From: Sedimenticola sp.
GTDB taxonomy: Bacteria; Pseudomonadota; Gammaproteobacteria; Chromatiales; Chromatiaceae
Direction: 5' to 3'
NCBI GenBank assembly: GCA_011051655.1
Contig: DRKS01000003.1
Span: forward strand, 62,001 to 126,000
Length of the DNA stretch: 64,000 nt
The translations under genes were made by a program, and so were the position numbers. Below, in pieces: positions 1 through 64,000 of this stretch. The notes beneath the pieces are model-generated. The model did no database searches. It was not told the DNA's origin and saw nothing but the letters and a program-made list of their open reading frames with translations. Every line of letters begins with the position of its first letter. Position 1 is the stretch's first letter.

Positions 1-403
1 GCACCCGGTAGATGGTTCCGTCCTTCGTCTGGACCAAGCCCCAGGTGGAGCCATGCTGTTCCAGGGTCCCCACCATGCGGATGGTGTCCAGCGGGAAGGC
101 TTCCAGTTCCTCCTTCCTGCGCAAGGTGTCCGGCCGTATGCCGTTATCCGATGCCTCCGAGACCATCTCTTCCTCTATGCCTTCGGAAAGGACAAAGGGG
201 TTGCGCTTGTTGGATGCGGTATAGACAAAGGTCTCTATCGGCTTGATTTGAGGCAGAGGCGCAATGCGTCCGGGCGGGCGGGATTTCACCTCCTCCACGA
301 ATTGCTGCAGGTCATTCATCTGGTTGTTTTCACAGGCGGCCAGCAGCATGCCCAGGCATGCGCTCGTGAACCCTTTCAGGAAAAGGGGGGCACGGCTACC
401 CAT
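1..403 (-). CDS. pilP: Type IV pilus assembly lipoprotein PilP (partial, cut by left edge)
   Basis: PilP is the lipoprotein that joins the inner-membrane PilMNO platform to the PilQ secretin of the type IV pilus machine. The visible 134 codons begin MGSRAPLFLKGF and give a hydrophobic signal ending in a lipobox LLAAC, with the lipid-modified cysteine at residue 24. A proline-rich stretch (RPPGRIAPLPQIKP) follows, then NKRNPF, a pattern typical of the PilP linker before the beta-domain. The ATG lies 2 bp after the pilO stop, so it belongs to the pilMNOP operon. The 3' end is outside the window; pilQ is expected next. Confidence 0.93.
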   Translation of the reverse strand, partial: MGSRAPLFLKGFTSACLGMLLAACENNQMNDLQQFVEEVKSRPPGRIAPLPQIKPIETFVYTASNKRNPFVLSEGIEEEMVSEASDNGIRPDTLRRKEELEAFPLDTIRMVGTLEQHGSTWGLVQTKDGTIYRV

Positions 404-405
404 GA

Positions 406-1032
406 TCAGCCCTCCTCCTCGAGATAGCGGTAGGTCTTGGCCGTTGCCTCCAGCGTCAGCTTGGCCGCCGGGGAGGCGTTCCTGGCGGCCCGACCGCGGC
501 GCCGGTTCGATTTTTTCTCCCGCGTGATCTTGACGTTATGAATGGTGACAATGCGCGGCAAGGCGGCCAGCCCGCTGATAAATTCGCCAAACTCATGGTA
601 TCCGCCGTGCACTTTGAGCAATATCGGCAGTTCGGCATAGAATTCCCTGGGCACCTCTCCGGTGGGCTTGAACAGCTCGAATTCGAGTCCGGCGGCCAGG
701 CCGGTCTGGGAAACATCCACCAGCAGTTCGGCCACCTCGGTCTTGTTCGGCAGTTGGCGCAGCATGGCGCCGAAGGATTGCTTCATCTCCTCCAGTTGTT
801 GCTTGTATTTTTCCAGATTGACGGCCTTGGCCTGCTTTTCCTCGAAGTCTTTGCGTAATGCAAGCTCCTTTTTTTCCACCTTTTCGAGCTGGATGAGTTG
901 ATCCTGGGTGTCCAGGTAGTACCAGCCAACGGTGACCAACGCACAGAGCAGGAGAATCAGGATAATCTTGACGGCCCAGGGCCAGTCGCCGATATCCCCA
1001 AAATCCAGTTCGTTGAGTTCGTCAAGGTTCAC
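406..1032 (-). CDS. pilO: Type IV pilus inner-membrane protein PilO
   Basis: PilO pairs with PilN through the periplasm to form the alignment subcomplex of the type IV pilus. The 208-residue protein has a short cytoplasmic N-terminus, one membrane helix (about residues 22-40, IILILLLCALVTVGWYYL), a charged coiled coil (about 48-90, rich in E, K and Q), and a C-terminal ferredoxin-like domain. The C-terminus carries a basic stretch (KKSNRRRGRAARNA). The start codon overlaps the pilN stop by 4 bp, so the two are probably translationally coupled. Confidence 0.94.
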   Translation of the reverse strand: MNLDELNELDFGDIGDWPWAVKIILILLLCALVTVGWYYLDTQDQLIQLEKVEKKELALRKDFEEKQAKAVNLEKYKQQLEEMKQSFGAMLRQLPNKTEVAELLVDVSQTGLAAGLEFELFKPTGEVPREFYAELPILLKVHGGYHEFGEFISGLAALPRIVTIHNVKITREKKSNRRRGRAARNASPAAKLTLEATAKTYRYLEEEG

Positions 1033-1589
1033 TGAGCGTCCTCCTCAGTTTTGTTGATTTGCTGGGCGCTCATCCGGAAATGGCTCAGGCCGGTTCCGGT
1101 TTTGTCCTTGGTTTCAATAACCAGCAGCTTGGGGGCACCCAGCCACTCGGAGGCCTCTATGTTGCGCATGTAGGCCGATACCCGGGCGTTTGATTGGGCC
1201 CGGCCTTCGATCTGGATGTTTTTCCCGCTTTGGGCCACCTGAGTGAGGTACACCCCTTCCGGGACGGTTTCCACCAGCTCCTGGAACAAATGCACCACGC
1301 CGGGGCGGCTGCTTTGAAGCTCTTGAATGACCTCCATGCGGGCCAGGAGTTTCGCCTTGGTCGATTCCAGGTTTTTGATTTCAAGAATCTTCTCCTCCAC
1401 AGTGGCGATCTCTTTTTCCAGGAAGCTGTTCCGCTTGTTCTGGTTGCTGATCATGCCGGCTATATGCAGGTGGGACAGGAACAGCAGCAGCAGGGTGATG
1501 ATTAACATCCCTCCCACCGCAACGCCGAACTCCCGCTGGCGCTTTTTGCGCAGGGTCTCTCGCCAGGGTAGAAGATTGATATGCGCCAT
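1029..1589 (-). CDS. pilN: Type IV pilus inner-membrane protein PilN
   Basis: PilN binds cytoplasmic PilM through its N-terminal INLLPWRE motif and dimerises with PilO in the periplasm. The ATG at 1589 is chosen because it puts MAHINLLPWRE at the N-terminus as in the family; an in-frame extension upstream would overlap pilM. The 186-residue protein has a membrane helix at about 25-43, a coiled coil (KRNSFLEKEIATVEEKI), and a small periplasmic domain. The start is 1 bp past the pilM stop, and the end overlaps pilO by 4 bp. Confidence 0.94.
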   Translation of the reverse strand: MAHINLLPWRETLRKKRQREFGVAVGGMLIITLLLLFLSHLHIAGMISNQNKRNSFLEKEIATVEEKILEIKNLESTKAKLLARMEVIQELQSSRPGVVHLFQELVETVPEGVYLTQVAQSGKNIQIEGRAQSNARVSAYMRNIEASEWLGAPKLLVIETKDKTGTGLSHFRMSAQQINKTEEDAQ

Positions 1590-1590
1590 C

Positions 1591-2727
<1,137 letters not shown>

Positions 2728-2745
2728 TTAAGTACGATCCTTAAC

Positions 2746-2774
2746 TATATAGCAGCAAATAAAAATCTTGTGAA
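2746..2774 (-). promoter_or_regulatory. Candidate sigma-70 promoter of pilMNOP
   Basis: On the minus strand TTCACA (2774-2769) and TATATA (2751-2746) are separated by 17 bp, the optimum spacing for sigma-70. The box sits about 76 bp before the pilM ATG. The assignment is from pattern alone; no transcription start is known. Confidence 0.45.
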
Positions 2775-2882
2775 GCATTTTTTTGGCCCAGCAAAAAAAC
2801 CGACTGGAGATTTTTGCTATCATAGCGTCCCTTCGCCCCCTAAGTTTGGGGTACCCCGCCCGTTAAAACTGTGATTTGGTGC

Positions 2883-5321
2883 ATGAAGCGGCTTATTAAA
2901 CTGGTCAAATTTGGCGCGGCCGTGGCGCTTCTCGGTTTTATGGCGGGGGCCGCCGTTCTGACTGCCGCCTATTTCTATCTCGAGCCGGATCTGCCGTCCG
3001 TCGAAAGCCTGAAGGATGTCCATCTGCAAGTCCCCCTGCGGGTCTTCAGCCGGGACCGGCGTCTGATTGCGGAGTTTGGTGAAAAACGCCGTATCCCCTT
3101 GTCCTACGGGGCGGTCCCCGATCAGATGATCATGGCGTTCCTCGCCGCCGAGGATGCCCGCTTCTTCAAGCATCCGGGGGTGGATTACCAGGGCATCCTG
3201 CGGGCCGCCGTGAAACTGATCAGAAGCGGTGAGCGCCGCCAGGGGGGCAGCACCATCACCATGCAGGTGGCGCGTAACTTCTTCCTCACCCCGGAGCGCA
3301 CCTTTACCCGCAAGCTCAGGGAAATCTTTCTCGCGCTTCGCATCGAGCGGGAGCTCAGCAAACAGGAAATCTTCGAGCTCTATCTCAACAAGATCTACCT
3401 GGGGAACCGGGCCTACGGTGTCGGTGCGGCCGCCCAGGTCTATTATGGCAAGCCCGTGGAAAACCTGACACTGGCGGAGGTCGCCATGATCGCGGGTCTG
3501 CCCAAGGCGCCTTCGCGCTTCAATCCACTCGCCAATCCGGAGCGCGCCGTTGAGCGGCGCAATTATGTGCTTGGCCGCATGGCGAAGCTGGGGTTCATTG
3601 AGCCGGAGGCCTATGCCGCCGCGCAATCGGCGCCGGTGACGGCCAGGCTGCATGCGCCCACACCGGAGATCGAAGCGCCCTATTTCGCGGAGATGGTGCG
3701 CGCCGAGATGGTCGAGCGTTTTGGCAATGAGGCCTATACTGCGGGCTATCAGGTCTATACCACCCTGGACAGCCGGTTGCAGGCGGCGGCGGACAAGGCG
3801 GTCCGCAAGGCGCTGCTGGAATACGACTGGCGCCACGGCTTTCGGGGGGTGGAGCGGCACCTGGATTTGCCGGACGGCGGCTCGGAGCCGGAATGGGACG
3901 CATTTTTGCGGGACCAAAAGAGCATTGGCGGCCTGCGTCCGGGGTTGGTTACTGCCGTGGCCGAGCGGTCTGTCACGGTCTATCTCGGCAACGGCGAGTA
4001 TATAGAGATTGGCTGGGAGGGGCTGAAATGGGCCCGGCCCTATGTCAATGAAAACCGCCGGGGACCGGCGCCGAAAAATGCAACGGACATTCTTTCAGAG
4101 GGTGATATGGTCCGGGTCCTCGATACGGCGGAAGAGGGCGCCGACCCATCCTGGCGCCTGGCCCAGATCCCGGAGGTGGAGGGTGCTCTGGTTTCACTGG
4201 AGCCAGGGGACGGGGCCATTGTCGCCCTGGTTGGTGGTTTCGACTTCTATCACAGCAAATTCAACCGGGCGGCCCAGGCCAAAAGGCAGCCCGGCTCGGG
4301 CTTTAAGGTGGTTATCTATTCCGCGGCCCTGGATGCGGGCTACACGGCCGCCAGCCTGATCAACGATGCGCCGGTGGTTTTCGACGCCCCCGGCCTGGAA
4401 AGCACCTGGCGGCCGGAAAATTACAGCGGCAAGTTTTTCGGTCCCACACGCCTGCGGCTGGCATTGACCAAGTCCCGCAACCTGGTCTCCATCCGGCTGC
4501 TGCGGGCCATTGGCGTCGACCGGGCCCTGGAGCAGGCGGAACGCTTCGGGTTCGATGTCTCGGAGCTGCCGCATAACCTTTCGCTGGCCCTGGGCAGCGG
4601 GGCGGTGACGCCGCTGCAGATGGCTTCGGGTTATTCCATCCTTGCGAACGGCGGCTTTCGGATAAGGCCCTATTTCATCGAGCGTATCGAAGAAGGGCCG
4701 GGAAACATCGTCTATCAGGCCGCCCCCCTCCGGGCCTGTTCCTATTGCATGCCGGGCAAGACGGCGGCCCGGGAAGGGAATGGGGGGGACGAGCTCGAGG
4801 GCCCGCCCCAGAATATGGCGCCCCGGGTGATCAGCCCGGAGAACCACTTCCTGATGAACTCCATGATGCGGGACGTGATCAAGCGGGGGACGGGGCGGAA
4901 GGCCCGCTCGCTGGGCCGCAACGATCTGGCGGGCAAGACCGGCACCACCAATGACCAGCGCGACGCCTGGTTCAACGGTTTCCATCCCGAACTGGTTGCC
5001 GTTGCCTGGGTTGGCTTTGACTCCTTCAAGCCCCTGGGCAGGGGCGAGGTGGGTGGCCGGGCCGCCCTGCCCGCCTGGATCGACTATATGCGGGTGGCGC
5101 TGGAGGGTGTTCCGGAGCATCCCCTGGAAATGCCGCCCGGCATGGTTACGGTGCGCATCGACCCGCGGACCGGCAAGCGGGCCGGCGTGGATCAAAAGGA
5201 CGCCATTTTCGAGGTCTTTCGCGCGGCCAATGCCCCAAAGGAGATGTCCGCCGCCACTGTGACCTCAGGCGCCGATGGTTCCGCCGCCGCCCCCGTAGAC
5301 GAGCCAGAGGATATCTTTTAG
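2883..5321 (+). CDS. mrcA: Penicillin-binding protein 1A (bifunctional glycosyltransferase/transpeptidase)
   Basis: Class A PBP that polymerises lipid II and cross-links peptidoglycan from the inner membrane. The 812-residue protein starts at ATG 2883 (MKRLIKLVKFG), preferred over an in-frame GTG four codons upstream. It has one N-terminal membrane helix, then the GT51 domain with EDARFFKHPGVD (catalytic Glu near residue 91) and GGSTITMQVARN. An OB-like insert follows, then the transpeptidase domain with the active serine in QPGSGFKV (near 470), the KSRN motif and AGKTGTTND near 683. It is divergent from pilM. Confidence 0.96.
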   Translation: MKRLIKLVKFGAAVALLGFMAGAAVLTAAYFYLEPDLPSVESLKDVHLQVPLRVFSRDRRLIAEFGEKRRIPLSYGAVPDQMIMAFLAAEDARFFKHPGVDYQGILRAAVKLIRSGERRQGGSTITMQVARNFFLTPERTFTRKLREIFLALRIERELSKQEIFELYLNKIYLGNRAYGVGAAAQVYYGKPVENLTLAEVAMIAGLPKAPSRFNPLANPERAVERRNYVLGRMAKLGFIEPEAYAAAQSAPVTARLHAPTPEIEAPYFAEMVRAEMVERFGNEAYTAGYQVYTTLDSRLQAAADKAVRKALLEYDWRHGFRGVERHLDLPDGGSEPEWDAFLRDQKSIGGLRPGLVTAVAERSVTVYLGNGEYIEIGWEGLKWARPYVNENRRGPAPKNATDILSEGDMVRVLDTAEEGADPSWRLAQIPEVEGALVSLEPGDGAIVALVGGFDFYHSKFNRAAQAKRQPGSGFKVVIYSAALDAGYTAASLINDAPVVFDAPGLESTWRPENYSGKFFGPTRLRLALTKSRNLVSIRLLRAIGVDRALEQAERFGFDVSELPHNLSLALGSGAVTPLQMASGYSILANGGFRIRPYFIERIEEGPGNIVYQAAPLRACSYCMPGKTAAREGNGGDELEGPPQNMAPRVISPENHFLMNSMMRDVIKRGTGRKARSLGRNDLAGKTGTTNDQRDAWFNGFHPELVAVAWVGFDSFKPLGRGEVGGRAALPAWIDYMRVALEGVPEHPLEMPPGMVTVRIDPRTGKRAGVDQKDAIFEVFRAANAPKEMSAATVTSGADGSAAAPVDEPEDIF

Positions 5322-5354
5322 ATTCCGCCGCGCCCATCGCCCTGAAAAGAACCC

Positions 5355-5960
5355 TTGAACTCCACCGGAAGAAACACCGATTTGCGCCAGCGCATCGCCT
5401 GTGAGGCGGCGCGTATTCTGGCCGATGGCGCCTGTCAGGATGTTCAGGCCGCCCGGCGCAAGGCCGCCAAGCGGCTGGGCTGCAAGAACCGCCGTCTGTT
5501 GCCCGATCATGGTGAAATCGAACAGGCGCTGCGGGAGCACCAGCGTCTGTTTCAGGGGAAACTGCAGCCTTTGGCGCTGAAAAAGCTGCGCCGGCTGGCG
5601 GCGGAGGCCATGGCGGCAATGGCCTGTTTCAATCCCCGGCTGGTCGGGCCGGTGCTGACCGGCACGGCGGGACCCCATAGCAAGGTGCAGCTTCACCTGT
5701 TCGCGGACACGCCGGAACAGGTGATCCTGTTTCTGCTTGAGCAGCGGATTCCCTGGCAGGATGATGAAAAGACCCTGTGTTTCAAGAATGGAGAGAAAGG
5801 CAGCTATCCCGTCTGCCGCTTCCGCGCCGGGGACGCCGAAGTGGAACTCACCCTCTTCCCGCCGGAAGGGCTGCGCCGGTCTCCGCTCGGCCCGCTCGGC
5901 GACCAGCCCCTGCAAAGGGCCTCCCTCGGCCAGTTGCAGGAATTGATGAGGGAAGGTTAA
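5355..5960 (+). CDS. Uncharacterised protein with nucleotidyltransferase-like core
   Basis: A 201-residue protein beginning at a TTG codon 33 bp after the PBP1A gene. Its N-terminal third is helical and basic (VQAARRKAAKRLGCKNRRLLPD). The middle has GPVLTGTAGPHSKVQLHLFA, where the G-x-G-x-x-S-x-V-x-L-x-L-F spacing resembles the nucleotidyltransferase fold, but with no clear D-x-D metal pair. Similar ORFs next to PBP1A are sometimes labelled UDP-N-acetylmuramate-alanine ligase, which the size and motifs do not support. It ends 30 bp before gltA, which converges on it. Confidence 0.7.
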   Translation: MNSTGRNTDLRQRIACEAARILADGACQDVQAARRKAAKRLGCKNRRLLPDHGEIEQALREHQRLFQGKLQPLALKKLRRLAAEAMAAMACFNPRLVGPVLTGTAGPHSKVQLHLFADTPEQVILFLLEQRIPWQDDEKTLCFKNGEKGSYPVCRFRAGDAEVELTLFPPEGLRRSPLGPLGDQPLQRASLGQLQELMREG

Positions 5961-5990
5961 AGGACAGATTTATAACCTCAAGCCTTTTTC

Positions 5991-7286
5991 CTATCTTTTT
6001 TCCAGGGGCACATATTGGCGCTCGGGCGGTCCCTCATAGAGTTGCCGCGGCCGTGCGATCCGCTGCTTGGAATCGCCGATCATCTCCATCCAATGGGCCA
6101 CCCACCCGGCCGTGCGGGCGATGGCGAACATGACGGTGAACATGTTCATCGGAATACCCAGGGCCTGGTAGATGATGCCGGAGTAGAAATCCACATTGGG
6201 ATAGAGCCTGTGCTCCACGAAATAGTCATCCTTTAAAGCGATTTCCTCCAGCTTCAGCGCCAGCTCGAACAGGGGGTTGTTGGCGTCTGCCACATTCTCC
6301 AGCACGTCATGGCAGACCTTGCGGATGATCCTCGCCCGGGGGTCGTAATTCTTATAGACCCGGTGGCCGAATCCCATCAGGCGGAAGGGATCGTCCTTGT
6401 CCTTGGCCTTGGCGATATATTTGTCCACATTGGATGGGTCGCCGATCTGGTTGAGCATATTGAGCACCGCCTCGTTGGCCCCGCCGTGGGCCGGGCCCCA
6501 CAGGGAGGCGATGCCCGCGGCGATACAGGCGAAGGGGTTGGCCCCGGAGCTGCCCGCGATGCGCACGGTGGAGGTGCTGGCGTTCTGTTCGTGGTCCGCA
6601 TGCAGGATAAACAACAGGTCCAGGGCCTTTGCCGCCACCGGATCGGGTTCAAACTCTTCACAGGGCGTGGCGAACATCATGTTCATGAAGTTGGCGGTGT
6701 AGCTCAGGCTGTTGTTGGGATAAATGAAAGGCTCGCCCTTGTGGCGCTTATAACTTGCAGCCGCGATGGTCGGCATCTTGGCGATCAGGCGGTGGGCCGA
6801 TATCTCCTGATGGCGGGGGTCGTGAATATTGAGGGAGTCATGGTAGAAGGCGGACAGTGATCCCACTACTCCCACCATGGTCGCCATGGGGTGGGCGTTG
6901 TAACGAAAACCGCTGTAAAACATCTTCAACGATTCGTTGATCATTGTATGGTGGCCAATGATGTACTCAAACTCTTCCAGCTGTGCGGCGGTGGGCAGAT
7001 CCCCATAGAACAACAGGTAGGCCACTTCCAGATAAGTGCTCTGCTCTGCAAGCTGTTCGATGGGGTAGCCCCGGTAGCGCAGGATGCCTTTTTCCCCGTC
7101 GATGAAGGTAATGGCGCTGCGGCAACTGGCGGTGGCCATGAAACCCGGATCGAAAGTGAACATCCCCGTATCCCGGTAGACGGAGGTGACATCGAATGCC
7201 TTGGGTCCCTCCGTGCCCTCCAGGACCGGGAGTTCCAGAGCCGGGCCATCTGATCTGTAGTTGAGCGTGACGGTTTTCTTGTTCAT
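5991..7286 (-). CDS. gltA: Citrate synthase
   Basis: Condenses acetyl-CoA with oxaloacetate in the first step of the TCA cycle. The start at 7286 ([14 protein letters not shown]) matches the family; an ATG nine codons upstream is also in frame. The 431-residue length is that of the Gram-negative hexameric type. Catalytic and binding segments are present: [28 protein letters not shown] (substrate histidine) and [11 protein letters not shown] (catalytic aspartate). It is monocistronic as far as can be seen. Confidence 0.97.
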
Positions 7287-7424
7287 ATCGTTACTCCGGG
7301 TGGGCATATCCAAAATTTAAGGTGCGGGCTTGTGATAAGGGTAGCACTATGGCGGCGGTTTTTTTATAGGAGGTGATCCGGTGCCGGAAGAGAGAGGGGA
7401 GGGGAAAAAGCTGGGTGGCCATGC

Positions 7425-7454
7425 AAAAAAAACGCCTCCCGGGAGGGGGAGGCG
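7425..7454 (-). terminator. Rho-independent terminator after rpmE
   Basis: On the minus strand an 8-bp GC-rich stem (CGCCTCCC / GGGAGGCG) with a 6-nt loop is followed by eight T residues. It lies 36 bp past the rpmE stop. Confidence 0.85.
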
Positions 7455-7489
7455 CTTTGGGAGGAAACGCGGCCGACCGAATGTGACAA

Positions 7490-7690
7490 TCAGCGGCTGT
7501 ATTTCTTACGGAATTTGTCCACCCGGCCGGCAGTGTCCATGATTTTCTGCTTGCCGGTGTAAAAGGGGTGGCAGGCGGAGCAGACTTCGATGTGCAGATC
7601 CTTACCCAGGGTGGAACGGGTGGTGAACTCGTTGCCGCAACTGCAGTTCACTTTGATCTCTTTATAATCGGGGTGGATATCCGCTTTCAT
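7490..7690 (-). CDS. rpmE: 50S ribosomal protein L31 (zinc-binding type)
   Basis: L31 bridges the large and small ribosomal subunits. The 66-residue form begins [12 protein letters not shown] and has the zinc-ligand set CSC...C..C (CSCGNEF and [15 protein letters not shown]), so this is the C+ type rather than the zinc-independent paralogue. The ATG at 7690 is chosen over one 11 codons upstream from family length. A strong terminator follows the gene. Confidence 0.97.
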
Positions 7691-7811
7691 GTTCGCCTCG
7701 AAAAATAATAAATCCAGCCGCACCGAAGCGCGGAAAACCGCAAATGATAGGCCAATAGCGATTCCGGTGCAAGCAACACTTGCGCCGGGCGCGGCTTGGC
7801 GGGGTTTGATA

Positions 7812-8180
7812 TTACTCCGGGCGGAAAGGAATTACCCTGGCCTGGGGCGGGGGCCTTGAAATTGCATTTTGATTGCCCGAAGGTTCGCCAAGGTAGCGGA
7901 TATGCCTTACCAGGCCCTCCTCGCCCAACAGGTTTTCCCACATCATGCGGGAGATGCGGATGCAGGCCCCCATGGGGGAGCGCGAAAGGCGGCGTTCCTG
8001 ATCGATGCGCCACTGCAGGCAGCGTAGCCGCTGCCGGCGCTCCGCCGGAGCGGATTCGATGAATTCCTCGATTGCCGCAAGGCGCATGGATTCAAAGGTG
8101 TCAGGGTCCTGTTCCGCCACCTTCGACCATAGATCGAAGTCCAGCGGCGGCAGATTTTTCAGATTATATTTTTTCGCCAT
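7812..8180 (-). CDS. DUF3135-family protein
   Basis: A 122-residue soluble protein. The N-terminal half ([20 protein letters not shown], then [20 protein letters not shown]) fits the DUF3135 pattern: a helical module with the conserved LQWRID-like segment ([19 protein letters not shown]). The C-terminal 30 residues are proline-rich and probably disordered. No function is known for the family. It stands alone between rpmE and hemW. Confidence 0.8.
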
Positions 8181-8396
8181 TGTTGCTCTAAAGTTCCGTA
8201 ATATTTGGCCGCCAATATAACTTCGGCCTGAAAATCAATACCTGATTTCACCCTAGCATAAAGGTCCGGCCGTTGTCTTGCGGAATCAGGATTCACTTGG
8301 CGCTGCGCCTGCGTAACTCCAGGCATATCAATTGGTTAGTGTTAGGGAGGCAGGATTTTGAGGAGTTTAATGCCTATTCCCCGTCCAGTTTCGGCG

Positions 8397-9569
8397 CTAT
8401 TTCAAGGGGGATTTTCCATCCGGCAGGAATAAAGCCAGCAGGTCGTTGAGGAAACGCCGGCCTGATGAACTGGGCCTTGCTCCATCCGCACCAGGTTCCA
8501 GCAAACCGCGCTGAACGGCCTTGTCCAGCCGGGCCTGAATGCGTTCGAAAGGCAGGCCGGTGCGCGCCTCGAACAGAGAACGGCTGAATCCTTGGTGCAG
8601 CCGCAATGCATTCATCATGAATTCCAGCACAATGTCCTCATGGGTCAACCGCCGTTGGCCGGCGAGCGCCTTGCCGGTACCGGCGGCTTTCAGATAGGCC
8701 TCCGGCGCCGCAACCTTCCAGCGGCGCATTATCCGCCCGGAGGCGTCCGAGATTTTGCCGTGGGCGCCGGCGCCTATGCCGAGATAATCGCCGAAGGTCC
8801 AATAATTGAGGTTATGGCGGCATTGCCTCCCGGGCCGGGCGTAGGCGGATACCTCGTATTGGGCATAGCCGTTTTTTTGCAGAAAGATGCGTCCCTGGCG
8901 CTGCATTTCCCAGATGCCTTCTTCTGCCGGAAGGGGCGGTGGAGAGCGGAAGAAGGGGGTGCCGGGTTCCAGGGTGAGCTGGTAATAGGAGATATGGGCC
9001 GGCCCCAGGCCGGCCGCGGTGTCCAGATCCATTCGGGCCTGATCGAGGCCCTGCCCGGGCAGGCCGAACATCAGGTCCAGGTTGATATTGTCAAATCCTG
9101 CCGCCCGGGCCGCCTCCACGGCGGCAATGGCCTCGCCGGGGCCATGGATGCGGCCCAGCCGCTGCAGACAGCCGGCATCGAAGCTCTGGACGCCGATGGA
9201 GAGCCGGTTGATCCCGGCCGCCCGGTAGGGCCCGAACCGCTCTGACGCCAGCGCGCCTGGATTCGCCTCCAGGGTGATCTCCATGCCGGAGGGGCAGGGC
9301 ATCCGTTGGCGGACGCCCGCCAGCAGCCGCTCTACGGCGGCGCCGGAGAGCAGGCTGGGCGTGCCGCCGCCGATGAAGACGCTGTGCAGCGTCCTGCCCC
9401 GGACCTGGGGCAACTCCGTATCCAGGTCGGCCAGCAGGGCGTCCACACAGGCGTTCTCATCGGGATCCCCCTTGATCGCCCGGGAGTTGAAGTCGCAATA
9501 GGGACACTTGCGGATGCACCAGGGGATGTGGATGTAGAGGGAGAGCGGGGGTGGTTGCAGCAGGGTCAT
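8397..9569 (-). CDS. hemW: Radical SAM heme chaperone HemW
   Basis: HemW is a radical SAM protein that binds heme and is thought to deliver it to respiratory enzymes; it was once annotated as a HemN-like coproporphyrinogen oxidase. The 390-residue protein has the cluster motif CIRKCPYC near residue 20, preceded by SLYIHIPW, and FIGGGTPSLL after it. The fourth cysteine of true HemN (CxxxCxxCxC) is replaced by Phe, which is the HemW signature. The start at 9569 is chosen because the upstream extension runs into the inverted repeat at 9577-9643. Confidence 0.93.
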   Translation of the reverse strand: MTLLQPPPLSLYIHIPWCIRKCPYCDFNSRAIKGDPDENACVDALLADLDTELPQVRGRTLHSVFIGGGTPSLLSGAAVERLLAGVRQRMPCPSGMEITLEANPGALASERFGPYRAAGINRLSIGVQSFDAGCLQRLGRIHGPGEAIAAVEAARAAGFDNINLDLMFGLPGQGLDQARMDLDTAAGLGPAHISYYQLTLEPGTPFFRSPPPLPAEEGIWEMQRQGRIFLQKNGYAQYEVSAYARPGRQCRHNLNYWTFGDYLGIGAGAHGKISDASGRIMRRWKVAAPEAYLKAAGTGKALAGQRRLTHEDIVLEFMMNALRLHQGFSRSLFEARTGLPFERIQARLDKAVQRGLLEPGADGARPSSSGRRFLNDLLALFLPDGKSPLK

Positions 9570-9576
9570 GGGTTGG

Positions 9577-9643
9577 CCACAGAGGCGCACGGGACACAGA
9601 GACAAGAACGATATTAATCTCTGTGTCCCGTGCGCCTCTGTGG
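9577..9643. repeat. Perfect 26-bp inverted repeat between hemW and the TRAP binding-protein gene
   Basis: Left arm 9577-9602 (CCACAGAGGCGCACGGGACA...) and right arm 9618-9643 are exact reverse complements with a 15-bp spacer. It fills the space between the hemW start and the end of the upstream gene, so a transcript through it would form a very stable hairpin. There is no T-run directly after either arm. Confidence 0.95.
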
Positions 9644-9656
9644 TTAGTCTGATTTT

Positions 9657-10742
9657 TTAGGCCTTGTCCCGCGCCTGGAGGTAGGCCAGCTCCGAGATAT
9701 CGCTCCAGCGCTTGGCCCGCCGGTAGAATTTCGAATAGGAGTCGTACACCTTTTTGGCGAAGGCGTCCTTGTCCGCCAGCTCGGCCACCACCTCCCCGGA
9801 GAGCTTGCGCAGTTGCTTCAGCACATCGTCGGGGTAGATGCGCATATCCACCTTGTGCTTCTCCAGGAGGGTTTCCAGGGCGATGGGATTGCGGGCGGTG
9901 TATTCGGCGAGCAGATCCTGGTTGACGGCCTGGCAGGCGGTGAGCACGATGGATTGCAGATCCTTGGGCAGGCCGTGCAGGGCCTTCTTGTTGATCAGGG
10001 CCTCCAGGGTGGTGCCCGGCTCGTGGAAGCCCGGATAGTAGTAATATTTGGCCGCCTTGTAGAGGCCGAAGGCCAGGTCGTTGTAGGGGCCCACCCACTC
10101 GGTGGCGTCAATGGCGCCGGATTTCAGGGAGGTGAAGAGTTCGCCGCCGGGCAGGTTGACCGGGGTGCCCCCCAGCCGCTTGAGCACCTCACCGCCCAGG
10201 CCCGGGATGCGCATCTTGAGTCCCTTCAGATCGGCAAGACTGTTGATCTCCTTGTTGAACCAGCCCCCCATCTGCACCCCGGTATTGCCCGCCGGGGCCG
10301 GCACCAGGCCGAACCTGTCATACAGCTCCGTCCACAGCTTCAGGCCGCCGCCATGGTACATCCAGGCGTTCATCTCCTGGGCGGTGAGACCGAAGGGCAC
10401 GGTGGAGAAGAGTTGCGCCGCCTCGTTCTTGCCCTTCCAGTAATAGGCGGCGCCGTGGCCCATTTCGGCGGTGCCGCGGGATACGGCGTCAAAGATCTCG
10501 AAGGCGGGCACCAGCTCCTTGGCCCCGTAGACCTTGACCCGGATGCGGCCGCCGCTCATTTCGCCGATCAGGGCTGCCAGCTTGTTGGCCGCGGTGCCCA
10601 GCCCCGGAAAGTTCTTGGGCCAGGTGGTGACCATCTTCCATTTGTACCGGGGTTTGGCGTGGGCAACCCCGGCCCCCGCCAGCCCGGCGCCGACGGCCAG
10701 GGAAACGGCCCCGGCTTTCTTGATGAAATCACGACGTTGCAT
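9657..10742 (-). CDS. TRAP transporter substrate-binding protein, TakP/DctP-like, Tat-exported
   Basis: Periplasmic solute-binding protein of a TRAP transporter, probably for a carboxylic or keto acid. The 361-residue product begins MQRRDFIKKAGAVSLAVG, a twin-arginine signal with RRDFIKK and an AHA cleavage region. The mature part has the family segment NLPGGELFTSLKSGAIDATE and GPYNDLAFGLYK, as in the TakP branch. No DctQ or DctM membrane gene lies beside it, so the partners must be elsewhere. An ATG further upstream would destroy the signal peptide position. Confidence 0.92.
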   Translation of the reverse strand: MQRRDFIKKAGAVSLAVGAGLAGAGVAHAKPRYKWKMVTTWPKNFPGLGTAANKLAALIGEMSGGRIRVKVYGAKELVPAFEIFDAVSRGTAEMGHGAAYYWKGKNEAAQLFSTVPFGLTAQEMNAWMYHGGGLKLWTELYDRFGLVPAPAGNTGVQMGGWFNKEINSLADLKGLKMRIPGLGGEVLKRLGGTPVNLPGGELFTSLKSGAIDATEWVGPYNDLAFGLYKAAKYYYYPGFHEPGTTLEALINKKALHGLPKDLQSIVLTACQAVNQDLLAEYTARNPIALETLLEKHKVDMRIYPDDVLKQLRKLSGEVVAELADKDAFAKKVYDSYSKFYRRAKRWSDISELAYLQARDKA

Positions 10743-10818
10743 GTCATTCTGCCTCATTTGAATTATGCAAAAATACGCTTTGCCACGGGGAGACGCAGCT
10801 CCCCCGGTGGTCAATTTT

Positions 10819-13002
10819 TTAACGGGCAACCTGGAGGTTCGCGTAGGCCACCACCAGCCACTTGCTGCCCGCGTCCTCGAAGTTCACCTGCACCCGGGCG
10901 CTGCCGCCCTGGCCTTCCGCATTGAGCACCACCCCTTCGCCGAACCTGGCGTGCACCACCCGCTGCCCGAGCCGGAATCCGGCCGCCTCCTCCAGGGGCG
11001 GGCCGTCCTGATGCACCGGCCGTGAAACCCGGGGACGGGCGCGCACCTCTTCCAGCAGCTCTGCCGGTATCTCGCGCAGAAACCGGGAGGGCCGGGAGTA
11101 GTTTTCCTTGCCGTGCAGGCGCCGGGTCTCGGCATGGCACAGGTAGAGCTGGCGCATGGCCCGGGTCATGCCCACGTAGCAGAGGCGCCGCTCCTCCTCC
11201 AGTCGCTCCGGGTCGTCGGCGGAGAGGCTGTGGGGGAACAGCCCCTCTTCCAGGCCGGCGATGAAGACCAGGGGAAACTCCAGCCCCTTGGCCGAGTGCA
11301 GGGTCATGAGCTGGACACAGTCCTCGGAGCGGTCCCCCTGGGCCTCCTCGGCCTCCAGGGCGGCGTGGGCCAGGAAGGCGGAGAGATCACCCGGCTCATC
11401 CCCGGCAGATCCGGACTCTCCCGCAGGCTCGGCTGGTTCGGGGCTGAACTGGCGGGCGGCATTGGCCAGCTCCTCCAGGTTTTCGATGCGGTCCTGGCCC
11501 CGGCCGTCCCGGTTCTTTTTGAAATGCTCCTCCAGTCCGCTGGCGGCGATGACGTGCTCCACCGTCTCCCCCAGGGTCAATCCCGCGGTTGCCGCCCGCA
11601 GCTCCTCCATCAGGTCCAGGAAGCCTTTCAAGGCGTTGGCTGCCCGCGCCGGCATGGCGCCGCCCTTGAGCAGATCCCGGGAGGCCCGCCACAGGGAGCA
11701 GTGGAAATCCCGGGCATGGGCGCGCACCGCATCCAGGGTGCGGGGGCCGATGCCCCGGGGCGGCATGTTCACCGCCCGCTCGTAGGCGGCGTCATCGTCC
11801 GGGCTGGCCACCAGCCGCAGGTAGCCCAGGGCGTCCTTGATCTCGGCCCGCTCGAAAAAGCGCAGGCCGCCGTAGACCCGGTAGGGGATCCGCGCCTGGA
11901 TCAGGGCTTCCTCGAACTGCCGGGACTGGGCGTTGGAGCGGTAGAGGATGGCCGCCTCCGAGCGCCGGTTGCCTTCGTCGACGAAGGCGCGGATGCGGTC
12001 GACCACGAAACGGGCCTCGTCCACCTCGTTGAAGGCGGCGTAGAGGCGAATGGGATCACCCTCCCCGCCCTCGGTCCAGAGGTTCTTCCCCAGGCGGGAG
12101 GGGTTGTGGGCGATCAGGGCGTTGGCGGCGCCGAGGATGTTGCCGCTGGAGCGGTAATTCTGCTCCAGCCGCACCAGCCGGGCCTGGGGGTAGTCCCGCT
12201 GGAACTGGTGGATGTGTTCCACCCGGGCCCCCCGCCAGCCGTAGATGGACTGGTCGTCGTCCCCCACCACGAACAGGTTGTTGCGTTCGCCGGCCAGCAG
12301 CCGCAGCCAGGCGTACTGGATGTCGTTGGTGTCCTGGAATTCGTCCGCCAGCAGGTGCTGGAAGCGCTCCCGGTAGTGGTGCAGGATGTCGGGGCGTTCC
12401 CGCCAGAGCTCGTGGGCGCGCAGCAGCAGCTCGGCGAAATCCACCAGGCCGCCCCGGTCGCAGGCGGCCTGGTATTCCCGGTAGATGCGGATCATCTGGT
12501 GCCGCCAGGGATCATCCTCGTCGTCCAGGTGATCGGGGCGCAGCCCCTCGTCCTTGCGGGCGTTGATGAACCACTGGGCCTGGCGGGGCGGCCACCGGGC
12601 GTCGTCGATGTCCAGGGCCTTGAGGGTGCGCTTGATGAGGCGGAACTGATCCTCCGAGTCCAGGATCTGGAAGCCCGGGGGCAGGCCGGCGTCCTGCCAG
12701 TGGGCGCGCAGCAGCCGGTGGGCCAGGCCGTGGAAGGTGCCCACCCACATGCCGCCGATGGGGCGCTCCAGCAGGTGTTCGATGCGGTCGCGCATCTCCC
12801 GGGCGGCCTTGTTGGTGAAGGTGACGGCCAGGATGGACCAGGGAGAGGCCCGCTCCACCCGGAGCAGCCAGGCGATGCGGTGCACCAGCACCCGGGTCTT
12901 GCCGCTGCCGGCGCCGGCCAGTACCAGCATGCCGCCGGGGGGGGCGGAGACCGCGTCGCGCTGGGCGTCGTTCAGGCCGTCGAGAATGGGGGAGACATCC
13001 AT
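10819..13002 (-). CDS. uvrD: DNA helicase II UvrD
   Basis: Superfamily 1A 3'-5' helicase of nucleotide-excision and mismatch repair. The 727-residue protein shows all main motifs: Walker A GAGSGKT near residue 30, TFTNKAAREMRDRI, LADEFQDTN (Walker B/DExx), GDDDQSIYGWRGA, LEQNYRSSGNI, LMTLHSAKGLEFPLVF and YVGMTRAMRQLYLCHA. The C-terminal tail (RLGQRVVHARFGEGVVL) is the Tudor-like RNA-polymerase-binding end of UvrD/PcrA. It lies upstream of the TRAP binding-protein gene by 76 bp. Confidence 0.96.
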   Translation of the reverse strand: MDVSPILDGLNDAQRDAVSAPPGGMLVLAGAGSGKTRVLVHRIAWLLRVERASPWSILAVTFTNKAAREMRDRIEHLLERPIGGMWVGTFHGLAHRLLRAHWQDAGLPPGFQILDSEDQFRLIKRTLKALDIDDARWPPRQAQWFINARKDEGLRPDHLDDEDDPWRHQMIRIYREYQAACDRGGLVDFAELLLRAHELWRERPDILHHYRERFQHLLADEFQDTNDIQYAWLRLLAGERNNLFVVGDDDQSIYGWRGARVEHIHQFQRDYPQARLVRLEQNYRSSGNILGAANALIAHNPSRLGKNLWTEGGEGDPIRLYAAFNEVDEARFVVDRIRAFVDEGNRRSEAAILYRSNAQSRQFEEALIQARIPYRVYGGLRFFERAEIKDALGYLRLVASPDDDAAYERAVNMPPRGIGPRTLDAVRAHARDFHCSLWRASRDLLKGGAMPARAANALKGFLDLMEELRAATAGLTLGETVEHVIAASGLEEHFKKNRDGRGQDRIENLEELANAARQFSPEPAEPAGESGSAGDEPGDLSAFLAHAALEAEEAQGDRSEDCVQLMTLHSAKGLEFPLVFIAGLEEGLFPHSLSADDPERLEEERRLCYVGMTRAMRQLYLCHAETRRLHGKENYSRPSRFLREIPAELLEEVRARPRVSRPVHQDGPPLEEAAGFRLGQRVVHARFGEGVVLNAEGQGGSARVQVNFEDAGSKWLVVAYANLQVAR

Positions 13003-13066
13003 CCCGCCATTCTACCCCAAGGAGGCAGATTTCCGCTCGGCCCGCCGGGGATGAAGGGAGAGGGGC

Positions 13067-13354
13067 CTATCTGCGGCGGGCCGCCCGCTTCGCCCGGCGG
13101 CGCTCCCATTTGCCGATGTGGCCGTCGTTGTTGCGGTCCAGGCGGTCGAAGGCCCGCTCCCGGGGGCCGATGATCCCGTCGTCGTTGCGGTCCAGGCGGT
13201 CGAACCGTTTCTCCCACTTGCTGATATGGCCGTCGCCGTTGCGGTCGAGGCGCTGGAAACGCTCGCGGGGGGTTTCGCCATCCGCGGCGCAGGCGATGCC
13301 GGCGAGGGTGAAAAGAGTGACGGCGACGGCCAGTCTCTTGTGATTTACAATCAT
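13067..13354 (-). CDS. Secreted EF-hand calcium-binding protein with three tandem loops
   Basis: A 95-residue protein with a signal peptide (MIVNHKRLAVAVTLFTLAG, cleavage near ACA-ADG) and three EF-hand-type 12-residue loops: DRNGDGHISKWE, DRNDDGIIGPRE and DRNNDGHIGKWE. Each has Asp, Asn, Asp, Gly, Ile and final Glu at the canonical positions. The spacing between loops is short (about 17 residues), so these are dockerin-like or calerythrin-short repeats rather than full paired EF-hands. The DNA repeats itself as well, with a shared segment around 13132-13151 and 13183-13203, so the array grew by tandem duplication. The tail is very basic. Confidence 0.82.
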   Translation of the reverse strand: MIVNHKRLAVAVTLFTLAGIACAADGETPRERFQRLDRNGDGHISKWEKRFDRLDRNDDGIIGPRERAFDRLDRNNDGHIGKWERRRAKRAARRR

Positions 13355-13525
13355 GGGTCTGTCTCCAAACTGAAAGGGGGCTGTCATGCTGATAGCGTCC
13401 ACCCGGACCGGGGCTTGATGCGGCGGCGGCCCCCGCCCTGGATTTTTTATCGAATAGCGGATCAAAATTCCCTGTTTGGTTCCACTATCATTTTGGTTTC
13501 ATTCGCCGGGAGGGAAGGTTTTCGC

Positions 13526-15265
13526 ATGGGGGATTGGCTGCACCGCCGGCTGGAGCAGATCCGGCTGAATCTGTCCAGGTCCGATGCGTTGTTGACGCTG
13601 GCGCTGATGGGCCTTGTCACCGGCGTTCTGGCCGGGGGGGTGATTGTCGCGTTTCGCCTGGCCGTGGAGGAAGGGCCCGCATTCTTCATGCCCGGCCGCG
13701 AGGCGGAGAACTTCGAGGCCCTGCCGGCCTGGCTGCGCCTGCTTATGCCCATCGCCGGCGGCTTGTTCATCGGCCTTCTTTTTCGCTGGGCGGCCGGCGG
13801 GCAGTATGTGATGGGCGTGGCCCGGGTGATGGAGCGGCTGGCCTATCACCAGGGCTACATCAGCCTGCGGGAGTTCGTGCTTCAGTTCGTGGGCGCCGCC
13901 GTCTCCATTGTCAGCGGACATTCAGTGGGCCGTGAAGGCCCCCATGTCTATCTGGGCGCGGCCGCCGGCAGCCTGCTGGGCCAGCGCCTGTCCCTGCCCA
14001 ACAACAGTATCCGCACCATGGTGGGCTGTGGCATCGCCGCCGCTATCGCCGCCTCGTTCAATACCCCTCTGGCCGGCGTGATCTTCGCCCTGGAGGTGGT
14101 GATGATGGAGTACACCCTGGCGAGCTTCATCCCGGTCATCCTGGCGGCGGTGAGCGCCAATGCCGTGTTCATCGTCGTCTTCGGGGATGTGCCCGCCTTC
14201 CAGGTGCCCACGCTGGAGCTGGGCTCCCTGGCGGAGATGCCGGTGGTACTGGTCCTCGGGCTGGCGGTAGGCTGTATCGCCGCCCTGTTCATTCAGCTTT
14301 TTCAGTCCTTCGCCCGGCACGGCGAGGCGCTGGCATTCTGGTGGCGCACCATGCTGGCCGGCCTGATCGTGGGCCTGTGCGCCCTGGCAGCGCCGGAGGT
14401 GATGGGCATCGGCTACGACACGGTCAACAGTGCCCTGCTGGGGGAGCTTGGGTTGGGATTCCTGGTGGTCCTGGTGCTGCTCAAGGTGCTGGCGAGCGCC
14501 GCCTGCGGGGGGCTGGGCATCCCCGGCGGCATGATCGGTCCCTCCCTGTTCATCGGCGCCGTGGCCGGCGGCCTGGTGGGACAACTGGCGGTGCAGTTGC
14601 TGCCGGGAGCGGTATCCAATCCGGGCTTTTACGCCCTGCTGGGCATGGGCGCCATGATGGGGGCCAGTCTCCAGGCCCCCCTGGCGGGACTGACCGCCAT
14701 GGTGGAACTTACCCACAACCCCGAGATCATCATGCCCGGCATGCTGGTAATCGTGGTGGCCGCCCTTACCGCCAGCGAGCTGTTCGGCAAGGGGTCCATC
14801 TTCATCACCATGCTCAAGTCCGCCGGCCTCGACTACCATACCAGCCCCGTGTTGCAGGCCCTGCGGAGGGTCGGCGTCGGTGGCGTTATGAAAAGAAACT
14901 TCGTGCGCCACGACAGGATGATCGGCCTGTCCGGGGCGCGGGAACTGCTTGCCGGAGATCCTGAATGGATCCTGGTGGACGAGGATGGCCGGCCGGCGGC
15001 CCTGCTGCGCGCGGTGGATCTGGCCCGCCACATCGAAGGCAATGAGGAGGAAGGCGGCATGACGACGATCGACCTGATGCAGATCCCGGCTTGGCGTGAA
15101 CAAGTGGCCCCCATCCACCTTCAGGCCACCTTGCAGGAGGCCCTGGAATCACTGGACCGGGAAGCGGTGGAGGCCCTCTATGTAGAGCGCGTGACGGCCC
15201 CGGGCATCCGCCATATTTATGGTGTCCTCACCCGGGGCCAGATCGAGTCTGCCTACCATTACTGA
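13526..15265 (+). CDS. ClC-family chloride channel/antiporter with C-terminal CBS region
   Basis: Voltage-gated chloride channel or H+/Cl- exchanger of the inner membrane. The 579-residue product starts at ATG 13526 behind AGGGAAGG. Ion-path motifs are GHSVGREGPHVYLGAA (contains the gating Glu of GREGP), FNTPLAGVIFALEVV and GIPGGMIGPSLFIGA. The last ~130 residues are soluble and resemble a CBS pair (MIGLSGARELLAGDPEWILV to LTRGQIE). The Glu is compatible with an exchanger, but that cannot be settled from sequence. An in-frame extension upstream overlaps the EF-hand gene and is not used. Confidence 0.93.
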   Translation: MGDWLHRRLEQIRLNLSRSDALLTLALMGLVTGVLAGGVIVAFRLAVEEGPAFFMPGREAENFEALPAWLRLLMPIAGGLFIGLLFRWAAGGQYVMGVARVMERLAYHQGYISLREFVLQFVGAAVSIVSGHSVGREGPHVYLGAAAGSLLGQRLSLPNNSIRTMVGCGIAAAIAASFNTPLAGVIFALEVVMMEYTLASFIPVILAAVSANAVFIVVFGDVPAFQVPTLELGSLAEMPVVLVLGLAVGCIAALFIQLFQSFARHGEALAFWWRTMLAGLIVGLCALAAPEVMGIGYDTVNSALLGELGLGFLVVLVLLKVLASAACGGLGIPGGMIGPSLFIGAVAGGLVGQLAVQLLPGAVSNPGFYALLGMGAMMGASLQAPLAGLTAMVELTHNPEIIMPGMLVIVVAALTASELFGKGSIFITMLKSAGLDYHTSPVLQALRRVGVGGVMKRNFVRHDRMIGLSGARELLAGDPEWILVDEDGRPAALLRAVDLARHIEGNEEEGGMTTIDLMQIPAWREQVAPIHLQATLQEALESLDREAVEALYVERVTAPGIRHIYGVLTRGQIESAYHY

Positions 15266-15276
15266 GCAGGCCCCGG

Positions 15277-15936
15277 ATGCCTGCTGACTACCTATTGCTC
15301 GCGGGCTGTTGGCTGATCTATTTCATCATCCACTCCATGCTCGCTTCCCTCGGTTTGAAGCGCTGGGTCGCGGCCCGGTGGCCGGGGTTTATGCCGGCCT
15401 ATCGGCTTGCCTTCAATGCCCTGGCCGTTATCCTTATCATCCCGCCATTGATCCTGATGTACGCCCTGCACGGCCCCTGGCTTTGGCAATGGACCGGCGC
15501 TGCCGCATGGCTGGCCAACGGCCTGGCCGTACTGGCGCTGCTGGGATTTTTCTGGTCCCTGCGCTATTACGACGGGATGGAGTTTTTGGGCGTGCGCCAG
15601 TGGCGGGCCGGGATCAAGACGGTGGAGGATCAGGAGCAGTTCCGCATTTCCCCCCTGCACCGCTTCGTGCGTCACCCCTGGTACAGTCTGGCGCTGGTGC
15701 TGATCTGGACGCGGGACATGGATGCCGCATTTCTGGTAACTGCGGTAGTCGCCACTTTCTACTTCACCATCGGCTCCCGCATGGAGGAGCGCAAACTCCT
15801 CCAATACCACGGTGAGATCTACCGCCGCTACCGTGAGCAGGTGCCTGGTCTCATCCCCTTGCCTTGGCGATACCTGGACCGGGAGGCCGCTCGCCGATTG
15901 GAGCAAGAAGCTAACTCTGTCAAGGCGATAACTTAG
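15277..15936 (+). CDS. Membrane methyltransferase-like protein (ICMT/PEMT superfamily)
   Basis: A 219-residue protein with about five membrane helices. The C-terminal half has RFVRHPWYSLALVLIW, then GSRMEERKLLQYHGEIYRRY and VPGLIPLPW. The R-H-P-x-Y and E-E-x-x-L...Y-x-x-Y pattern is the cofactor-binding signature of the isoprenylcysteine/phospholipid methyltransferase (NnrU-like) superfamily. The substrate cannot be told. It starts 11 bp after the ClC gene and may be co-transcribed. Confidence 0.8.
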   Translation: MPADYLLLAGCWLIYFIIHSMLASLGLKRWVAARWPGFMPAYRLAFNALAVILIIPPLILMYALHGPWLWQWTGAAAWLANGLAVLALLGFFWSLRYYDGMEFLGVRQWRAGIKTVEDQEQFRISPLHRFVRHPWYSLALVLIWTRDMDAAFLVTAVVATFYFTIGSRMEERKLLQYHGEIYRRYREQVPGLIPLPWRYLDREAARRLEQEANSVKAIT

Positions 15937-15983
15937 GAGCTTCTCAGCCCGCACGGTGGTCTAAGGAACTCTGCGGTAAGCAG

Positions 15984-16676
15984 CTAAAATCGAAGGTTCT
16001 TAACCAACTCCGGCCTGTCAATAAATGGGTTTCGCTTTCCCTGGAGGCGTTCGATAATCTCGTTGCGGTGTCTCTCCCCGGCGTCTGGCGGGTCCTCCCT
16101 GTGCCACTGTTTCAGGAGTTTTCCCTGCCGGGAGAACAGCTTCAGGCCGTAGGTTGAATGCATGTAGAACATGGCCCGTGCGATATTGCCGCGCACCTCG
16201 GGACGGGGCTCAACCAGGCGTCTCTTCCGGTCGATTTCGAAATCGCAGCGACCGAAATTCCGCGGCTCTCCAGCCACCATGCCAAAGGCCCGGGCGCCCC
16301 GCTCCTTGTTGATATGGGCACGGGCCGGATAGAGATTGTGCATATCCGCTTCGATCTTATTGAACCGGGGGCTCACGGAACGGCAGTGGCTGCGGTCGCG
16401 GCAATTCAGTGTATTGATCACCCAGCTCATGGGGAAGATATGTTCAATATTGATCCCGCGGCCCTTGTTTGGTCCGAACCGTTGGCCACAGTAAAGGGTC
16501 TCGCCGCCTTTACCGTAGAGGCGGGACCAAAACAGGCGCATGTTCTGGAAATACTCGGTATCCGGGATCTTGGTGTTGCCTGCGGGGATCGAGGGGCGTG
16601 AGCCAGGAGCGGAAGCCTCGGCTGCGGACAAGGCCCCGATGAGGAACAGGACGAAAGTGATGGCGAGGCGTTTCAT
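15984..16676 (-). CDS. endA: Endonuclease I (periplasmic DNase)
   Basis: Secreted non-specific DNA endonuclease of the EndA/NucM family. The 230-residue product has a signal peptide (MKRLAITFVLFLIGALSAAE). The active-site region is INIEHIFPMSWVI, followed by FNKIEADMHNLYPARAHIN; the His of EHIFP and the Asn in HNLYP are the expected catalytic and metal residues. Cysteines (YCGQR, NCRDRSHC, RCDFEID) suggest disulfides in the periplasm. The gene marks the left border of the AT-rich island. Confidence 0.93.
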   Translation of the reverse strand: MKRLAITFVLFLIGALSAAEASAPGSRPSIPAGNTKIPDTEYFQNMRLFWSRLYGKGGETLYCGQRFGPNKGRGINIEHIFPMSWVINTLNCRDRSHCRSVSPRFNKIEADMHNLYPARAHINKERGARAFGMVAGEPRNFGRCDFEIDRKRRLVEPRPEVRGNIARAMFYMHSTYGLKLFSRQGKLLKQWHREDPPDAGERHRNEIIERLQGKRNPFIDRPELVKNLRF

Positions 16677-17138
16677 GGGGTGATGATTCTAGTCCTTACC
16701 TCAAAAAGCAAAACCTGACCTTTTATTCTGTTCTCTAACCCGGCATAGCTGGAACCAAAATTTTACCTCTTGGCCCAAGGATAAGGACGCCAATTGGCGA
16801 CAATGGGGTAGTGATGATTATCAACTACGGCTAAATAGATAACCATGCACTTGATGTCTCCAAGTGGAGTAATTATCCATGGGAACAAGAGATAACCATC
16901 ATGGGGCCTATACAAAATGCGGAGAGGATTAGAGTGCCCTGCAGTTCGTGGGTGACCCAACTCATCATCGAAACCCTCCTCAGGCCTTGACTAAAGTTGG
17001 GCTTGCAGTTTAACTTGAATATCTATCTAATTGAAATATCAATGGAAGTTGTGGGTAATGGAGAGTGCTTGGTGTTAGCCATCAACAAAATCTCAGGCAT
17101 GATGCCAAAAGGCACGTATTTGTGCTGTACTATGTTTC
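16677..17138. other. Gene-poor stretch at the left edge of the accessory island
   Basis: About 460 bp with lower GC than its surroundings. The only open frame is a 65-codon minus-strand frame at 16763-16960 with no recognisable motif and no ribosome-binding site; I do not call it a gene. The stretch probably contains the promoter for the toxin gene starting at 17139 and possibly remnants of older insertions. Confidence 0.6.
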
Positions 17139-17579
17139 ATGAAGCCAATTAACTGGAATCCCGCGAAAAACCAACAGCTTATTTTAACCCGCATTTCTCA
17201 CCAGGATTTGGTTTTTGGAACAATCTGGCTTCGCATCTTGAACGATCAGCCTTGAATCATAGCTACGGCTATGCTTCGGCGGCCGATCGTCCAATCCGCT
17301 TCGCCAGCTTGCCCCAAAAATCCAAATCCTGGTGAGAAATGCGGGTTAGAGCGTGGAGTTTCGTTTGAGGACGTCGTTTTCTATTTACAGCAAGGCGCAT
17401 TACTGGACGATATTGAGCATCCAAACAGCGACAAATATCCGAGTCAACGAGTATTTGTTATCGACATAGATGGTTATGTGCACCTTGTACCCTATGTTGA
17501 AAACCGAAAAGAGATCTTCTTGAAAACAGTGATTCCAAGCAGAAAGGCGACCAAACAGTATCTCGGAGAGAAATCATGA
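17139..17579 (+). pseudogene. BrnT-like toxin gene split by a MITE
   Basis: The first 15-16 codons (MKPINWNPAKNQQLI) lie at 17139-17186 and the rest (ERGVSFEDVVFYLQQG onward) starts at 17349. Joined without the insert, they read as a normal BrnT/toxin-type protein of about 93 residues ending KATKQYLGEKS. The 160-bp insert plus a duplicated TA adds 162 bp, keeping frame, but brings a TGA at 17253-17255. A fragment can restart at ATG 17271 inside the insert, giving a 102-residue hybrid with 26 foreign N-terminal residues. The toxin has thus lost its native N-terminus, and is probably inactive unless excision occurs. Family assignment is by pattern. Confidence 0.8.
17185..17348. mobile_element. 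160-bp palindromic MITE in the toxin gene, flanked by TA duplication
   Basis: The element spans 17187-17346 with terminal inverted repeats of 25 bp (ACCCGCATTTCTCACCAGGA...), perfect at both ends. TA lies directly outside both ends (17185-17186, 17347-17348). The interior is also an imperfect palindrome centred on CATAGCTACGGCTATG near 17265. Too short to encode a transposase, it must be moved in trans. TA target duplication is the habit of the IS630/Tc1-mariner group; the family of the helper is inference. Confidence 0.88.
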
Positions 17580-17890
17580 CTAAGCCTAAACTGAGCAAAG
17601 AGGAAAAAGAAGTTCTTAAAGATTTTGAAGCGGGTGAGTTCAAATCTGTACTCACGCCCAAGCGCAAAAAAATGCTGCAAGCAGCTGCCGAGGAAACATT
17701 CAAAAAGGATAAGCGGATTAACATCCGGATTTCTAGCCGTGATTTAGAATCACTTCAAAGGCGAGCCCTTGAGGGAGATATTCCATATCAAACATTAATA
17801 TCTAGCGTCCTTCATAAATACGTATCTGGTGGGCTTCGGGATTTAATGGCTAACAAAGCATTCCAGCGGACGCAAAAAACACGCCGCTGA
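17576..17890 (+). CDS. BrnA/CopG-like antitoxin
   Basis: A 104-residue partner of the disrupted toxin. The start overlaps the toxin stop by 4 bp (ATGA), typical of toxin-antitoxin pairs. The C-terminal region INIRISSRDLESLQRRALE then GIPYQTLISS-like (GDIPYQTLISSVLHKYVSG) is the ribbon-helix-helix DNA-binding pattern seen in such antitoxins. The N-terminal part is lysine-rich and probably binds the toxin. The gene looks intact. Its last codons overlap the attC site at 17848-17905. Confidence 0.85.
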   Translation: MTKPKLSKEEKEVLKDFEAGEFKSVLTPKRKKMLQAAAEETFKKDKRINIRISSRDLESLQRRALEGDIPYQTLISSVLHKYVSGGLRDLMANKAFQRTQKTRR

Positions 17891-17905
17891 ATTTTCCCGT
17901 TAGGC
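17848..17905 (+). other. Integron-type attC recombination site
   Basis: GGCTAAC (17848-17854, one mismatch to RYYYAAC) and GTTAGGC (17899-17905, perfect GTTRRRY) bound a 58-bp near-palindrome. The inner arms ATTCCAGCGG and CCGCTGAAT pair with one unpaired C, the extrahelical base expected on the folded strand. It sits at the 3' end of the antitoxin gene and before the next gene, as in a cassette array. Confidence 0.75.
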
Positions 17906-17942
17906 AACAAGAAACAAGATAAGAAAGAACTCTTAGCAAATC

Positions 17943-18284
17943 ATGAAAATCTCACAAATGCTCATAGAGTATGCTTCTGATTATATTGGCATGGCTAGTA
18001 CGATTGAACAAAAACAAAGCCATCTTAATGCTGCATGCAGTGCGTGGAATATTTCAATACTCCCTAAGCACCAAAGAAGAAATGCATTAAATGAGTATAT
18101 AAAGAGCTATAAAAGATACAATCCAAATCAAAATGATGTTAGTCATGTCAAGCATGATATGGAATTGTTGATTAAGCGAAAACTAAAAATGTTTCCAGAA
18201 ATTAAGAAGCCAATCGTAAATGCAGAAATAAGAGAAAAAGATGGAAAATATTCGATATTTGCAGCTTCTATCAGAAATGAGTAA
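17943..18284 (+). CDS. Small uncharacterised cassette-type protein
   Basis: A 113-residue, AT-rich gene starting 37 bp after the attC core site at 17905. The product is basic and helical (KHQRRNALNEYIKSYKRYN; HVKHDMELLIKRKLKMFPEI), with no signal peptide or membrane segment. I do not recognise a family. Base composition is far from the housekeeping genes, and its position after an attC site fits a mobile gene cassette. Confidence 0.7.
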   Translation: MKISQMLIEYASDYIGMASTIEQKQSHLNAACSAWNISILPKHQRRNALNEYIKSYKRYNPNQNDVSHVKHDMELLIKRKLKMFPEIKKPIVNAEIREKDGKYSIFAASIRNE

Positions 18285-18416
18285 TTATACAAATATATTG
18301 CCTAACCATCCAGAAATGGGGACACCCACCAATTTTTAACGTTAGCCTGAAAGCGGCTTAGCTTTGCTGCAACGTGCGGTTTAATGATCGCTTACTCATA
18401 TAGGAGATCGAGAATC

Positions 18417-19121
18417 ATGAAAAACAGAAGCATGTCAGTATTGAGCTCAATCCTTGTGATAGGACTTGCAGTTGTGGCGGCGAATGCGGTTGCTGCTACG
18501 GTCGAGTTGCAGTTCGACTCGTTACCTACTGACCAAGGGTGGCACTACCAAGGACATATTCCAGAATCGACCGCAGCATCGGTAGACGGAACAAAACTCA
18601 TAATAAATACCATGAATCGCGGTGCTGTTACAGCGTGGTTTTTTATGCCAAACATAGTGAATCCCGACCTTCCATTCACCTTGTCCGTGCGGGCTCGAGT
18701 TTCGGAAAGTGAGACGCTGTTCTGGCCCTTTGGCTTTCAAGCTCGTAACGGCCTAGAATTATGGTCCGTTGATCTTGGCCAAGATTCAATTAACTTACCA
18801 AGTCAAGCAACAATGCCGATAGTTGGAGCTCAGTTCCATGATTTTGTCATCGACGTAATACCAGGAGTCAAGTCAGACTTCTATATTGACGGAATCCTTG
18901 CTGAAAGCACAACCCCGTTCATCAGCAACGTTAATGGGTATTCCGTTTCATTTGGAGATGGTAATGCTGTTAATTCCAATTCTAATGGGCTGATTGAAAT
19001 CTCACGTTTGAGTTTCGTTCAGCCTGTTCCACTTCCTGGCGCATTACCACTGCTGATATCTGGCATCATCGGATTATCCCTTTTCTCAAATCGTCGAGTA
19101 CGGCAAAACAGAAGATGTTAA
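18417..19121 (+). CDS. Secreted protein with PEP-CTERM-like (VPLPGA) sorting tail
   Basis: A 234-residue exported protein. The start at 18417 (MKNRSMSVLSS) follows TAGGAGATCG; an ATG 11 codons upstream is less likely. A signal peptide (about residues 1-27, ending NAVAA) is followed by a beta-rich region that resembles a lectin-like sandwich (LQFDSLPTDQGWHYQG, then FWPFGFQARNGLELWSVDL). The C-terminus is VPLPGALPLLISGIIGLSLF followed by an arginine-rich end (SNRRVRQNRR). That is the VPLPA-type PEP-CTERM pattern recognised by exosortases. No exosortase or EPS gene lies nearby. Confidence 0.78.
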   Translation: MKNRSMSVLSSILVIGLAVVAANAVAATVELQFDSLPTDQGWHYQGHIPESTAASVDGTKLIINTMNRGAVTAWFFMPNIVNPDLPFTLSVRARVSESETLFWPFGFQARNGLELWSVDLGQDSINLPSQATMPIVGAQFHDFVIDVIPGVKSDFYIDGILAESTTPFISNVNGYSVSFGDGNAVNSNSNGLIEISRLSFVQPVPLPGALPLLISGIIGLSLFSNRRVRQNRRC

Positions 19122-19176
19122 TAAGCAAAGCAGGCAAGTCATCAGAGGCAATAGCGGCAGGCCGAACAGTATCGGA

Positions 19177-19350
19177 TTAAATGATGGCTGTCCTTATTTT
19201 TCTTATCATCACCCATCCGCGGTCCTTTTAAAGGCTATTTTCCACTCAGGAGCACGTAGCCTGAGTGCGAGAAGAGATATCCAGCTCGGTTGTGTTGGTT
19301 TTGAGGTGACTAAATGATGGCTGTCCTTATTTCAATGGCTGTCCTTATTT
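19177..19350. repeat. Direct repeat copy A with ATGGCTGTCCTTATTT motifs and a hairpin
   Basis: A ~155-bp unit almost identical to 19678-19839. It contains three copies of the 16-mer ATGGCTGTCCTTATTT (19184, 19317, 19335) and an inner hairpin CACTCAGG (19243-19250) / CCTGAGTG (19260-19267). Flanking conserved text includes AGATATCCAGCTCGG. The pattern resembles the repeats moved by REP-associated tyrosine transposases, but no such gene is present in the window. Confidence 0.85.
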
Positions 19351-19399
19351 CCGACTGACCAGGCTCTAGATACTATTTCTTTACAAGCATTGAACATAG

Positions 19400-19651
19400 C
19401 TACCTCTTAAACTTCCAACGCTTATGGGTAAGACGGATTTCACTAATGTCTTCTGGTTTAAATGGAATGCTCTCTCGTCCCTTAACCTCACCGATTAATG
19501 TAGCACCTACAAACGCCACATCTTTAACAATTTCACCATCACACAAAACCACATCACCAGTTTGATAATCCATCCCCGTTTCCGGCTGTTCAGCAAGAAA
19601 CCTTGACAATTTTTCAGGCAATCTCTTGTTATCTGTAGTTGAGTCACTCAT
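19400..19651 (-). CDS. Small uncharacterised protein between the direct repeats
   Basis: An 83-residue protein starting MSDSTTDNKRLPEKLSRF. It is soluble, with a beta-rich centre (YQTGDVVLCDGEIVKDVAF, then VGATLIGEVKGRESIPFKP) and a basic end (RLTHKRWKFKR). The composition is ordinary for a small fold such as an SH3-like barrel, but no family was recognised. It lies between two nearly identical 155-bp repeats, so it may travel with them. Confidence 0.65.
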   Translation of the reverse strand: MSDSTTDNKRLPEKLSRFLAEQPETGMDYQTGDVVLCDGEIVKDVAFVGATLIGEVKGRESIPFKPEDISEIRLTHKRWKFKR

Positions 19652-19677
19652 GTTTCTACTATATTGGACTTCCGTGA

Positions 19678-19839
19678 TTAAATGATGGCTGTCCTTATTT
19701 TTTTGCCCATCCGCGGCCCTTTTAAAGGCTATTTTCCACTCAGGAGCACGTGGCCTGAGTGCGAGAAGAGATATCCAGCTCGGTTGTGTTGGTTTTGAGG
19801 TTACTAAATGATGATTAAATGATGGCTGTCCTTATTTTT
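19678..19839. repeat. Direct repeat copy B
   Basis: Near-identical to copy A (19177-19350), including the hairpin CACTCAGG (19737-19744) / CCTGAGTG (19754-19761) and the 16-mer ATGGCTGTCCTTATTT at 19685 and 19822. It is in the same orientation as copy A. A short extra ATGATTAA-type stretch sits near 19811. Confidence 0.85.
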
Positions 19840-19855
19840 AATTTTACCCTTAACT

Positions 19856-20377
19856 TTAATTATGTGATGATGCTCTAAATGAAACATCAGTTACAATAAG
19901 ACCACCGCTCTCTACATCCCAAGTACAATCTTCTCTAAGCCCCAATACTTCAACATCTATCATTAACTTAACTGCTTTGCTAAAGTGCATGTCAGTTAAG
20001 AACTCGACGAGTTCATAGAACTTCTCTTCTTCATAAGCAATATCAATGTGACAAAATTCGTGTGGGCCATGAACATATTGTTCAGGGGTTGAAGCGGTAT
20101 AGTGATTAAATACTCCTATGCCGTAATACTCTTCATCTTCATGGCATACTAATGGTAGACTACTAGATTTTATCAAGCCAATTTCTAAAAGCACTCCTTC
20201 TAAGTTATCCGGACGTTGAATAATAGAGTGGATATTAATAGTAACTGTATGTTTTCTAGACGATTCATCAATTGTCAGCTTTCTTTCTACAGACATTGAT
20301 ATCATGTCAGCTGATAAGCTACCAGTTTCGATAATACCAGTACATTTGTAGTGCTTTGGTCGTATCCACTTATCCAT
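19856..20377 (-). CDS. Uncharacterised cassette-type protein
   Basis: A 173-residue acidic, soluble protein (MDKWIRPKHYKCTGIIETGS...). It contains PHEFCHIDIAYEEEKFYELV and LMIDVEVLGLREDCTWDVE. No known domain was recognised. The ATG is only 10 bp beyond the GTTAGGG core of the attC site at 20388-20469, the usual placement of a first codon in an integron cassette. Low GC and position both suggest acquisition by an integron. Confidence 0.68.
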   Translation of the reverse strand: MDKWIRPKHYKCTGIIETGSLSADMISMSVERKLTIDESSRKHTVTINIHSIIQRPDNLEGVLLEIGLIKSSSLPLVCHEDEEYYGIGVFNHYTASTPEQYVHGPHEFCHIDIAYEEEKFYELVEFLTDMHFSKAVKLMIDVEVLGLREDCTWDVESGGLIVTDVSFRASSHN

Positions 20378-20387
20378 GATTTCTGAC

Positions 20388-20469
20388 CCCTAACGCCCAA
20401 AATCACCGGCAGCAAAAAGCAGAGCGCAGCGGCGCTTTTTGCTGTCCGTGTGAATTTTGATTGTTAGGC
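20388..20469 (-). other. Integron-type attC recombination site (minus orientation)
   Basis: On the minus strand GCCTAAC (20469-20463, perfect RYYYAAC) and GTTAGGG (20394-20388, one mismatch to GTTRRRY) bound an 82-bp imperfect palindrome. The arms CAAAATTCACACGGACAGC and GCTGCCGGTGATTTTG pair apart from unpaired bases, with GCAAAAAGC/GCTTTTTGC as the inner stem. The site begins directly after the stop of the 20470-21063 gene and ends just before the next start. Confidence 0.82.
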
Positions 20470-21063
20470 TTATTTGAATTTAGCATATAAACCTACCATG
20501 GTAAGAAAAACTCCTGCTGCCCAAATAATAAACTTATTTTTCTCATACCATAATTCATACCAGGGTTTTGTTGACCACATGGAGATTTCCGATTGTACCA
20601 ATGCTTTCACAAACTCAGAACTTGCTGAAATATATGGCTGGACATCACGAGCCTTTACTTTTTCAGGGTAACCCTTACCAAGCAACCTTTGCTCAATTTT
20701 TGCCATTTTAGAGAATACCTTTGATATTTCTCCATAAAGGAGCATCTCAGCCTCTTTTAATACATTTACTCCATTGATATTTTTACTTTTTGAAAGTTCA
20801 ACAGCAGAATTGACTTGTTTAACAGCTATTTCTTCGATAAATGGTTCAATATACTTACCCCAGAATACATCTTGAGGTGAGCCTTCAAAACCACCACCTT
20901 CATATGAAATTTGCTTTCCGTCATGCTTTTTAACTCTCATGGGCTTTCCAGAATTGAAAAAGACCCATGGTTCTATTTGATTAATATCCAATAGATGGAA
21001 ATCATCCTTTATGTTCTTTTGAATAGTGACAAATAGTGGAGTCATATCATTGAACCCCAACAT
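20470..21063 (-). CDS. Uncharacterised protein with C-terminal membrane helix
   Basis: A 197-residue, AT-rich gene that ends 1 bp before the attC core. The product starts MLGFNDMTPLFVTIQKN, is mostly soluble and helical (EMLLYGEISKVFSKMAKIEQ), and ends in one membrane helix (FIIWAAGVFLTMVGLYAKF). It is thus a tail-anchored protein. No family was recognised. Its attC and base composition support a cassette origin. Confidence 0.7.
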   Translation of the reverse strand: MLGFNDMTPLFVTIQKNIKDDFHLLDINQIEPWVFFNSGKPMRVKKHDGKQISYEGGGFEGSPQDVFWGKYIEPFIEEIAVKQVNSAVELSKSKNINGVNVLKEAEMLLYGEISKVFSKMAKIEQRLLGKGYPEKVKARDVQPYISASSEFVKALVQSEISMWSTKPWYELWYEKNKFIIWAAGVFLTMVGLYAKFK

Positions 21064-21132
21064 GCAATATTCGGCAGGCCACTCCCGCCAAATATCCCTA
21101 CATATAGAAACATATTTCTACATCTACAAACA

Positions 21133-21154
21133 AGATATCTATATGTAGATATCT
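21133..21154. repeat. Short AT-rich inverted repeat AGATATCT-N6-AGATATCT
   Basis: Two self-complementary octamers AGATATCT are separated by ATATGT, inside a longer AT-rich stretch (21100-21160) with further repeated TCTACATCTAC/ATATGTAGAT pieces. It lies between the last cassette gene and the cytochrome gene and may mark the right border of the island. The function is unknown. Confidence 0.5.
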
Positions 21155-21281
21155 AATGCTGGCCGGCAAACATAAACCCATTTATTCCACGGCCATTGGC
21201 ATTCATCGACAACTCGCTCCTTTAATTCCAACTCCACTATTTTGCTGTAGGGGAGGCGCCACAGGGTCAACTCTTCTGGCA

Positions 21282-21899
21282 TCAGTATTCTTCTTCCGCA
21301 TTCTCCTCATCGAAAGAGTCCTTGCATTTGCTGGGGATCTCGCCGCCTTTTATCGCTATCGCCAAATTCTTTGCCCAGTTGCATTCCGACGTTGCGGCGC
21401 TTTTTTCTTGCGGCGTGGCCGTCAGGGCGGGAAAGCGGTGCGTTGCATGTTGTGAATGGCAGTTCACGCATGCCTCGGCCATTTTGTAATAGTAAAAAAG
21501 CACCAGTTCCATGTTGCGGTTTTCAGCGGCGCGGGACAGCTTTCCCGCGGCATGGTGGAAGGCCTGATCCTCTTTTTTGAAGGACTCCGGAAGGCTTGCA
21601 TGGAGCCTTTTTTTCTGTTCCTTTGTCAGCTTGCGCTTCATGATGTAGCTGTCCCTCATTTGCCTCCCGGTCTCCTCCAGCCGGCTCCAGTCGCCGGAAA
21701 CAATGGCGGGGACGATTTCATGCATGCCTTGTTGCAGCGCCTGCATCTCCTGAGTGATCAGCGGCTTGATTTCCTGGGGGAAGGGTATGGTGCTCGGTTT
21801 TTGCCCGTCTCCGTGATGCGTCGCCTCCGCGGCGGTGCCGGATGCGGAAAATCCGAAGAAAAGGAGGAGCAGGCCTGTCAGTTTGATTTTGTTTTTCAT
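21282..21899 (-). CDS. Periplasmic monoheme c-type cytochrome
   Basis: A 205-residue exported protein. The start at 21899 gives a clean signal peptide (MKNKIKLTGLLLLFFGFSAS, cleavage near GTAA). One heme-binding CVNCH motif lies at about residue 150, preceded by a mainly helical domain with long charged helices and a FYYYKMAEAC approach. This late-CxxCH arrangement resembles the cytochrome c' helical-bundle group. It is not linked to an oxidase gene, and no redox partner is visible. Confidence 0.82.
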   Translation of the reverse strand: MKNKIKLTGLLLLFFGFSASGTAAEATHHGDGQKPSTIPFPQEIKPLITQEMQALQQGMHEIVPAIVSGDWSRLEETGRQMRDSYIMKRKLTKEQKKRLHASLPESFKKEDQAFHHAAGKLSRAAENRNMELVLFYYYKMAEACVNCHSQHATHRFPALTATPQEKSAATSECNWAKNLAIAIKGGEIPSKCKDSFDEENAEEEY

Positions 21900-22085
21900 C
21901 TGGTTTCCCGGTGAGCAATAGTAGTGAAAAGGGCTGTTTTCAAACCCTATGGCAAACACCATGGGCCGTCAATAGCGTAATGAATGCGGGTCGGGCATTG
22001 GCTGCATCCCCATAACTTTGGCGGGATCACGGTGTCTAACTGGTGCAGTCAACGGAACTTCATGAAATATCCCTGGGAGGAGATT

Positions 22086-22172
22086 ATGAGCTTCTTGGAT
22101 ACACTGCTGGCCATTCCGATCATCGCCATTGTCATTTGGGTCACCTTGGTGGTGTTTGCAAAACGGCATTGA
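22086..22172 (+). CDS. 28-residue single-pass membrane peptide
   Basis: A short frame MSFLDTLLAIPIIAIVIWV followed by a few residues ending AKRH. One hydrophobic helix covers residues 5-24 and a basic end would stay in the cytoplasm. The ATG is preceded by a strong ribosome-binding site GGGAGGAG with 5-6 bp spacing, which raises it above chance. It lies between the cytochrome gene (divergent) and the phosphohexomutase. Small size makes conservation the deciding test. Confidence 0.6.
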   Translation: MSFLDTLLAIPIIAIVIWVTLVVFAKRH

Positions 22173-22264
22173 GCCTTGCCCCGCCAGGGCGGCGGCAGAT
22201 CTTTTTTGCCCATTGCGGCCCTTGGTGAATATACTCGCGGTATTCAACTTGTATTCCCGGGGCT

Positions 22265-23788
22265 GTGACTGTGACGAACTCTGAAGAACGCATCGGCATC
22301 GCCGATCTGATGGCCCAAAGCGGTGTCGGCTTCGGCACCAGCGGCGCCCGCGGCCTGGTTGCGGATATGACGGACCGGGTCTGTTATGCCTATACCCTCG
22401 CTTTTTTGCAGCACCTCGCGCAGCGGGGGGATGCACCGCCGGGCTCGCGGGTCGCCATCGCCGGGGATTACCGCTCCAGCACTGGGCGCATTATGGCGGC
22501 GGCGGCCATGGCGGTGAGGGATCTGGGTTGCGAGCCGGTCAACTGCGGCTTCATCCCGACGCCGGCCCTGACCCTTTACGGCATCGCCCAAGGCATCCCC
22601 AGCCTGATGGTGACGGGCAGCCATATCCCGGATGACCGTAACGGCATCAAATTCAACAAGCCCGGCGGCGAAATCCTGAAGGAGGATGAGGCGGCCATCC
22701 GCACCCAGCAGGTGGTGATTCCGGCCGGAAGCTTTTCGGCGGAGGGGGCGGCGCTGACCCCCCGGCCCCTGCCGCCCGAGGAGGGGGCCGCCCATGAGGC
22801 CTATGTAAGGCGCTATCTGGATTTCTTTCCCGCCGATGCCCTGAGAGGGCGGCGTATCGGCCTCTACGAGCACTCCAGCGTGGCGCGCCGGGCCCTGGGT
22901 GAAATCCTGGAGGGGCTTGGCGCGGAGGTGATGCGGCTCAACCGTTCCGAAGAGTTTATCCCGGTGGATACCGAGGCAGTGCGGCCGCAAGACGTGAAGC
23001 TGGCCCGCGGCTGGGCGCTGACTTACGGCTTTGACTGCATCGTCTCCGCCGACGGTGACGGGGACCGGCCCCTCATCAGCGATGAGCGGGGGGAGTGGCT
23101 GCGGGGCGACGTGGCGGGCATTCTCTGCGCCCGCTATCTGGGGGCCGCCCGGGTGGTCACGCCGGTGAGCAGCAACAGCGCGGTGGAGAAGTGCGGCTGG
23201 TTTGAACAGGTGGTCCGCACCCGCATCGGCTCGCCCTATGTCATTGCCGCCATGGACGCGGCCCTGGCGGGAGGCGCGCGGGGGGTGGTGGGCTACGAGG
23301 CCAACGGCGGCTTTCTGATCGCCGATGACCTGGAGCGGGAGGGACGCCTGTTGGGCGCCCTGCCCACCCGGGACGCGGCCATAGTGCCGCTGGCGATCCT
23401 GATGCTGGCGGCGGAGTCCGGCGCCGGCCTTTCCGCCCTGCTGGAGCGCCTGCCCCGGCGGTTCACCCACAGCGACCGGCTGAAGGACTTTCCCACCGGG
23501 CTCAGCCGCTCCCGCATCGCCGCCCTGTGCAGCGGCGACTTCGAGCGGGACAAGGCCGCCGTCGAGGCCCTGTTCGGAGATGCATTCGGACCGGTGAGGG
23601 CCTTCGACCTCACCGACGGCCTGCGCATCACCTTCGACAGCGAAGAGGTGGTCCACCTGCGCCCCTCCGGCAATGCGCCGGAGCTGCGCTGCTACAACGA
23701 GGCCGCCAGCCGGGAGCGGGCGGCGGAGATGAACCGGCTCTGCATGGACCTGCTGGCCGGCTGGTGCGGGTCCTGCAATGCGGGGTGA
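22265..23788 (+). CDS. Phosphomannomutase/phosphoglucomutase-family protein
   Basis: Alpha-D-phosphohexomutase that interconverts sugar 1- and 6-phosphates for surface polysaccharide or LPS precursors. The 507-residue product has the N-terminal substrate loop FGTSGARGLVADMTDR, the active serine in VTGSHIPDDRNGIKF (near 120), the metal-binding DGDGDRPL, and the sugar-binding GYEANGGF. The C-terminal phosphate-binding RPSGNAPELR is present. The start is a GTG. Specificity (Man versus Glc or GlcN) cannot be told from these motifs. Confidence 0.9.
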   Translation: MTVTNSEERIGIADLMAQSGVGFGTSGARGLVADMTDRVCYAYTLAFLQHLAQRGDAPPGSRVAIAGDYRSSTGRIMAAAAMAVRDLGCEPVNCGFIPTPALTLYGIAQGIPSLMVTGSHIPDDRNGIKFNKPGGEILKEDEAAIRTQQVVIPAGSFSAEGAALTPRPLPPEEGAAHEAYVRRYLDFFPADALRGRRIGLYEHSSVARRALGEILEGLGAEVMRLNRSEEFIPVDTEAVRPQDVKLARGWALTYGFDCIVSADGDGDRPLISDERGEWLRGDVAGILCARYLGAARVVTPVSSNSAVEKCGWFEQVVRTRIGSPYVIAAMDAALAGGARGVVGYEANGGFLIADDLEREGRLLGALPTRDAAIVPLAILMLAAESGAGLSALLERLPRRFTHSDRLKDFPTGLSRSRIAALCSGDFERDKAAVEALFGDAFGPVRAFDLTDGLRITFDSEEVVHLRPSGNAPELRCYNEAASRERAAEMNRLCMDLLAGWCGSCNAG

Positions 23789-23856
23789 CAAATCCGGTTG
23801 AGCGTCTACAGTTGAAGGATCGAACGGTTCCGCAGGGGATCAGACCGCGGGGGAAA

Positions 23857-24192
23857 ATGATGCTGCCTCATTTTGACAAAAGAAACTTCATCCGCATGGA
23901 AGTGGAATGCCCGGCCCGCTTCCGGCTGGAGGGATCGGATGAAACGGCCGGGGCCATAGTCAAGAACCTCAGCGGGGACGGCCTGCTGCTTTGGATGGAC
24001 CAGGAGGTAGAGCCGGGCAACCGTCTCTCCATTGTCATCATGCCGGGCAAAAACGTCACCCCGCCCCTCTCCGTCATGGTGGAGGTGGTGCGCTGCTATC
24101 CCCTGGAAACGGGGGAAGAGGGCAATTTCGCCGTGGCCTGCGTTATCAAGGAGAAGATGGAACCGGAAAGACTGGATAAGGAATTTCCCTGA
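23857..24192 (+). CDS. PilZ-domain c-di-GMP-binding protein
   Basis: A 111-residue single-domain PilZ protein. The start at 23857 follows GCGGGGGA. The c-di-GMP motif RxxxR is RNFIR (residues about 9-13) and the second motif NxSxxG is NLSGDG (about 38-43), so binding is expected. The C-terminal strand pattern (MVEVVRCYPLE) is normal for the fold. It probably acts as a stand-alone receptor for motility or exopolysaccharide control; the partner is unknown. It ends 7 bp before the convergent dehydrogenase gene. Confidence 0.88.
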   Translation: MMLPHFDKRNFIRMEVECPARFRLEGSDETAGAIVKNLSGDGLLLWMDQEVEPGNRLSIVIMPGKNVTPPLSVMVEVVRCYPLETGEEGNFAVACVIKEKMEPERLDKEFP

Positions 24193-24199
24193 AATAATC

Positions 24200-25162
24200 C
24201 TACACAACCCGGTTGCGGGCCTCGCCGGCGAGAAAGGCCTGGATGTTGGCCGCCACCCCGTCCATCAGGCGCTGACGGGATTCGCGGCTGGCCCAGGCGA
24301 TGTGAGGCGTGACGATCAGGTTGGGGATGCCCGGCTCCAGCAGGGGGTTGCCCGCAACGGGCGGCTCCCGCGTCAGGACATCCACCCCGGCCCCGCCCAG
24401 CCGGCCCTTCCGCAGGGCCTCCGCCAGGGCCCCCTCGTCCACGATGCCGCCGCGGGCGGTATTGATCAGCAGGGCCCCCGGTTTCATCAGCGCCAGCTCC
24501 CGCTCCCCGATCAGGTTGCGCGTGTTCTCCGCCAGGGGGCAGTGCAGGCTCAGCACATCCGCCCGGGACAGCAGCGCGTCCAGGGGCAGGCGGCCGGGGG
24601 CGGGGGCGCCGCCCGGCCGCTGCGATACCAGCACCTCCATGCCGAAGGCCCTTGCGATTCCGGCCACCGCCCGGCCCAGCTCGCCATGGCCGACGATGCC
24701 CAGGGTTTTCCCGGCCAGCTCCCGGATGGGGAAATCCAGCAGGCAGAACCGGCTGCTCCGTTGCCAGGCCCCGGCGGATACCACCCTGCTGTAGTCGGGC
24801 AGGCGGGTGGTCAGGGCCAGGATCAGGGCGAAGACGTGCTGCACCACGGCGGGGGTGGCGTAACCGGTCACGTTGGCCACGGCGATGCCCAGCTCCCGGG
24901 CGGCGTCCAGATCCACGTTGTTGGCGCCGGTGGCGGCGATGCAGACCAGGCGCAGCCCCCTGGTCCGGCCAAGCACCTCCCGGTCCAGGACCACCTTGTT
25001 GGAGACCACGACGGCCGCGTCCCGGATATGCTCCGCCGTCTCCGTGGCCGTGGTGCCCTGGTAAAGGCGCCAGTCCGGGAGGGTCTGCTTCAATCCTGAC
25101 AGATCGAGGTCGCCCCGGTCGACGGTGGCCAGGTCCAGGAACCTCCCCTGTAAATTATTCAT
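24200..25162 (-). CDS. D-2-hydroxyacid dehydrogenase (hydroxypyruvate/glycerate reductase type)
   Basis: NAD(P)-dependent dehydrogenase of the D-isomer-specific family. The 320-residue product (from MNNLQGRFLDLA) has the nucleotide-binding GIVGHGELGRAVAGIA, the catalytic Arg in NTARGGIVDEGAL, the Glu in DVLTREPP, and the His in PHIAWASRE. The H-I-A-W-A end and TGANNVD segment fit the glycerate/hydroxypyruvate reductase subgroup. A MITE ends 22 bp upstream of the ATG and opens a 33-codon in-frame N-terminal extension; the native start is preferred because it matches the family. Confidence 0.88.
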   Translation of the reverse strand: MNNLQGRFLDLATVDRGDLDLSGLKQTLPDWRLYQGTTATETAEHIRDAAVVVSNKVVLDREVLGRTRGLRLVCIAATGANNVDLDAARELGIAVANVTGYATPAVVQHVFALILALTTRLPDYSRVVSAGAWQRSSRFCLLDFPIRELAGKTLGIVGHGELGRAVAGIARAFGMEVLVSQRPGGAPAPGRLPLDALLSRADVLSLHCPLAENTRNLIGERELALMKPGALLINTARGGIVDEGALAEALRKGRLGGAGVDVLTREPPVAGNPLLEPGIPNLIVTPHIAWASRESRQRLMDGVAANIQAFLAGEARNRVV

Positions 25163-25183
25163 ACCTTCAACAAGTCCAGCTTC

Positions 25184-25430
25184 TAACCCGCATTTCTCAC
25201 CAGGATTTGGATTTTTGGGGCAAGCTGGCGAAGCAGGTTGGACGATCGGCCGCCGAAGCATAGCCGTGGCTATGATTCAAGGCTGATCGTTCAAGATGCG
25301 AAGCCAGATTGTTCCAAAAACCAAATAGGACAGAGTATAAATTAACCGCCATCACCTTAATGAGGCTAAGTACATTGAATTTCATAAATTTCTCAATTAA
25401 CCGGGTCCGCCTGGTGAGAAATGCGGGTTA
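25184..25430. mobile_element. 243-bp MITE, second copy, in a divergent promoter region
   Basis: The element spans 25186-25428 with TA just outside both ends and the same termini as the copy at 17187 (ACCCGCATTTCTCACCAG). Over the shared part the two copies differ at only a few bases. This one has about 85 bp (from ~25327 to 25410) where the shorter copy has two bases. The longer form carries ATGAAATTC and an open frame of 62 codons reading toward 25197. It lies between the start codons of the dehydrogenase and the large oxidoreductase. Confidence 0.85.
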
Positions 25431-25537
25431 ACGTTTTTCACGGGCTTGCGATATCATACCAACCCGAATGGCCCGGAGGTTCACGCCCCTGGGCGTTTTT
25501 TCTTGTAACCTGTAGCCTGTCACTTGCCACTGCCCTT

Positions 25538-28500
25538 ATGACCGCCCCCCAGCGCATCCGCGAAATCCCCTACAACTACACCTCCTTCTCCGACCGTGAG
25601 ATCGTGATCCGCTACCTCGGGGAGGAGATGTGGCGTCTCATCGAGGAACTGCGCGGCTCCCGCCGCACCGGGCGTTCGGCACGGATGCTGTTCGAGGTGC
25701 TGGGGGACATGTGGGTGGTGGGCCGCAACCCCTATCTGCAGGAGGATCTGGAACAGGACCGCAGGCGCCGCCGCGCCCTCATCGGCGCCCTCGAGCACCG
25801 GCTGGACCAGTTCGAGCGGCGGGCGGAAGGCAACGAAAAGGCCCTGCGGCTGCTGGCCGCCGCCCGCGAGGCGGTGGCGGACTTCGCCCGGGGGCTGAAG
25901 GACAACCGCAGGCTGCGGCGCAAGGTGGCCCGGCGCCTGGCCCGGGTGACCCGCCGGGACAATATCGACTTCGGCGGCCTGGCCCGGGTCTCCCACGCCA
26001 CCGACGCCACCGACTGGCGGGTGGAGCACCCCTTCGTGGTGGTCCTGCCGGACAGGGAAGAGGAGGTGGCGGCGGTGGTCAGGGCCTGCATCGACGCCGG
26101 GCTCACCATCATCCCCCGGGGCGGCGGCACCGGCTACACCGGCAGCGCCGTGCCCCTGGACGCCCGCACGGCGGTCATCAACACCGAAAAGCTGGACCGC
26201 CTGGGGGAGATCGAGAGGGTGAAACTGCCGGGGGTCGAGGGCGAGGTCCCCACGGTGCGGGTGGGTGCCGGGGTGGTCACCCGCCGGGTGTCGGATCTGG
26301 CCGAGGCCAATGGCCTGGCCTTCGCCGTGGACCCCACCTCCCAGGACGCCTGCACCATCGGCGGCAATATCGCCATGAACGCCGGGGGCAAGAAGGCGGT
26401 GCTGTGGGGCACCACCCTGGATAACCTCGCCTCCTGGCGCATGGTCACCCCGGACGGCGACTGGCTGGAGGTGGAGCGTCTCAATCACAACCTGGGCAAG
26501 ATCCACGAGCAGGAGCTGGTCAGCTTCCGCATCAGCCGCTACAAGGCCGATGGCGAAACCCCCACTGGCAAGCCTGAGCTGCTGGAGATCCCGGGTGCTG
26601 CCTTCCGCAAGGCGGGCCTGGGCAAGGACGTCACCGACAAGTTCCTCGGCGGCCTGCCGGGGGTGCAGAAGGAGGGCTGCGACGGCCTCATCACCTCCGC
26701 CCGCTTCATCCTGCACCGCATGCCCACGGAGAAGCGCACCGTCTGCCTGGAGTTCTTCGGCGCCGATCTGGCCGGGGCGGTGCCGGCCATCGTGGAGATC
26801 ATCGATTACCTCAAGGGGCTGGACAAGGTGGTGCTGTCCGGCCTGGAGCACCTGGACGAGCGCTACATCAGGGCGGTGAAGTATTCCACCAAGGCCCCCC
26901 GCCGGGAGCGGCCCAAGATGGTGCTGCTGGCGGACATCGCCGGCGACGACGCCGATGCCGTGGGGGAGGCCGCCTCCCAAATGGTCAAGCTGGCCAACGC
27001 CCGGCAGGGGGAGGGCTTCATCGCCGTCAGCGCCGGGGCCCGCAAGCGCTTCTGGGCGGACCGCGCGCGCACGGCGGCCATCTCCGCCCACACCAACGCC
27101 TTCAAGATCAACGAGGACGTGGTGATCCCCCTGGAGCGCCTGGCCGACTACAGCCGGGGCATCGAGCGCATCAATATCGAGCAGTCCACCGCCAACAAGC
27201 TGAAGATCGCCGACGCTGTGCTGGAGTACCTGGCCGGCGACCTGGAAGAGGCCCTGCCGGAGGGGAGCTACCAGGAGAGCGACGAGAGCCAGGCCATCCT
27301 GGAGGCCAAACAAGCCCTGGCCCAGGGGATCGTCAGGCAGGCCCGGGGCCGCTGGGAGGCCATTCTCCGGAACCTGGACGCCGGGGCCCGGGAGCAGGCC
27401 CATCTGCTGAGCGAGGCGGAGCAGGCCTGCATCCGGGAGAACGACACCCTGCTCGATCTGCTGCTGCGGCGGGACCTGGTCATCTCCTACCGCAAGGAGG
27501 TGATGGAGGAGCTGCACGAGGTCTTCCCCGGCCGGGACATGGCCCGGGTGCGCGACCGCCTCGACGCCATCCACGCCGGGATCCGCAACGAGCGCCTGTT
27601 CGTCGCCCTGCACATGCACGCCGGGGACGGCAACGTGCACACCAACATCCCGGTCCACTCCCAGAACTACGACATGCTGCACCAGGCGGACCGCATGGTG
27701 GAGCGCATCATGGCCCTGGCCGGCTCCCTGGGAGGGGTCATCTCCGGCGAGCACGGCATCGGCATCACCAAGGTCCGCTACCTGGAGCCGGACAAGCTCC
27801 GGGCCTTCGCGGACTACAAGAAAAAGGTCGACCCCCAGGGCCGCTTCAACCGGGGCAAGCTGCTGCCCGGCTCCGGCCTGGAGCGGGCCTACACCCCCTC
27901 CCTGGCCCTGGTGGAGCAGGAGGCCATCATCCTGGAGGAGAGCGAGCTGGGGGCGCTGAACGACGACATCCGCCACTGCCTGCGCTGCGGTAAGTGCAAG
28001 CCCGTCTGCCAGACCCATGTGCCCCGGGCCAACCTGCTCTATTCCCCCCGCAACAAGATCCTGGGGGCCGGCCTCATCACCGAGGCCTTCCTTTACGAGG
28101 AGCAGACCCGCCGCGGCCTCTCCCTGCGCCACTTCGAGGACATGAACGACCTGGCGGACCACTGCACCATCTGCCACAAGTGCGTGACCAAGTGCCCGGT
28201 CAACATCGACTTCGGCGATGTCACCGTGCGCATGCGCAAGATCCTGACGGACTCGGGGCACAAGCGCCGCAGCCTCGGGGGCGCGGCGGCCCTGGCCCTG
28301 CTCAACGCCACCCGCCCCCACGCCGTCCGCTGGCTGCGCAAGGGGCTGGCGGACTGGGGCTTCGCCTCGGTCAACCTGGCCCATGGCGCGGCCAGAAAGC
28401 TGGGGCTGCTGGGCAAGGGGGAAGAGCTTCCCCCCGCCACCACCGGCAGGCCGGCGGCCACCAGCCAGTTCGTCGACCTGGTGCGCCGGCCCCTGCGGGT

Positions 28501-29371
28501 GGAGGTCCCCAAGACCACCACCCGCGCCCTGCTGGGCCTGGAGGCGAAAGAGGAGATCCCCATCCTGCGCGATCCCGCCAAGGTGAGCGAGGAATCCGAC
28601 GCCGTCTTCTACTTCCCCGGCTGCGGCTCCGAGCGCCTGCTGAGCGACATCTCCCTGGCCACCCTGGCCATGCTGTTCGAGACCGGGGTGGAAACCGTGC
28701 TGCCGCCGGGCTACATCTGCTGCGGCTATCCCCAGTTCGCCGCCGGTCAGCATGAAACCGGCCACCGCATCACCACCGCCAACCGGGTGCTGTTCCACCG
28801 GGTGGCTAACACCCTCAACTACCTGGACATCAAGACCGTGGTGGTCTCCTGCGGCACCTGCATGGACCAGCTCCTCAGCTACGAATTCGAGAAGATCTTC
28901 CCCGGCTGCCGGCTGCTGGACATCCACGAGTACCTGCTGGAAAAAGGGGTCGCCCTGGAGAGCGGCAGCGGGCGCAAGTACCTTTTTCACGACCCCTGCC
29001 ACAGCCCCATGAAGCGCGCCAACCCGGTGGAGGTGGCGGCCAGGCTCATGGGGGCCGAGGTGGTGCTGAGCGACCGCTGCTGCGGCGAGGCCGGCACCCT
29101 GGGCACCACCCGCCCGGACATCGCCCGCCAGGTCCGCTTCCGCAAGTCCGAGGAGCTGAAAAAGGGCATGGCCCGACTGGGCGAAGGCGAGGTGAAGCTG
29201 CTCACCTCCTGCCCGGCCTGCCAGCAGGGCCTCTCCCGCTACACGGACGAGACCGGGCTGGAGTCCGGCTTCCTGGTGGTGGAGCTGGCCAGGGCCCGCC
29301 TGGGCGGGGACTGGCGGCGGCAGTTCGTGGAAAGGGCCCGCCACGGCGGCATCGAGCGGGTTTTGCTGTAG
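25538..29371 (+). CDS. Large FAD-linked oxidase/4Fe-4S/CCG-domain fusion (DUF3683 type)
   Basis: A 1277-residue fusion that looks like a D-lactate/glycolate-dehydrogenase-type respiratory enzyme with all subunits on one chain. Order: an N-terminal DUF3683-like module ([18 protein letters not shown]), the FAD-binding domain ([15 protein letters not shown] near 193), its C-terminal half ([15 protein letters not shown] near 736), two 4Fe-4S motifs ([11 protein letters not shown] near 814, [12 protein letters not shown] near 875), and two CCG-type domains (FPGCGSE near 1026, SCGTC near 1104, [23 protein letters not shown]). The start at 25538 avoids an in-frame ATG supplied by the end of the MITE. 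The substrate is unknown. Confidence 0.87.
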
Positions 29372-29402
29372 GGCCGGAACATCATCACTTGGAGCAAGGC
29401 AA

Positions 29403-30122
29403 ATGACAGAAAACAAGCATGACCGGGAAGCGCCGGACCCCGGCGGCAACGGGCACTGGGTGCCGCCGGAGCAGCCCGGCGCCGGGCCCCGGGATGAACC
29501 CCGACACCATGCCCGGCACGAAACCGGGTACCGCTGGGGGACCCTCCTGGTCCTGCTGATGGCCACGGTGTTTATCGTGGCCTCGGTGTGGTACTGGCTT
29601 CCCGACAATGAGGGCGGCATCGGCCACAATCTCCAGACCTCCTATGCCGAGCTGCTGTCCGCGGGTGCTCTGCCCACCCAGGCGCTTACCGCCAGCTGGA
29701 ACCGGGCCAACCCCGGCGCGCCGGGGTTGGCCGGGGCGGCGTTTTTCAATGGCGCCCGGCACGCCCGCGGGCGCCTCGGCATAGCCGCGGTCCAGGATAA
29801 GGGGAGCGAGCCCAGGCCGCCGGAAACCATTCTGGACGAAATCCTTTTCGAACTGGGCCAGTGGAACCAGATCCTGTGGGTCGCCTCCCAGCGCGAACCC
29901 GGGCTGGCGTCCGGTTTCTGGCGCCGGCAAAGCGAATCGGTGGAAAAACTGCTGTCGATCCTGCCTGCCGGGGACAGCGGCGAAACCGCCGTGATCAGGC
30001 GTCACCTGAATGCCGTGTGGCCGCTGCTGCGGAATCTGGTGAAGGACCCGGCGGACCGGAAGGATCTCACCAGGCTGCGCCAACAAACACTGGCGCTGTA
30101 TCAGGCCCTGACAACAGGGTAG
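29403..30122 (+). CDS. Uncharacterised single-pass membrane protein
   Basis: A 239-residue protein starting 31 bp after the large oxidoreductase and behind GGAGCAAGG, so probably in its operon. The N-terminus (about 1-44) is proline- and charge-rich, then one membrane helix (TLLVLLMATVFIVASVWYWL). The rest is a periplasmic helical domain (LDEILFELGQWNQILWVASQ; RRHLNAVWPLLRNLVKDP). I do not recognise the family; the linkage suggests a role as a small partner or anchor of the preceding enzyme, which is inference. Confidence 0.68.
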   Translation: MTENKHDREAPDPGGNGHWVPPEQPGAGPRDEPRHHARHETGYRWGTLLVLLMATVFIVASVWYWLPDNEGGIGHNLQTSYAELLSAGALPTQALTASWNRANPGAPGLAGAAFFNGARHARGRLGIAAVQDKGSEPRPPETILDEILFELGQWNQILWVASQREPGLASGFWRRQSESVEKLLSILPAGDSGETAVIRRHLNAVWPLLRNLVKDPADRKDLTRLRQQTLALYQALTTG

Positions 30123-30157
30123 GTTGGGCAGAACGTCTTTGTGAAGCCCGGCCCGGC

Positions 30158-31210
30158 CTAGGTGGTTTGCCCCCGCCCCCCCTCCGCCTTCGACCCCAGC
30201 AGGATGGCGATCCAGCGGGTCTCCTCGCTGCTGTCCAGGGCGATCTTCACCGTCATGGTCAGGGGCACGGAGAGAAACATGCCCACCGGTCCCAGCACCC
30301 AGCCCCAGAACACCAGGGAAAGGAACACCACCAGGGTGGAGAGCCCCAGGCCGCGTCCCATGAAGCGGGGCTCGATGATGTTGCCCACCAGGCCGTTGAC
30401 CACAAGGTAGCCCATGCCGGACCAGAGGGCGGCGCCGGGGCCCAGTTGCACCAGGGCCAGCAGGAGGGCCGGGATGGCGGCGATGATGGAGCCGATGTTG
30501 GGGACATAGTTGAGCAGGAAGGCCAGGGTCCCCCACAGCACCGGGTAGTCCACCCCGATCACCCACAGCCAGGCGGCGACCGCCAGGCCGGTCAGCAGGC
30601 TGGTGAGGGTCTTGATGGCCATGTAGCGCTTGATGTTGTCGGTGACGTGTTCGAGGCGTGAGAAGGATGCCTGGGGGTCGTCCAGCGCCAGTTGCAGCTT
30701 GGAGGGAAAGCTGGAGGCCTCCAGCAGGATGAAGATCACGGTGAGCAGGATCAGGAAGGCGTTGGTCAGCATGCCGCCGAGGCTGCTCAGCCCCTGGGCG
30801 GCCATCTTCATCGCCTTGGCCGGGTCCAGCAGCTTGTTCGCCGCCTCCCTGGAGATCTCGACGCCGATGCCGCCCAGCCAGTCCAGCAGGCCGGCGGTCT
30901 GGGTCTCCAGCTTGGCCTGATAGGCGGGCAGCCGGGCGGAGAAGTCGTCCACCGAGCCGCCCACCAGGGCCTCCAGCAGCATGCCGACAGCGGCCACCCC
31001 GGCGATCACCAGGGCCAGGGCGATACCCCTGGGAATGCGCCGGTGCTGCAGAAACACCAGCGGCGGCATGGCGATGATGGCGATGAAGACGGAGAGCAGG
31101 AAGGGCACCAGGATGGGCTGGGCCTCCCGCATGCCGGCCACCAGGATGACGAAGGCGGCGGCGGTGACGAGAAAGCCGGCGGCGCCTGGGGATTTCCGGG
31201 ATTCGGGCAT
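30158..31210 (-). CDS. AI-2E/PerM-family membrane transporter
   Basis: A 350-residue polytopic membrane protein of the AI-2E (PerM/YdiK) family. There are about eight hydrophobic segments, with the family core GTLAFLLNYVPNIGSIIAAI and the C-terminal GNIIEPRFMGRGLGLSTLVV. Members are linked to export or exchange of small molecules, but the substrate differs between members and cannot be read here. It starts 9 bp from the end of the lipoprotein gene upstream, so they are likely co-transcribed. Confidence 0.88.
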   Translation of the reverse strand: MPESRKSPGAAGFLVTAAAFVILVAGMREAQPILVPFLLSVFIAIIAMPPLVFLQHRRIPRGIALALVIAGVAAVGMLLEALVGGSVDDFSARLPAYQAKLETQTAGLLDWLGGIGVEISREAANKLLDPAKAMKMAAQGLSSLGGMLTNAFLILLTVIFILLEASSFPSKLQLALDDPQASFSRLEHVTDNIKRYMAIKTLTSLLTGLAVAAWLWVIGVDYPVLWGTLAFLLNYVPNIGSIIAAIPALLLALVQLGPGAALWSGMGYLVVNGLVGNIIEPRFMGRGLGLSTLVVFLSLVFWGWVLGPVGMFLSVPLTMTVKIALDSSEETRWIAILLGSKAEGGRGQTT

Positions 31211-31219
31211 GGGGGGGGC

Positions 31220-31666
31220 CTATTTTTTCAGCGGAGAGGTGCGGATCCTGGGCGCGGCGCTGAATTCAGGGATGCCGCTGATGAGATACCAGCGGCCGGC
31301 CTCTTTATCGAACTCCCAGAGCTGGCGGTCCATCAGGCTCTTCTGCTGCTGCCGGTCTTGTTCGACATAGTCTATGCGCACCACCTGGATGACGCTGTCC
31401 TCCCCGGCGGGGGCCGCCTTTTCCATGACTTCATAGCCGGTTATCTTGATATTCTCCAGCTCGGGGGGGATCTTCGTCTTGCGCAGCTCTTCCGGCCTCA
31501 TGAAGCCATAGGCCCGCCGCAGGTAACTCCAGCGCAGGGTGGTTGCATAGGACTTCAGGGTGCTGGTCAGGGCCTTGCTCTTCTCCCTTTGCGCCAGGGT
31601 TTCGCACCCCGACAGCATAATCATGAGCAGCAGCAGGATGAGACCGGTAGCGGTGGTTCGCGGCAT
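31220..31666 (-). CDS. Outer-membrane-type lipoprotein of unknown function
   Basis: A 148-residue lipoprotein. The signal (MPRTTATGLILLLLMIMLSG) ends in a lipobox LSGC. The start at 31666 follows GGGAATC at good distance; another in-frame ATG lies at 31678. The mature domain is mixed (LRWSYLRRAYGFMRPEELRK; VEQDRQQQKSLMDRQLWEFD) and ends EFSAAPRIRTSPLKK. I see no named family. Being followed 9 bp later by the PerM-like gene suggests a shared transcript. Confidence 0.75.
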   Translation of the reverse strand: MPRTTATGLILLLLMIMLSGCETLAQREKSKALTSTLKSYATTLRWSYLRRAYGFMRPEELRKTKIPPELENIKITGYEVMEKAAPAGEDSVIQVVRIDYVEQDRQQQKSLMDRQLWEFDKEAGRWYLISGIPEFSAAPRIRTSPLKK

Positions 31667-31831
31667 TTTGATTCCCATTGTTGGCGCCAAAGCGTGGCCC
31701 ATGTTAAGCCACTGACGCGGGGCTGAGTCAAGTTGACCGGATATGGGACGATGATGTTATTTCCTGGGCACGGGCCAACTGGTGCTATGATGTGCCGTTT
31801 TTTAATCGTCAAGCCGGAGTAATGCGGAAAT

Positions 31832-33025
31832 ATGCGTGAAGATCAGGAGCCCTTGGTTGATGTCCAGGTAGGGAACAGCCGCATTACCCTGTTGGGCACC
31901 GCCCATGTGTCGCGCGCCAGCGCCGAGAAGGTGAAGGAACTGCTGGCCACGGAGGAATATGAGGCCGTGGCGGTGGAGCTCTGCCCCAGCCGCTACAATT
32001 CTCTCATCGACCCCGACTCCCTGGCCCGCATGGATCTGTTCCGGGTTATCAGGGAAAAGAAGGTGCTGATGGTCATCGCCAGCCTGGCCCTGGGGGCCTT
32101 TCAGCAGCGTATGGCCGAGCAGTTCGATATCGAGCCCGGCGCCGAGCAGCGGGAGGCCATCAAGGCGGCCCACGACAGCCACCGCCCGGTGCTGCTCATC
32201 GACCGGGAGATCGGCATCACCCTCAAGCGGGTGGCCCACAACGTGCCCTGGTGGAAGCGCATCACCCTGTTCACCGGCCTGATCGCCAGCATCATTTCCC
32301 ACGAGGAGGTCTCGGAGGAGGAGATCGAGCGCCTGAAGGAGGGCGACATCCTCGAAACCACCTTCGCCCAGTTCGCCGCCGAGCAGAAGGATCTCTATCT
32401 GCCGCTGATCGATGAGCGGGACCAGTACATGGCGGCCCGCCTGCTGGAAGAGGTGCAGCGCGACGGCCATGAGAACCTGCTGGCCGTGGTGGGGGCCGGC
32501 CACCTGAAGGGCATCCGTTCTTACCTGGAGGCGGGGGTGGGGGATCCCGGGGAAAGGATCGAGGCGCTGGACCGCATGCCCACGCCCAGCCCCTGGCCAA
32601 AGATCATCCCCTGGGTCATCGTCGTCCTCATCCTGGCGGGCTTCGGCATCGGCTTCCACCGCAGCCCGGAGCTGGGCTGGCAGATGGTGGCGGACTGGGT
32701 TCTGATCAACGGCGGGCTTTCCGCCCTGGGGGCGGGGATCGCCGCGGCCCATCCGCTGACGGTGGTCACCGCCTTTGTGGCTGCTCCGCTCACCTCCCTC
32801 AATCCCACCGTCGGCGCGGGCATGGTCACGGCGGCGGCGGAGATCTACCTGCGCAAGCCCGAGGTGGGTGATTTCAGCCGGTTGCGCAAAGACACCGTCA
32901 ATCTCAAGGGGTGGTGGAAAAACCGGGTCTCCCGCACCCTGCTGGTGTTCGTCCTCAGCACCCTGGGCTCCGCCGTCGGCACCTATGTGGCGGGTTTTCG
33001 CATCTTCGACCGGCTGGCCGGTTAG
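31832..33025 (+). CDS. TraB/GumN-family protein with C-terminal membrane helices
   Basis: A 397-residue TraB-family protein, related to PrgY-type regulators of peptide signals and to other TIKI-like hydrolases. The N-terminal strand ITLLGTAHVSRASAEKV and the AVELCPSRYNSLI segment carry the family GTAH and E-L-C-x-x-R positions, and AVVGAGHLKGIRSYL is the conserved GxxH region. The last ~130 residues contain membrane helices (PWVIVVLILAGFGIGF; LVFVLSTLGSAVGTYVAGF). The substrate is unknown. It is divergent from the lipoprotein gene. Confidence 0.85.
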   Translation: MREDQEPLVDVQVGNSRITLLGTAHVSRASAEKVKELLATEEYEAVAVELCPSRYNSLIDPDSLARMDLFRVIREKKVLMVIASLALGAFQQRMAEQFDIEPGAEQREAIKAAHDSHRPVLLIDREIGITLKRVAHNVPWWKRITLFTGLIASIISHEEVSEEEIERLKEGDILETTFAQFAAEQKDLYLPLIDERDQYMAARLLEEVQRDGHENLLAVVGAGHLKGIRSYLEAGVGDPGERIEALDRMPTPSPWPKIIPWVIVVLILAGFGIGFHRSPELGWQMVADWVLINGGLSALGAGIAAAHPLTVVTAFVAAPLTSLNPTVGAGMVTAAAEIYLRKPEVGDFSRLRKDTVNLKGWWKNRVSRTLLVFVLSTLGSAVGTYVAGFRIFDRLAG

Positions 33026-33087
33026 CCTGAACTGCGCGCCATCGTTTGGAGTCGGCATCCGTCCGGAAACGAATCCCGTACATGAAG

Positions 33088-33666
33088 TTAGGCGGCTTCC
33101 TCGTATCGTCTGCGGATGATGGCGATGGCCTCGTCCATGTGCCGGAAGCGGTGATCGCCGCCCTCGAAGATGAACAGCTCCCCCGCATCCCGGTACATCT
33201 CCGCCGCGATGCGGTAGTCGATGGTCTCGTCGCCCTTGTCCAGGAACAGGGTGGTGGGCATGCCGTCGTTGACATCCTTTATTTCGAAGCGGCGGGTCTG
33301 CTCGATGTCCTCCCGGGTCAGCAGGTAGGTCTCGCCGGTGACGAAATTGCGCTGTTCCCCTTCACGGCCGCGCAGCAGCTCCCAGGGCCGCAGGGCCGGG
33401 TTGATCATGACCAGCCGGAAGATGCCGCCGAACCGCCGGGCCAGATACTGGCCGTAGAATCCCCCCAGGGAGCTGCCCACGATCATCAGCCGGGGATGTT
33501 CCTGCTCGATTTCGCTGATCAGGCGCTGGAGGTCATAGACGGCCTGCATGGGGCGGTGGGCCGGGTAGGTGGGGCTGAGGACGGGAACAGGCGCCAGGGC
33601 CTCCCGCAGGGTCGTCGCCTTGCCCGCGGTGCCGCCGCTGTTGAGGCCGTGGAGGTAGAGGATCAT
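33088..33666 (-). CDS. yqiA: YqiA/YcfP-type alpha/beta hydrolase
   Basis: A small esterase of the UPF0227 group. The 192-residue product has the N-terminal MILYLHGLNSGG, the nucleophile elbow LMIVGSSLGGFYGQYLA (Ser in GSSLGG), the acid in FLDKGDETIDY, and the His in FEGGDHRFRHMDEA. The physiological substrate is not known; E. coli YqiA acts on short acyl esters. The ATG at 33666 abuts the heptamer repeat at 33668-33709 and lies 26 bp downstream of the ttcA stop. Confidence 0.88.
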   Translation of the reverse strand: MILYLHGLNSGGTAGKATTLREALAPVPVLSPTYPAHRPMQAVYDLQRLISEIEQEHPRLMIVGSSLGGFYGQYLARRFGGIFRLVMINPALRPWELLRGREGEQRNFVTGETYLLTREDIEQTRRFEIKDVNDGMPTTLFLDKGDETIDYRIAAEMYRDAGELFIFEGGDHRFRHMDEAIAIIRRRYEEAA

Positions 33667-33667
33667 G

Positions 33668-33709
33668 GTTGTCAGTTGTCAGTTGTCAGTTGTCAGTTGT
33701 CGGTTGTCA
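33668..33709. repeat. Heptamer repeat GTTGTCA x6
   Basis: Six consecutive heptamers GTTGTCA with one G variant (the fifth ends in G). The array spans the last codons of ttcA (its stop lies at 33695-33693) and the gap before yqiA. Related heptamers occur at 59701-59820 and, in a looser form, at 44355-44409 and 45059-45086. Confidence 0.9.
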
Positions 33710-34502
33710 GGCCTTTGAAATCGAACAGGCCGCCATCGGCCAGGTGTGACGGCACCACGTTCTGCATGGCGTGGAAGATGGTCTCGGTGCGGCCGGGATG
33801 TTCCTTCTCCCAGTCCAGCAGCAGCTGCTTGATGTGCTGGCGTTGCAGGTTGTCCTGGGAGCCGCACAGGTTGCAGGGGATGACGGGGAATTGCCGGCGG
33901 TTGGCGTAGCGGATGATGTCGTTTTCGGCGCAATAGGCCAGGGGGCGGATCACCAGGTGGCGGCCGTCGTCGGTGCGCAGCTTCGGCGGCATGGCCTTCA
34001 GCCTGCCACCGAAGAACAGGTTCAGGAACAGGGTCTGCACCATGTCGTCCCGGTGGTGGCCCAGGGCGATCTTGTTGGCCCCCAGTTCCTTGGCCACCCG
34101 GTAGATGACCCCCCGGCGCAGGCGGGAGCACATGGAGCAGGTGGTCTTGCCTTCCGGGATCTTTTCTTTGACCACGGAATAGGTGTCCTCCTCCACGATG
34201 TGGTATTCGATGCCCAGGGTGGCGAGGTATTCCGGCAGCACATGCTCCGGGAAGCCGGGCTGCTTCTGATCCAGGTTCATGGCGATGATGTCGAAATCGA
34301 TGGGCGCCCTCTTCCGCAGGCTGAGCAGGATGTCGAGCATGGTGTAGGAGTCCTTGCCGCCGCTGAGGCAGGCCAGCACCCGGTCCCCCGCCTCGATCAT
34401 GTTGAAGTCGGCGATGGCCTTGCCGACCTGGCGTTCCAGGCGTTTTTTCAGCCGGTTGAAGCTGGCGGAGTGTTTCTGCAGCATGCTTTCGGATGATGGC
34501 AT
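33693..34502 (-). CDS. ttcA: tRNA 2-thiocytidine biosynthesis protein TtcA
   Basis: TtcA uses a 4Fe-4S cluster and ATP to thiolate C32 in tRNA. The 269-residue form ([15 protein letters not shown] start) has the PP-loop ATPase motif SGGKDS near residue 47, the cluster cysteine pair CSMC near 122 and the CNLC pair near 210. A long in-frame extension upstream overlaps the zinc-finger gene in another frame and is not used. The C-terminal residues (LTTDN) are encoded by the heptamer repeat, so the end of the protein has been set by that array. Confidence 0.94.
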
Positions 34503-34518
34503 CTGTGTGATTCCGGGC

Positions 34519-34875
34519 TCAGACAAATCCGAATCCCCCGCATTCCGGGCAGTCGGCATCCTCCCCGCCGCCGGCCTGGATGACGCCGGTTCCGCCACAG
34601 CCGGGACAGTCGCCGACAGCGCCCGCGCCCCGGCAGTCCGGGCACTCGCCCGGGCCGGCGGATGTGTGGCCGCCTTTATCCCGGATGACGCCGGTGCCTG
34701 CGCAGGTCGCGCAGTTTCCGATCTCGCCGCGGCCGAGGCAGTGGTCGCAATCGATGGTGGAGATGAACGCCCCGCCGCCATAGTACCGGGTAATGGTTCC
34801 CAGCCCTCCGCACTCGGGACAGCGCTCGGCGAAGCGTTCGAATCTTGCGGATTTCTTGTCATTCGTTTGCGCCAT
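34519..34875 (-). CDS. DnaJ-type zinc-finger repeat protein
   Basis: A 118-residue cysteine-rich protein with repeated CxxCxGxG units: [40 protein letters not shown] and CPECGGFG. This is the DnaJ/Hsp40 central zinc-binding pattern, here without any J domain. The count of cysteine pairs is six, enough for three zinc ions. It lies 17 bp upstream of ttcA, so the two may be co-transcribed. A role with TtcA in cluster or disulfide handling is possible but is inference. Confidence 0.84.
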
Positions 34876-34890
34876 GTCTCGTCTCCCGGC

Positions 34891-35916
34891 TCAGGCCACC
34901 TCCACCGGCAACTCCCAGTCCTCGACGACCAAAACGACCTTGCCCGTCACATGTCCTTTTTCGATCAGCCGGTGGGCCTGTGCCGCCTCTTCGAGGGGGA
35001 ATTTGTGGCTTACGTGGATCTTGAGCTTGCCGGTGTCGATCCAGCCCTCGCAGCGGCGCAGTATTTCACTGTGATGGGCGCGGGCGGCGGGGAGATTCCG
35101 CAACTGGGGGGTGAGCATCAGCTCAAAGCCGATGTTGAGATTGCGGTTGCGGGCCTCCGTCCAGTCGATGTCCGGGCCGGGATTGAGCAGGGTGACCAGG
35201 CTGCCGCCGAAGGCCATGGCGGAGATGGTCCGCCTGAAGGTTTCGGGGCCGACGGTGTCCAGGGCGATGTTTACGCCTTTGCCGTTGGTCCAGGTGTTGA
35301 CGGCGTCCACAAAATCGCGGTCACGGTAGAAGATGAATTCATCGGCCCCCATTTCCTGGGCCAGCATGGCCTTGTCCTCGTCGGCCACCGTGGTGATGAT
35401 CTTGGCGCCGCCCCGTTTCGCCAGCTGGATGGCGACGTGACCCACGCCCCCGCCGCCGGCATGGATCAACACCGTATGCCCCGGCTGGATCCGGCCCCGC
35501 TCGAACAGGGCCTCCCAGGCGGTGATCAGCACCAGGGGGGCGGCGGCCGCCTCGGCAAAACTCAGGGATTTCGGCTTGGGTGAGCAGTGGGCCTCCTCCA
35601 GCAGCGTGAATTGGGCGTAGGTGCCCTGCTCCCGCCCCAGGCCGCCGTTGCAGAACCAGACCGCGTCCCCCGGCTTGAAACGGGTCACCGCGGATCCCAC
35701 CTCCGCCACCACGCCGGCGCCGTCGCAGCCCAGCACGGCGGGCAGGTCGTCGGGGTAAAAGGGGGCGTCCTTGCGTATCTTGGTGTCGATGGGGTTGACC
35801 CCGGCGGCCTTGATGCGCACCTTGATCTGGGTGTCGGACTGGATCTGGGGTTCCACCAGCTCGGTCAGCTGCAACACGTCCGGTGGACCTGGTTTGGTCA
35901 TCTCAACAGCTCGCAT
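34891..35916 (-). CDS. Zinc-independent NADPH:quinone reductase (MDR family)
   Basis: A 341-residue medium-chain reductase/quinone oxidoreductase. The start at 35916 ([12 protein letters not shown]) matches the family and follows GGAGAG. The NADPH loop is [20 protein letters not shown] (near 145), with [10 protein letters not shown] further on. Zinc-ligand cysteines of the alcohol dehydrogenases are missing, so this is the QOR/zeta-crystallin branch. It starts 15 bp upstream of the zinc-finger gene, so the three genes through ttcA may form an operon. Confidence 0.88.
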
Positions 35917-36023
35917 TTGTTTGTCTCTCCACGTCGTTTCCGGTAATTTGGGTGGGAATATTGACGCCCCGCCCGCTCTGCTGCAAGTGTGGGCGGCGAA
36001 TCTTCTGCACGAAGGCACACCTT

Positions 36024-36485
36024 ATGGCGAAAGAAGGCGATTTCAGCGTTCAGCTCCATCACCTGGACGGCTACGGTTTCAAGGTCGAATTCAACCGGGA
36101 TGGCATCGACGCTCTTCATATGGACGCGGGGCCGCCGCTGGGAAAGGGTGAGGGCCCTGATGCCAGCTCGTTACTGGCGGCGGCGGTGGGCGACTGCCTC
36201 AGCGCCAGTCTGTTGTACAGCGTCGCCAGGAAAGAGGCGCCTCCCGGCGATATGGAGACGACAGTGACTTGCACCCTGGGCCGCAACGACCGGGGGCGCC
36301 TGCGGGTGAAAGGCATGGCTGTCCGTATCAGGGTGAGCGGAGAAATCGAGCAATCGGTGAGGTCGAAGGAACATCCGGGGTCGTTTGAGGATTTCAGCAC
36401 CGTTTCCGCCAGCATCCGCCAGGGGATACCGGTTGAGCTGGAGATCGTCTCCAGTGATGGCGAGGTGCTTTTCCAGGGCGATTGA
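36024..36485 (+). CDS. OsmC-family peroxide/osmotic-stress protein
   Basis: A 153-residue OsmC-fold protein, which reduces organic hydroperoxides through two cysteines. The first is in AVGDCLSASLLYSVA (near 60) and the second in TVTCTLGRND (near 80), as in the Ohr/OsmC family. The N-terminal VQLHHLDGYGFKVEF is typical of the third OsmC subgroup. The start at 36024 is chosen to give the family N-terminus. It is divergent from the quinone reductase; both are plausible parts of redox-stress defence. Confidence 0.85.
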   Translation: MAKEGDFSVQLHHLDGYGFKVEFNRDGIDALHMDAGPPLGKGEGPDASSLLAAAVGDCLSASLLYSVARKEAPPGDMETTVTCTLGRNDRGRLRVKGMAVRIRVSGEIEQSVRSKEHPGSFEDFSTVSASIRQGIPVELEIVSSDGEVLFQGD

Positions 36486-36569
36486 GAGGGGAGGTTGTTG
36501 GAGGCGCCCCGTTTTTGACGAGTCCGCCACAATGCGTACACAAGACCATATCGATGAAAGGAGAAACCC

Positions 36570-37271
36570 ATGCCGAGCCGGACAAAACAGCTTCAGACAG
36601 CCGCTTTAATGTCGCTATGCCTGTTTATCGCCCCCGTGTTTGCCGATGGCAAAGCGCTCACCTATGACCGGATCAACCTGGACGCCGACGCCAGCGAAGA
36701 GGTGCAAAATGACACCTTGGTGGCCGTCCTCTATATGCAAAAAGAGGGCAGGAGCACAGTGCGACTGGCCAAAGAGGTCAACCGGGAGCTGGCCTGGGCG
36801 GTCAGGCTCGCCAAGGATGTGCCGGGGATAAAGGTGCAGACGCTGGACTACCGCACCACTCCCATCTATCAAAAACGGGCCCGGACCGGCTGGCGTGTAC
36901 GCCAGTCCCTGCGCCTGGAAAGCCGGGATGCCGTGAGGCTGAGTCAGCTCGTGGGAGAGCTTCAAGAGCGCCTGGCCGTAGGCAACATTGCCTACACAAT
37001 ATCCCCCGAAAGGCGCAGGCAGGCGGAGAACCGGCTTATCTCCCGGGCCATTGCCGCATTCAAGGAAAGGGCCAGGCTGATAGCCGCCGAGCTCGATCAA
37101 CCCGCCTACCGCCTGGTGCGGATGGATGTAAACACCTCGGGGCAGCCCTTCCGGCCGAGGATCATGGGGGCCGCCATGGAGATGAAGGCGGCAAGCGCTC
37201 CAACCCTGGAAGCGGGCGCCCAAAGGGTGCGGGTGTCGGTCAGCGGGACCATCGAGTTACGGGAAAAATAG
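36570..37271 (+). CDS. Periplasmic SIMPL-domain (DUF541) protein
   Basis: A 233-residue exported protein with a signal peptide (MPSRTKQLQTAALMSLCLF...APVFA). The SIMPL fold shows as an N-terminal strand with LVAVLYMQKEGRSTVRLA, then TLDYRTTPIYQKRARTGWRV and a C-terminal pair of long helices (LISRAIAAFKERARLIAAEL). The family is linked to cell-envelope and stress functions. The gene starts a run of co-directional genes up to 40624. Confidence 0.87.
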   Translation: MPSRTKQLQTAALMSLCLFIAPVFADGKALTYDRINLDADASEEVQNDTLVAVLYMQKEGRSTVRLAKEVNRELAWAVRLAKDVPGIKVQTLDYRTTPIYQKRARTGWRVRQSLRLESRDAVRLSQLVGELQERLAVGNIAYTISPERRRQAENRLISRAIAAFKERARLIAAELDQPAYRLVRMDVNTSGQPFRPRIMGAAMEMKAASAPTLEAGAQRVRVSVSGTIELREK

Positions 37272-37309
37272 GTTGATATCCAACGAGAACCAAAGCCGAG
37301 GATAAAAGA

Positions 37310-37915
37310 ATGGCGGGAAGATTTTTTTGTATTACCCTGGGTATTTGTCTTTTGGGCGGTATCGCCGAGGCCGATATCGGGGCCATCACGGCCGATGGCA
37401 GGCGCGTGCTCCTGAAAGACGACAATACCTGGCGCTATGTTGAGGAGGAGGCGGAGCTGCCGGCCGAGTACGTCAGCCTGAAGGTGGTCAAAAAACAGGA
37501 GTTGCCGAACGGCTGCAAGCTGGGGTTTAGGCTGGAGAACCGCCTGGCGGTGGATATCCGGACCCTGGTCCCCCAGTTTTCCGCCTACATTGACGGGAAT
37601 ATCCATTTTCAGACGGTCTCCAAGGAGTTCCTGAGGATAAGGCCCACACTCAGCCAATACCGGGAGGTCATTTTCACGAATATCCAATGCCGGGACATCC
37701 GGTATGTGAAGGTGCATGGCGGCGACCGCTGCAACATGGGCGAGCTGAACCGGTTTTCCCCGGTGAAGGGTGCCTGCCTGAAAAAGGTCCGGATACTGTC
37801 CAGCGATGTCTTCAAGGTGGTGAAGGAGCTCCCCCCCGGGGAGGAAGACGACGCGACGAAGGACCATGCGCCGGCCAAGGCCCCGGATCTGGGCGCGGAG
37901 TTCGGCCTTGACTGA
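37310..37915 (+). CDS. Secreted protein of unknown function (DUF3157-like N-terminus)
   Basis: A 201-residue exported protein (signal MAGRFFCITLGICLLGGIAE). After the signal comes IGAITADGRRVLLKDDNTWR, the short SH3-like beta motif found in DUF3157-type and related proteins. The middle part has four cysteines (CKLGFR, IQCRDIRYV, GDRCNMGEL, GACLKKV), probably in disulfides. The C-terminus is proline/aspartate-rich. The role is unknown. It lies 38 bp after the SIMPL gene. Confidence 0.7.
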   Translation: MAGRFFCITLGICLLGGIAEADIGAITADGRRVLLKDDNTWRYVEEEAELPAEYVSLKVVKKQELPNGCKLGFRLENRLAVDIRTLVPQFSAYIDGNIHFQTVSKEFLRIRPTLSQYREVIFTNIQCRDIRYVKVHGGDRCNMGELNRFSPVKGACLKKVRILSSDVFKVVKELPPGEEDDATKDHAPAKAPDLGAEFGLD

Positions 37916-37939
37916 GCCGCCGGCCGGGACAAGGGGATA

Positions 37940-39814
37940 ATGCCCGGCGGGGAGGGACTCGGGGGCAGGCTCGCGGCCTTGGCGCCGCTGACGCTGCTGA
38001 TCGCCGGCTTCAGCCTCACCAGGATTGCGGACTACGATTTCTGGTGGCACCTGAATCTCGGGCGGCAGATATTCCAGGCCGGCACGCCGGTCGTCGCCGA
38101 CGCTTTTTCCTACACCTTTGCCGGCGCCCCCCAGTTCAACGGGGAGTGGCTGGCGGATCTGAGCTTCTTCCTGGCCTATGACGCGGGGGGCTTCGCCGGC
38201 GTCGCCCTGCTGAAGACCGCGCTGGTGCTGGCCACCTTTTTCGTCCTCTACCGGACTCTCATGACCCTGTCCCCGGGGGATGCCGGACGCTGGTTTCTGG
38301 CGGTGGTCCTGACCCTGACGGTGGTGCTGTTCGCCCTGCGCTTCCGGCTGTTCATCCGGCCCTACCTGTTCTCATTCCTGTTTCTTTCCCTGTTTCTGTT
38401 CCTGCTGGTGCGGTTTTCGAAAACGGGGGACGCCCGCCCCCTGTGGCTCCTGCCCCTGATCGAGCTGCTGTGGGCCAATACCAGCAAGGGCCTGTTCCTC
38501 GGGCCGCTGCTGGTGGGCGTTTTCGTGGCCGGCGGTCTGATGAACCGGCGTTTCGACCGGCGGTTGCCCATGGTGCTGGCCGGGGTGGCGCTGGCCTCGG
38601 TCTGCAGTCCGGAGGGCCTGCGGCCCTACGGCTTCCTGCTGGCGTTCGCGGCCAACCCCGCCCTGCACGCAGTGGGGGAGCAGCAGGCCCTTTCCCCCGG
38701 GCTGCTGTGGGGCTCCGGCTGGCGCTATACCGCCGGCTATCAGCTCCTCGTCCTGGGCTCCCTGGGTTATTTCCTGTTTCAGGGGGGGTGGCGCAACGGC
38801 CCCCGCCTGCTCCTGTTCGCGGCCTTTTTCGCGGCCTCCCTCCTCATGATCCGCATGATCGGCCTCTTCGCCCTGGTGGCCGGGATGTTTTTCGTATTCC
38901 CCCTCCACCGCCTGCTGCAAGGATTGCCGGACCGGCTGTTTCAGAGGCCCGCGGCGGCCAATGGCCTGGCCGGCGTCCTGCTGCTGGCGCTGGGGGGGCT
39001 GTCCATTCCCGGCAACGAGACCTATGCCTTCGGCATCGGCCCCAACGAGAACAACATCCCCGCCGGGGCCGTGGCCTGGCTCGACCGGGAGGGGATCGAG
39101 GGCCGCATCATGAACAGCTATCCCTTCGGCGGCTATATCCCCTGGGCCTCGCCGGGGCGCAAGGTGTTCATCGACGGGCGCATCAACCAGCTCTATCCCC
39201 CGGCGTTTCATCAGGGGTATTTCCGCATCATCGAGGATGCGGACGGCTGGGCGGCGGCGGAGCGCCAGTGGGGCTTTACGGTGGCGGTGCTGGAATACGA
39301 TCACATGTCCCTCGGCCGCCATTTCCCCCTGCACCTCAACCGCAATCCGAACTGGGCCCTGGTCTTCTGGGACGGGCGCACGGTCGTCTACCTGAAGCGC
39401 ACCCCTGAAAACCAGGAGCTGATCCAAAGGCATGGCTACCGCATCATCCGGCCGAACTTCAATGATTTCTCCTACCTCGACAGGCTGCTGCCTCTCGGGC
39501 GCTCGAAGAAAATGGGCGATGCGCTGGAGCGCCGGATCGACCTGGAGGCCGCGAGAAACCCCGGCAACCAGGAGGCGCGCCTGGCCCGGCTGTTTCTGCT
39601 GTCCAATCTGGGGCGGCTGTCCGATGAACGGATGCTGCAGGAGATCGAGGCCACCCTGGCCATGGCCCCGGATGTGGCCATAGAGCACTCCGCCGCCGCC
39701 TACCTGTACCTGCGCCTGGGCCGGGAGGACAGGGCCCGGGAAGAGGTCGCCAGGGCCCTGGCCCTGGACCCGGAGGATGGGCAGGCCAGGGCGCTCCAGG
39801 CCCGGTTGCGGTAA
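37940..39814 (+). CDS. Polytopic membrane protein with C-terminal TPR-like tail
   Basis: A 624-residue inner-membrane protein. It begins with DYDFWWHLNLGRQIFQAG and FSYTFAGAPQFNGEWLADLS, the D-x-F-W-H-L...F-S-Y-T pattern of a large uncharacterised bacterial family related in topology to the GT-C glycosyltransferases. About ten hydrophobic segments follow. Residues about 520-624 are soluble and TPR-like (LSDERMLQEIEATLAMAP; REEVARALALDPEDGQA). A polyprenyl-sugar transferase role is possible but not shown. Confidence 0.72.
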   Translation: MPGGEGLGGRLAALAPLTLLIAGFSLTRIADYDFWWHLNLGRQIFQAGTPVVADAFSYTFAGAPQFNGEWLADLSFFLAYDAGGFAGVALLKTALVLATFFVLYRTLMTLSPGDAGRWFLAVVLTLTVVLFALRFRLFIRPYLFSFLFLSLFLFLLVRFSKTGDARPLWLLPLIELLWANTSKGLFLGPLLVGVFVAGGLMNRRFDRRLPMVLAGVALASVCSPEGLRPYGFLLAFAANPALHAVGEQQALSPGLLWGSGWRYTAGYQLLVLGSLGYFLFQGGWRNGPRLLLFAAFFAASLLMIRMIGLFALVAGMFFVFPLHRLLQGLPDRLFQRPAAANGLAGVLLLALGGLSIPGNETYAFGIGPNENNIPAGAVAWLDREGIEGRIMNSYPFGGYIPWASPGRKVFIDGRINQLYPPAFHQGYFRIIEDADGWAAAERQWGFTVAVLEYDHMSLGRHFPLHLNRNPNWALVFWDGRTVVYLKRTPENQELIQRHGYRIIRPNFNDFSYLDRLLPLGRSKKMGDALERRIDLEAARNPGNQEARLARLFLLSNLGRLSDERMLQEIEATLAMAPDVAIEHSAAAYLYLRLGREDRAREEVARALALDPEDGQARALQARLR

Positions 39815-39823
39815 GATCCGCCC

Positions 39824-40624
39824 ATGTTCAGAGTGGGTTATTTTCAGTTCGAGCCGGCGTTTGGAGAGGTGGAGTCAAACCTCTCGACGGTGGTCTCCGC
39901 CCTGAGGGGGGCCGAGGCGGACATTATCGTGCTGCCCGAGCTGCCTTTCACCGGCTACCGGTTCCGGGACCGGGCGGAACTGGCCGCCCTGGCGGAGGAT
40001 CCGGCCCGTTCGCCCGGCATCTCCGCCCTGGTAGAGCTGTGCCGGGAAAACGGCTTCCATCTGGCCACCGGTTTTGCCGAAAAGGCGGGGGACAGGATTT
40101 TCAACAGCGCCCTGATCATCGGTCCCGGCGGGATTGTCCAGACCTACCGGAAGCTTCACCTGTTCGACGCCGAGAACGATTATTTCGACCCCGGCGACAG
40201 GCCGCTGGAGACGGTGGATATCCGTGGCCTCAGGGTGGGCCTGATGATCTGCTACGACTGGGCCTTCCCGGAGGTGGCCCGGACCCTGGCCCTGCAGGGG
40301 GCCGATCTGATCTGCCATCCCTCCAACCTGGTGCTGGCCTGGGGCCAGCAGGCCATGCTGACCCGCTGCCTGGAAAACGGGGTTTTCGCCATAACCGCCA
40401 ACCGCACCGGTTCGGATGTCCGCCCCGGCGGGACCCTGACCTTCACCGGCCGGAGCCAGCTGGCCGGGCCGCGGGGCGAGCTGATGCACCGGTCGGACGA
40501 GAGGCGGCGGGAGCTCTTCATCGCCGGCATAGATCCGGCCCGGGCCAGGGACAAGAGGGTGACGCCGAAGAGCGATTTGTTCGAAGACCGGCGGCCGGCG
40601 TTTTACGGGGCGCTGACCGACTAA
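39824..40624 (+). CDS. Nitrilase-superfamily carbon-nitrogen hydrolase
   Basis: A 266-residue carbon-nitrogen hydrolase with the full Glu-Lys-Cys triad: E39 in VLPELPFTGYRF, K110 in TYRKLHLFDAENDYF, and C143 in LMICYDWAFPEVAR. The DAENDYF end of the Lys motif and the size fit the omega-amidase/beta-ureidopropionase-type branches, without a clear choice. It follows the membrane protein by 9 bp. It overlaps the opposing small gene by 4 bp at the 3' end. Confidence 0.88.
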   Translation: MFRVGYFQFEPAFGEVESNLSTVVSALRGAEADIIVLPELPFTGYRFRDRAELAALAEDPARSPGISALVELCRENGFHLATGFAEKAGDRIFNSALIIGPGGIVQTYRKLHLFDAENDYFDPGDRPLETVDIRGLRVGLMICYDWAFPEVARTLALQGADLICHPSNLVLAWGQQAMLTRCLENGVFAITANRTGSDVRPGGTLTFTGRSQLAGPRGELMHRSDERRRELFIAGIDPARARDKRVTPKSDLFEDRRPAFYGALTD

Positions 40625-40845
40625 TCCACCTCGGGCCCGAGGACATACTCCACGGTTTCGAAACCCTGGGCCTCCAGCGCCTCCTCGATGTCCTCCCAGG
40701 TGTAGTCGGGGTTGGCTTCCTCCACGCCGGCGATCAGCCCCGTCGTATGGCGGAATGCCTCCATGGCGTCGTAATGCTCCGGGATTCTAACCAGGTGGCT
40801 CTGCTCGATGCTTTTACCCGGTAACAGAATGAATTTTGCGGGCAT
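40621..40845 (-). CDS. Small uncharacterised acidic protein
   Basis: A 74-residue soluble protein (MPAKFILLPGKSIEQSHLV...), acidic toward the C-terminus with DYTWEDIEEALEAQGFETVE. No family was recognised. The stop overlaps the end of the nitrilase gene by 4 bp in convergent orientation, and it lies 23 bp from the end of the YihY gene in the same direction, so it may be the last gene of that transcript. Confidence 0.6.
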   Translation of the reverse strand: MPAKFILLPGKSIEQSHLVRIPEHYDAMEAFRHTTGLIAGVEEANPDYTWEDIEEALEAQGFETVEYVLGPEVD

Positions 40846-40868
40846 GGGCGGTTCCTCCTTTCCAAATT

Positions 40869-42194
40869 CTAATCAGTGGGCAGCAGCTGTTTTATGGTCT
40901 GTTCATGCAGGCTATTTTGCATGGATTGCTCAAGGTTTGCGAATGCGTTGTCCACCTGGGGATCCGGTGGCAGCCGCCGCAGGTTCAGGTAACTGTTTTC
41001 GCCAATGGTGCGGACGACGGCGATGATATCCCGGAGCTTCAATTTTTCCGGGGGCTGGGCGGGCAGAAGGCCGGTGCGGGACTTGTCCGCATGAGCGATC
41101 AGCTCCGCCTCGATCAGGCGCTCTGTGAGCGGCGTGATGGCGTCCACGGGCAATCCCAGGTATTGCGCCAGCGCCTCGACCGTCCAGGGCGGGCGCTTTT
41201 CGTAGAAGTTTCTGGTGATCAGGGTCATGATCAGCAGCGCCAGCTTCTCCTTCAAGCGGTTGCTCAAATGGGGCTGGCGGTGCTCCAGTGAGCGGTATTC
41301 GGGATGCTGGTGGTAAAAGGCGATGCTGGCGCCGATCAGCAGGATGAGCCAGCTCAACTGTATCCAGATCATGAACAGGATCAGTGAGGCGAGGGCGGAA
41401 TAGATGGCGGTGTACTTCCCGGATGTAGCCACGAAGGAGGCGAAGCCCCAACCCGTGGTCTGCCACAGGGCACCCGCCACCAGGGCGCCGACGAAGGCGG
41501 AGCCCGCCTTCACCCTGGTATTGGGGACAAAGATATAGATGACGGTGAAGGCGATGATCACCAGCAGGTAGGGCAGCAGGCGGGTGCCAAGATGAATGGC
41601 GGCGCCGAATGCCTTGATGGTCATGAGCTGCTGCACGGCAGCGGTATTGGAGATGGTGGCCGTTATGCCAATGGCCGTGAAAACCAGCACCGGGCCGATC
41701 AGAATAACGCTCAGATAATTGCCAAAGCGCTGCCCGAATGGCCGGTGTTTCGTGACGCGCCAGGTGTAGTTGAATGCCCGCTCGATTTTCTGGATCATGG
41801 AGACGACGGTGAAGATGAGCAGGGCCAGCCCCAGGGAGCCCAGCACCCCGGCCTTCACGTTTTCCACGAATTCGATAATCCGCTGTGTGATTTCGACGCC
41901 TTTCTCCCCCAGCGGGGCAAGCATGTTAAGCAGTATGGGCTCGACCTGGTTGTGCAGGCCGAACGCCTTGAGGACGGAGAAGCTCAGGGCGATGAGGGGC
42001 ACCAGGGAGAGCAGCGTGGTGTAGACGAGACTCATGGAGCGCAGGCTGAGCTGGCCTTCCAGGAGGTCGCGGATCACCAGATGCATGATGCGCATGCCTC
42101 CCACCAGGCGGGCCTTCCAGGGTGGCAGGGAATTTATATCCACATCCCAGACTGCGCACCTCAATGCGGCGCCCAGCTTTTGCACCTTTTTCAT
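40869..42194 (-). CDS. YihY/BrkB-family inner-membrane protein
   Basis: A 441-residue protein of the UPF0761/YihY family, not a ribonuclease despite old names. Six membrane helices are seen; markers are LRSMSLVYTTLLSLVPLIAL near the first helix, FNYTWRVTKHRPFGQRFGNY, and FASFVATSGKYTAIYSALAS. The C-terminal ~110 residues form a winged-helix-like soluble tail (VEALAQYLGLPVDAITPLTE). The start at 42194 (MKKVQKLG) is chosen; an ATG 28 codons upstream also exists. Confidence 0.9.
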   Translation of the reverse strand: MKKVQKLGAALRCAVWDVDINSLPPWKARLVGGMRIMHLVIRDLLEGQLSLRSMSLVYTTLLSLVPLIALSFSVLKAFGLHNQVEPILLNMLAPLGEKGVEITQRIIEFVENVKAGVLGSLGLALLIFTVVSMIQKIERAFNYTWRVTKHRPFGQRFGNYLSVILIGPVLVFTAIGITATISNTAAVQQLMTIKAFGAAIHLGTRLLPYLLVIIAFTVIYIFVPNTRVKAGSAFVGALVAGALWQTTGWGFASFVATSGKYTAIYSALASLILFMIWIQLSWLILLIGASIAFYHQHPEYRSLEHRQPHLSNRLKEKLALLIMTLITRNFYEKRPPWTVEALAQYLGLPVDAITPLTERLIEAELIAHADKSRTGLLPAQPPEKLKLRDIIAVVRTIGENSYLNLRRLPPDPQVDNAFANLEQSMQNSLHEQTIKQLLPTD

Positions 42195-42308
42195 CACTTG
42201 AGTAGGCGTCCGGCTGTCCTGTGCTGCCTGATTTGCGAGTTTACGCCAGAGCCGTGGAAAAGCCGGGGATGGCCTCAATCCGGGCCGGTCCGTCTCTCCC
42301 CGCGGCCG

Positions 42309-44351
42309 TCATTTTTTCATTTCGGCCTTCATCTTTTCCATCAGCTCCCTGTCCATGAGGCCGAGGCCTCCCCCATCCGGAGCCTGGTTGGATTCCACAT
42401 AGTCCCGGATGGCGGCGAAGCGCTTGGCGGCCTGTTCGTTGTCCTTCAGCCGGGGCACCCGCTCTCTGGCGATCTCCCAGGCGCTGAAATCGAGGCTGTT
42501 CATGCCGAAGCCCTTCATGCGGCGGACGGCGCGCATCAGGGCCCGGTTGCGGTAGCGGGTCAGGTCCTCGCTGGTGATGCGCTCCAGGCCTTCGCGGCGG
42601 GCATTGAATTCGGCGGCCTTCTTGATGCCGGCGCGGTTGAAGTCGGGGGCGGACTGCACCCGGGCCAGGGCGTCGGGGTCCCACTCCACGCCGGCGGTCC
42701 CGGTCTCCACCACCTTTTCGACGTCACGGGCGGCCACGACATCGGCGCCCCGGCGCCTGGCCTCGCGCTCCGCGGCGGCCTCCATGGTGGGCTGGATGAA
42801 GAGCCGGGCCTGGGGTTGGCGGTCCGAAAGGAGCTTTTCCATGGCCTGCCCGGCCGCCGGCTCCCACTCGAGCGCCCGCTCTGCCTCTTCTTTGCCCTCC
42901 AGGCGGTGCAACAGCTTCATGTTGACCTCGAGCCGTCCTTCGTTGCGGGCCACCTCTTCGGCCACCTGGATCAGGCTGTCGCGCAGGAAGCCCGGTGCCT
43001 CTTCCATGTATTCCCGCGCCTCCCGGGTCCAGGCCAGCGGGGGCGGGGCCTGTGCCGGTGGGGGAGCGGGTTCCTCTGTCGTGGCCGGGGCCGGGGCGCT
43101 CTCCGGGCGCATGCCGGGATGGCTGCCGCCAAAGCGGTTCGAGGCCAGGGTGGCCATGTGGTCGGTGGTGACAATGCGTTCGCCCAGCTCCCGCACATGG
43201 GATTCGGCCCGCTTGCGCACCATCTTGCGCAGGAAACCGGGCACCCGCGAAAGCCGCTGTTGTGCCTCGGGAGACCAGGTGATCCGGTCGCAACCCTCCT
43301 CTTCGAGGGGCTGGATCACGGCTGCTCCCTCCGGCCGGTAGCCGCACCAGGGGTCGGCGTCCATCAGGGTTCCGCCCATGGCCCTGGGCCGGGCGCGGCA
43401 GCCGCCGCAGAGCTTCTGGAATTCACACTGGCCGCATTTGCCGTTCAGCCTGGGGTTGCGCAGCAGCTCGAAGGTGGGGGCCTTGTCCCAGATCTCCCAG
43501 AAGCCGGTCTCCCGGATGCTGCCGTCCTCGTCCGGGATGTAGGGGCAGGCGGTGACCGCGCCCTCCGGGGTGATGCGGCAGTAGTGGATGCCGGCCAGGC
43601 AGCCGCCCCCCTCGTAGCCCTGGGCGCGGGTCAGGGGGGATTGCGGGTCGCGCTGGTAGGCCACCCGCTTGAAGTGGGGGGCGCAGCGGGCGCGGATGAT
43701 CAGGTCCCCGGTCCGTTCCTGGGCCTCGACGAGCTGGTTCAGCACTGCTTCGTAGCGGGCGGGGGTGATGTCCGACATGGACTCCCCCCGGCCGGTGCAG
43801 ACCAGGAAGAAGATGTTCAGCACATGGGCGCCGGAGGCCCTGGCGAAGTCGATCATGGCCTGGACTTCGTGGGCGTTGTTCTCGGTGACCGAGAAGTGAA
43901 CCTGGAAGGGGAGCCCGTGCCTGCGGCAGGCCTCCATGCCGGCCAGGGTCTTCTCCCAGCTTCCGGGGCAGCCGCGGAAGCCGTCGTGGTGCTGCGGGTC
44001 CAGGGAGTCCAGGCTGATGCCCATGCCCATGGCCCCCGCCGCCTTCAGGGAGACGACCCGCTTTTCGTCCAGCAGCACCCCGTTGGTGCCCACCACCATG
44101 GAGAGCCCCAGGCCGCTGCCGTGGGCCACCAGCTCGTCCAGGTCGCGGCGCAGCAGGGGCTCGCCGCCGGTGAGCACCACCATGGTCTCGTTGCTGCGGC
44201 CGGCGATTTCGTCCAGCAGGCCCCTGACCTCCCCGGTGGTCAGCTCGTCCGGCCCGCCGCTGTCCCGGGTCTTTGCATCCATGTAGCAATGGGCGCAGGC
44301 CAGGTTGCAGCGGCGGGTCAGGTTGACGGCGATGATGAAAAGGTCGTTCAT
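42309..44351 (-). CDS. NirJ-like radical SAM/SPASM protein with four PCP_red-type repeats
   Basis: A 680-residue protein. The radical SAM cluster motif is CNLACAHC (C15, C19, C22), with GGEPLLRRDL and GISLDSLDP as substrate/AdoMet loops. The SPASM-type part holds C251, C258, C269, C306, C309, C315, C318 and C336; the GGGCLAGIHYCRITPEGAV stretch is as in NirJ/AhbC/AhbD heme enzymes. From 358 on come four units with the W..EA...L..VPGF.R pattern (359-402, 441-483, 496-547, 557-598) like the PCP_red domain of protochlorophyllide reductase. Its ATG is 48 bp after the stop of the USP-type gene. Confidence 0.85.
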   Translation of the reverse strand: MNDLFIIAVNLTRRCNLACAHCYMDAKTRDSGGPDELTTGEVRGLLDEIAGRSNETMVVLTGGEPLLRRDLDELVAHGSGLGLSMVVGTNGVLLDEKRVVSLKAAGAMGMGISLDSLDPQHHDGFRGCPGSWEKTLAGMEACRRHGLPFQVHFSVTENNAHEVQAMIDFARASGAHVLNIFFLVCTGRGESMSDITPARYEAVLNQLVEAQERTGDLIIRARCAPHFKRVAYQRDPQSPLTRAQGYEGGGCLAGIHYCRITPEGAVTACPYIPDEDGSIRETGFWEIWDKAPTFELLRNPRLNGKCGQCEFQKLCGGCRARPRAMGGTLMDADPWCGYRPEGAAVIQPLEEEGCDRITWSPEAQQRLSRVPGFLRKMVRKRAESHVRELGERIVTTDHMATLASNRFGGSHPGMRPESAPAPATTEEPAPPPAQAPPPLAWTREAREYMEEAPGFLRDSLIQVAEEVARNEGRLEVNMKLLHRLEGKEEAERALEWEPAAGQAMEKLLSDRQPQARLFIQPTMEAAAEREARRRGADVVAARDVEKVVETGTAGVEWDPDALARVQSAPDFNRAGIKKAAEFNARREGLERITSEDLTRYRNRALMRAVRRMKGFGMNSLDFSAWEIARERVPRLKDNEQAAKRFAAIRDYVESNQAPDGGGLGLMDRELMEKMKAEMKK

Positions 44352-44354
44352 TAT

Positions 44355-44409
44355 CCGGTTTCCAGTTGACGGGTTAGTGAGAAGTCAACCGTAAACCGTT
44401 AACCGTTAC
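44355..44409. repeat. Short GTTAACCG/GTTGAC-type repeats at the gene junction
   Basis: Loose heptamer-like units (CCGGTTTCCAGTTGAC, CAACCGTAAACCGTTAACCG) fill the space between the two PCP_red-repeat genes. The stop codon of the upstream gene lies inside the stretch, at 44401-44399. The units resemble those inside that gene at 45059-45086. Confidence 0.7.
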
Positions 44410-46660
44410 GCGAATCATTGGGGGCAAGGTGAAAAACGCCGGTCTGTCGCCAGGCCTGTTTCACCGCGTCTACCGCCTCGGGGGTGACCTTCTCCAGGCC
44501 CTGGCGCCGGGTCCAGTCCTCGATCTCCCGGATGAGCATGGCGCGCACCATGTCGGGGGCGCGCTGGATGCGTTCGCGGGCCTCATTTTCCCAGGGCAGG
44601 GTCTCTTCGGCGGTGGTTGAATCGGACATGAAGGTCTGCATCAGCCGCCCCATCAGGGCGGGGGTGACCTCTGCCTGGCCCGCCTTGGCGGCCATGGTCT
44701 CGGCGGCCTTGGCGGTCATGTCCCGACAGAAGCCGGCAGGTACGTTTTGCAGCATGGCCTCGGCTTCGGGGCTCCAGGCCGGGCCGCCGGCCCGGCCTGG
44801 CTCTTCGGTCTTCGAAGAGGCCTTGTGGGCGAAGGGGCAGCCACCGGTTTTGGGTTCGGCCGGCGTGGCGTTGCTCCCCATTTGGCCTGCCATGGCCTCG
44901 CGGGCCCGGGCCAGTCCCGCCTCCGCGATCTCCAGGGTGATTTCGCCGTGGCCTTCGGCGCGGGCATAGTCTTCGATGCGTTCCTTGGAGGCGTCGCGCA
45001 TGAACCCTTCGGGTACCCGCATCAGGCGGGCCAGGGCGGCGGCATGCCAATGCAGACCGGTTTCCGGTTGACGGTTTCCGGTTGACGCAGGCGCTGTACC
45101 CGCATCCTGGTGCGTATGGAGGGCTTCTGCGCCCGGGTTGAATTCGCCCACCTCCACGTCGTCATCGATGAAGGGTTGGATGTGTTCGGCCTCTACGGTG
45201 CGGCTGCCGCTGGCGCGGGCCTTTTTCTCCGCCCGCATGCTGAGATTGCCGCGCAGGCTCAGGTCCTTGACCGTGAGCAGCGCCCGGGTGGCCTGGTCGC
45301 TCCAGCGCAGAGCCTGCCCCGCGAGCGGAGCGAGTGCCGTGGGCATGGTCTCTCCGGCGCCGGGCTTGCGCTTGAGTTCGCCCTTGTCGTAGGCCTCCAC
45401 GATCTCGGCCATGGCCTCCTCGGCATGGCCGGGCATGAGCTTGGCGGTGGCCTCGTCCACGATGCTTTCGGTGATGACGGTGTGGCCGTGCTCCTGGGCG
45501 TAGCGCAGGATGGCCATGCGCGCCATGTTGCGCACGAATGACGGCACCCGCTCCATGCGGGCCTCGGCCTCCTTGGTCCAGGAGGTGGTGACCGAGGCGA
45601 GGCGGTCCACCTGGGGCTGGTGTTCCCGCTGGCTGAGCAGCAGGGCGCAGTCGGCGTCATGCAGCAGGGCCTCGGCGTTGCCGCCGATGTCCAGCCCGGG
45701 GTCGGCGTGGATGCCGGTGGTGCCCAGCACCAGCAGGGAGGGCTTCACCTGCTTGAGGTATTTGTTGATGACGTCGTGAGGCTTGCCGTCCAGCAGGACG
45801 GTTTCGGCCTCGATGCCGTGGTCGGCGGCAATCTGCCGGGAGACGGCCAGATGGCCCTGGTAGATCTTGGCCAGGCCGGAGTCGATGATCTCCTCGTGCA
45901 ACTGCTCCTGCTCCTGGAAGCGGAACACCTTGCCCGCCTCCTGTGAGAGCACTCCGGCGATGCGGTTGAAGGCCACATAGTGATAGTAGGGGTCGAAGGC
46001 GGAGACCACCTTGACCGGCGTCTGCCACTGCTGCGCCAGGGCCAGGGCGGTGAGCAGGCCGCCATAGGATTTGGCGGAACCGTCCACGGCCACCACGATG
46101 GGCCCCTCGGAGAGGGCGCGGGTGGGCTCTTTGATGACCAGGGTGTCGATCCGGCTGCGCCGGGCCACCCGTGAGCAGACGGTGCCCAGGCGGCTGTTCT
46201 TTATGGCCCCCAGGCCCAGGGCGCCCATCACCAGCAGGTCGTAATCACCGCCGTTGGCCTCGTTGACCATCTCCCGGTAGTTCTTGCCCTCCAGGGCACG
46301 GCGGGTGATCCGGATCCCTTTGTCGCTGCTCTCCCGCTCCACCTGGTCCAGGTAGGAGTCGGTGATGATGTTCAGTCCCTTGGTGATGAGGTCGTCATGC
46401 ACCTCCCGCTGGCGCTCCAGCTCCTGCTCCTGGCGGTACTGCTCCGGCAGCCCCCCCTCCATCTGGCGAAAACGCATGTCATGGAGCCTGGCCGCATAGA
46501 CGTGGGCGGCGCTGAGGCGGCTGTCCCAGATCTCCGCCAGCCTCAGGGCCTCGGTGATGCCGCGGTTGGAGTGGTCGGATGAGTCCACCGCCAGCAGGAT
46601 GGAGCCGTAGGCCGGCAGCGGTTGAACCTGGGGTGCTTCGGATTGGGTCTGGACATTCAT
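44399..46660 (-). CDS. Tandem universal-stress-protein domains with five PCP_red-type repeats
   Basis: A 753-residue protein (MNVQTQSEAP start). Two USP domains come first: YGSILLAVDSSDHSNRGI to DTLVIKEP (about 18-178), and GPIVVAVDGSAKSYGGLL to CALLLSQ (about 186-345). The second keeps VLGTTGIHADPG near the nucleotide loop. From about 361 come five PCP_red-like units (361-406, 452-500, 538-588, 629-677, 690-737), each with W..EA...L..VP.F.R and a following helix; the second is degenerate. No membrane segment. It is upstream of, and likely co-transcribed with, the NirJ-like gene. The function is unknown. Confidence 0.83.
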   Translation of the reverse strand: MNVQTQSEAPQVQPLPAYGSILLAVDSSDHSNRGITEALRLAEIWDSRLSAAHVYAARLHDMRFRQMEGGLPEQYRQEQELERQREVHDDLITKGLNIITDSYLDQVERESSDKGIRITRRALEGKNYREMVNEANGGDYDLLVMGALGLGAIKNSRLGTVCSRVARRSRIDTLVIKEPTRALSEGPIVVAVDGSAKSYGGLLTALALAQQWQTPVKVVSAFDPYYHYVAFNRIAGVLSQEAGKVFRFQEQEQLHEEIIDSGLAKIYQGHLAVSRQIAADHGIEAETVLLDGKPHDVINKYLKQVKPSLLVLGTTGIHADPGLDIGGNAEALLHDADCALLLSQREHQPQVDRLASVTTSWTKEAEARMERVPSFVRNMARMAILRYAQEHGHTVITESIVDEATAKLMPGHAEEAMAEIVEAYDKGELKRKPGAGETMPTALAPLAGQALRWSDQATRALLTVKDLSLRGNLSMRAEKKARASGSRTVEAEHIQPFIDDDVEVGEFNPGAEALHTHQDAGTAPASTGNRQPETGLHWHAAALARLMRVPEGFMRDASKERIEDYARAEGHGEITLEIAEAGLARAREAMAGQMGSNATPAEPKTGGCPFAHKASSKTEEPGRAGGPAWSPEAEAMLQNVPAGFCRDMTAKAAETMAAKAGQAEVTPALMGRLMQTFMSDSTTAEETLPWENEARERIQRAPDMVRAMLIREIEDWTRRQGLEKVTPEAVDAVKQAWRQTGVFHLAPNDSRNG
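45059..45086. repeat. Tandem 14-bp repeat inside the USP gene
   Basis: GGTTTCCGGTTGAC occurs twice in a row. It encodes the linker TGNRQPETG before the third PCP_red-like unit (residues about 527-536). The same kind of motif lies in the intergenic stretch at 44355-44409, so an intergenic repeat appears to have entered the coding frame. Confidence 0.8.
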
Positions 46661-46815
46661 GCTGAGAGCCGGATCTTGTAGTGTTGAGCTGCGTTTGTTT
46701 GCGGCTGGGGAAAGAAATGGGCCCACCCCGGGCCGGCCCCGGGTGGCGCTGATGCCGGCTGATCGCCGTGGCGCCTATTATAGCCACGATAGCGGCCGGG
46801 GGATCAAGGCGGGTG

Positions 46816-46859
46816 TTGCCACGGCCGGCCTGCAAAGTGAGGAGGCGCGGCCGTGGCAA
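46816..46859 (-). terminator. Strong stem-loop after the LPS kinase gene (terminator-like, no T-run)
   Basis: A 12-bp perfect stem TTGCCACGGCCG / CGGCCGTGGCAA (46816-46827 with 46848-46859) lies 4 bp past the stop of the kinase gene. It could mark the end of the LPS operon, but there is no T-run, so it may be a mRNA-stability element instead. Confidence 0.55.
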
Positions 46860-46863
46860 GCGC

Positions 46864-48273
46864 CTACAGCGCCGATTGCAGCAGCCCGGAAAACAGCGTC
46901 TGCAACTCCGGTTCGTCATCCCAGTTGCGCATGAAGCGCCGCAGGTCTCTTTCCCAGGCCTTTTTGAACGACGCCTCGGTGGAATGCCGCTGCATGGCGT
47001 CCAGGTCGATCAGCATGGGTTCATTCCCCACGATGAGGATGTTGCTCGCCTTCATGTCTCCGTGGCTGATGCGCTGGTCCTCGAGCTGGCGGAACAGGCC
47101 GGCGATCCTGTCGGCCATGCGGGTCTTTTCGCCGCCGCTTATGCCGGCGTCCCGGAACCAGTGGTGGGCGCCGACGCCCTTCACCTCTTCCGCCAGGAAG
47201 TAGGCGACGGGCCGCAGCGGGCCCCGCCTGATTTTTACCACCGCCACCGGCCTGGGGGTGGCGATGCCATGGAACAGAAGCCGGTGGGCGTTCTCCCAGG
47301 AGACGAAGGCCCTGCCGGCGCGGGTGCTGAGCTTGATGCCGTGCCACAGGCCCTTGACGTTGTAGCGTTTGATCACCAGCCTCAGGCCGCCGGCCTGCGC
47401 CGCCCAGACGGTGCAGGTGTTGCCGTTTTTCAGCGCCTGGTCCTTTCCCGGAAAAGAGGCGTCCGGATCGGCCAGCAGGGCGTCCAGGTCCGGCCCGGCA
47501 TCGGCCCGCGCAATCACTTCGAGGCGCTCCGCCGTCTTGCGGCAGACAAAGGCCGTGCACTCCCGCAGCAGCTTGCGCCGGCGCTCTTCCCAGCGCTTTT
47601 CCCGCCACCGCTCCACCCGCCGCCGCAGATCCCCGCCGCCGGGGCCCCGGGCCCATCCCCGCGCGGTGAGATACAGGTCATACAGGGCGGGGGCGCGGGA
47701 CGCCCACTCGGGCGGCAGCTGGGCCAGGAAAAGCGCCAGGTTATCCAGCGATGCCTCTTGCGCGAGCTCCCCCTTCACGGCCCTGACGCCATCCCCGTCC
47801 AGGCTGTGGATTTCATGATTCGAGACGACGAAATTGCCCAGATGGAGGTCGGTCTGGCAAATACCCGCCCGGTGATGGCGGGCCAGCAGGGCGGTCATCT
47901 CCCGCAACACCCGCTCCCGCGAGGCGGCGTCCCCCTGCTCCCAGGCCTCCTTCAGGCTCAGCGGTTGCGGGAGTTGCGCCAGAACGATCACCGGCCAGCC
48001 GCCCCCCTCCAGCTCTCCGGCGTATGCCAGCTCCGCCGTGGGGATGCCCCGCTCCCGGAAGGCGGCCAGGCCGTCCAGCTCCCGTTGCCAGTGGGTTTTC
48101 CCCCTGCCGGCGTCGAGATAGAATTTGGCGAACACCGGCCGTCCTTCCAGTTCCCCCCGCCAGACCTCCCGCTTTCCCGGCAGGCGTCGCACGGCGCGGA
48201 CCAGATGCAGCACCCGCCCATCGTCCAGGCGGCGGGCCCCGGCCCGCATGGGGGTGTTCGGATCCTCACGCAT
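46864..48273 (-). CDS. Lipopolysaccharide kinase-like protein with two kinase halves
   Basis: A 469-residue protein of the WaaP/InaA-like kinase group. It seems to hold two kinase-type catalytic cores: an N-terminal one with GICQTDLHLGNFVVSNHEIH and LDGDGVRAVK, and a C-terminal one with RISHGDMKASNILIVGNEPM and LIDLDAMQRHS. Both D-x-H/D-M-K-x-N loops are present, so both halves may bind nucleotide. It overlaps rfaP by 8 bp and is last in the LPS operon. Substrate is likely a core-sugar hydroxyl, but this is inference. Confidence 0.82.
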   Translation of the reverse strand: MREDPNTPMRAGARRLDDGRVLHLVRAVRRLPGKREVWRGELEGRPVFAKFYLDAGRGKTHWQRELDGLAAFRERGIPTAELAYAGELEGGGWPVIVLAQLPQPLSLKEAWEQGDAASRERVLREMTALLARHHRAGICQTDLHLGNFVVSNHEIHSLDGDGVRAVKGELAQEASLDNLALFLAQLPPEWASRAPALYDLYLTARGWARGPGGGDLRRRVERWREKRWEERRRKLLRECTAFVCRKTAERLEVIARADAGPDLDALLADPDASFPGKDQALKNGNTCTVWAAQAGGLRLVIKRYNVKGLWHGIKLSTRAGRAFVSWENAHRLLFHGIATPRPVAVVKIRRGPLRPVAYFLAEEVKGVGAHHWFRDAGISGGEKTRMADRIAGLFRQLEDQRISHGDMKASNILIVGNEPMLIDLDAMQRHSTEASFKKAWERDLRRFMRNWDDEPELQTLFSGLLQSAL

Positions 48274-49060
48274 CGGCGTCCGGCCTGGTCCGGTACAGGG
48301 CCTGTGCCCGCCGTTGCACCGCGCCCCAGAAATCCCGCTCCCGGTGCAGGATGCGGCGCAGGGGCCGGTGCCGGTATTCGGCCATGAAGCGCAACAGGTC
48401 CCGCCGGGTCAGCCCCAGTTCCATGGCCGAGAACCAGAGTGACCCCAGGTCCTTCACCACCCAGCGCCGGGGCGTGCGGCGGCGGCGCTGCACCCGGTGG
48501 AGGTCGATCACGTAGAGATGCAGGTCGGCCTCGTCGCCGCTCCAGGGCAGCCGGATCAGGAAATGACAAATGTAGAAATCCCGGTGATTGACCCCGTTTT
48601 CGTGCAGGGTGCGGGCGATCCGGGCCAGCCGCCGGATCAGGGCCCGCTTCAGCCCGGGGGGCGGTGGATTGTTGTGCCAGTCCCCGCAGAATTTCTCCAG
48701 GCTGATGCAGCCCGAAAGCTCCTCGGTGACCAGCACCGAGCGCAGGGCGGCCGGATTCCAGCCCTCGGCCCCGTAGGCCACCGGCGACATGGTCTCCACG
48801 CCGAGCTGGCGCAGCCGGTGAATGGCCCGCCACTCGTTGCCGGCCCCCAGCACGGGCAGCTTCAGGGAGCCCAGGTTCTTGAGGATCTCGCCCCAGCCCA
48901 CCCCCCGGTGGCATTTGACGAAAAAGCCCCGTCCGCCCCGTTCGATGCGGAAGGTGCGCCGGTTCTGGATGCGCTTGAACACCTCGCCTTCCAGGGCGCA
49001 GAGTTGTTCCGGATGGGTCTCCGGGAACAGGGGGCGGTAGGGCTCAAGCACCTTCAGCAT
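48266..49060 (-). CDS. rfaP: LPS core heptose(I) kinase RfaP/WaaP
   Basis: Phosphorylates the first heptose of the LPS inner core, needed for outer-membrane stability. The 264-residue product starts MLKVLEPYRPLF and has the nucleotide-binding FRIERGGRGFFVKCHRG (Lys of the ATP pocket), the segment AIHRLRQLGVETMSP, and the catalytic loop NGVNHRDFYICHFLI with D-F-Y-x-x-H-F, then YVIDLHRVQRR. It overlaps waaG by 17 bp and the following kinase gene by 8 bp, which implies tight coupling. Confidence 0.93.
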   Translation of the reverse strand: MLKVLEPYRPLFPETHPEQLCALEGEVFKRIQNRRTFRIERGGRGFFVKCHRGVGWGEILKNLGSLKLPVLGAGNEWRAIHRLRQLGVETMSPVAYGAEGWNPAALRSVLVTEELSGCISLEKFCGDWHNNPPPPGLKRALIRRLARIARTLHENGVNHRDFYICHFLIRLPWSGDEADLHLYVIDLHRVQRRRRTPRRWVVKDLGSLWFSAMELGLTRRDLLRFMAEYRHRPLRRILHRERDFWGAVQRRAQALYRTRPDADA

Positions 49061-50186
49061 GGCGCCTCCGGTTGGCTTCGGCCCGCGCGATGATGATATC
49101 CGCCGCCCGCTCGATCAGGCCGTAGAGGTCCGTACGGGCGCAATAGGCGGGGCCGTTTTCCGCCCAGGCGTTGCGCTGGGGCGAGGTGAGAAATTCCGCC
49201 AGGGCCTTATTGAGCTGCCCCTGATCGAAGGGCTCCGGCGTTATCGTTCCCGCCCGGGCCTCCCGGACGTGAAAGGCGAAGCCGCAGTTGCCCGTCGCCA
49301 GCACCGGCAGTCCGCAGATCATCGCCTCGATGAGCACGGTGCCGGTGTTCTCGCTCCGGGGGGCGTGCACCAGGGCGTCCGCCGCCCGGTAGAAACGGGG
49401 CACATCCTCCCGGGCGCCGGTAAAAATCACCTGCTCCGCCACTCCCAGGCGTCCGGCCAGGCGGCGCAGGGGTTGCGCCTTGCCGTGCCCCACCACCACC
49501 AGCCGGCATTTTTCCTTCAGCCCGGGGGGCAGGGTTGCAAGCGCCCGGATCAGCCGGTCGATCCCCTTGGTGCGGAAACGGGAGCCCACGGCCAGCAGCA
49601 TGAGCCCGTCCCCGGCGATCCCGAGTTCTTCGCGCAGGGTGGCGCCGTCCGCCTCCCCGCCGGCCAGCCGGTCCCGGTTGATCCCCGGCGGCAGCAGATG
49701 GAAGCGTTCCGGTTCGGTGCCGTAGTAACGGATGAATTTCTCCTTCTCCCCATGGGCGATGAGCATCACCCCGGTGCCGGCGCCGGGCCGGAAGACCGCC
49801 GCCTCCTGGCGTTTGAAGGCGCGGCAGCGGGGGGACAGCTTGTAGAGCATCGGCCTGGTCTCGTCCACCCGGGCGGCGTAACAGGGATCGGCGGCGTAAT
49901 ACAGGTCCAGCCCCGGGATCTTGGTGAATCCGACCCGGCAATCGTAACCCTTTCCGGCCGTGGCCCGGGCGAAGCGCCTGGCCAGCAGGTCATTGCTCCG
50001 GTGGTTGCTGGAGGCCCGGGTGTCCAGCTCGAACACCCCGATGCCCCCGGGCCGCTCACCCTGCCACTCCCCGGTGTAGATGTCGACGCTGTGACCCCGG
50101 GCGGCGCAGGCCCGGGCGATGCGCAACAGGGAGCGCTGCATGCCGCCGAAGGGGAACCACAGGGAGACGGCGAAGGCGAGCCTCAT
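49044..50186 (-). CDS. waaG: LPS core glycosyltransferase WaaG (GT4 family)
   Basis: Adds the first hexose of the outer core to heptose II. The 380-residue product starts MRLAFAVSLWFPFGGMQRSL, as WaaG proteins do. The GT4 markers are GTEPERFHLLPPGINRDRL, LLAVGSRFRTKGIDRLIRAL (nucleotide-sugar), and the ADALVHAPRSENTGTVLIEA motif with the E-x7-E pair. It lies between waaC (4-bp overlap) and rfaP (17-bp overlap). Sugar specificity (Glc, GalN or other) cannot be told. Confidence 0.92.
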   Translation of the reverse strand: MRLAFAVSLWFPFGGMQRSLLRIARACAARGHSVDIYTGEWQGERPGGIGVFELDTRASSNHRSNDLLARRFARATAGKGYDCRVGFTKIPGLDLYYAADPCYAARVDETRPMLYKLSPRCRAFKRQEAAVFRPGAGTGVMLIAHGEKEKFIRYYGTEPERFHLLPPGINRDRLAGGEADGATLREELGIAGDGLMLLAVGSRFRTKGIDRLIRALATLPPGLKEKCRLVVVGHGKAQPLRRLAGRLGVAEQVIFTGAREDVPRFYRAADALVHAPRSENTGTVLIEAMICGLPVLATGNCGFAFHVREARAGTITPEPFDQGQLNKALAEFLTSPQRNAWAENGPAYCARTDLYGLIERAADIIIARAEANRRRHAEGA

Positions 50187-51217
50187 GCGGCCTCCGGTTG
50201 CAGCCGGGCCGCCAGGGCCTCCCACACCGTGACCGGCGGCAGGGTCTGGTAACAGGCGGGGGAGACTCCGGCGGTTCCGCTGAAGCTGCACACCCGGTCC
50301 AGGCAGGGGGCGCAGGGGAATTTTGCAACCAGGTTGCGGTGGCGGGGGCCGATCACGCCTGTCAACTCGGCCCGGGTGGGGCCGTAGAGGGTCACCCCCG
50401 GGGTCCCCAGGGCCGCCGCCAGGTGGCTGAGGCCGCTGTCCAGCCCCACCACCCCGGCGGCCCCCCGCAGCTCCCGGGCCAGGTCCGGCAGGCCCGTCCG
50501 GGGCAGCAGCCGGGCGGCCGGGCAATCCGCCGCCAGCCGCCCGGCCCGTTGGCGTTCCTCATCGTTTCCCCAGGGCAGGCGGATCTCGAAGCCCCGCTCC
50601 CCGGCCAGGGCGGCCAGCTCGGCCCAGTAGGCCTCCGGCCAGTGCTTGGAGGGCCAGGTGGTGCCGTGGAGGAAGACCAGGTAGGGCCTCTGCGGGGTTG
50701 CTGCCGCGGGCTCCCCGGGGTCCAGGCCGTAGTCCGGCGGGGTATCGGGCAGGGCATAATCCAGGGCCAGGGCGAACAGCCGGCGCACCCGCTCGATGGC
50801 GTGGCGCTCCCGGGAAACGGCCCAGCGCCGCTGATAGGTCCAGGCCACCCAGGGGTCCCGGGCGGAGGCGCGGTCGTAGCCGGCCCGCGGCCCCCGGGCC
50901 AGGGCGGCCACCATGGCGCTCTTGAAGAACAGTCCCTGGGCGTCGATGATGAGATCATAGGGGTGGCGGCGCAGATTCCCCACGAAGGCGCCGATCTCCC
51001 CGCTGCGCCAGGCCGCCCCCCAGCCCCGGCGCCAGCGCCGCAGGGCGATGGGGATGACCCGCTCCACCGCCGGGTGCCAGGCCGGGATCTCGGCGAAGGC
51101 CTCCTCCGCCACCCAGTGGAAGCGGATGCCGGGGATGGCCGCCGCCGCGTCCGTCAGCGCCGGCAGGCTGTGGATCAGATCCCCCAGGGAGGAGGTCTTG
51201 ACCAGCAGCACCCTCAC
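50183..51217 (-). CDS. waaC: Lipopolysaccharide heptosyltransferase I WaaC
   Basis: Transfers the first heptose to Kdo2-lipid A. The start is GTG at 51217, giving VRVLLVKTSSLGDLIHSLPA, the family N-terminus. Other markers are YDLIIDAQGLFFKSAMVA and the C-terminal GTTWPSKHWPEAYWAEL plus GLDSGLSHLAAALGTPG (nucleotide-sugar binding). The 344-residue length is usual. It overlaps waaF and waaG by 4 bp on either side. Between about residue 315 and 335 it has an extra segment with CAPCLDRVC. Confidence 0.93.
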   Translation of the reverse strand: MRVLLVKTSSLGDLIHSLPALTDAAAAIPGIRFHWVAEEAFAEIPAWHPAVERVIPIALRRWRRGWGAAWRSGEIGAFVGNLRRHPYDLIIDAQGLFFKSAMVAALARGPRAGYDRASARDPWVAWTYQRRWAVSRERHAIERVRRLFALALDYALPDTPPDYGLDPGEPAAATPQRPYLVFLHGTTWPSKHWPEAYWAELAALAGERGFEIRLPWGNDEERQRAGRLAADCPAARLLPRTGLPDLARELRGAAGVVGLDSGLSHLAAALGTPGVTLYGPTRAELTGVIGPRHRNLVAKFPCAPCLDRVCSFSGTAGVSPACYQTLPPVTVWEALAARLQPEAA

Positions 51218-52209
51218 GGGAGCACCTCGTCCAGGGCTTGGCGCACCTGCTCCACGCTGATGTCCCGCAGGCACCGGAGATGCCCCTGGGGGCACTCCCG
51301 CCGGAAGCAGGGGCTGCAGTCGAGCCCCAGGCAGACCACCCGCGAGCGGTCGTTCAGCGGCGGTGTGAAGCCCGGGTCCGAGGAGCCGTAGAGGGCCACC
51401 AGGGGGCGGTCCAGGGCGGCGGCCACGTGCATCAGGCCGGAGTCGTTGCTCACCACGGCGTCGGCCAGGGAGAGCAGGTCCACCGCCTGGGCCAGGGAGG
51501 TGCGGCCGCTGAGGTCGGCGCAGTTTCCCTCCAGGCGCCGGGCGATCCCGGCGCAGACGGGCCTGTCCCTGGCGGAGCCGAACAGCCAGATGTCCCAGCC
51601 CCGGTCCGCCATGGCGGCGGCCAGCCCGGCGTAGGATTCCTCCGGCCAGCGCTTGGCCGGGCCGTACTCGGCGCCAGGGCAAAGCGCCAGCACCGGGCCC
51701 CGTTTCACCAGCCCCAGCTCTGCCAGCGCCTGGTGCGCGGTGGTGCTGTCCGCCTCCAGGCTCGGGGGGGGGATCTCGGGTACTGATGGGGTTTTTGCCG
51801 GATACGCCAGCGCCACGAAGCGCTGCACCGTCATGGTGAGCCGTGATTTGTCCAGCCTGCGGATGTCGTTGAGCAGGCCGTAGCGCAGCTCCCCCACCCA
51901 GCCGGTGCGTCTGGGGATCCCGGCCCAGAAGGGGACCAGGGCGGACTTGAAGGAGTTGGGCAGCAGGATGGCCTGGTCGTAACCCCGCCCGCGCAGGCCG
52001 CGGCCCAGGCGCCAGCGGGTCTTGAGACCGAGCCTGCCATGCCCCAGCGGCATGTCGATGGCGTCGCCGACCTCCGGCATGCGCTCCAGCAGGGGTCGGC
52101 TCCAGGCGGGGGCCAGGACATCGATGCCCGGTTCGGGATGGCGCTGCTTCAGTGCCTTGAACAGGCTCTGCGCCATCACCATGTCGCCGACCCAGGAGGG
52201 GGCGACCAC
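51214..52209 (-). CDS. waaF: ADP-heptose:LPS heptosyltransferase II WaaF
   Basis: Adds the second heptose to the inner core. The 331-residue product has MVAPSWVGDMVMAQSLFKAL at the N-terminus, the shared KRWPEESYAGLAAAM segment, and VSNDSGLMHVAAALDRPLVA near the C-terminus, where the nucleotide-sugar sits. CLGLDCSPCFRRECPQG is the cysteine-rich end of WaaF. It is the first LPS gene of the operon and follows the Uma2-like gene by 31 bp. Confidence 0.95.
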   Translation of the reverse strand: MVAPSWVGDMVMAQSLFKALKQRHPEPGIDVLAPAWSRPLLERMPEVGDAIDMPLGHGRLGLKTRWRLGRGLRGRGYDQAILLPNSFKSALVPFWAGIPRRTGWVGELRYGLLNDIRRLDKSRLTMTVQRFVALAYPAKTPSVPEIPPPSLEADSTTAHQALAELGLVKRGPVLALCPGAEYGPAKRWPEESYAGLAAAMADRGWDIWLFGSARDRPVCAGIARRLEGNCADLSGRTSLAQAVDLLSLADAVVSNDSGLMHVAAALDRPLVALYGSSDPGFTPPLNDRSRVVCLGLDCSPCFRRECPQGHLRCLRDISVEQVRQALDEVLP

Positions 52210-52240
52210 AAGGACCCTCGGGCGGGCACTGTTCTGGTGG

Positions 52241-52810
52241 TCAGTCTGAATCGAAATCCACCTGCCGGTAGAGGTCGGCCAATGAGAGGGATATCCCCAG
52301 GGTGGCGATTTCCACCGCCCCTTCTTCGCCGCTGGCCTCTGACAGATGCCAGGTGCCGCCGGGATCCCGCTCGAACAGTTCGGCGTGGGCCCGGTCCTGG
52401 TTGAGCAGCAGGTAGGCCTTCAGGGAAGAAATGGCGCGGTAGTGTTCGAACTTGAGGCCCCGGTCATAGGATTCCGTGGCCTCGGACAGCACTTCCACGA
52501 TACAGAGGGGATTTTCCACATAAAGTTTACTGCGCTTTCCCTCCTCGCACAGCACCATGGTGTCCGGGTAACAGAACTTGTCGTGCTCGGCGATGAACAG
52601 CTTCATATCCGGTCCGTAGACCCGGCAGGGCTTGTGGCGCAATCCCGTGGAAAGCGCCACCAGCGTATTGCCGGAGATCATGGCGTGCCGTTCCGTGCCG
52701 CCGGTCATGGCGAATACCTGGCCCGCCATATACTCGAAACGCTGGTCTTGCTGCTGTTCCAGGGCGAAGTAGGCGTCGTGGCTCAGTGGTGAGGGGGATG
52801 CCTCGGCCAT
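52241..52810 (-). CDS. Uma2-family (PD-(D/E)XK) endonuclease-like protein
   Basis: A 189-residue protein of the Uma2 family, a PD-(D/E)XK nuclease-fold group common in cyanobacteria and scattered elsewhere. Fold markers: YMAGQVFAMTGGTERHAMIS, FCYPDTMVLCEEG (P-D), CIVEVLSEATESYDRGLKFE (E-V-L-S...D...K), and YLLLNQDRAHAELFERD. The active-site residues look intact. Its role is unknown; it seems to be an insertion into the conserved ilvE-waaF neighbourhood. Confidence 0.85.
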   Translation of the reverse strand: MAEASPSPLSHDAYFALEQQQDQRFEYMAGQVFAMTGGTERHAMISGNTLVALSTGLRHKPCRVYGPDMKLFIAEHDKFCYPDTMVLCEEGKRSKLYVENPLCIVEVLSEATESYDRGLKFEHYRAISSLKAYLLLNQDRAHAELFERDPGGTWHLSEASGEEGAVEIATLGISLSLADLYRQVDFDSD

Positions 52811-52816
52811 GGGATA

Positions 52817-52990
52817 TCAGTTCTCCAGGACGTATCGCGCCCCGCAATAGGGGCATGTGGCCTTGCCCGTCTTCTTGAGACTCAGAAAGACCCGGGGATG
52901 CTCGCTCCAGATCCTGGCGCCCTTCGGAGGGCAGCACAGCGGCAGTTGTGTGGGTTTGACTTGGATCGGTGTCTGATTTGCCTCAGCCAT
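52817..52990 (-). CDS. CHCC-type zinc-finger protein
   Basis: A 57-residue protein (MAEANQTPIQVKPTQLPLCC...) with the zf-CHCC pattern: C-C-P-P-K-G...W-S-E-H-P...C-P-Y-C-G (TCPYCGARYVLEN). It is related to the zinc-binding part of the NDUFS6 subunit of complex I but is usually found next to ilvE or waaF in such genomes. The start at 52990 is chosen as it gives the family length. It begins 20 bp after the ilvE stop. Confidence 0.88.
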   Translation of the reverse strand: MAEANQTPIQVKPTQLPLCCPPKGARIWSEHPRVFLSLKKTGKATCPYCGARYVLEN

Positions 52991-53010
52991 TTTTTTCTCC
53001 CAACAAGAGG

Positions 53011-53934
53011 TTAGACCAGCGCCAGCCATTCGGGATACTCGTCCCGCCGGCCATGCACCTGGTCGAAATAAAGCCCCTGCAAGCGCTTGGTGATGGGGCC
53101 GCGGCCCCCCAGGCCGATGCTGCGCCCGTCCACTTCGCGGATGGGGGTCACCTCGGCGGCGGTGCCGGTGAAGAACAGCTCGTCCGCCACATAGACCTCG
53201 TCCCGGGTGATGCGCTTTTCCCGCACCGGGATGCCCAGCTCGGCGGCCAGCCGGAAGATGGTGTCGCGGGTGATGCCGTCCAGGGCCGAGGTGAGATCCG
53301 GCGTCAGCAGCTCGCCGTCCCGCACCAGGAAGATGTTCTCGCCGCTGCCCTCGGCCACGTAGCCCTCGGTGTCCAGCAGCATGGCCTCGTCATAGCCGTC
53401 CTTGACCGCCTCCTGCAGGGCCAGCATGGAGTTCATGTAGTTGCCGTTGGCCTTGGCCTTGCACATGGTGACGTTGACGTGGTGGCGGCTGAAGGAGGAG
53501 GTGCGGATGCGGATGCCGTTTTTCATGTTGTCCTCGCCCAGGTAGGCGCCCCACTCCCAGGCGGCCACCATGACGTGCACCCGCAGGTTGTCGGCGCGCA
53601 GCCCCATGCCCTCGGAGCCGTAGAAACACATGGGCCGGATGTAGGCGGAGTCGAGCCCGTTCTCCCGCACCGCCGCCTTCTGGGCCTGGTTCAGGGTATC
53701 CCGGTCGAAAGGCATGGGCATGCCCAGGATGTGGGCGGAGCGGAACAGGCGCTCGGTGTGATCCTGCAGGCGGAAGATGGCGGCGCCCTGGTCGGTCTTG
53801 TAGGCGCGCACACCCTCGAACACCCCCATGCCGTAGTGCAGGGTGTGGGTCAGCAGGTGGGTCTTCGCCTCCCGCCAGGGCACCATTTCGCCGTCGAGCC
53901 AGATGACCCCGTCGCGGTCCGCCATTGTAGCCAT
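53011..53934 (-). CDS. ilvE: Branched-chain amino acid aminotransferase IlvE
   Basis: PLP-dependent transaminase that forms Leu, Ile and Val from keto acids. The 307-residue product has THTLHYGMGVFEGVRAYK, YIRPMCFYGSEGMGL, the PLP-lysine segment CKAKANGNYMNSMLA, GYVAEGSGENIFLVRDG and ADELFFTGTAAEVTPI. These are class IV aminotransferase markers. The start ATG at 53934 follows GGAG at 6-nt spacing. It sits between glnE and the zinc-finger gene as in the usual order. Confidence 0.96.
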   Translation of the reverse strand: MATMADRDGVIWLDGEMVPWREAKTHLLTHTLHYGMGVFEGVRAYKTDQGAAIFRLQDHTERLFRSAHILGMPMPFDRDTLNQAQKAAVRENGLDSAYIRPMCFYGSEGMGLRADNLRVHVMVAAWEWGAYLGEDNMKNGIRIRTSSFSRHHVNVTMCKAKANGNYMNSMLALQEAVKDGYDEAMLLDTEGYVAEGSGENIFLVRDGELLTPDLTSALDGITRDTIFRLAAELGIPVREKRITRDEVYVADELFFTGTAAEVTPIREVDGRSIGLGGRGPITKRLQGLYFDQVHGRRDEYPEWLALV

Positions 53935-53958
53935 TAGCAACTCCAGTCAAAAATCAGG

Positions 53959-54023
53959 TAGGAGCGCCTTCAGGCGCGAAACAGGGTTTGCTCAGCCACC
54001 CTTCGCGCCTGAAGGCGCTCCTA
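53959..54023. repeat. Perfect 22-bp inverted repeat between glnE and ilvE
   Basis: TAGGAGCGCCTTCAGGCGCG... (53959-53980) is the exact reverse complement of 54002-54023, with a 21-bp spacer. It lies directly between the end of glnE and the start of ilvE. A half copy with changes (TTCGCGCCTGAAG at 58688-58700, followed by ACGCCCCT) lies between groES and groEL. Confidence 0.93.
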
Positions 54024-54030
54024 CGCGAAA

Positions 54031-56895
54031 TCAATTTTCCATCAGGGAATCCCAGATTTCCCTAACCAGCCTGCGTTCCTCCAGCAGCCTGTCGCCGGGC
54101 ACTATCGCCGGCGAATCCTGCAGGCTGGCGCGGTGACAGGCGGCGCGCAGGGCGCGATAGGCGTCGGCCAAGCGCTCCGCCGCCTCCCCGGCCAGCAGCC
54201 GGTGCCGGGAGAGGCCTTCGAGCAGGCGGATATTGTCGGTCCACTCCAGCAGGTCCGGATGCCCGTGCGCCCACCGCAAAACGGCGTATTGAACCATAAA
54301 TTCAATATCCGCGATACCGCCGGGGCCCTGCTTGAGGTCAAAGCGCTCTTTGTCGCTCTTGTCCAGGGAGCCGCGCATTTTCTCGCGCATCTCCCGCACC
54401 CGGGTGCGAAGCTCCTCCGGGTCCCGCTCCCGGGAGAGCACCTCCCGCCGGATCCTTTGAAACGCCTGCATCACCTTTGGATCGCCGGCGATGGGCCGCG
54501 CCCGCAGCAGGGCCTGGTGCTCCCAGGTCCAGGCGCTGTTTTTCTGATAATCCTCGAAGGCTTCCAGGGGGCTCACCAGCATGCCAGACTCGCCGTTCGG
54601 CCGCAGGCGCATATCCGTCTCGTAGAGCTGACCGGAGGGGGTGCGGGCCGTGAACATATGGATCATGCGCTGGCCCAGGCGGGCATAGAAGACGTCGTTG
54701 CCCACCGCCCGGTCCCCGTCGGTCATGGCGTTGGGGTCGGCGCTGCCGTGCAGGAACACCAGGTCCAGGTCCGAACCATAGCCCAGTTCGATGCCCCCCA
54801 GCTTGCCGTAGCCGATGACGGCAAAGCCGGTGTCCTCTCCCAGGATGCCGGTGGGCCGGCCGTGGGTGGCGGTCAAATGGCGCCAGGCCAGGTCGAGCAC
54901 CCTGGCGATGACGGCCTCGGCGATCCAGGTGAGGTAATCGCTGACCACCATGAGCGGTATGGCCTCCGTGATGTCCGCCGCCGCCACCCGCAGCACATTG
55001 CTGTGGACGAACTGGCGCAGGCGCTCCATCTGCTGCTCCAGGTCTTCGGCGTCCAGGGTGCCCAGCAGGTGATCCAGCTCTGTTTCCAGTTCCTCCTTCT
55101 CGAGGGGGGCGTAGAGGCGGCGCGGGTCCAGCAGTTCATCCAGCAGGTGGGGATAACGGGCCAGTTGATGGCTGATCCACGGGCTCTGGGAACTGAGGCG
55201 CACCAGCTGTGACAAGGCCAGCGGCCGCTCCACCAGCAGGGCGATATAGGCGGTGCGCCGCGCAATGGCCTCCAGCAGGGGCAGCAGGCGCCGCAGGGTC
55301 CCGTCCGGGGCCTCCGCGCCGGCCACCGCCTCCAGCAGCAGGGGCATAAGCTGCGCCATGCGCTGTCTGCCGCGTTCTCCCAAGGCGCGGCCGGCGTGGG
55401 AGTCGCGCAGTTGCTCCAGCAGCTTCAGGGTTTCTGCGGGCCGTTGAAACCCGGCGGCGGCCAGCGCATCCAGGGATTCCGCCTCGTCCAGCTCGTCGCG
55501 CCAGAGCGCCGCCAGGGAGTGCTCCCCGCTGTCGTTGCCGTTTTCGGCCTGGGGCGCCGCAAATACCTGGTCGAACTGGGCCTGCACCCGCTGGCGATGG
55601 GTTTCGAGCCGGGCGTGGAAGGCCTCCCAGTCCTCGAAGCCCATGGCCCGGGCGAGGCGCAGCCGCCCCAGGTCATCCTCCGGCAGGGAGTGGGTCTGGC
55701 GGTCCTGCCAGGCCTGGAGGCGGTTCTCCACCCGGCGCAGAAATTCGTAGGCCTCGCTCAGCTCCCGCACCACGAAGGCCGGCAACAGGTCCTTTTCCCC
55801 CAGCAGCCGGAGCACCGGCAGGATGGGCCGGATCTGCAGATCCGGGTCCCGCCCCCCCCGCACCAGTTGGAAGGCCTGGCCGATGAATTCGATCTCCCGG
55901 ATGCCGCCGGGCCCCAGCTTGATATTGTCCGCCATGCCCTTGCGCCTGAGCTCGCGGCTGATGAGGCGTTTCATGTCGCGCAGGGACTCGATGACGCCGA
56001 AGTCCAGGTAGCGGCGGTAGACGAAGGGCTTGAGCATGGCCATCAGGCGCTTCCCCGCTTGGCGGTCGCCGGCCACCACCCGGGCCTTGATCATGGCGTA
56101 GCGCTCCCACTCCCGGGCCTGGGTCTGGTAATAATCCTCCAGGGCGGCGAAGCTCATGGCCAGCGGGCCGGCGTCGCCGAAGGGCCGCAGGCGCACATCC
56201 ACCCGGAAGACGAAGCCGTCGGCGTCCTGCCGGTTGAGGATCTGCACCAGGCGCTGGCACAGGCGCACGAAGAACTGCTCGTTGCCCAGGTTGCGCCGCC
56301 CCTCCACCTCTCCATGGGAGGGGAAGGTGAAGATGAGATCGATATCGGAGGAAAGGTTCAGCTCCCGGGCGCCCAGCTTGCCCATGCCCAGCACCACCAG
56401 ATGCTGGCGCACCCCGGCCTCGTCCCGGGGGACGCCCTCCCCGGCGCAGGCCCAGTCGTAGAGGCGCTCCAGGGCCGCGTCGATGCAGGCGTCCGCCAGG
56501 GCACTCAGGTCTTCCAGGGTTTCGTCCAGGCCGGCCAGGCCGGCCAGGTCCCGCCAGATGATGCGCACCATCTGGCAGCGGCGGAAGCGCCGCAGCTCCC
56601 GCGCCAGGGCGGGCTCGTCCTCCACCCCGGCCAGGCGTTGTTGCAGCAGCCCGGCCATCCGGCCCTTCGGGTAGCGGGCCGAGAGATCGCCCCTCTCCAA
56701 CAGCCGCGGCAGCAGGGCGGGATGGCGCAGGCAGCTCTGGGCCACATAATCGCTGGCCTCCCAGACCCGTTTCAAGGTTGCGATGAAGGCCGGGTCGTCG
56801 GGAATGGCGGCGCCGTTTTGCCGGGCCGATTCCCGCCAGGCCCGCCACTGGTGCTCCACCGTGTTGGCAAGCGTCTTTCGTGGGTTTTCACACAT
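54031..56895 (-). CDS. glnE: Bifunctional glutamine synthetase adenylyltransferase/deadenylase GlnE
   Basis: Adds and removes AMP on glutamine synthetase in response to PII and glutamine. The 954-residue product has two nucleotidyltransferase cores: N-terminal VLGMGKLGARELNLSSDIDL (deadenylase) and C-terminal VIGYGKLGGIELGYGSDLDL (adenylylase). The D-x-D pair is complete in both. Regulatory helices fill the rest. It is the first gene of the glnE-ilvE-waa run, as in Pseudomonas. Confidence 0.96.
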   Translation of the reverse strand: MCENPRKTLANTVEHQWRAWRESARQNGAAIPDDPAFIATLKRVWEASDYVAQSCLRHPALLPRLLERGDLSARYPKGRMAGLLQQRLAGVEDEPALARELRRFRRCQMVRIIWRDLAGLAGLDETLEDLSALADACIDAALERLYDWACAGEGVPRDEAGVRQHLVVLGMGKLGARELNLSSDIDLIFTFPSHGEVEGRRNLGNEQFFVRLCQRLVQILNRQDADGFVFRVDVRLRPFGDAGPLAMSFAALEDYYQTQAREWERYAMIKARVVAGDRQAGKRLMAMLKPFVYRRYLDFGVIESLRDMKRLISRELRRKGMADNIKLGPGGIREIEFIGQAFQLVRGGRDPDLQIRPILPVLRLLGEKDLLPAFVVRELSEAYEFLRRVENRLQAWQDRQTHSLPEDDLGRLRLARAMGFEDWEAFHARLETHRQRVQAQFDQVFAAPQAENGNDSGEHSLAALWRDELDEAESLDALAAAGFQRPAETLKLLEQLRDSHAGRALGERGRQRMAQLMPLLLEAVAGAEAPDGTLRRLLPLLEAIARRTAYIALLVERPLALSQLVRLSSQSPWISHQLARYPHLLDELLDPRRLYAPLEKEELETELDHLLGTLDAEDLEQQMERLRQFVHSNVLRVAAADITEAIPLMVVSDYLTWIAEAVIARVLDLAWRHLTATHGRPTGILGEDTGFAVIGYGKLGGIELGYGSDLDLVFLHGSADPNAMTDGDRAVGNDVFYARLGQRMIHMFTARTPSGQLYETDMRLRPNGESGMLVSPLEAFEDYQKNSAWTWEHQALLRARPIAGDPKVMQAFQRIRREVLSRERDPEELRTRVREMREKMRGSLDKSDKERFDLKQGPGGIADIEFMVQYAVLRWAHGHPDLLEWTDNIRLLEGLSRHRLLAGEAAERLADAYRALRAACHRASLQDSPAIVPGDRLLEERRLVREIWDSLMEN

Positions 56896-56923
56896 GGAAA
56901 AAGCTTACTTGGGTGGCGGGCAT

Positions 56924-56950
56924 AAAAAAAGCCCCGCCGTTTGGCGGGGC
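56924..56950 (-). terminator. Rho-independent terminator after groEL
   Basis: On the minus strand the stem GCCCCGCC / GGCGGGGC with an AAAC loop is followed by seven T residues. It lies about 31 bp after the groEL stop and close to the glnE start. Confidence 0.88.
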
Positions 56951-56981
56951 TTGCAGGCGGCCTTGGAAAGCCGGGGGGCGT

Positions 56982-58712
<1,731 letters not shown>

Positions 58713-58736
58713 TTAATCAAAGCGGACGGTGCGGAA

Positions 58737-59027
58737 TCAGGACTCAACCACACCCATGATGTCTTCTTCGCGCATCACCAGGAGCTCTTCGCCCCCGACC
58801 TTTACCTCGGTGCCGGAATACTTGCCGAACAGCACCTTGTCGCCAACCTTCACGTCCAGGGGACGTATGTCGCCGTTTTCCAGGATCTTGCCCTTGCCAA
58901 CGGCCAGGATTTCGCCTTGAATCGGCTTCTCGGCGGCGGCATCCGGGATAACGATGCCCCCCGGGCTGGTGCGTTCCTCTTCCATACGACGAACGATCAC
59001 GCGATCGTGCAACGGACGAATATTCAT
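58737..59027 (-). CDS. groS: Co-chaperonin GroES
   Basis: The 96-residue lid of the GroEL chamber. It starts [18 protein letters not shown], has the mobile loop [18 protein letters not shown], and ends EDIMGVVES. The promoter and CIRCE operator lie upstream at 59102-59155, so the operon is probably repressed by HrcA and induced by heat. Confidence 0.97.
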
Positions 59028-59101
59028 TGATTGCTATCTCCCTAGTAGTAGCTTGAAAAAGTTTTCTGGGTTGTCGGGCGGCCAGTCTCCAGCCCAAAGG
59101 G

Positions 59102-59128
59102 CTGGCACTCGCCGCGTGTGAGTGCTAA
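59102..59128 (-). promoter_or_regulatory. CIRCE operator (HrcA site) of groESL
   Basis: On the minus strand TTAGCACTC-N9-GAGTGCCAG. The left half matches the CIRCE consensus TTAGCACTC exactly and the right half (consensus GAGTGCTAA) in 7 of 9. It lies directly after the -10 box, where HrcA would block transcription. HrcA itself is not in the window. Confidence 0.9.
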
Positions 59129-59155
59129 TAATAGGGGCGAAAAGAGCAGAGTCAA
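59128..59155 (-). promoter_or_regulatory. Sigma-70 promoter of groESL
   Basis: On the minus strand TTGACT (59155-59150) and TATTAT (59133-59128) with 16-bp spacing. The -10 box shares its last base with the CIRCE operator. It is about 100 bp before the groES ATG. Confidence 0.8.
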
Positions 59156-59241
59156 GGGGGATCGGGGAAAAAGGTCGAAGGCTAAAGGCTATGAGAGGGA
59201 AAGTCCCGATCCACCGTCCCTGGCCGGCCTTCCTTTAACCC

Positions 59242-59688
59242 TCATTCATCCTCCTCCTGCCGGTATTCTCCCTCGATGATGCGGTGGTCCGGGGGTGTCC
59301 GGGGGTGTTGCCGCGATGCGGGCCATATCACATTGGTGCGCTTGAGAAACCACAGCACCAGGGCGCGGCGGATGGTGGGGATTAGGCACAGGAAACCCAC
59401 CCCATCGGTCACGAATCCCGGCAGCAACAACAGGACACCGGCGGCCAGCAGCAGCGCCCCTTCCATCATTTCAATGGCCGGAACCTCTCCCCGCTCCATG
59501 GCCTCGCGCACCCGCAACGCCGTGGAGAAGCCCTGCAACCGCACCAGAAAGCCGCCCAGGGCCGCGGTGAAAAGCACCAGGAGAACCGTCGGCAGGGCCC
59601 CGATCTCAGACCCCACCTGGATCATGAAATAGAGTTCCACCACGGGGATGCCGACGAACAGGAGCAGAAAAACAAAAACGGGGTTCAT
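59242..59688 (-). CDS. fxsA: FxsA-family membrane protein
   Basis: A 148-residue inner-membrane protein. FxsA of E. coli affects phage exclusion by F plasmid PifA. Markers: the start NPVFVFLLLFVGIPVVELYF, then GSEIGALPTVLLVLFTAALG and VLLLLPGFVTDGVGFLCLIP. Three or four hydrophobic segments, then a charged C-terminal tail (IIEGEYRQEEDE). The position upstream of groES is the usual one. Confidence 0.93.
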   Translation of the reverse strand: MNPVFVFLLLFVGIPVVELYFMIQVGSEIGALPTVLLVLFTAALGGFLVRLQGFSTALRVREAMERGEVPAIEMMEGALLLAAGVLLLLPGFVTDGVGFLCLIPTIRRALVLWFLKRTNVIWPASRQHPRTPPDHRIIEGEYRQEEDE

Positions 59689-59700
59689 GGGGGGTGACTA

Positions 59701-59820
59701 GTTATCAGTTGTCAGTTGTCAGTTATCAGTGGTCAGTTGTCAGAGGACACCATACCCCGCCGCCCCGGCAACCGACAACTGATAACTGACAACTGACCAC
59801 TGATAACTGATAACTGACAT
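59701..59820. repeat. Facing heptamer arrays (large inverted repeat) between fxsA and cutA
   Basis: Six heptamers (GTTATCA, GTTGTCA, GTTGTCA, GTTATCA, GTGGTCA, GTTGTCA) at 59701-59742 face the inverse series (CGACAAC, TGATAAC, TGACAAC, TGACCAC, TGATAAC, TGATAAC) at 59773-59814. About 30 bp separate them. It could fold into a long hairpin. It lies just upstream of both divergent start codons. Confidence 0.88.
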
Positions 59821-59849
59821 CCCCCCCCCTAATCCTGTATCTTTGGGCC

Positions 59850-60176
59850 ATGCCGACAGACAGCCTCCTCGTATTCTGCACCTGCCCGGACCGGCAAAAG
59901 GCGGATCAGATCGCAAATACCCTGGTCGATGAGGGGCTGGCGGCCTGCGTCAACCTGCTGCCGCCGGTCACCTCCGTCTATAGCTGGCAGGGGCGGCGTG
60001 AAACGGCGGAGGAGATCCTGCTGCTGATCAAGACCGGCCGGGAGCGATACGGTGATCTGGAGCGGGCCATTCTGGCGCTGCACCCCTATGAACTTCCCGA
60101 AATCATCGCTGTCCCTGTTGAGCGGGGCCTGCCCGGGTACCTGAAGTGGGTCGAACAATGCACAACAAATTCCTGA
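59850..60176 (+). CDS. cutA: Divalent-cation tolerance protein CutA
   Basis: A 108-residue trimeric CutA1 protein, linked to copper/divalent-cation tolerance. Markers: LLVFCTCPDRQKADQIANTL, GLAACVNLLPPVTSVYSWQG, TAEEILLLIKTGRERY and LHPYELPEIIAVPVERGLPG. Its end overlaps dsbD by 19 bp, so both are on one transcript; DsbD supplies reductant to the periplasm, where copper stress matters. Confidence 0.95.
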   Translation: MPTDSLLVFCTCPDRQKADQIANTLVDEGLAACVNLLPPVTSVYSWQGRRETAEEILLLIKTGRERYGDLERAILALHPYELPEIIAVPVERGLPGYLKWVEQCTTNS

Positions 60177-62038
60177 GACGCCTTTTGTTATGGCTGGCGT
60201 TGTCCGCCTGTCTGCCCGTGCAGGCGGGGGGCTTTCTGTCCAGCCTGGGGATGGGCGGTGATGACGAGCCTTTGCGGGTGGAGGAGGCGTACAGATTCAG
60301 CGCCGAAGTGAAGGGCCCCGGGACGCTGCGGCTCTTGTGGCAGCTGGCCGAAGAGACCTATCTCTACCAGGACAAGCTCGAGGTAAAGATCAAACGGGGT
60401 GACGGCGTGGCCCTCGGCCGGTACGAGCTGCCGGAGCCGGTTATCAAGGAGGACGCCCTGCGCCCCGATGGCACCATCGGCAGGCTGGCCGTCTACTATG
60501 ACGAGATCGACTTCCAGGTGCCGCTGGTGCGGACGAACACGGACCCGACAGAGATCGAGCTGGAGGTCAGGTACCAGGGCTGCGCCGACCGGGGTATCTG
60601 CTACCCCCCCGTCACCAAGACCGTGATGCTCTCACTGCCGGCGGCACCGGCGGCCAGTCCGGCCGGCGCGGCCCTGGCCGTACCGGCTGCGCCGGCCAGC
60701 CCCCCGCCCCCGGCGGTGGCGGACGAGCCCGTGGCCGAACAGGACCGGCTGGCCAACATCCTGACCACGGGTGGCGTCTGGCTTATCCTGGCCGTCTTCT
60801 TCGGCGCCGGCCTGGCCCTGGCCTTCACCCCCTGCATCTTTCCCATGATCCCCATTCTCTCCGGCATCATCGCCGGCCAGGGGGAGGGGATCACCCAGCG
60901 GAAAGGTTTCGTGCTGTCGCTGGTCTATGTGCTGGCCATGGCCGTCACCTATACGGTTATCGGCGTACTGGCCGGCCTGCTCGGCGGCAACCTGCAGGCG
61001 GCATTCCAGAACCCCTGGGTGCTGAGCGCCTTCGCCGCCCTTTTCGTGCTCCTGGCGCTGTCCATGTTCGGCTTCTACGATCTGCAACTGCCCAACAGCC
61101 TGCAGACCAGGCTGGCCGAGATCAGCAACCGGCAGAGGGGTGGCACCCTGGCCGGGGTGGCCATTATGGGGTTTCTGTCGGCCCTGATCGTCGGCCCCTG
61201 TGTCGCCCCGCCCCTGGCCGCCGCCCTGATCGTCATCGGGCAGACCGGCGACTGGGTAAAGGGGGGGCTGAGCCTGTTCGCCCTCAGCCTGGGCATGGGG
61301 GCGCCGCTGCTGGTCATCGGCGCCTCCGCCGGCAGGCTCCTGCCCCGGGCCGGCGCCTGGATGGATGCGGTGAAGGCGGTGTTCGGCGTGGGGCTGCTGG
61401 CGGTGGCCATCATCATGTTGGAGCGCATCGTCCCCGCCGCGCTTGCCATGACATTGTGGGGCACCCTGCTCATTGTCAGCGCCATCTACATGGGCGCCAT
61501 CCGCGACCTGCCCGTGGAGGCCACCGGCTGGCAGCGCCTCTGGAAGGGCCTGGGGGTGGTGCTGCTGGTCTACGGCTCCCTGATGCTGGTGGGGGCCGCC
61601 GCCGGCGGCCGCGACACACTGCAGCCCCTGCGCGGCCTGGGCCTGGCGGCCACTGCCGCGGAGGCCCCGCATCTACAGTTCCGGCGCATCAAAACCGTGG
61701 ACGACCTGGACCGGGAGCTCGCCGCCGCCCGCGCCCGGGGCAAACCCGTGATGCTGGACTTCTACGCCGACTGGTGCATCTCCTGCAAGGAGCTGGAGCG
61801 CTACACCTTCTCGGACCCCGAGGTGGTCCGGGTGCTGAGCAACATGGTCCTGCTCCAGGCCGATGTCACCGCCTACGACGACGCCGACAAGGCGCTGATC
61901 GAGGGCCGCTTCGGCCTGCCGGGACCTCCCGGCATCATTTTCTACGACCGTGACGGCCGGGAGCGGCCGAATTACCGGGTCATCGGCTTCATGCCAGCGG
62001 AGGAGTTCGCCGCCCACGCCAGCAGAATACTGCGCTGA
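60158..62038 (+). CDS. dsbD: Thiol:disulfide interchange protein DsbD
   Basis: Carries electrons from cytoplasmic thioredoxin to periplasmic DsbC/CcmG-type acceptors. The 626-residue product has a signal peptide (about 1-20), an N-terminal alpha domain with GCADRGICYPPVTKTV near 143-150, eight membrane helices with the key FTPCIFPMIP and VGPCVAPPLAA cysteines, and a C-terminal thioredoxin domain with FYADWCISCKELE near 536. All redox cysteines are kept. The start at ATG 60158 is preferred over one four codons upstream. Confidence 0.96.
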   Translation: MHNKFLRRLLLWLALSACLPVQAGGFLSSLGMGGDDEPLRVEEAYRFSAEVKGPGTLRLLWQLAEETYLYQDKLEVKIKRGDGVALGRYELPEPVIKEDALRPDGTIGRLAVYYDEIDFQVPLVRTNTDPTEIELEVRYQGCADRGICYPPVTKTVMLSLPAAPAASPAGAALAVPAAPASPPPPAVADEPVAEQDRLANILTTGGVWLILAVFFGAGLALAFTPCIFPMIPILSGIIAGQGEGITQRKGFVLSLVYVLAMAVTYTVIGVLAGLLGGNLQAAFQNPWVLSAFAALFVLLALSMFGFYDLQLPNSLQTRLAEISNRQRGGTLAGVAIMGFLSALIVGPCVAPPLAAALIVIGQTGDWVKGGLSLFALSLGMGAPLLVIGASAGRLLPRAGAWMDAVKAVFGVGLLAVAIIMLERIVPAALAMTLWGTLLIVSAIYMGAIRDLPVEATGWQRLWKGLGVVLLVYGSLMLVGAAAGGRDTLQPLRGLGLAATAAEAPHLQFRRIKTVDDLDRELAAARARGKPVMLDFYADWCISCKELERYTFSDPEVVRVLSNMVLLQADVTAYDDADKALIEGRFGLPGPPGIIFYDRDGRERPNYRVIGFMPAEEFAAHASRILR

Positions 62039-62207
62039 TTAACGCCAAAAAGCCACGATATGGGCCTATCTTGCGCTAAAACTAGACAAACTCGCCGCAG
62101 TTCTTCACAATCGGCCCCATGCCGCAGGGACGCCTGAAAAGGCAGCGATAAGTGGCGCCCGCCCCGGGTGCGCCAGCCGGCCAGCAGCCAAACCTTAGGT
62201 TTATCAC

Positions 62208-62666
62208 ATGTCCGCCATTCTGGTACTCAATGGGCCCAACCTGAACCTGCTGGGAACGCGGGAGCCCGGCCTGTACGGCCGCGACACCCTGGATTCCATC
62301 CGCGCCCGGCTGGAGCCCATGGCGCGGGACTCGGGCCACCGGCTGGTCTTCGTACAGAGCAACGCCGAGCATGAACTGGTGGAGCGCATCCATCGGGCCC
62401 GGGCCGAAGATACCGCTTTCATCATTATCAACCCCGCCGCATTCACGCATACGAGCGTGGCGCTGCGGGATGCCCTGCTGGGCGTCGGCATTCCCTTCAT
62501 CGAGGTGCATCTCTCCAATGTGTACGCCCGGGAAGCGTTCCGCCGGCGTTCCTATTTCTCCGACATCGCCCAAGGTGTAATCAGCGGTCTTGGCGCCCAG
62601 GGGTACGAGCTCGCCCTGCAGGCGGCGCTGCGCCACCTGGACGATGCCGGTAAAGACCAGACATAA
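62208..62666 (+). CDS. aroQ: 3-dehydroquinate dehydratase, type II
   Basis: Third step of the shikimate pathway. The 152-residue dodecameric type II enzyme shows [20 protein letters not shown] (with the catalytic Tyr), [18 protein letters not shown] (His in the active site), [20 protein letters not shown]. It starts 169 bp after dsbD and stands 14 bp before accB, an arrangement common in gammaproteobacteria. Confidence 0.96.
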
Positions 62667-62680
62667 AACAGGCCATCCCC

Positions 62681-63109
62681 ATGGATATCAGAAAAGTAAA
62701 AAAACTCATCGAGCTGCTGGAGGAATCCGGTATTGCGGAGATCGAGATTCATGAAGGCGAGGAATCCATCCGCATCAGCCGCGCCAGCACCGTAGCCGCA
62801 CCCCCGCCGCAACCGTTGGAAACACCCGGACCCGGGGCCGCGGAGCCGGAACCCGAGCCGGAGGAAGAGCTGGCCGGACACCAGATAAAATCCCCCATGG
62901 TTGGCACCTTCTACCGCGCCCCCTCGCCGGGCAGCAAGCCCTTCGTGGAAGAGGGCCAGAAAGTACTCAAGGGCGACACCCTCTGCATCATCGAGGCCAT
63001 GAAGATCCTGAACCAGATCGAGTCCGACAAGGCGGGCGTGATCAAGAAGATACTGGTGGAGAACGCCCAGCCGGTGGAGTACAACCAGCCCCTGTTCATT
63101 ATCGAATGA
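62681..63109 (+). CDS. accB: Biotin carboxyl carrier protein of acetyl-CoA carboxylase
   Basis: Carries biotin between biotin carboxylase and carboxyltransferase in the first step of fatty-acid synthesis. The 142-residue product starts [20 protein letters not shown], has a proline/alanine linker (about 47-70), and ends with the biotinyl domain: [20 protein letters not shown] and the biotin lysine in [12 protein letters not shown]. The end overlaps accC by 4 bp. Confidence 0.97.
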
Positions 63110-64000
63110 CTGAGAAAATCCTAATCGCCAACCGGGGGGAAATCGCCCTCCGCATCCTCCGCGCCTGCCGCGAGCTGGGCATCAGCACCGTCGCCGTCCA
63201 TTCCGAGGCGGACCGGGATCTGAAACACGTGCGCCTGGCCGACGAATCCGTCTGCATCGGCCCGGCGGCCTCCACCGACAGCTATCTGCAGATACCGAAT
63301 ATCATCAGCGCCGCCGAGGTGACCGACGCCGTCGCCATCCATCCGGGATACGGCTTTCTCTCCGAGAATGCGGATTTCGCCGAGCGGGTGGAAAGCAGCG
63401 GCTTCGCCTTCATCGGCCCGAAGCCCGAGACCATCCGCCTGATGGGGGACAAGATCCGGGCCATTGAGGCCATGAAGAAGACCGGCGTCCCCTGCGTGCC
63501 GGGCTCCGACGGGCCGCTGGGCCACAACAAGGAACGCACCCTCCAGCTGGCCAAGGAGATCGGCTACCCGGTCATCATCAAGGCCTCGGGGGGCGGCGGC
63601 GGGCGCGGCATGCGGGTGGTCTATTCCGAGGCCACCCTGCTCAATGCCATCTCCCTGACCCGGACCGAGGCCGGCGCCGCCTTCGGCAACGACACCGTCT
63701 ACATGGAGAAATTCCTGGAGAACCCGCGCCACGTGGAGTTTCAGGTATTGGCCGACCAGCACGGCAACGCCATTCACCTGTACGAGCGGGACTGCTCCAT
63801 GCAGCGCCGCCATCAAAAGGTGGTGGAAGAGGCCCCCGCCCCCGGCATTACCGAAGAGCAGCGCCGCATGATGGGCGAGCGCTGCGCCGAGGCCTGCCGG
63901 CGCATCGGCTACCGGGGCGCCGGCACCTTCGAGTTCCTGTACGAGAACGGGGAGTTCTATTTCATCGAAATGAACACCCGCATCCAGGTGGAACACCCGG
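63106..64000 (+). CDS. accC: Biotin carboxylase AccC (partial, cut by right edge)
   Basis: ATP-dependent carboxylation of biotin on AccB. The visible 298 codons begin [20 protein letters not shown] and include [38 protein letters not shown], the ATP-grasp glycine loop [18 protein letters not shown], and [20 protein letters not shown], and near the edge [13 protein letters not shown], part of the metal/substrate site. The start overlaps the accB stop (ATGA). The gene continues beyond the window. Confidence 0.97.

Follow-up and report, generated by a model that had tools for sequence, protein, structure and literature searches.

A conserved gene pair with PCP_red repeat arrays in Sedimenticola belongs to a larger module that most likely serves tetrapyrrole maturation

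AhbD acts on the propionates of coproheme and yields heme b (PMC11306076), and AhbDs with two auxiliary clusters possess the full SPASM motif CX20-33CX17CX36-37CX2CX5CX2CX17-35C (PMC10452713). NirJ of heme d1 synthesis is also a SPASM radical SAM enzyme acting on tetrapyrrole propionates. The PCP_red domain is found in BchB/ChlB of dark protochlorophyllide reductase, where it is a single C-terminal unit (2KRU). Tandem universal stress proteins (USPs), such as UspE and TTHA0350 (3AB8), possess two USP domains with an ATP motif in the first. Here, we compare these systems with two adjacent genes of Sedimenticola sp., whose products are termed the USP protein and the rSAM protein.

The window, the whole stretch of 64,000 nucleotides that was analysed, contains the pair in the order USP-rSAM, with 47 bases between both open reading frames (ORFs). 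The original prediction had described a two-gene system with nine PCP_red-like repeats, and both ORFs were found where it had placed them (Table 1). Each of the nine units was scanned singly against Pfam. PCP_red (PF08369) was the best family for all nine units, of which seven exceeded the curated cut-off of 32.5 bits (34.8-60.4 bits) and two were weak (16.7 bits, E=0.008). Thus, the repeats are PCP_red units, and the arrays in both genes are far beyond chance. A phmmer search with the rSAM protein also matched 2KRU, the solved C-terminal domain of BchB. In the AlphaFold models, which are usable for the USP protein and the helical units, the PCP_red units form short helical repeats in both proteins. 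From the helix pattern, residues ~620-680, which end the rSAM protein, may form an extra degenerate unit. In contrast to the single unit of BchB/ChlB, the units here form arrays in both proteins, and no nitrogenase-like (Oxidored_nitro) domain was detected beside PCP_red in either protein by Pfam. No PCP_red was found beyond these two genes in the organism's own 3.1 Mb genome; therefore, BchB is absent there. A promoter and terminator scan gave nothing above chance.

Table 1. Positions of the genes, domains, motifs and repeat units in the window
Feature	Position	Strand	Basis
USP gene: tandem universal stress protein, 5 PCP_red units, 753 aa from ATG	44399..46660	(-)	ORF + Pfam
USP domain 1, ATP motif G146-x2-G149-x9-G159-T	46133..46612	(-)	Pfam; glycines invariant
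USP domain 2, degenerate ATP motif G-x2-G-x9-G-G	45626..46105	(-)	Pfam; sequence
USP PCP_red unit 1	45449..45580	(-)	60.4 bits
USP PCP_red unit 2, weak, residues ~453-495	45176..45304	(-)	16.7 bits, E=0.008
USP PCP_red unit 3	44921..45049	(-)	43.3 bits
Cys-Pro-Phe 608-610 in variable, disordered linker between USP units 3 and 4	44831..44839	(-)	alignment
USP PCP_red unit 4	44651..44776	(-)	43.9 bits
USP PCP_red unit 5	44459..44593	(-)	37.7 bits
rSAM gene: AhbD/NirJ2-like radical SAM/SPASM protein, 4 PCP_red units, 680 aa	42309..44351	(-)	ORF + Pfam + NCBIfam
CX3CX2C radical SAM motif, C15, C19, C22	44286..44309	(-)	invariant, 41 aligned homologs
Full SPASM set C223-x27-C251-x17-C269-x36-C306-x2-C309-x5-C315-x2-C318-x17-C336	43344..43685	(-)	alignment of homologs; fits AhbD motif of PMC10452713
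rSAM PCP_red unit 1	43152..43277	(-)	56.9 bits; also matched in genome search
rSAM PCP_red unit 2	42906..43031	(-)	34.8 bits
rSAM PCP_red unit 3, degenerate, with insertion, residues ~496-546	42714..42866	(-)	16.7 bits, E=0.008; helices in model
rSAM PCP_red unit 4	42555..42683	(-)	39.6 bits

Shorter relatives of the rSAM protein (424-447 aa) possess one PCP_red unit, and some relatives of the USP protein possess three. The long arrays may have arisen by extension of shorter arrays. In addition, stand-alone PCP_red ORFs of 61-96 aa occur outside the module at L091, L089 and L090 (genomes G217, G420 and G470).

The Pfam scan detected Radical_SAM, SPASM and PCP_red in the rSAM protein. Its best NCBIfam model was NirJ2 (TIGR04055; 310 bits), closely followed by the AhbD heme synthase (TIGR04545; 305 bits), both below the equivalog cut-off of 500. 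Against NirJ (TIGR04051) it scored about 158 bits (157-158), below the cut-off of 515.45, whereas the true NirJ of the same genome, at the separate locus C100, reached 628 bits. The identity of the rSAM protein was 40% to an archaeal AhbD-like protein (Methanolinea), which itself scores below the AhbD cut-off. Its identity was lower to the neighbouring AhbC/NirJ1-like protein (34%) and to the true NirJ encoded in its own genome (28%). Each of its eleven cluster cysteines was kept in at least 95% of the aligned homologs. The spacings 27, 17, 36, 2, 5, 2 and 17, together with CX3CX2C, agree with the full SPASM motif of AhbD. The radical SAM/SPASM core is thus shared with AhbD/NirJ2, whereas the PCP_red units, the proteobacterial host and the linked genes described below are different. 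Judging from its sequence, the protein would work like AhbD, yet it is not classed as AhbD. Of the earlier claim of a NirJ-like, heme-modifying radical SAM half, the likeness to heme enzymes was borne out and the assignment to NirJ was not. In a structure search, PqqE, SkfB and SuiB were among the best matches of the rSAM model, whose SPASM part has low confidence.

Two Usp domains (PF00582) were detected in the USP protein with 118 bits, above the cut-off, in addition to PCP_red. With G-2x-G-9x-G-S/T as the definition of the ATP motif, the first domain possesses the motif, as its suggested ATP sensing had led one to expect, and the second lacks the last Ser/Thr. The best structural match of the tandem USP fold was 3AB8, which is ATP-bound. 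Foldseek matches of the model to cation-chloride transporters were taken as spurious helix matches. Unlike UspE and TTHA0350, the USP protein has the PCP_red array and long extra segments (RFRQMEGGLPE, DPYYHYVAFNRIAG) that are nearly invariant among its homologs; we know of no such segments in ordinary USPs. Furthermore, C608 (97%) and P609 are conserved in 33 aligned homologs. Cys-Pro-Phe (CPF) occurs in most of the 36 USP homologs, some of which are truncated, and lies close to the C-terminus in the three-unit forms. Cys-Pro motifs bind heme in other proteins. By analogy, the conserved CPF is a possible heme-binding motif, which we regard as a lead.

A scan of the genomes of ~85,000 species gave 38 proteobacterial loci, including those of Sedimenticola, Thiodiazotropha, Thiothrix, Gallionella and Ferrigenium, and one archaeal AhbD-like locus. 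Both genes were present in 36 of the 38 proteobacterial loci, which confirms that they are linked. In most loci, a HemY-type protoporphyrinogen oxidase (PPOX) gene comes next after the pair. The typical gammaproteobacterial cluster begins with genes for a CydA-like protein, cytochromes c or a HEAT-repeat protein and a CarboxypepD_reg protein, and continues with USP, rSAM, PPOX, F14, a sensor kinase and NtrC. In the window, the pair stands alone next to BrkB and Kdo-kinase genes. However, contig C44 of the same genome carries a CydA-like gene, cytochromes c, an ethylbenzene-dehydrogenase-like cytochrome c protein, PPOX and clade III NosZ. Therefore, the window locus is one part of a split module. 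The proposed two-gene system was thus too small, since the conserved unit also contains PPOX and the CydA-like cytochrome complex.

Several other genes were observed at the module. In many betaproteobacterial loci, clade III NosZ and a cytochrome c lie upstream of the pair; the lactonase-type NosZ (NF052460) at L065:3865-5622(+) scored 750 bits (cut-off 700). Clade III NosZ adjoins the pair in Gallionella-type genomes, which contrasts with a 2023 pangenome of the Gallionellaceae, where nosZ was reported in no genome (PMC10734462). As a general partner, clade III NosZ was rejected because, among the 210 genomes of the order, it was above the cut-off only in the organism's own. In addition, contig C44 encodes a heme-copper-oxidase-like protein (L076:8686-10041(+); COX1 family, 35 bits), possibly of the nitric oxide reductase type. 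At L078:147-5693 (G223) and L066:98-5763, genes for an arsenite-oxidase-like molybdoprotein, a Rieske protein and a MauG-type peroxidase adjoin the module, an arrangement that we take to resemble dissimilatory iodate reductase (idr). A large molybdopterin oxidoreductase, NarG/NXR-type in appearance, adjoins it at L080:12531-16076 (G036) and L088/L092 (G329). The array carrier G102 (L079) has a broken CarboxypepD_reg gene and a duplicated PPOX piece, and a CydA-like gene was not found there; this is perhaps a decaying or rearranged module.

The co-occurrence of these genes was analyzed in 210 genomes of the order. Arrays were counted from the listed frames in 40 of them, including two partial cases and G223, which has two units. 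HemY-type PPOX was present in 38 of the 40 array genomes and in 2 of the 170 others (Fisher 6e-37). The CydA-like gene was present in 36/40 and 0/170, respectively (2e-36; 8e-14 over genera); in these statistics, relatedness is allowed for at the genus level only. The array genomes without a CydA-like match were G012, G074, G102 and G220, of which G012 and G074 are incomplete. In a class-wide sample of 274 genomes, all 10 array genomes possessed the CydA-like gene, mostly on the same contig as the array and within ~20 kb, as did 2 of the 264 others (G302 and G402), in which no array was detected. Cytochrome d1 proteins (37/40 array genomes, 74/170 others) and any NosZ (24/40 and 61/170) were both enriched with arrays, and neither is specific. 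Heme d1 was therefore rejected as the specific link, given also the separate NirJ. A search of open-access literature found no paper that deals with PCP_red arrays or with this set of genes.

The module PPOX scored 252 bits against TIGR00562 at L069, above the cut-off of 97.85, and the PPOX on contig C44 scored 214 bits. Nearly all non-carriers of the order lack a HemY-type PPOX and must therefore use another enzyme. HemJ was found in the organism's own genome and in 15 of 39 carriers; the remaining carriers presumably use HemG. Since order members that lack the module manage without a HemY-type PPOX and HemJ is present in the own genome, the module PPOX is not the housekeeping enzyme. In the own genome, at least, and in the 15 carriers with HemJ, it is an additional enzyme. 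Among the independent evidence, this additional PPOX points most strongly to a tetrapyrrole role, on which the original prediction had speculated.

The CydA-like partner is a member of PF01654, the bd-oxidase superfamily (85 bits), and is distant from solved CydA. Five histidines are invariant among 14 divergent members, including H273 and H107, which aligns with a histidine of solved CydA. In contrast to CydA of bd-type oxidases, it has adjacent cytochrome c genes in the clusters read here, and a glutamate present in solved CydA is not retained across the aligned sequences.

Based on these results, we conclude that the pair is real and conserved and is part of a larger module, whose most likely role is tetrapyrrole maturation for the CydA-like complex. 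That the pair itself is the cytoplasmic tetrapyrrole-maturation part of a respiratory module is a reading to which we give an even chance. In its favour, PCP_red is known outside this pair from a tetrapyrrole enzyme (2KRU), the rSAM protein combines closer identity to the AhbD-like protein than to NirJ with the AhbD spacing, and its partner has the CPF motif. Also in its favour, the array co-occurs with PPOX and the CydA-like gene, and PPOX, which is not the housekeeping enzyme, follows the pair in most loci. From the observed domains, cysteine pattern, linkage and co-occurrence, we infer the substrate, product, hand-over and client as follows. The HemY-type PPOX would aromatise the porphyrinogen. 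The AhbD-like enzyme, bearing the SAM cluster and two auxiliary [4Fe-4S] clusters, would then act on the (iron-)porphyrin that results, at its propionate side chains. The PCP_red arrays of both proteins would serve as binding sites, either for the tetrapyrrole or for one another. Equipped with ATP and a Cys-Pro motif, the USP protein would hold the product and pass it on. The heme made in this way, which may differ from plain heme b, would enter the CydA-like membrane protein, a bd-oxidase superfamily member with dedicated cytochromes c.

Genomic association is no proof of heme delivery to this complex, the chemistry is a proposal, and the module PPOX could serve general heme supply. The explanation is weakened because the rSAM protein is below both the AhbD and the NirJ2 equivalog cut-offs and the SPASM part of its model was predicted with low confidence. 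It is also weakened by G302 and G402, in which no array was detected, by G223 with its few units and by the four array genomes without a CydA-like match.

The pair may instead form a private bypass to ordinary heme b, in which PPOX acts as a coproporphyrinogen oxidase and the AhbD-like enzyme decarboxylates coproheme under low oxygen. No new heme would then be made, and the arrays would merely channel intermediates. AhbD turns coproheme into heme b (PMC11306076), PPOX and the AhbD-like enzyme would cover two steps of such a route, and the carriers are mostly denitrifiers, nearly all with cytochrome d1 proteins. However, a general route would not be expected to be confined almost perfectly to genomes that have one particular cytochrome, and the module is missing from non-carriers that share the carriers' order and lifestyle. 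We therefore regard this bypass as unlikely.

The SPASM relatives PqqE, SkfB and SuiB act on peptides. Their place among the best structural matches, and the several dedicated module proteins that are possible substrates, would fit a peptide maturase whose target is a side chain in the CydA-like protein or its cytochromes c, with the PCP_red arrays for docking. Such a maturase is improbable, since the rSAM protein is closest in sequence to the tetrapyrrole enzymes AhbD/NirJ2 and has the exact AhbD cysteine spacing, and the linked PPOX points to a porphyrin. The ATP and CPF motifs, and the sensor kinase and NtrC-type regulator in many clusters, are consistent with a USP protein that is not a carrier but an ATP- and heme-sensing regulator of the rSAM enzyme or of the linked NtrB/NtrC. 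Nothing connects the USP protein to transcription, however, and the kinase pair is missing near the window locus and the betaproteobacterial loci, which makes a regulator very improbable. Membership in heme d1 or chlorophyll-type pathways, to which PCP_red, the NirJ-like sequence and the frequent cytochrome d1 proteins of carriers had pointed, is largely refuted and scarcely credible, since the true NirJ lies at a separate locus, cytochrome d1 proteins also occur in 74 genomes that have no arrays, and PCP_red occurs only in the pair, with no BchB in the genome.

In its fullest form, the preferred reading of tetrapyrrole maturation is tentative: through PPOX, the AhbD-like enzyme and the PCP_red carrier arrays, the module might make an undescribed modified heme or altered-propionate porphyrin for a cytochrome-c-linked bd-superfamily member that serves respirers of nitrogen oxides and possibly of iodate. 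That a respiratory complex is accompanied by a porphyrin oxidase and a radical SAM heme-type enzyme of its own suggests a heme so far undescribed, and the module is a concrete gene set for examining this possible new heme. PCP_red gains a context outside the (bacterio)chlorophyll enzymes, as a repeat common to two proteins. Moreover, the module hints at what a cytochrome-c-linked branch of the bd-oxidase superfamily may do; this branch occurs in sulfur and iron oxidisers, and many of these organisms reduce nitrogen oxides.
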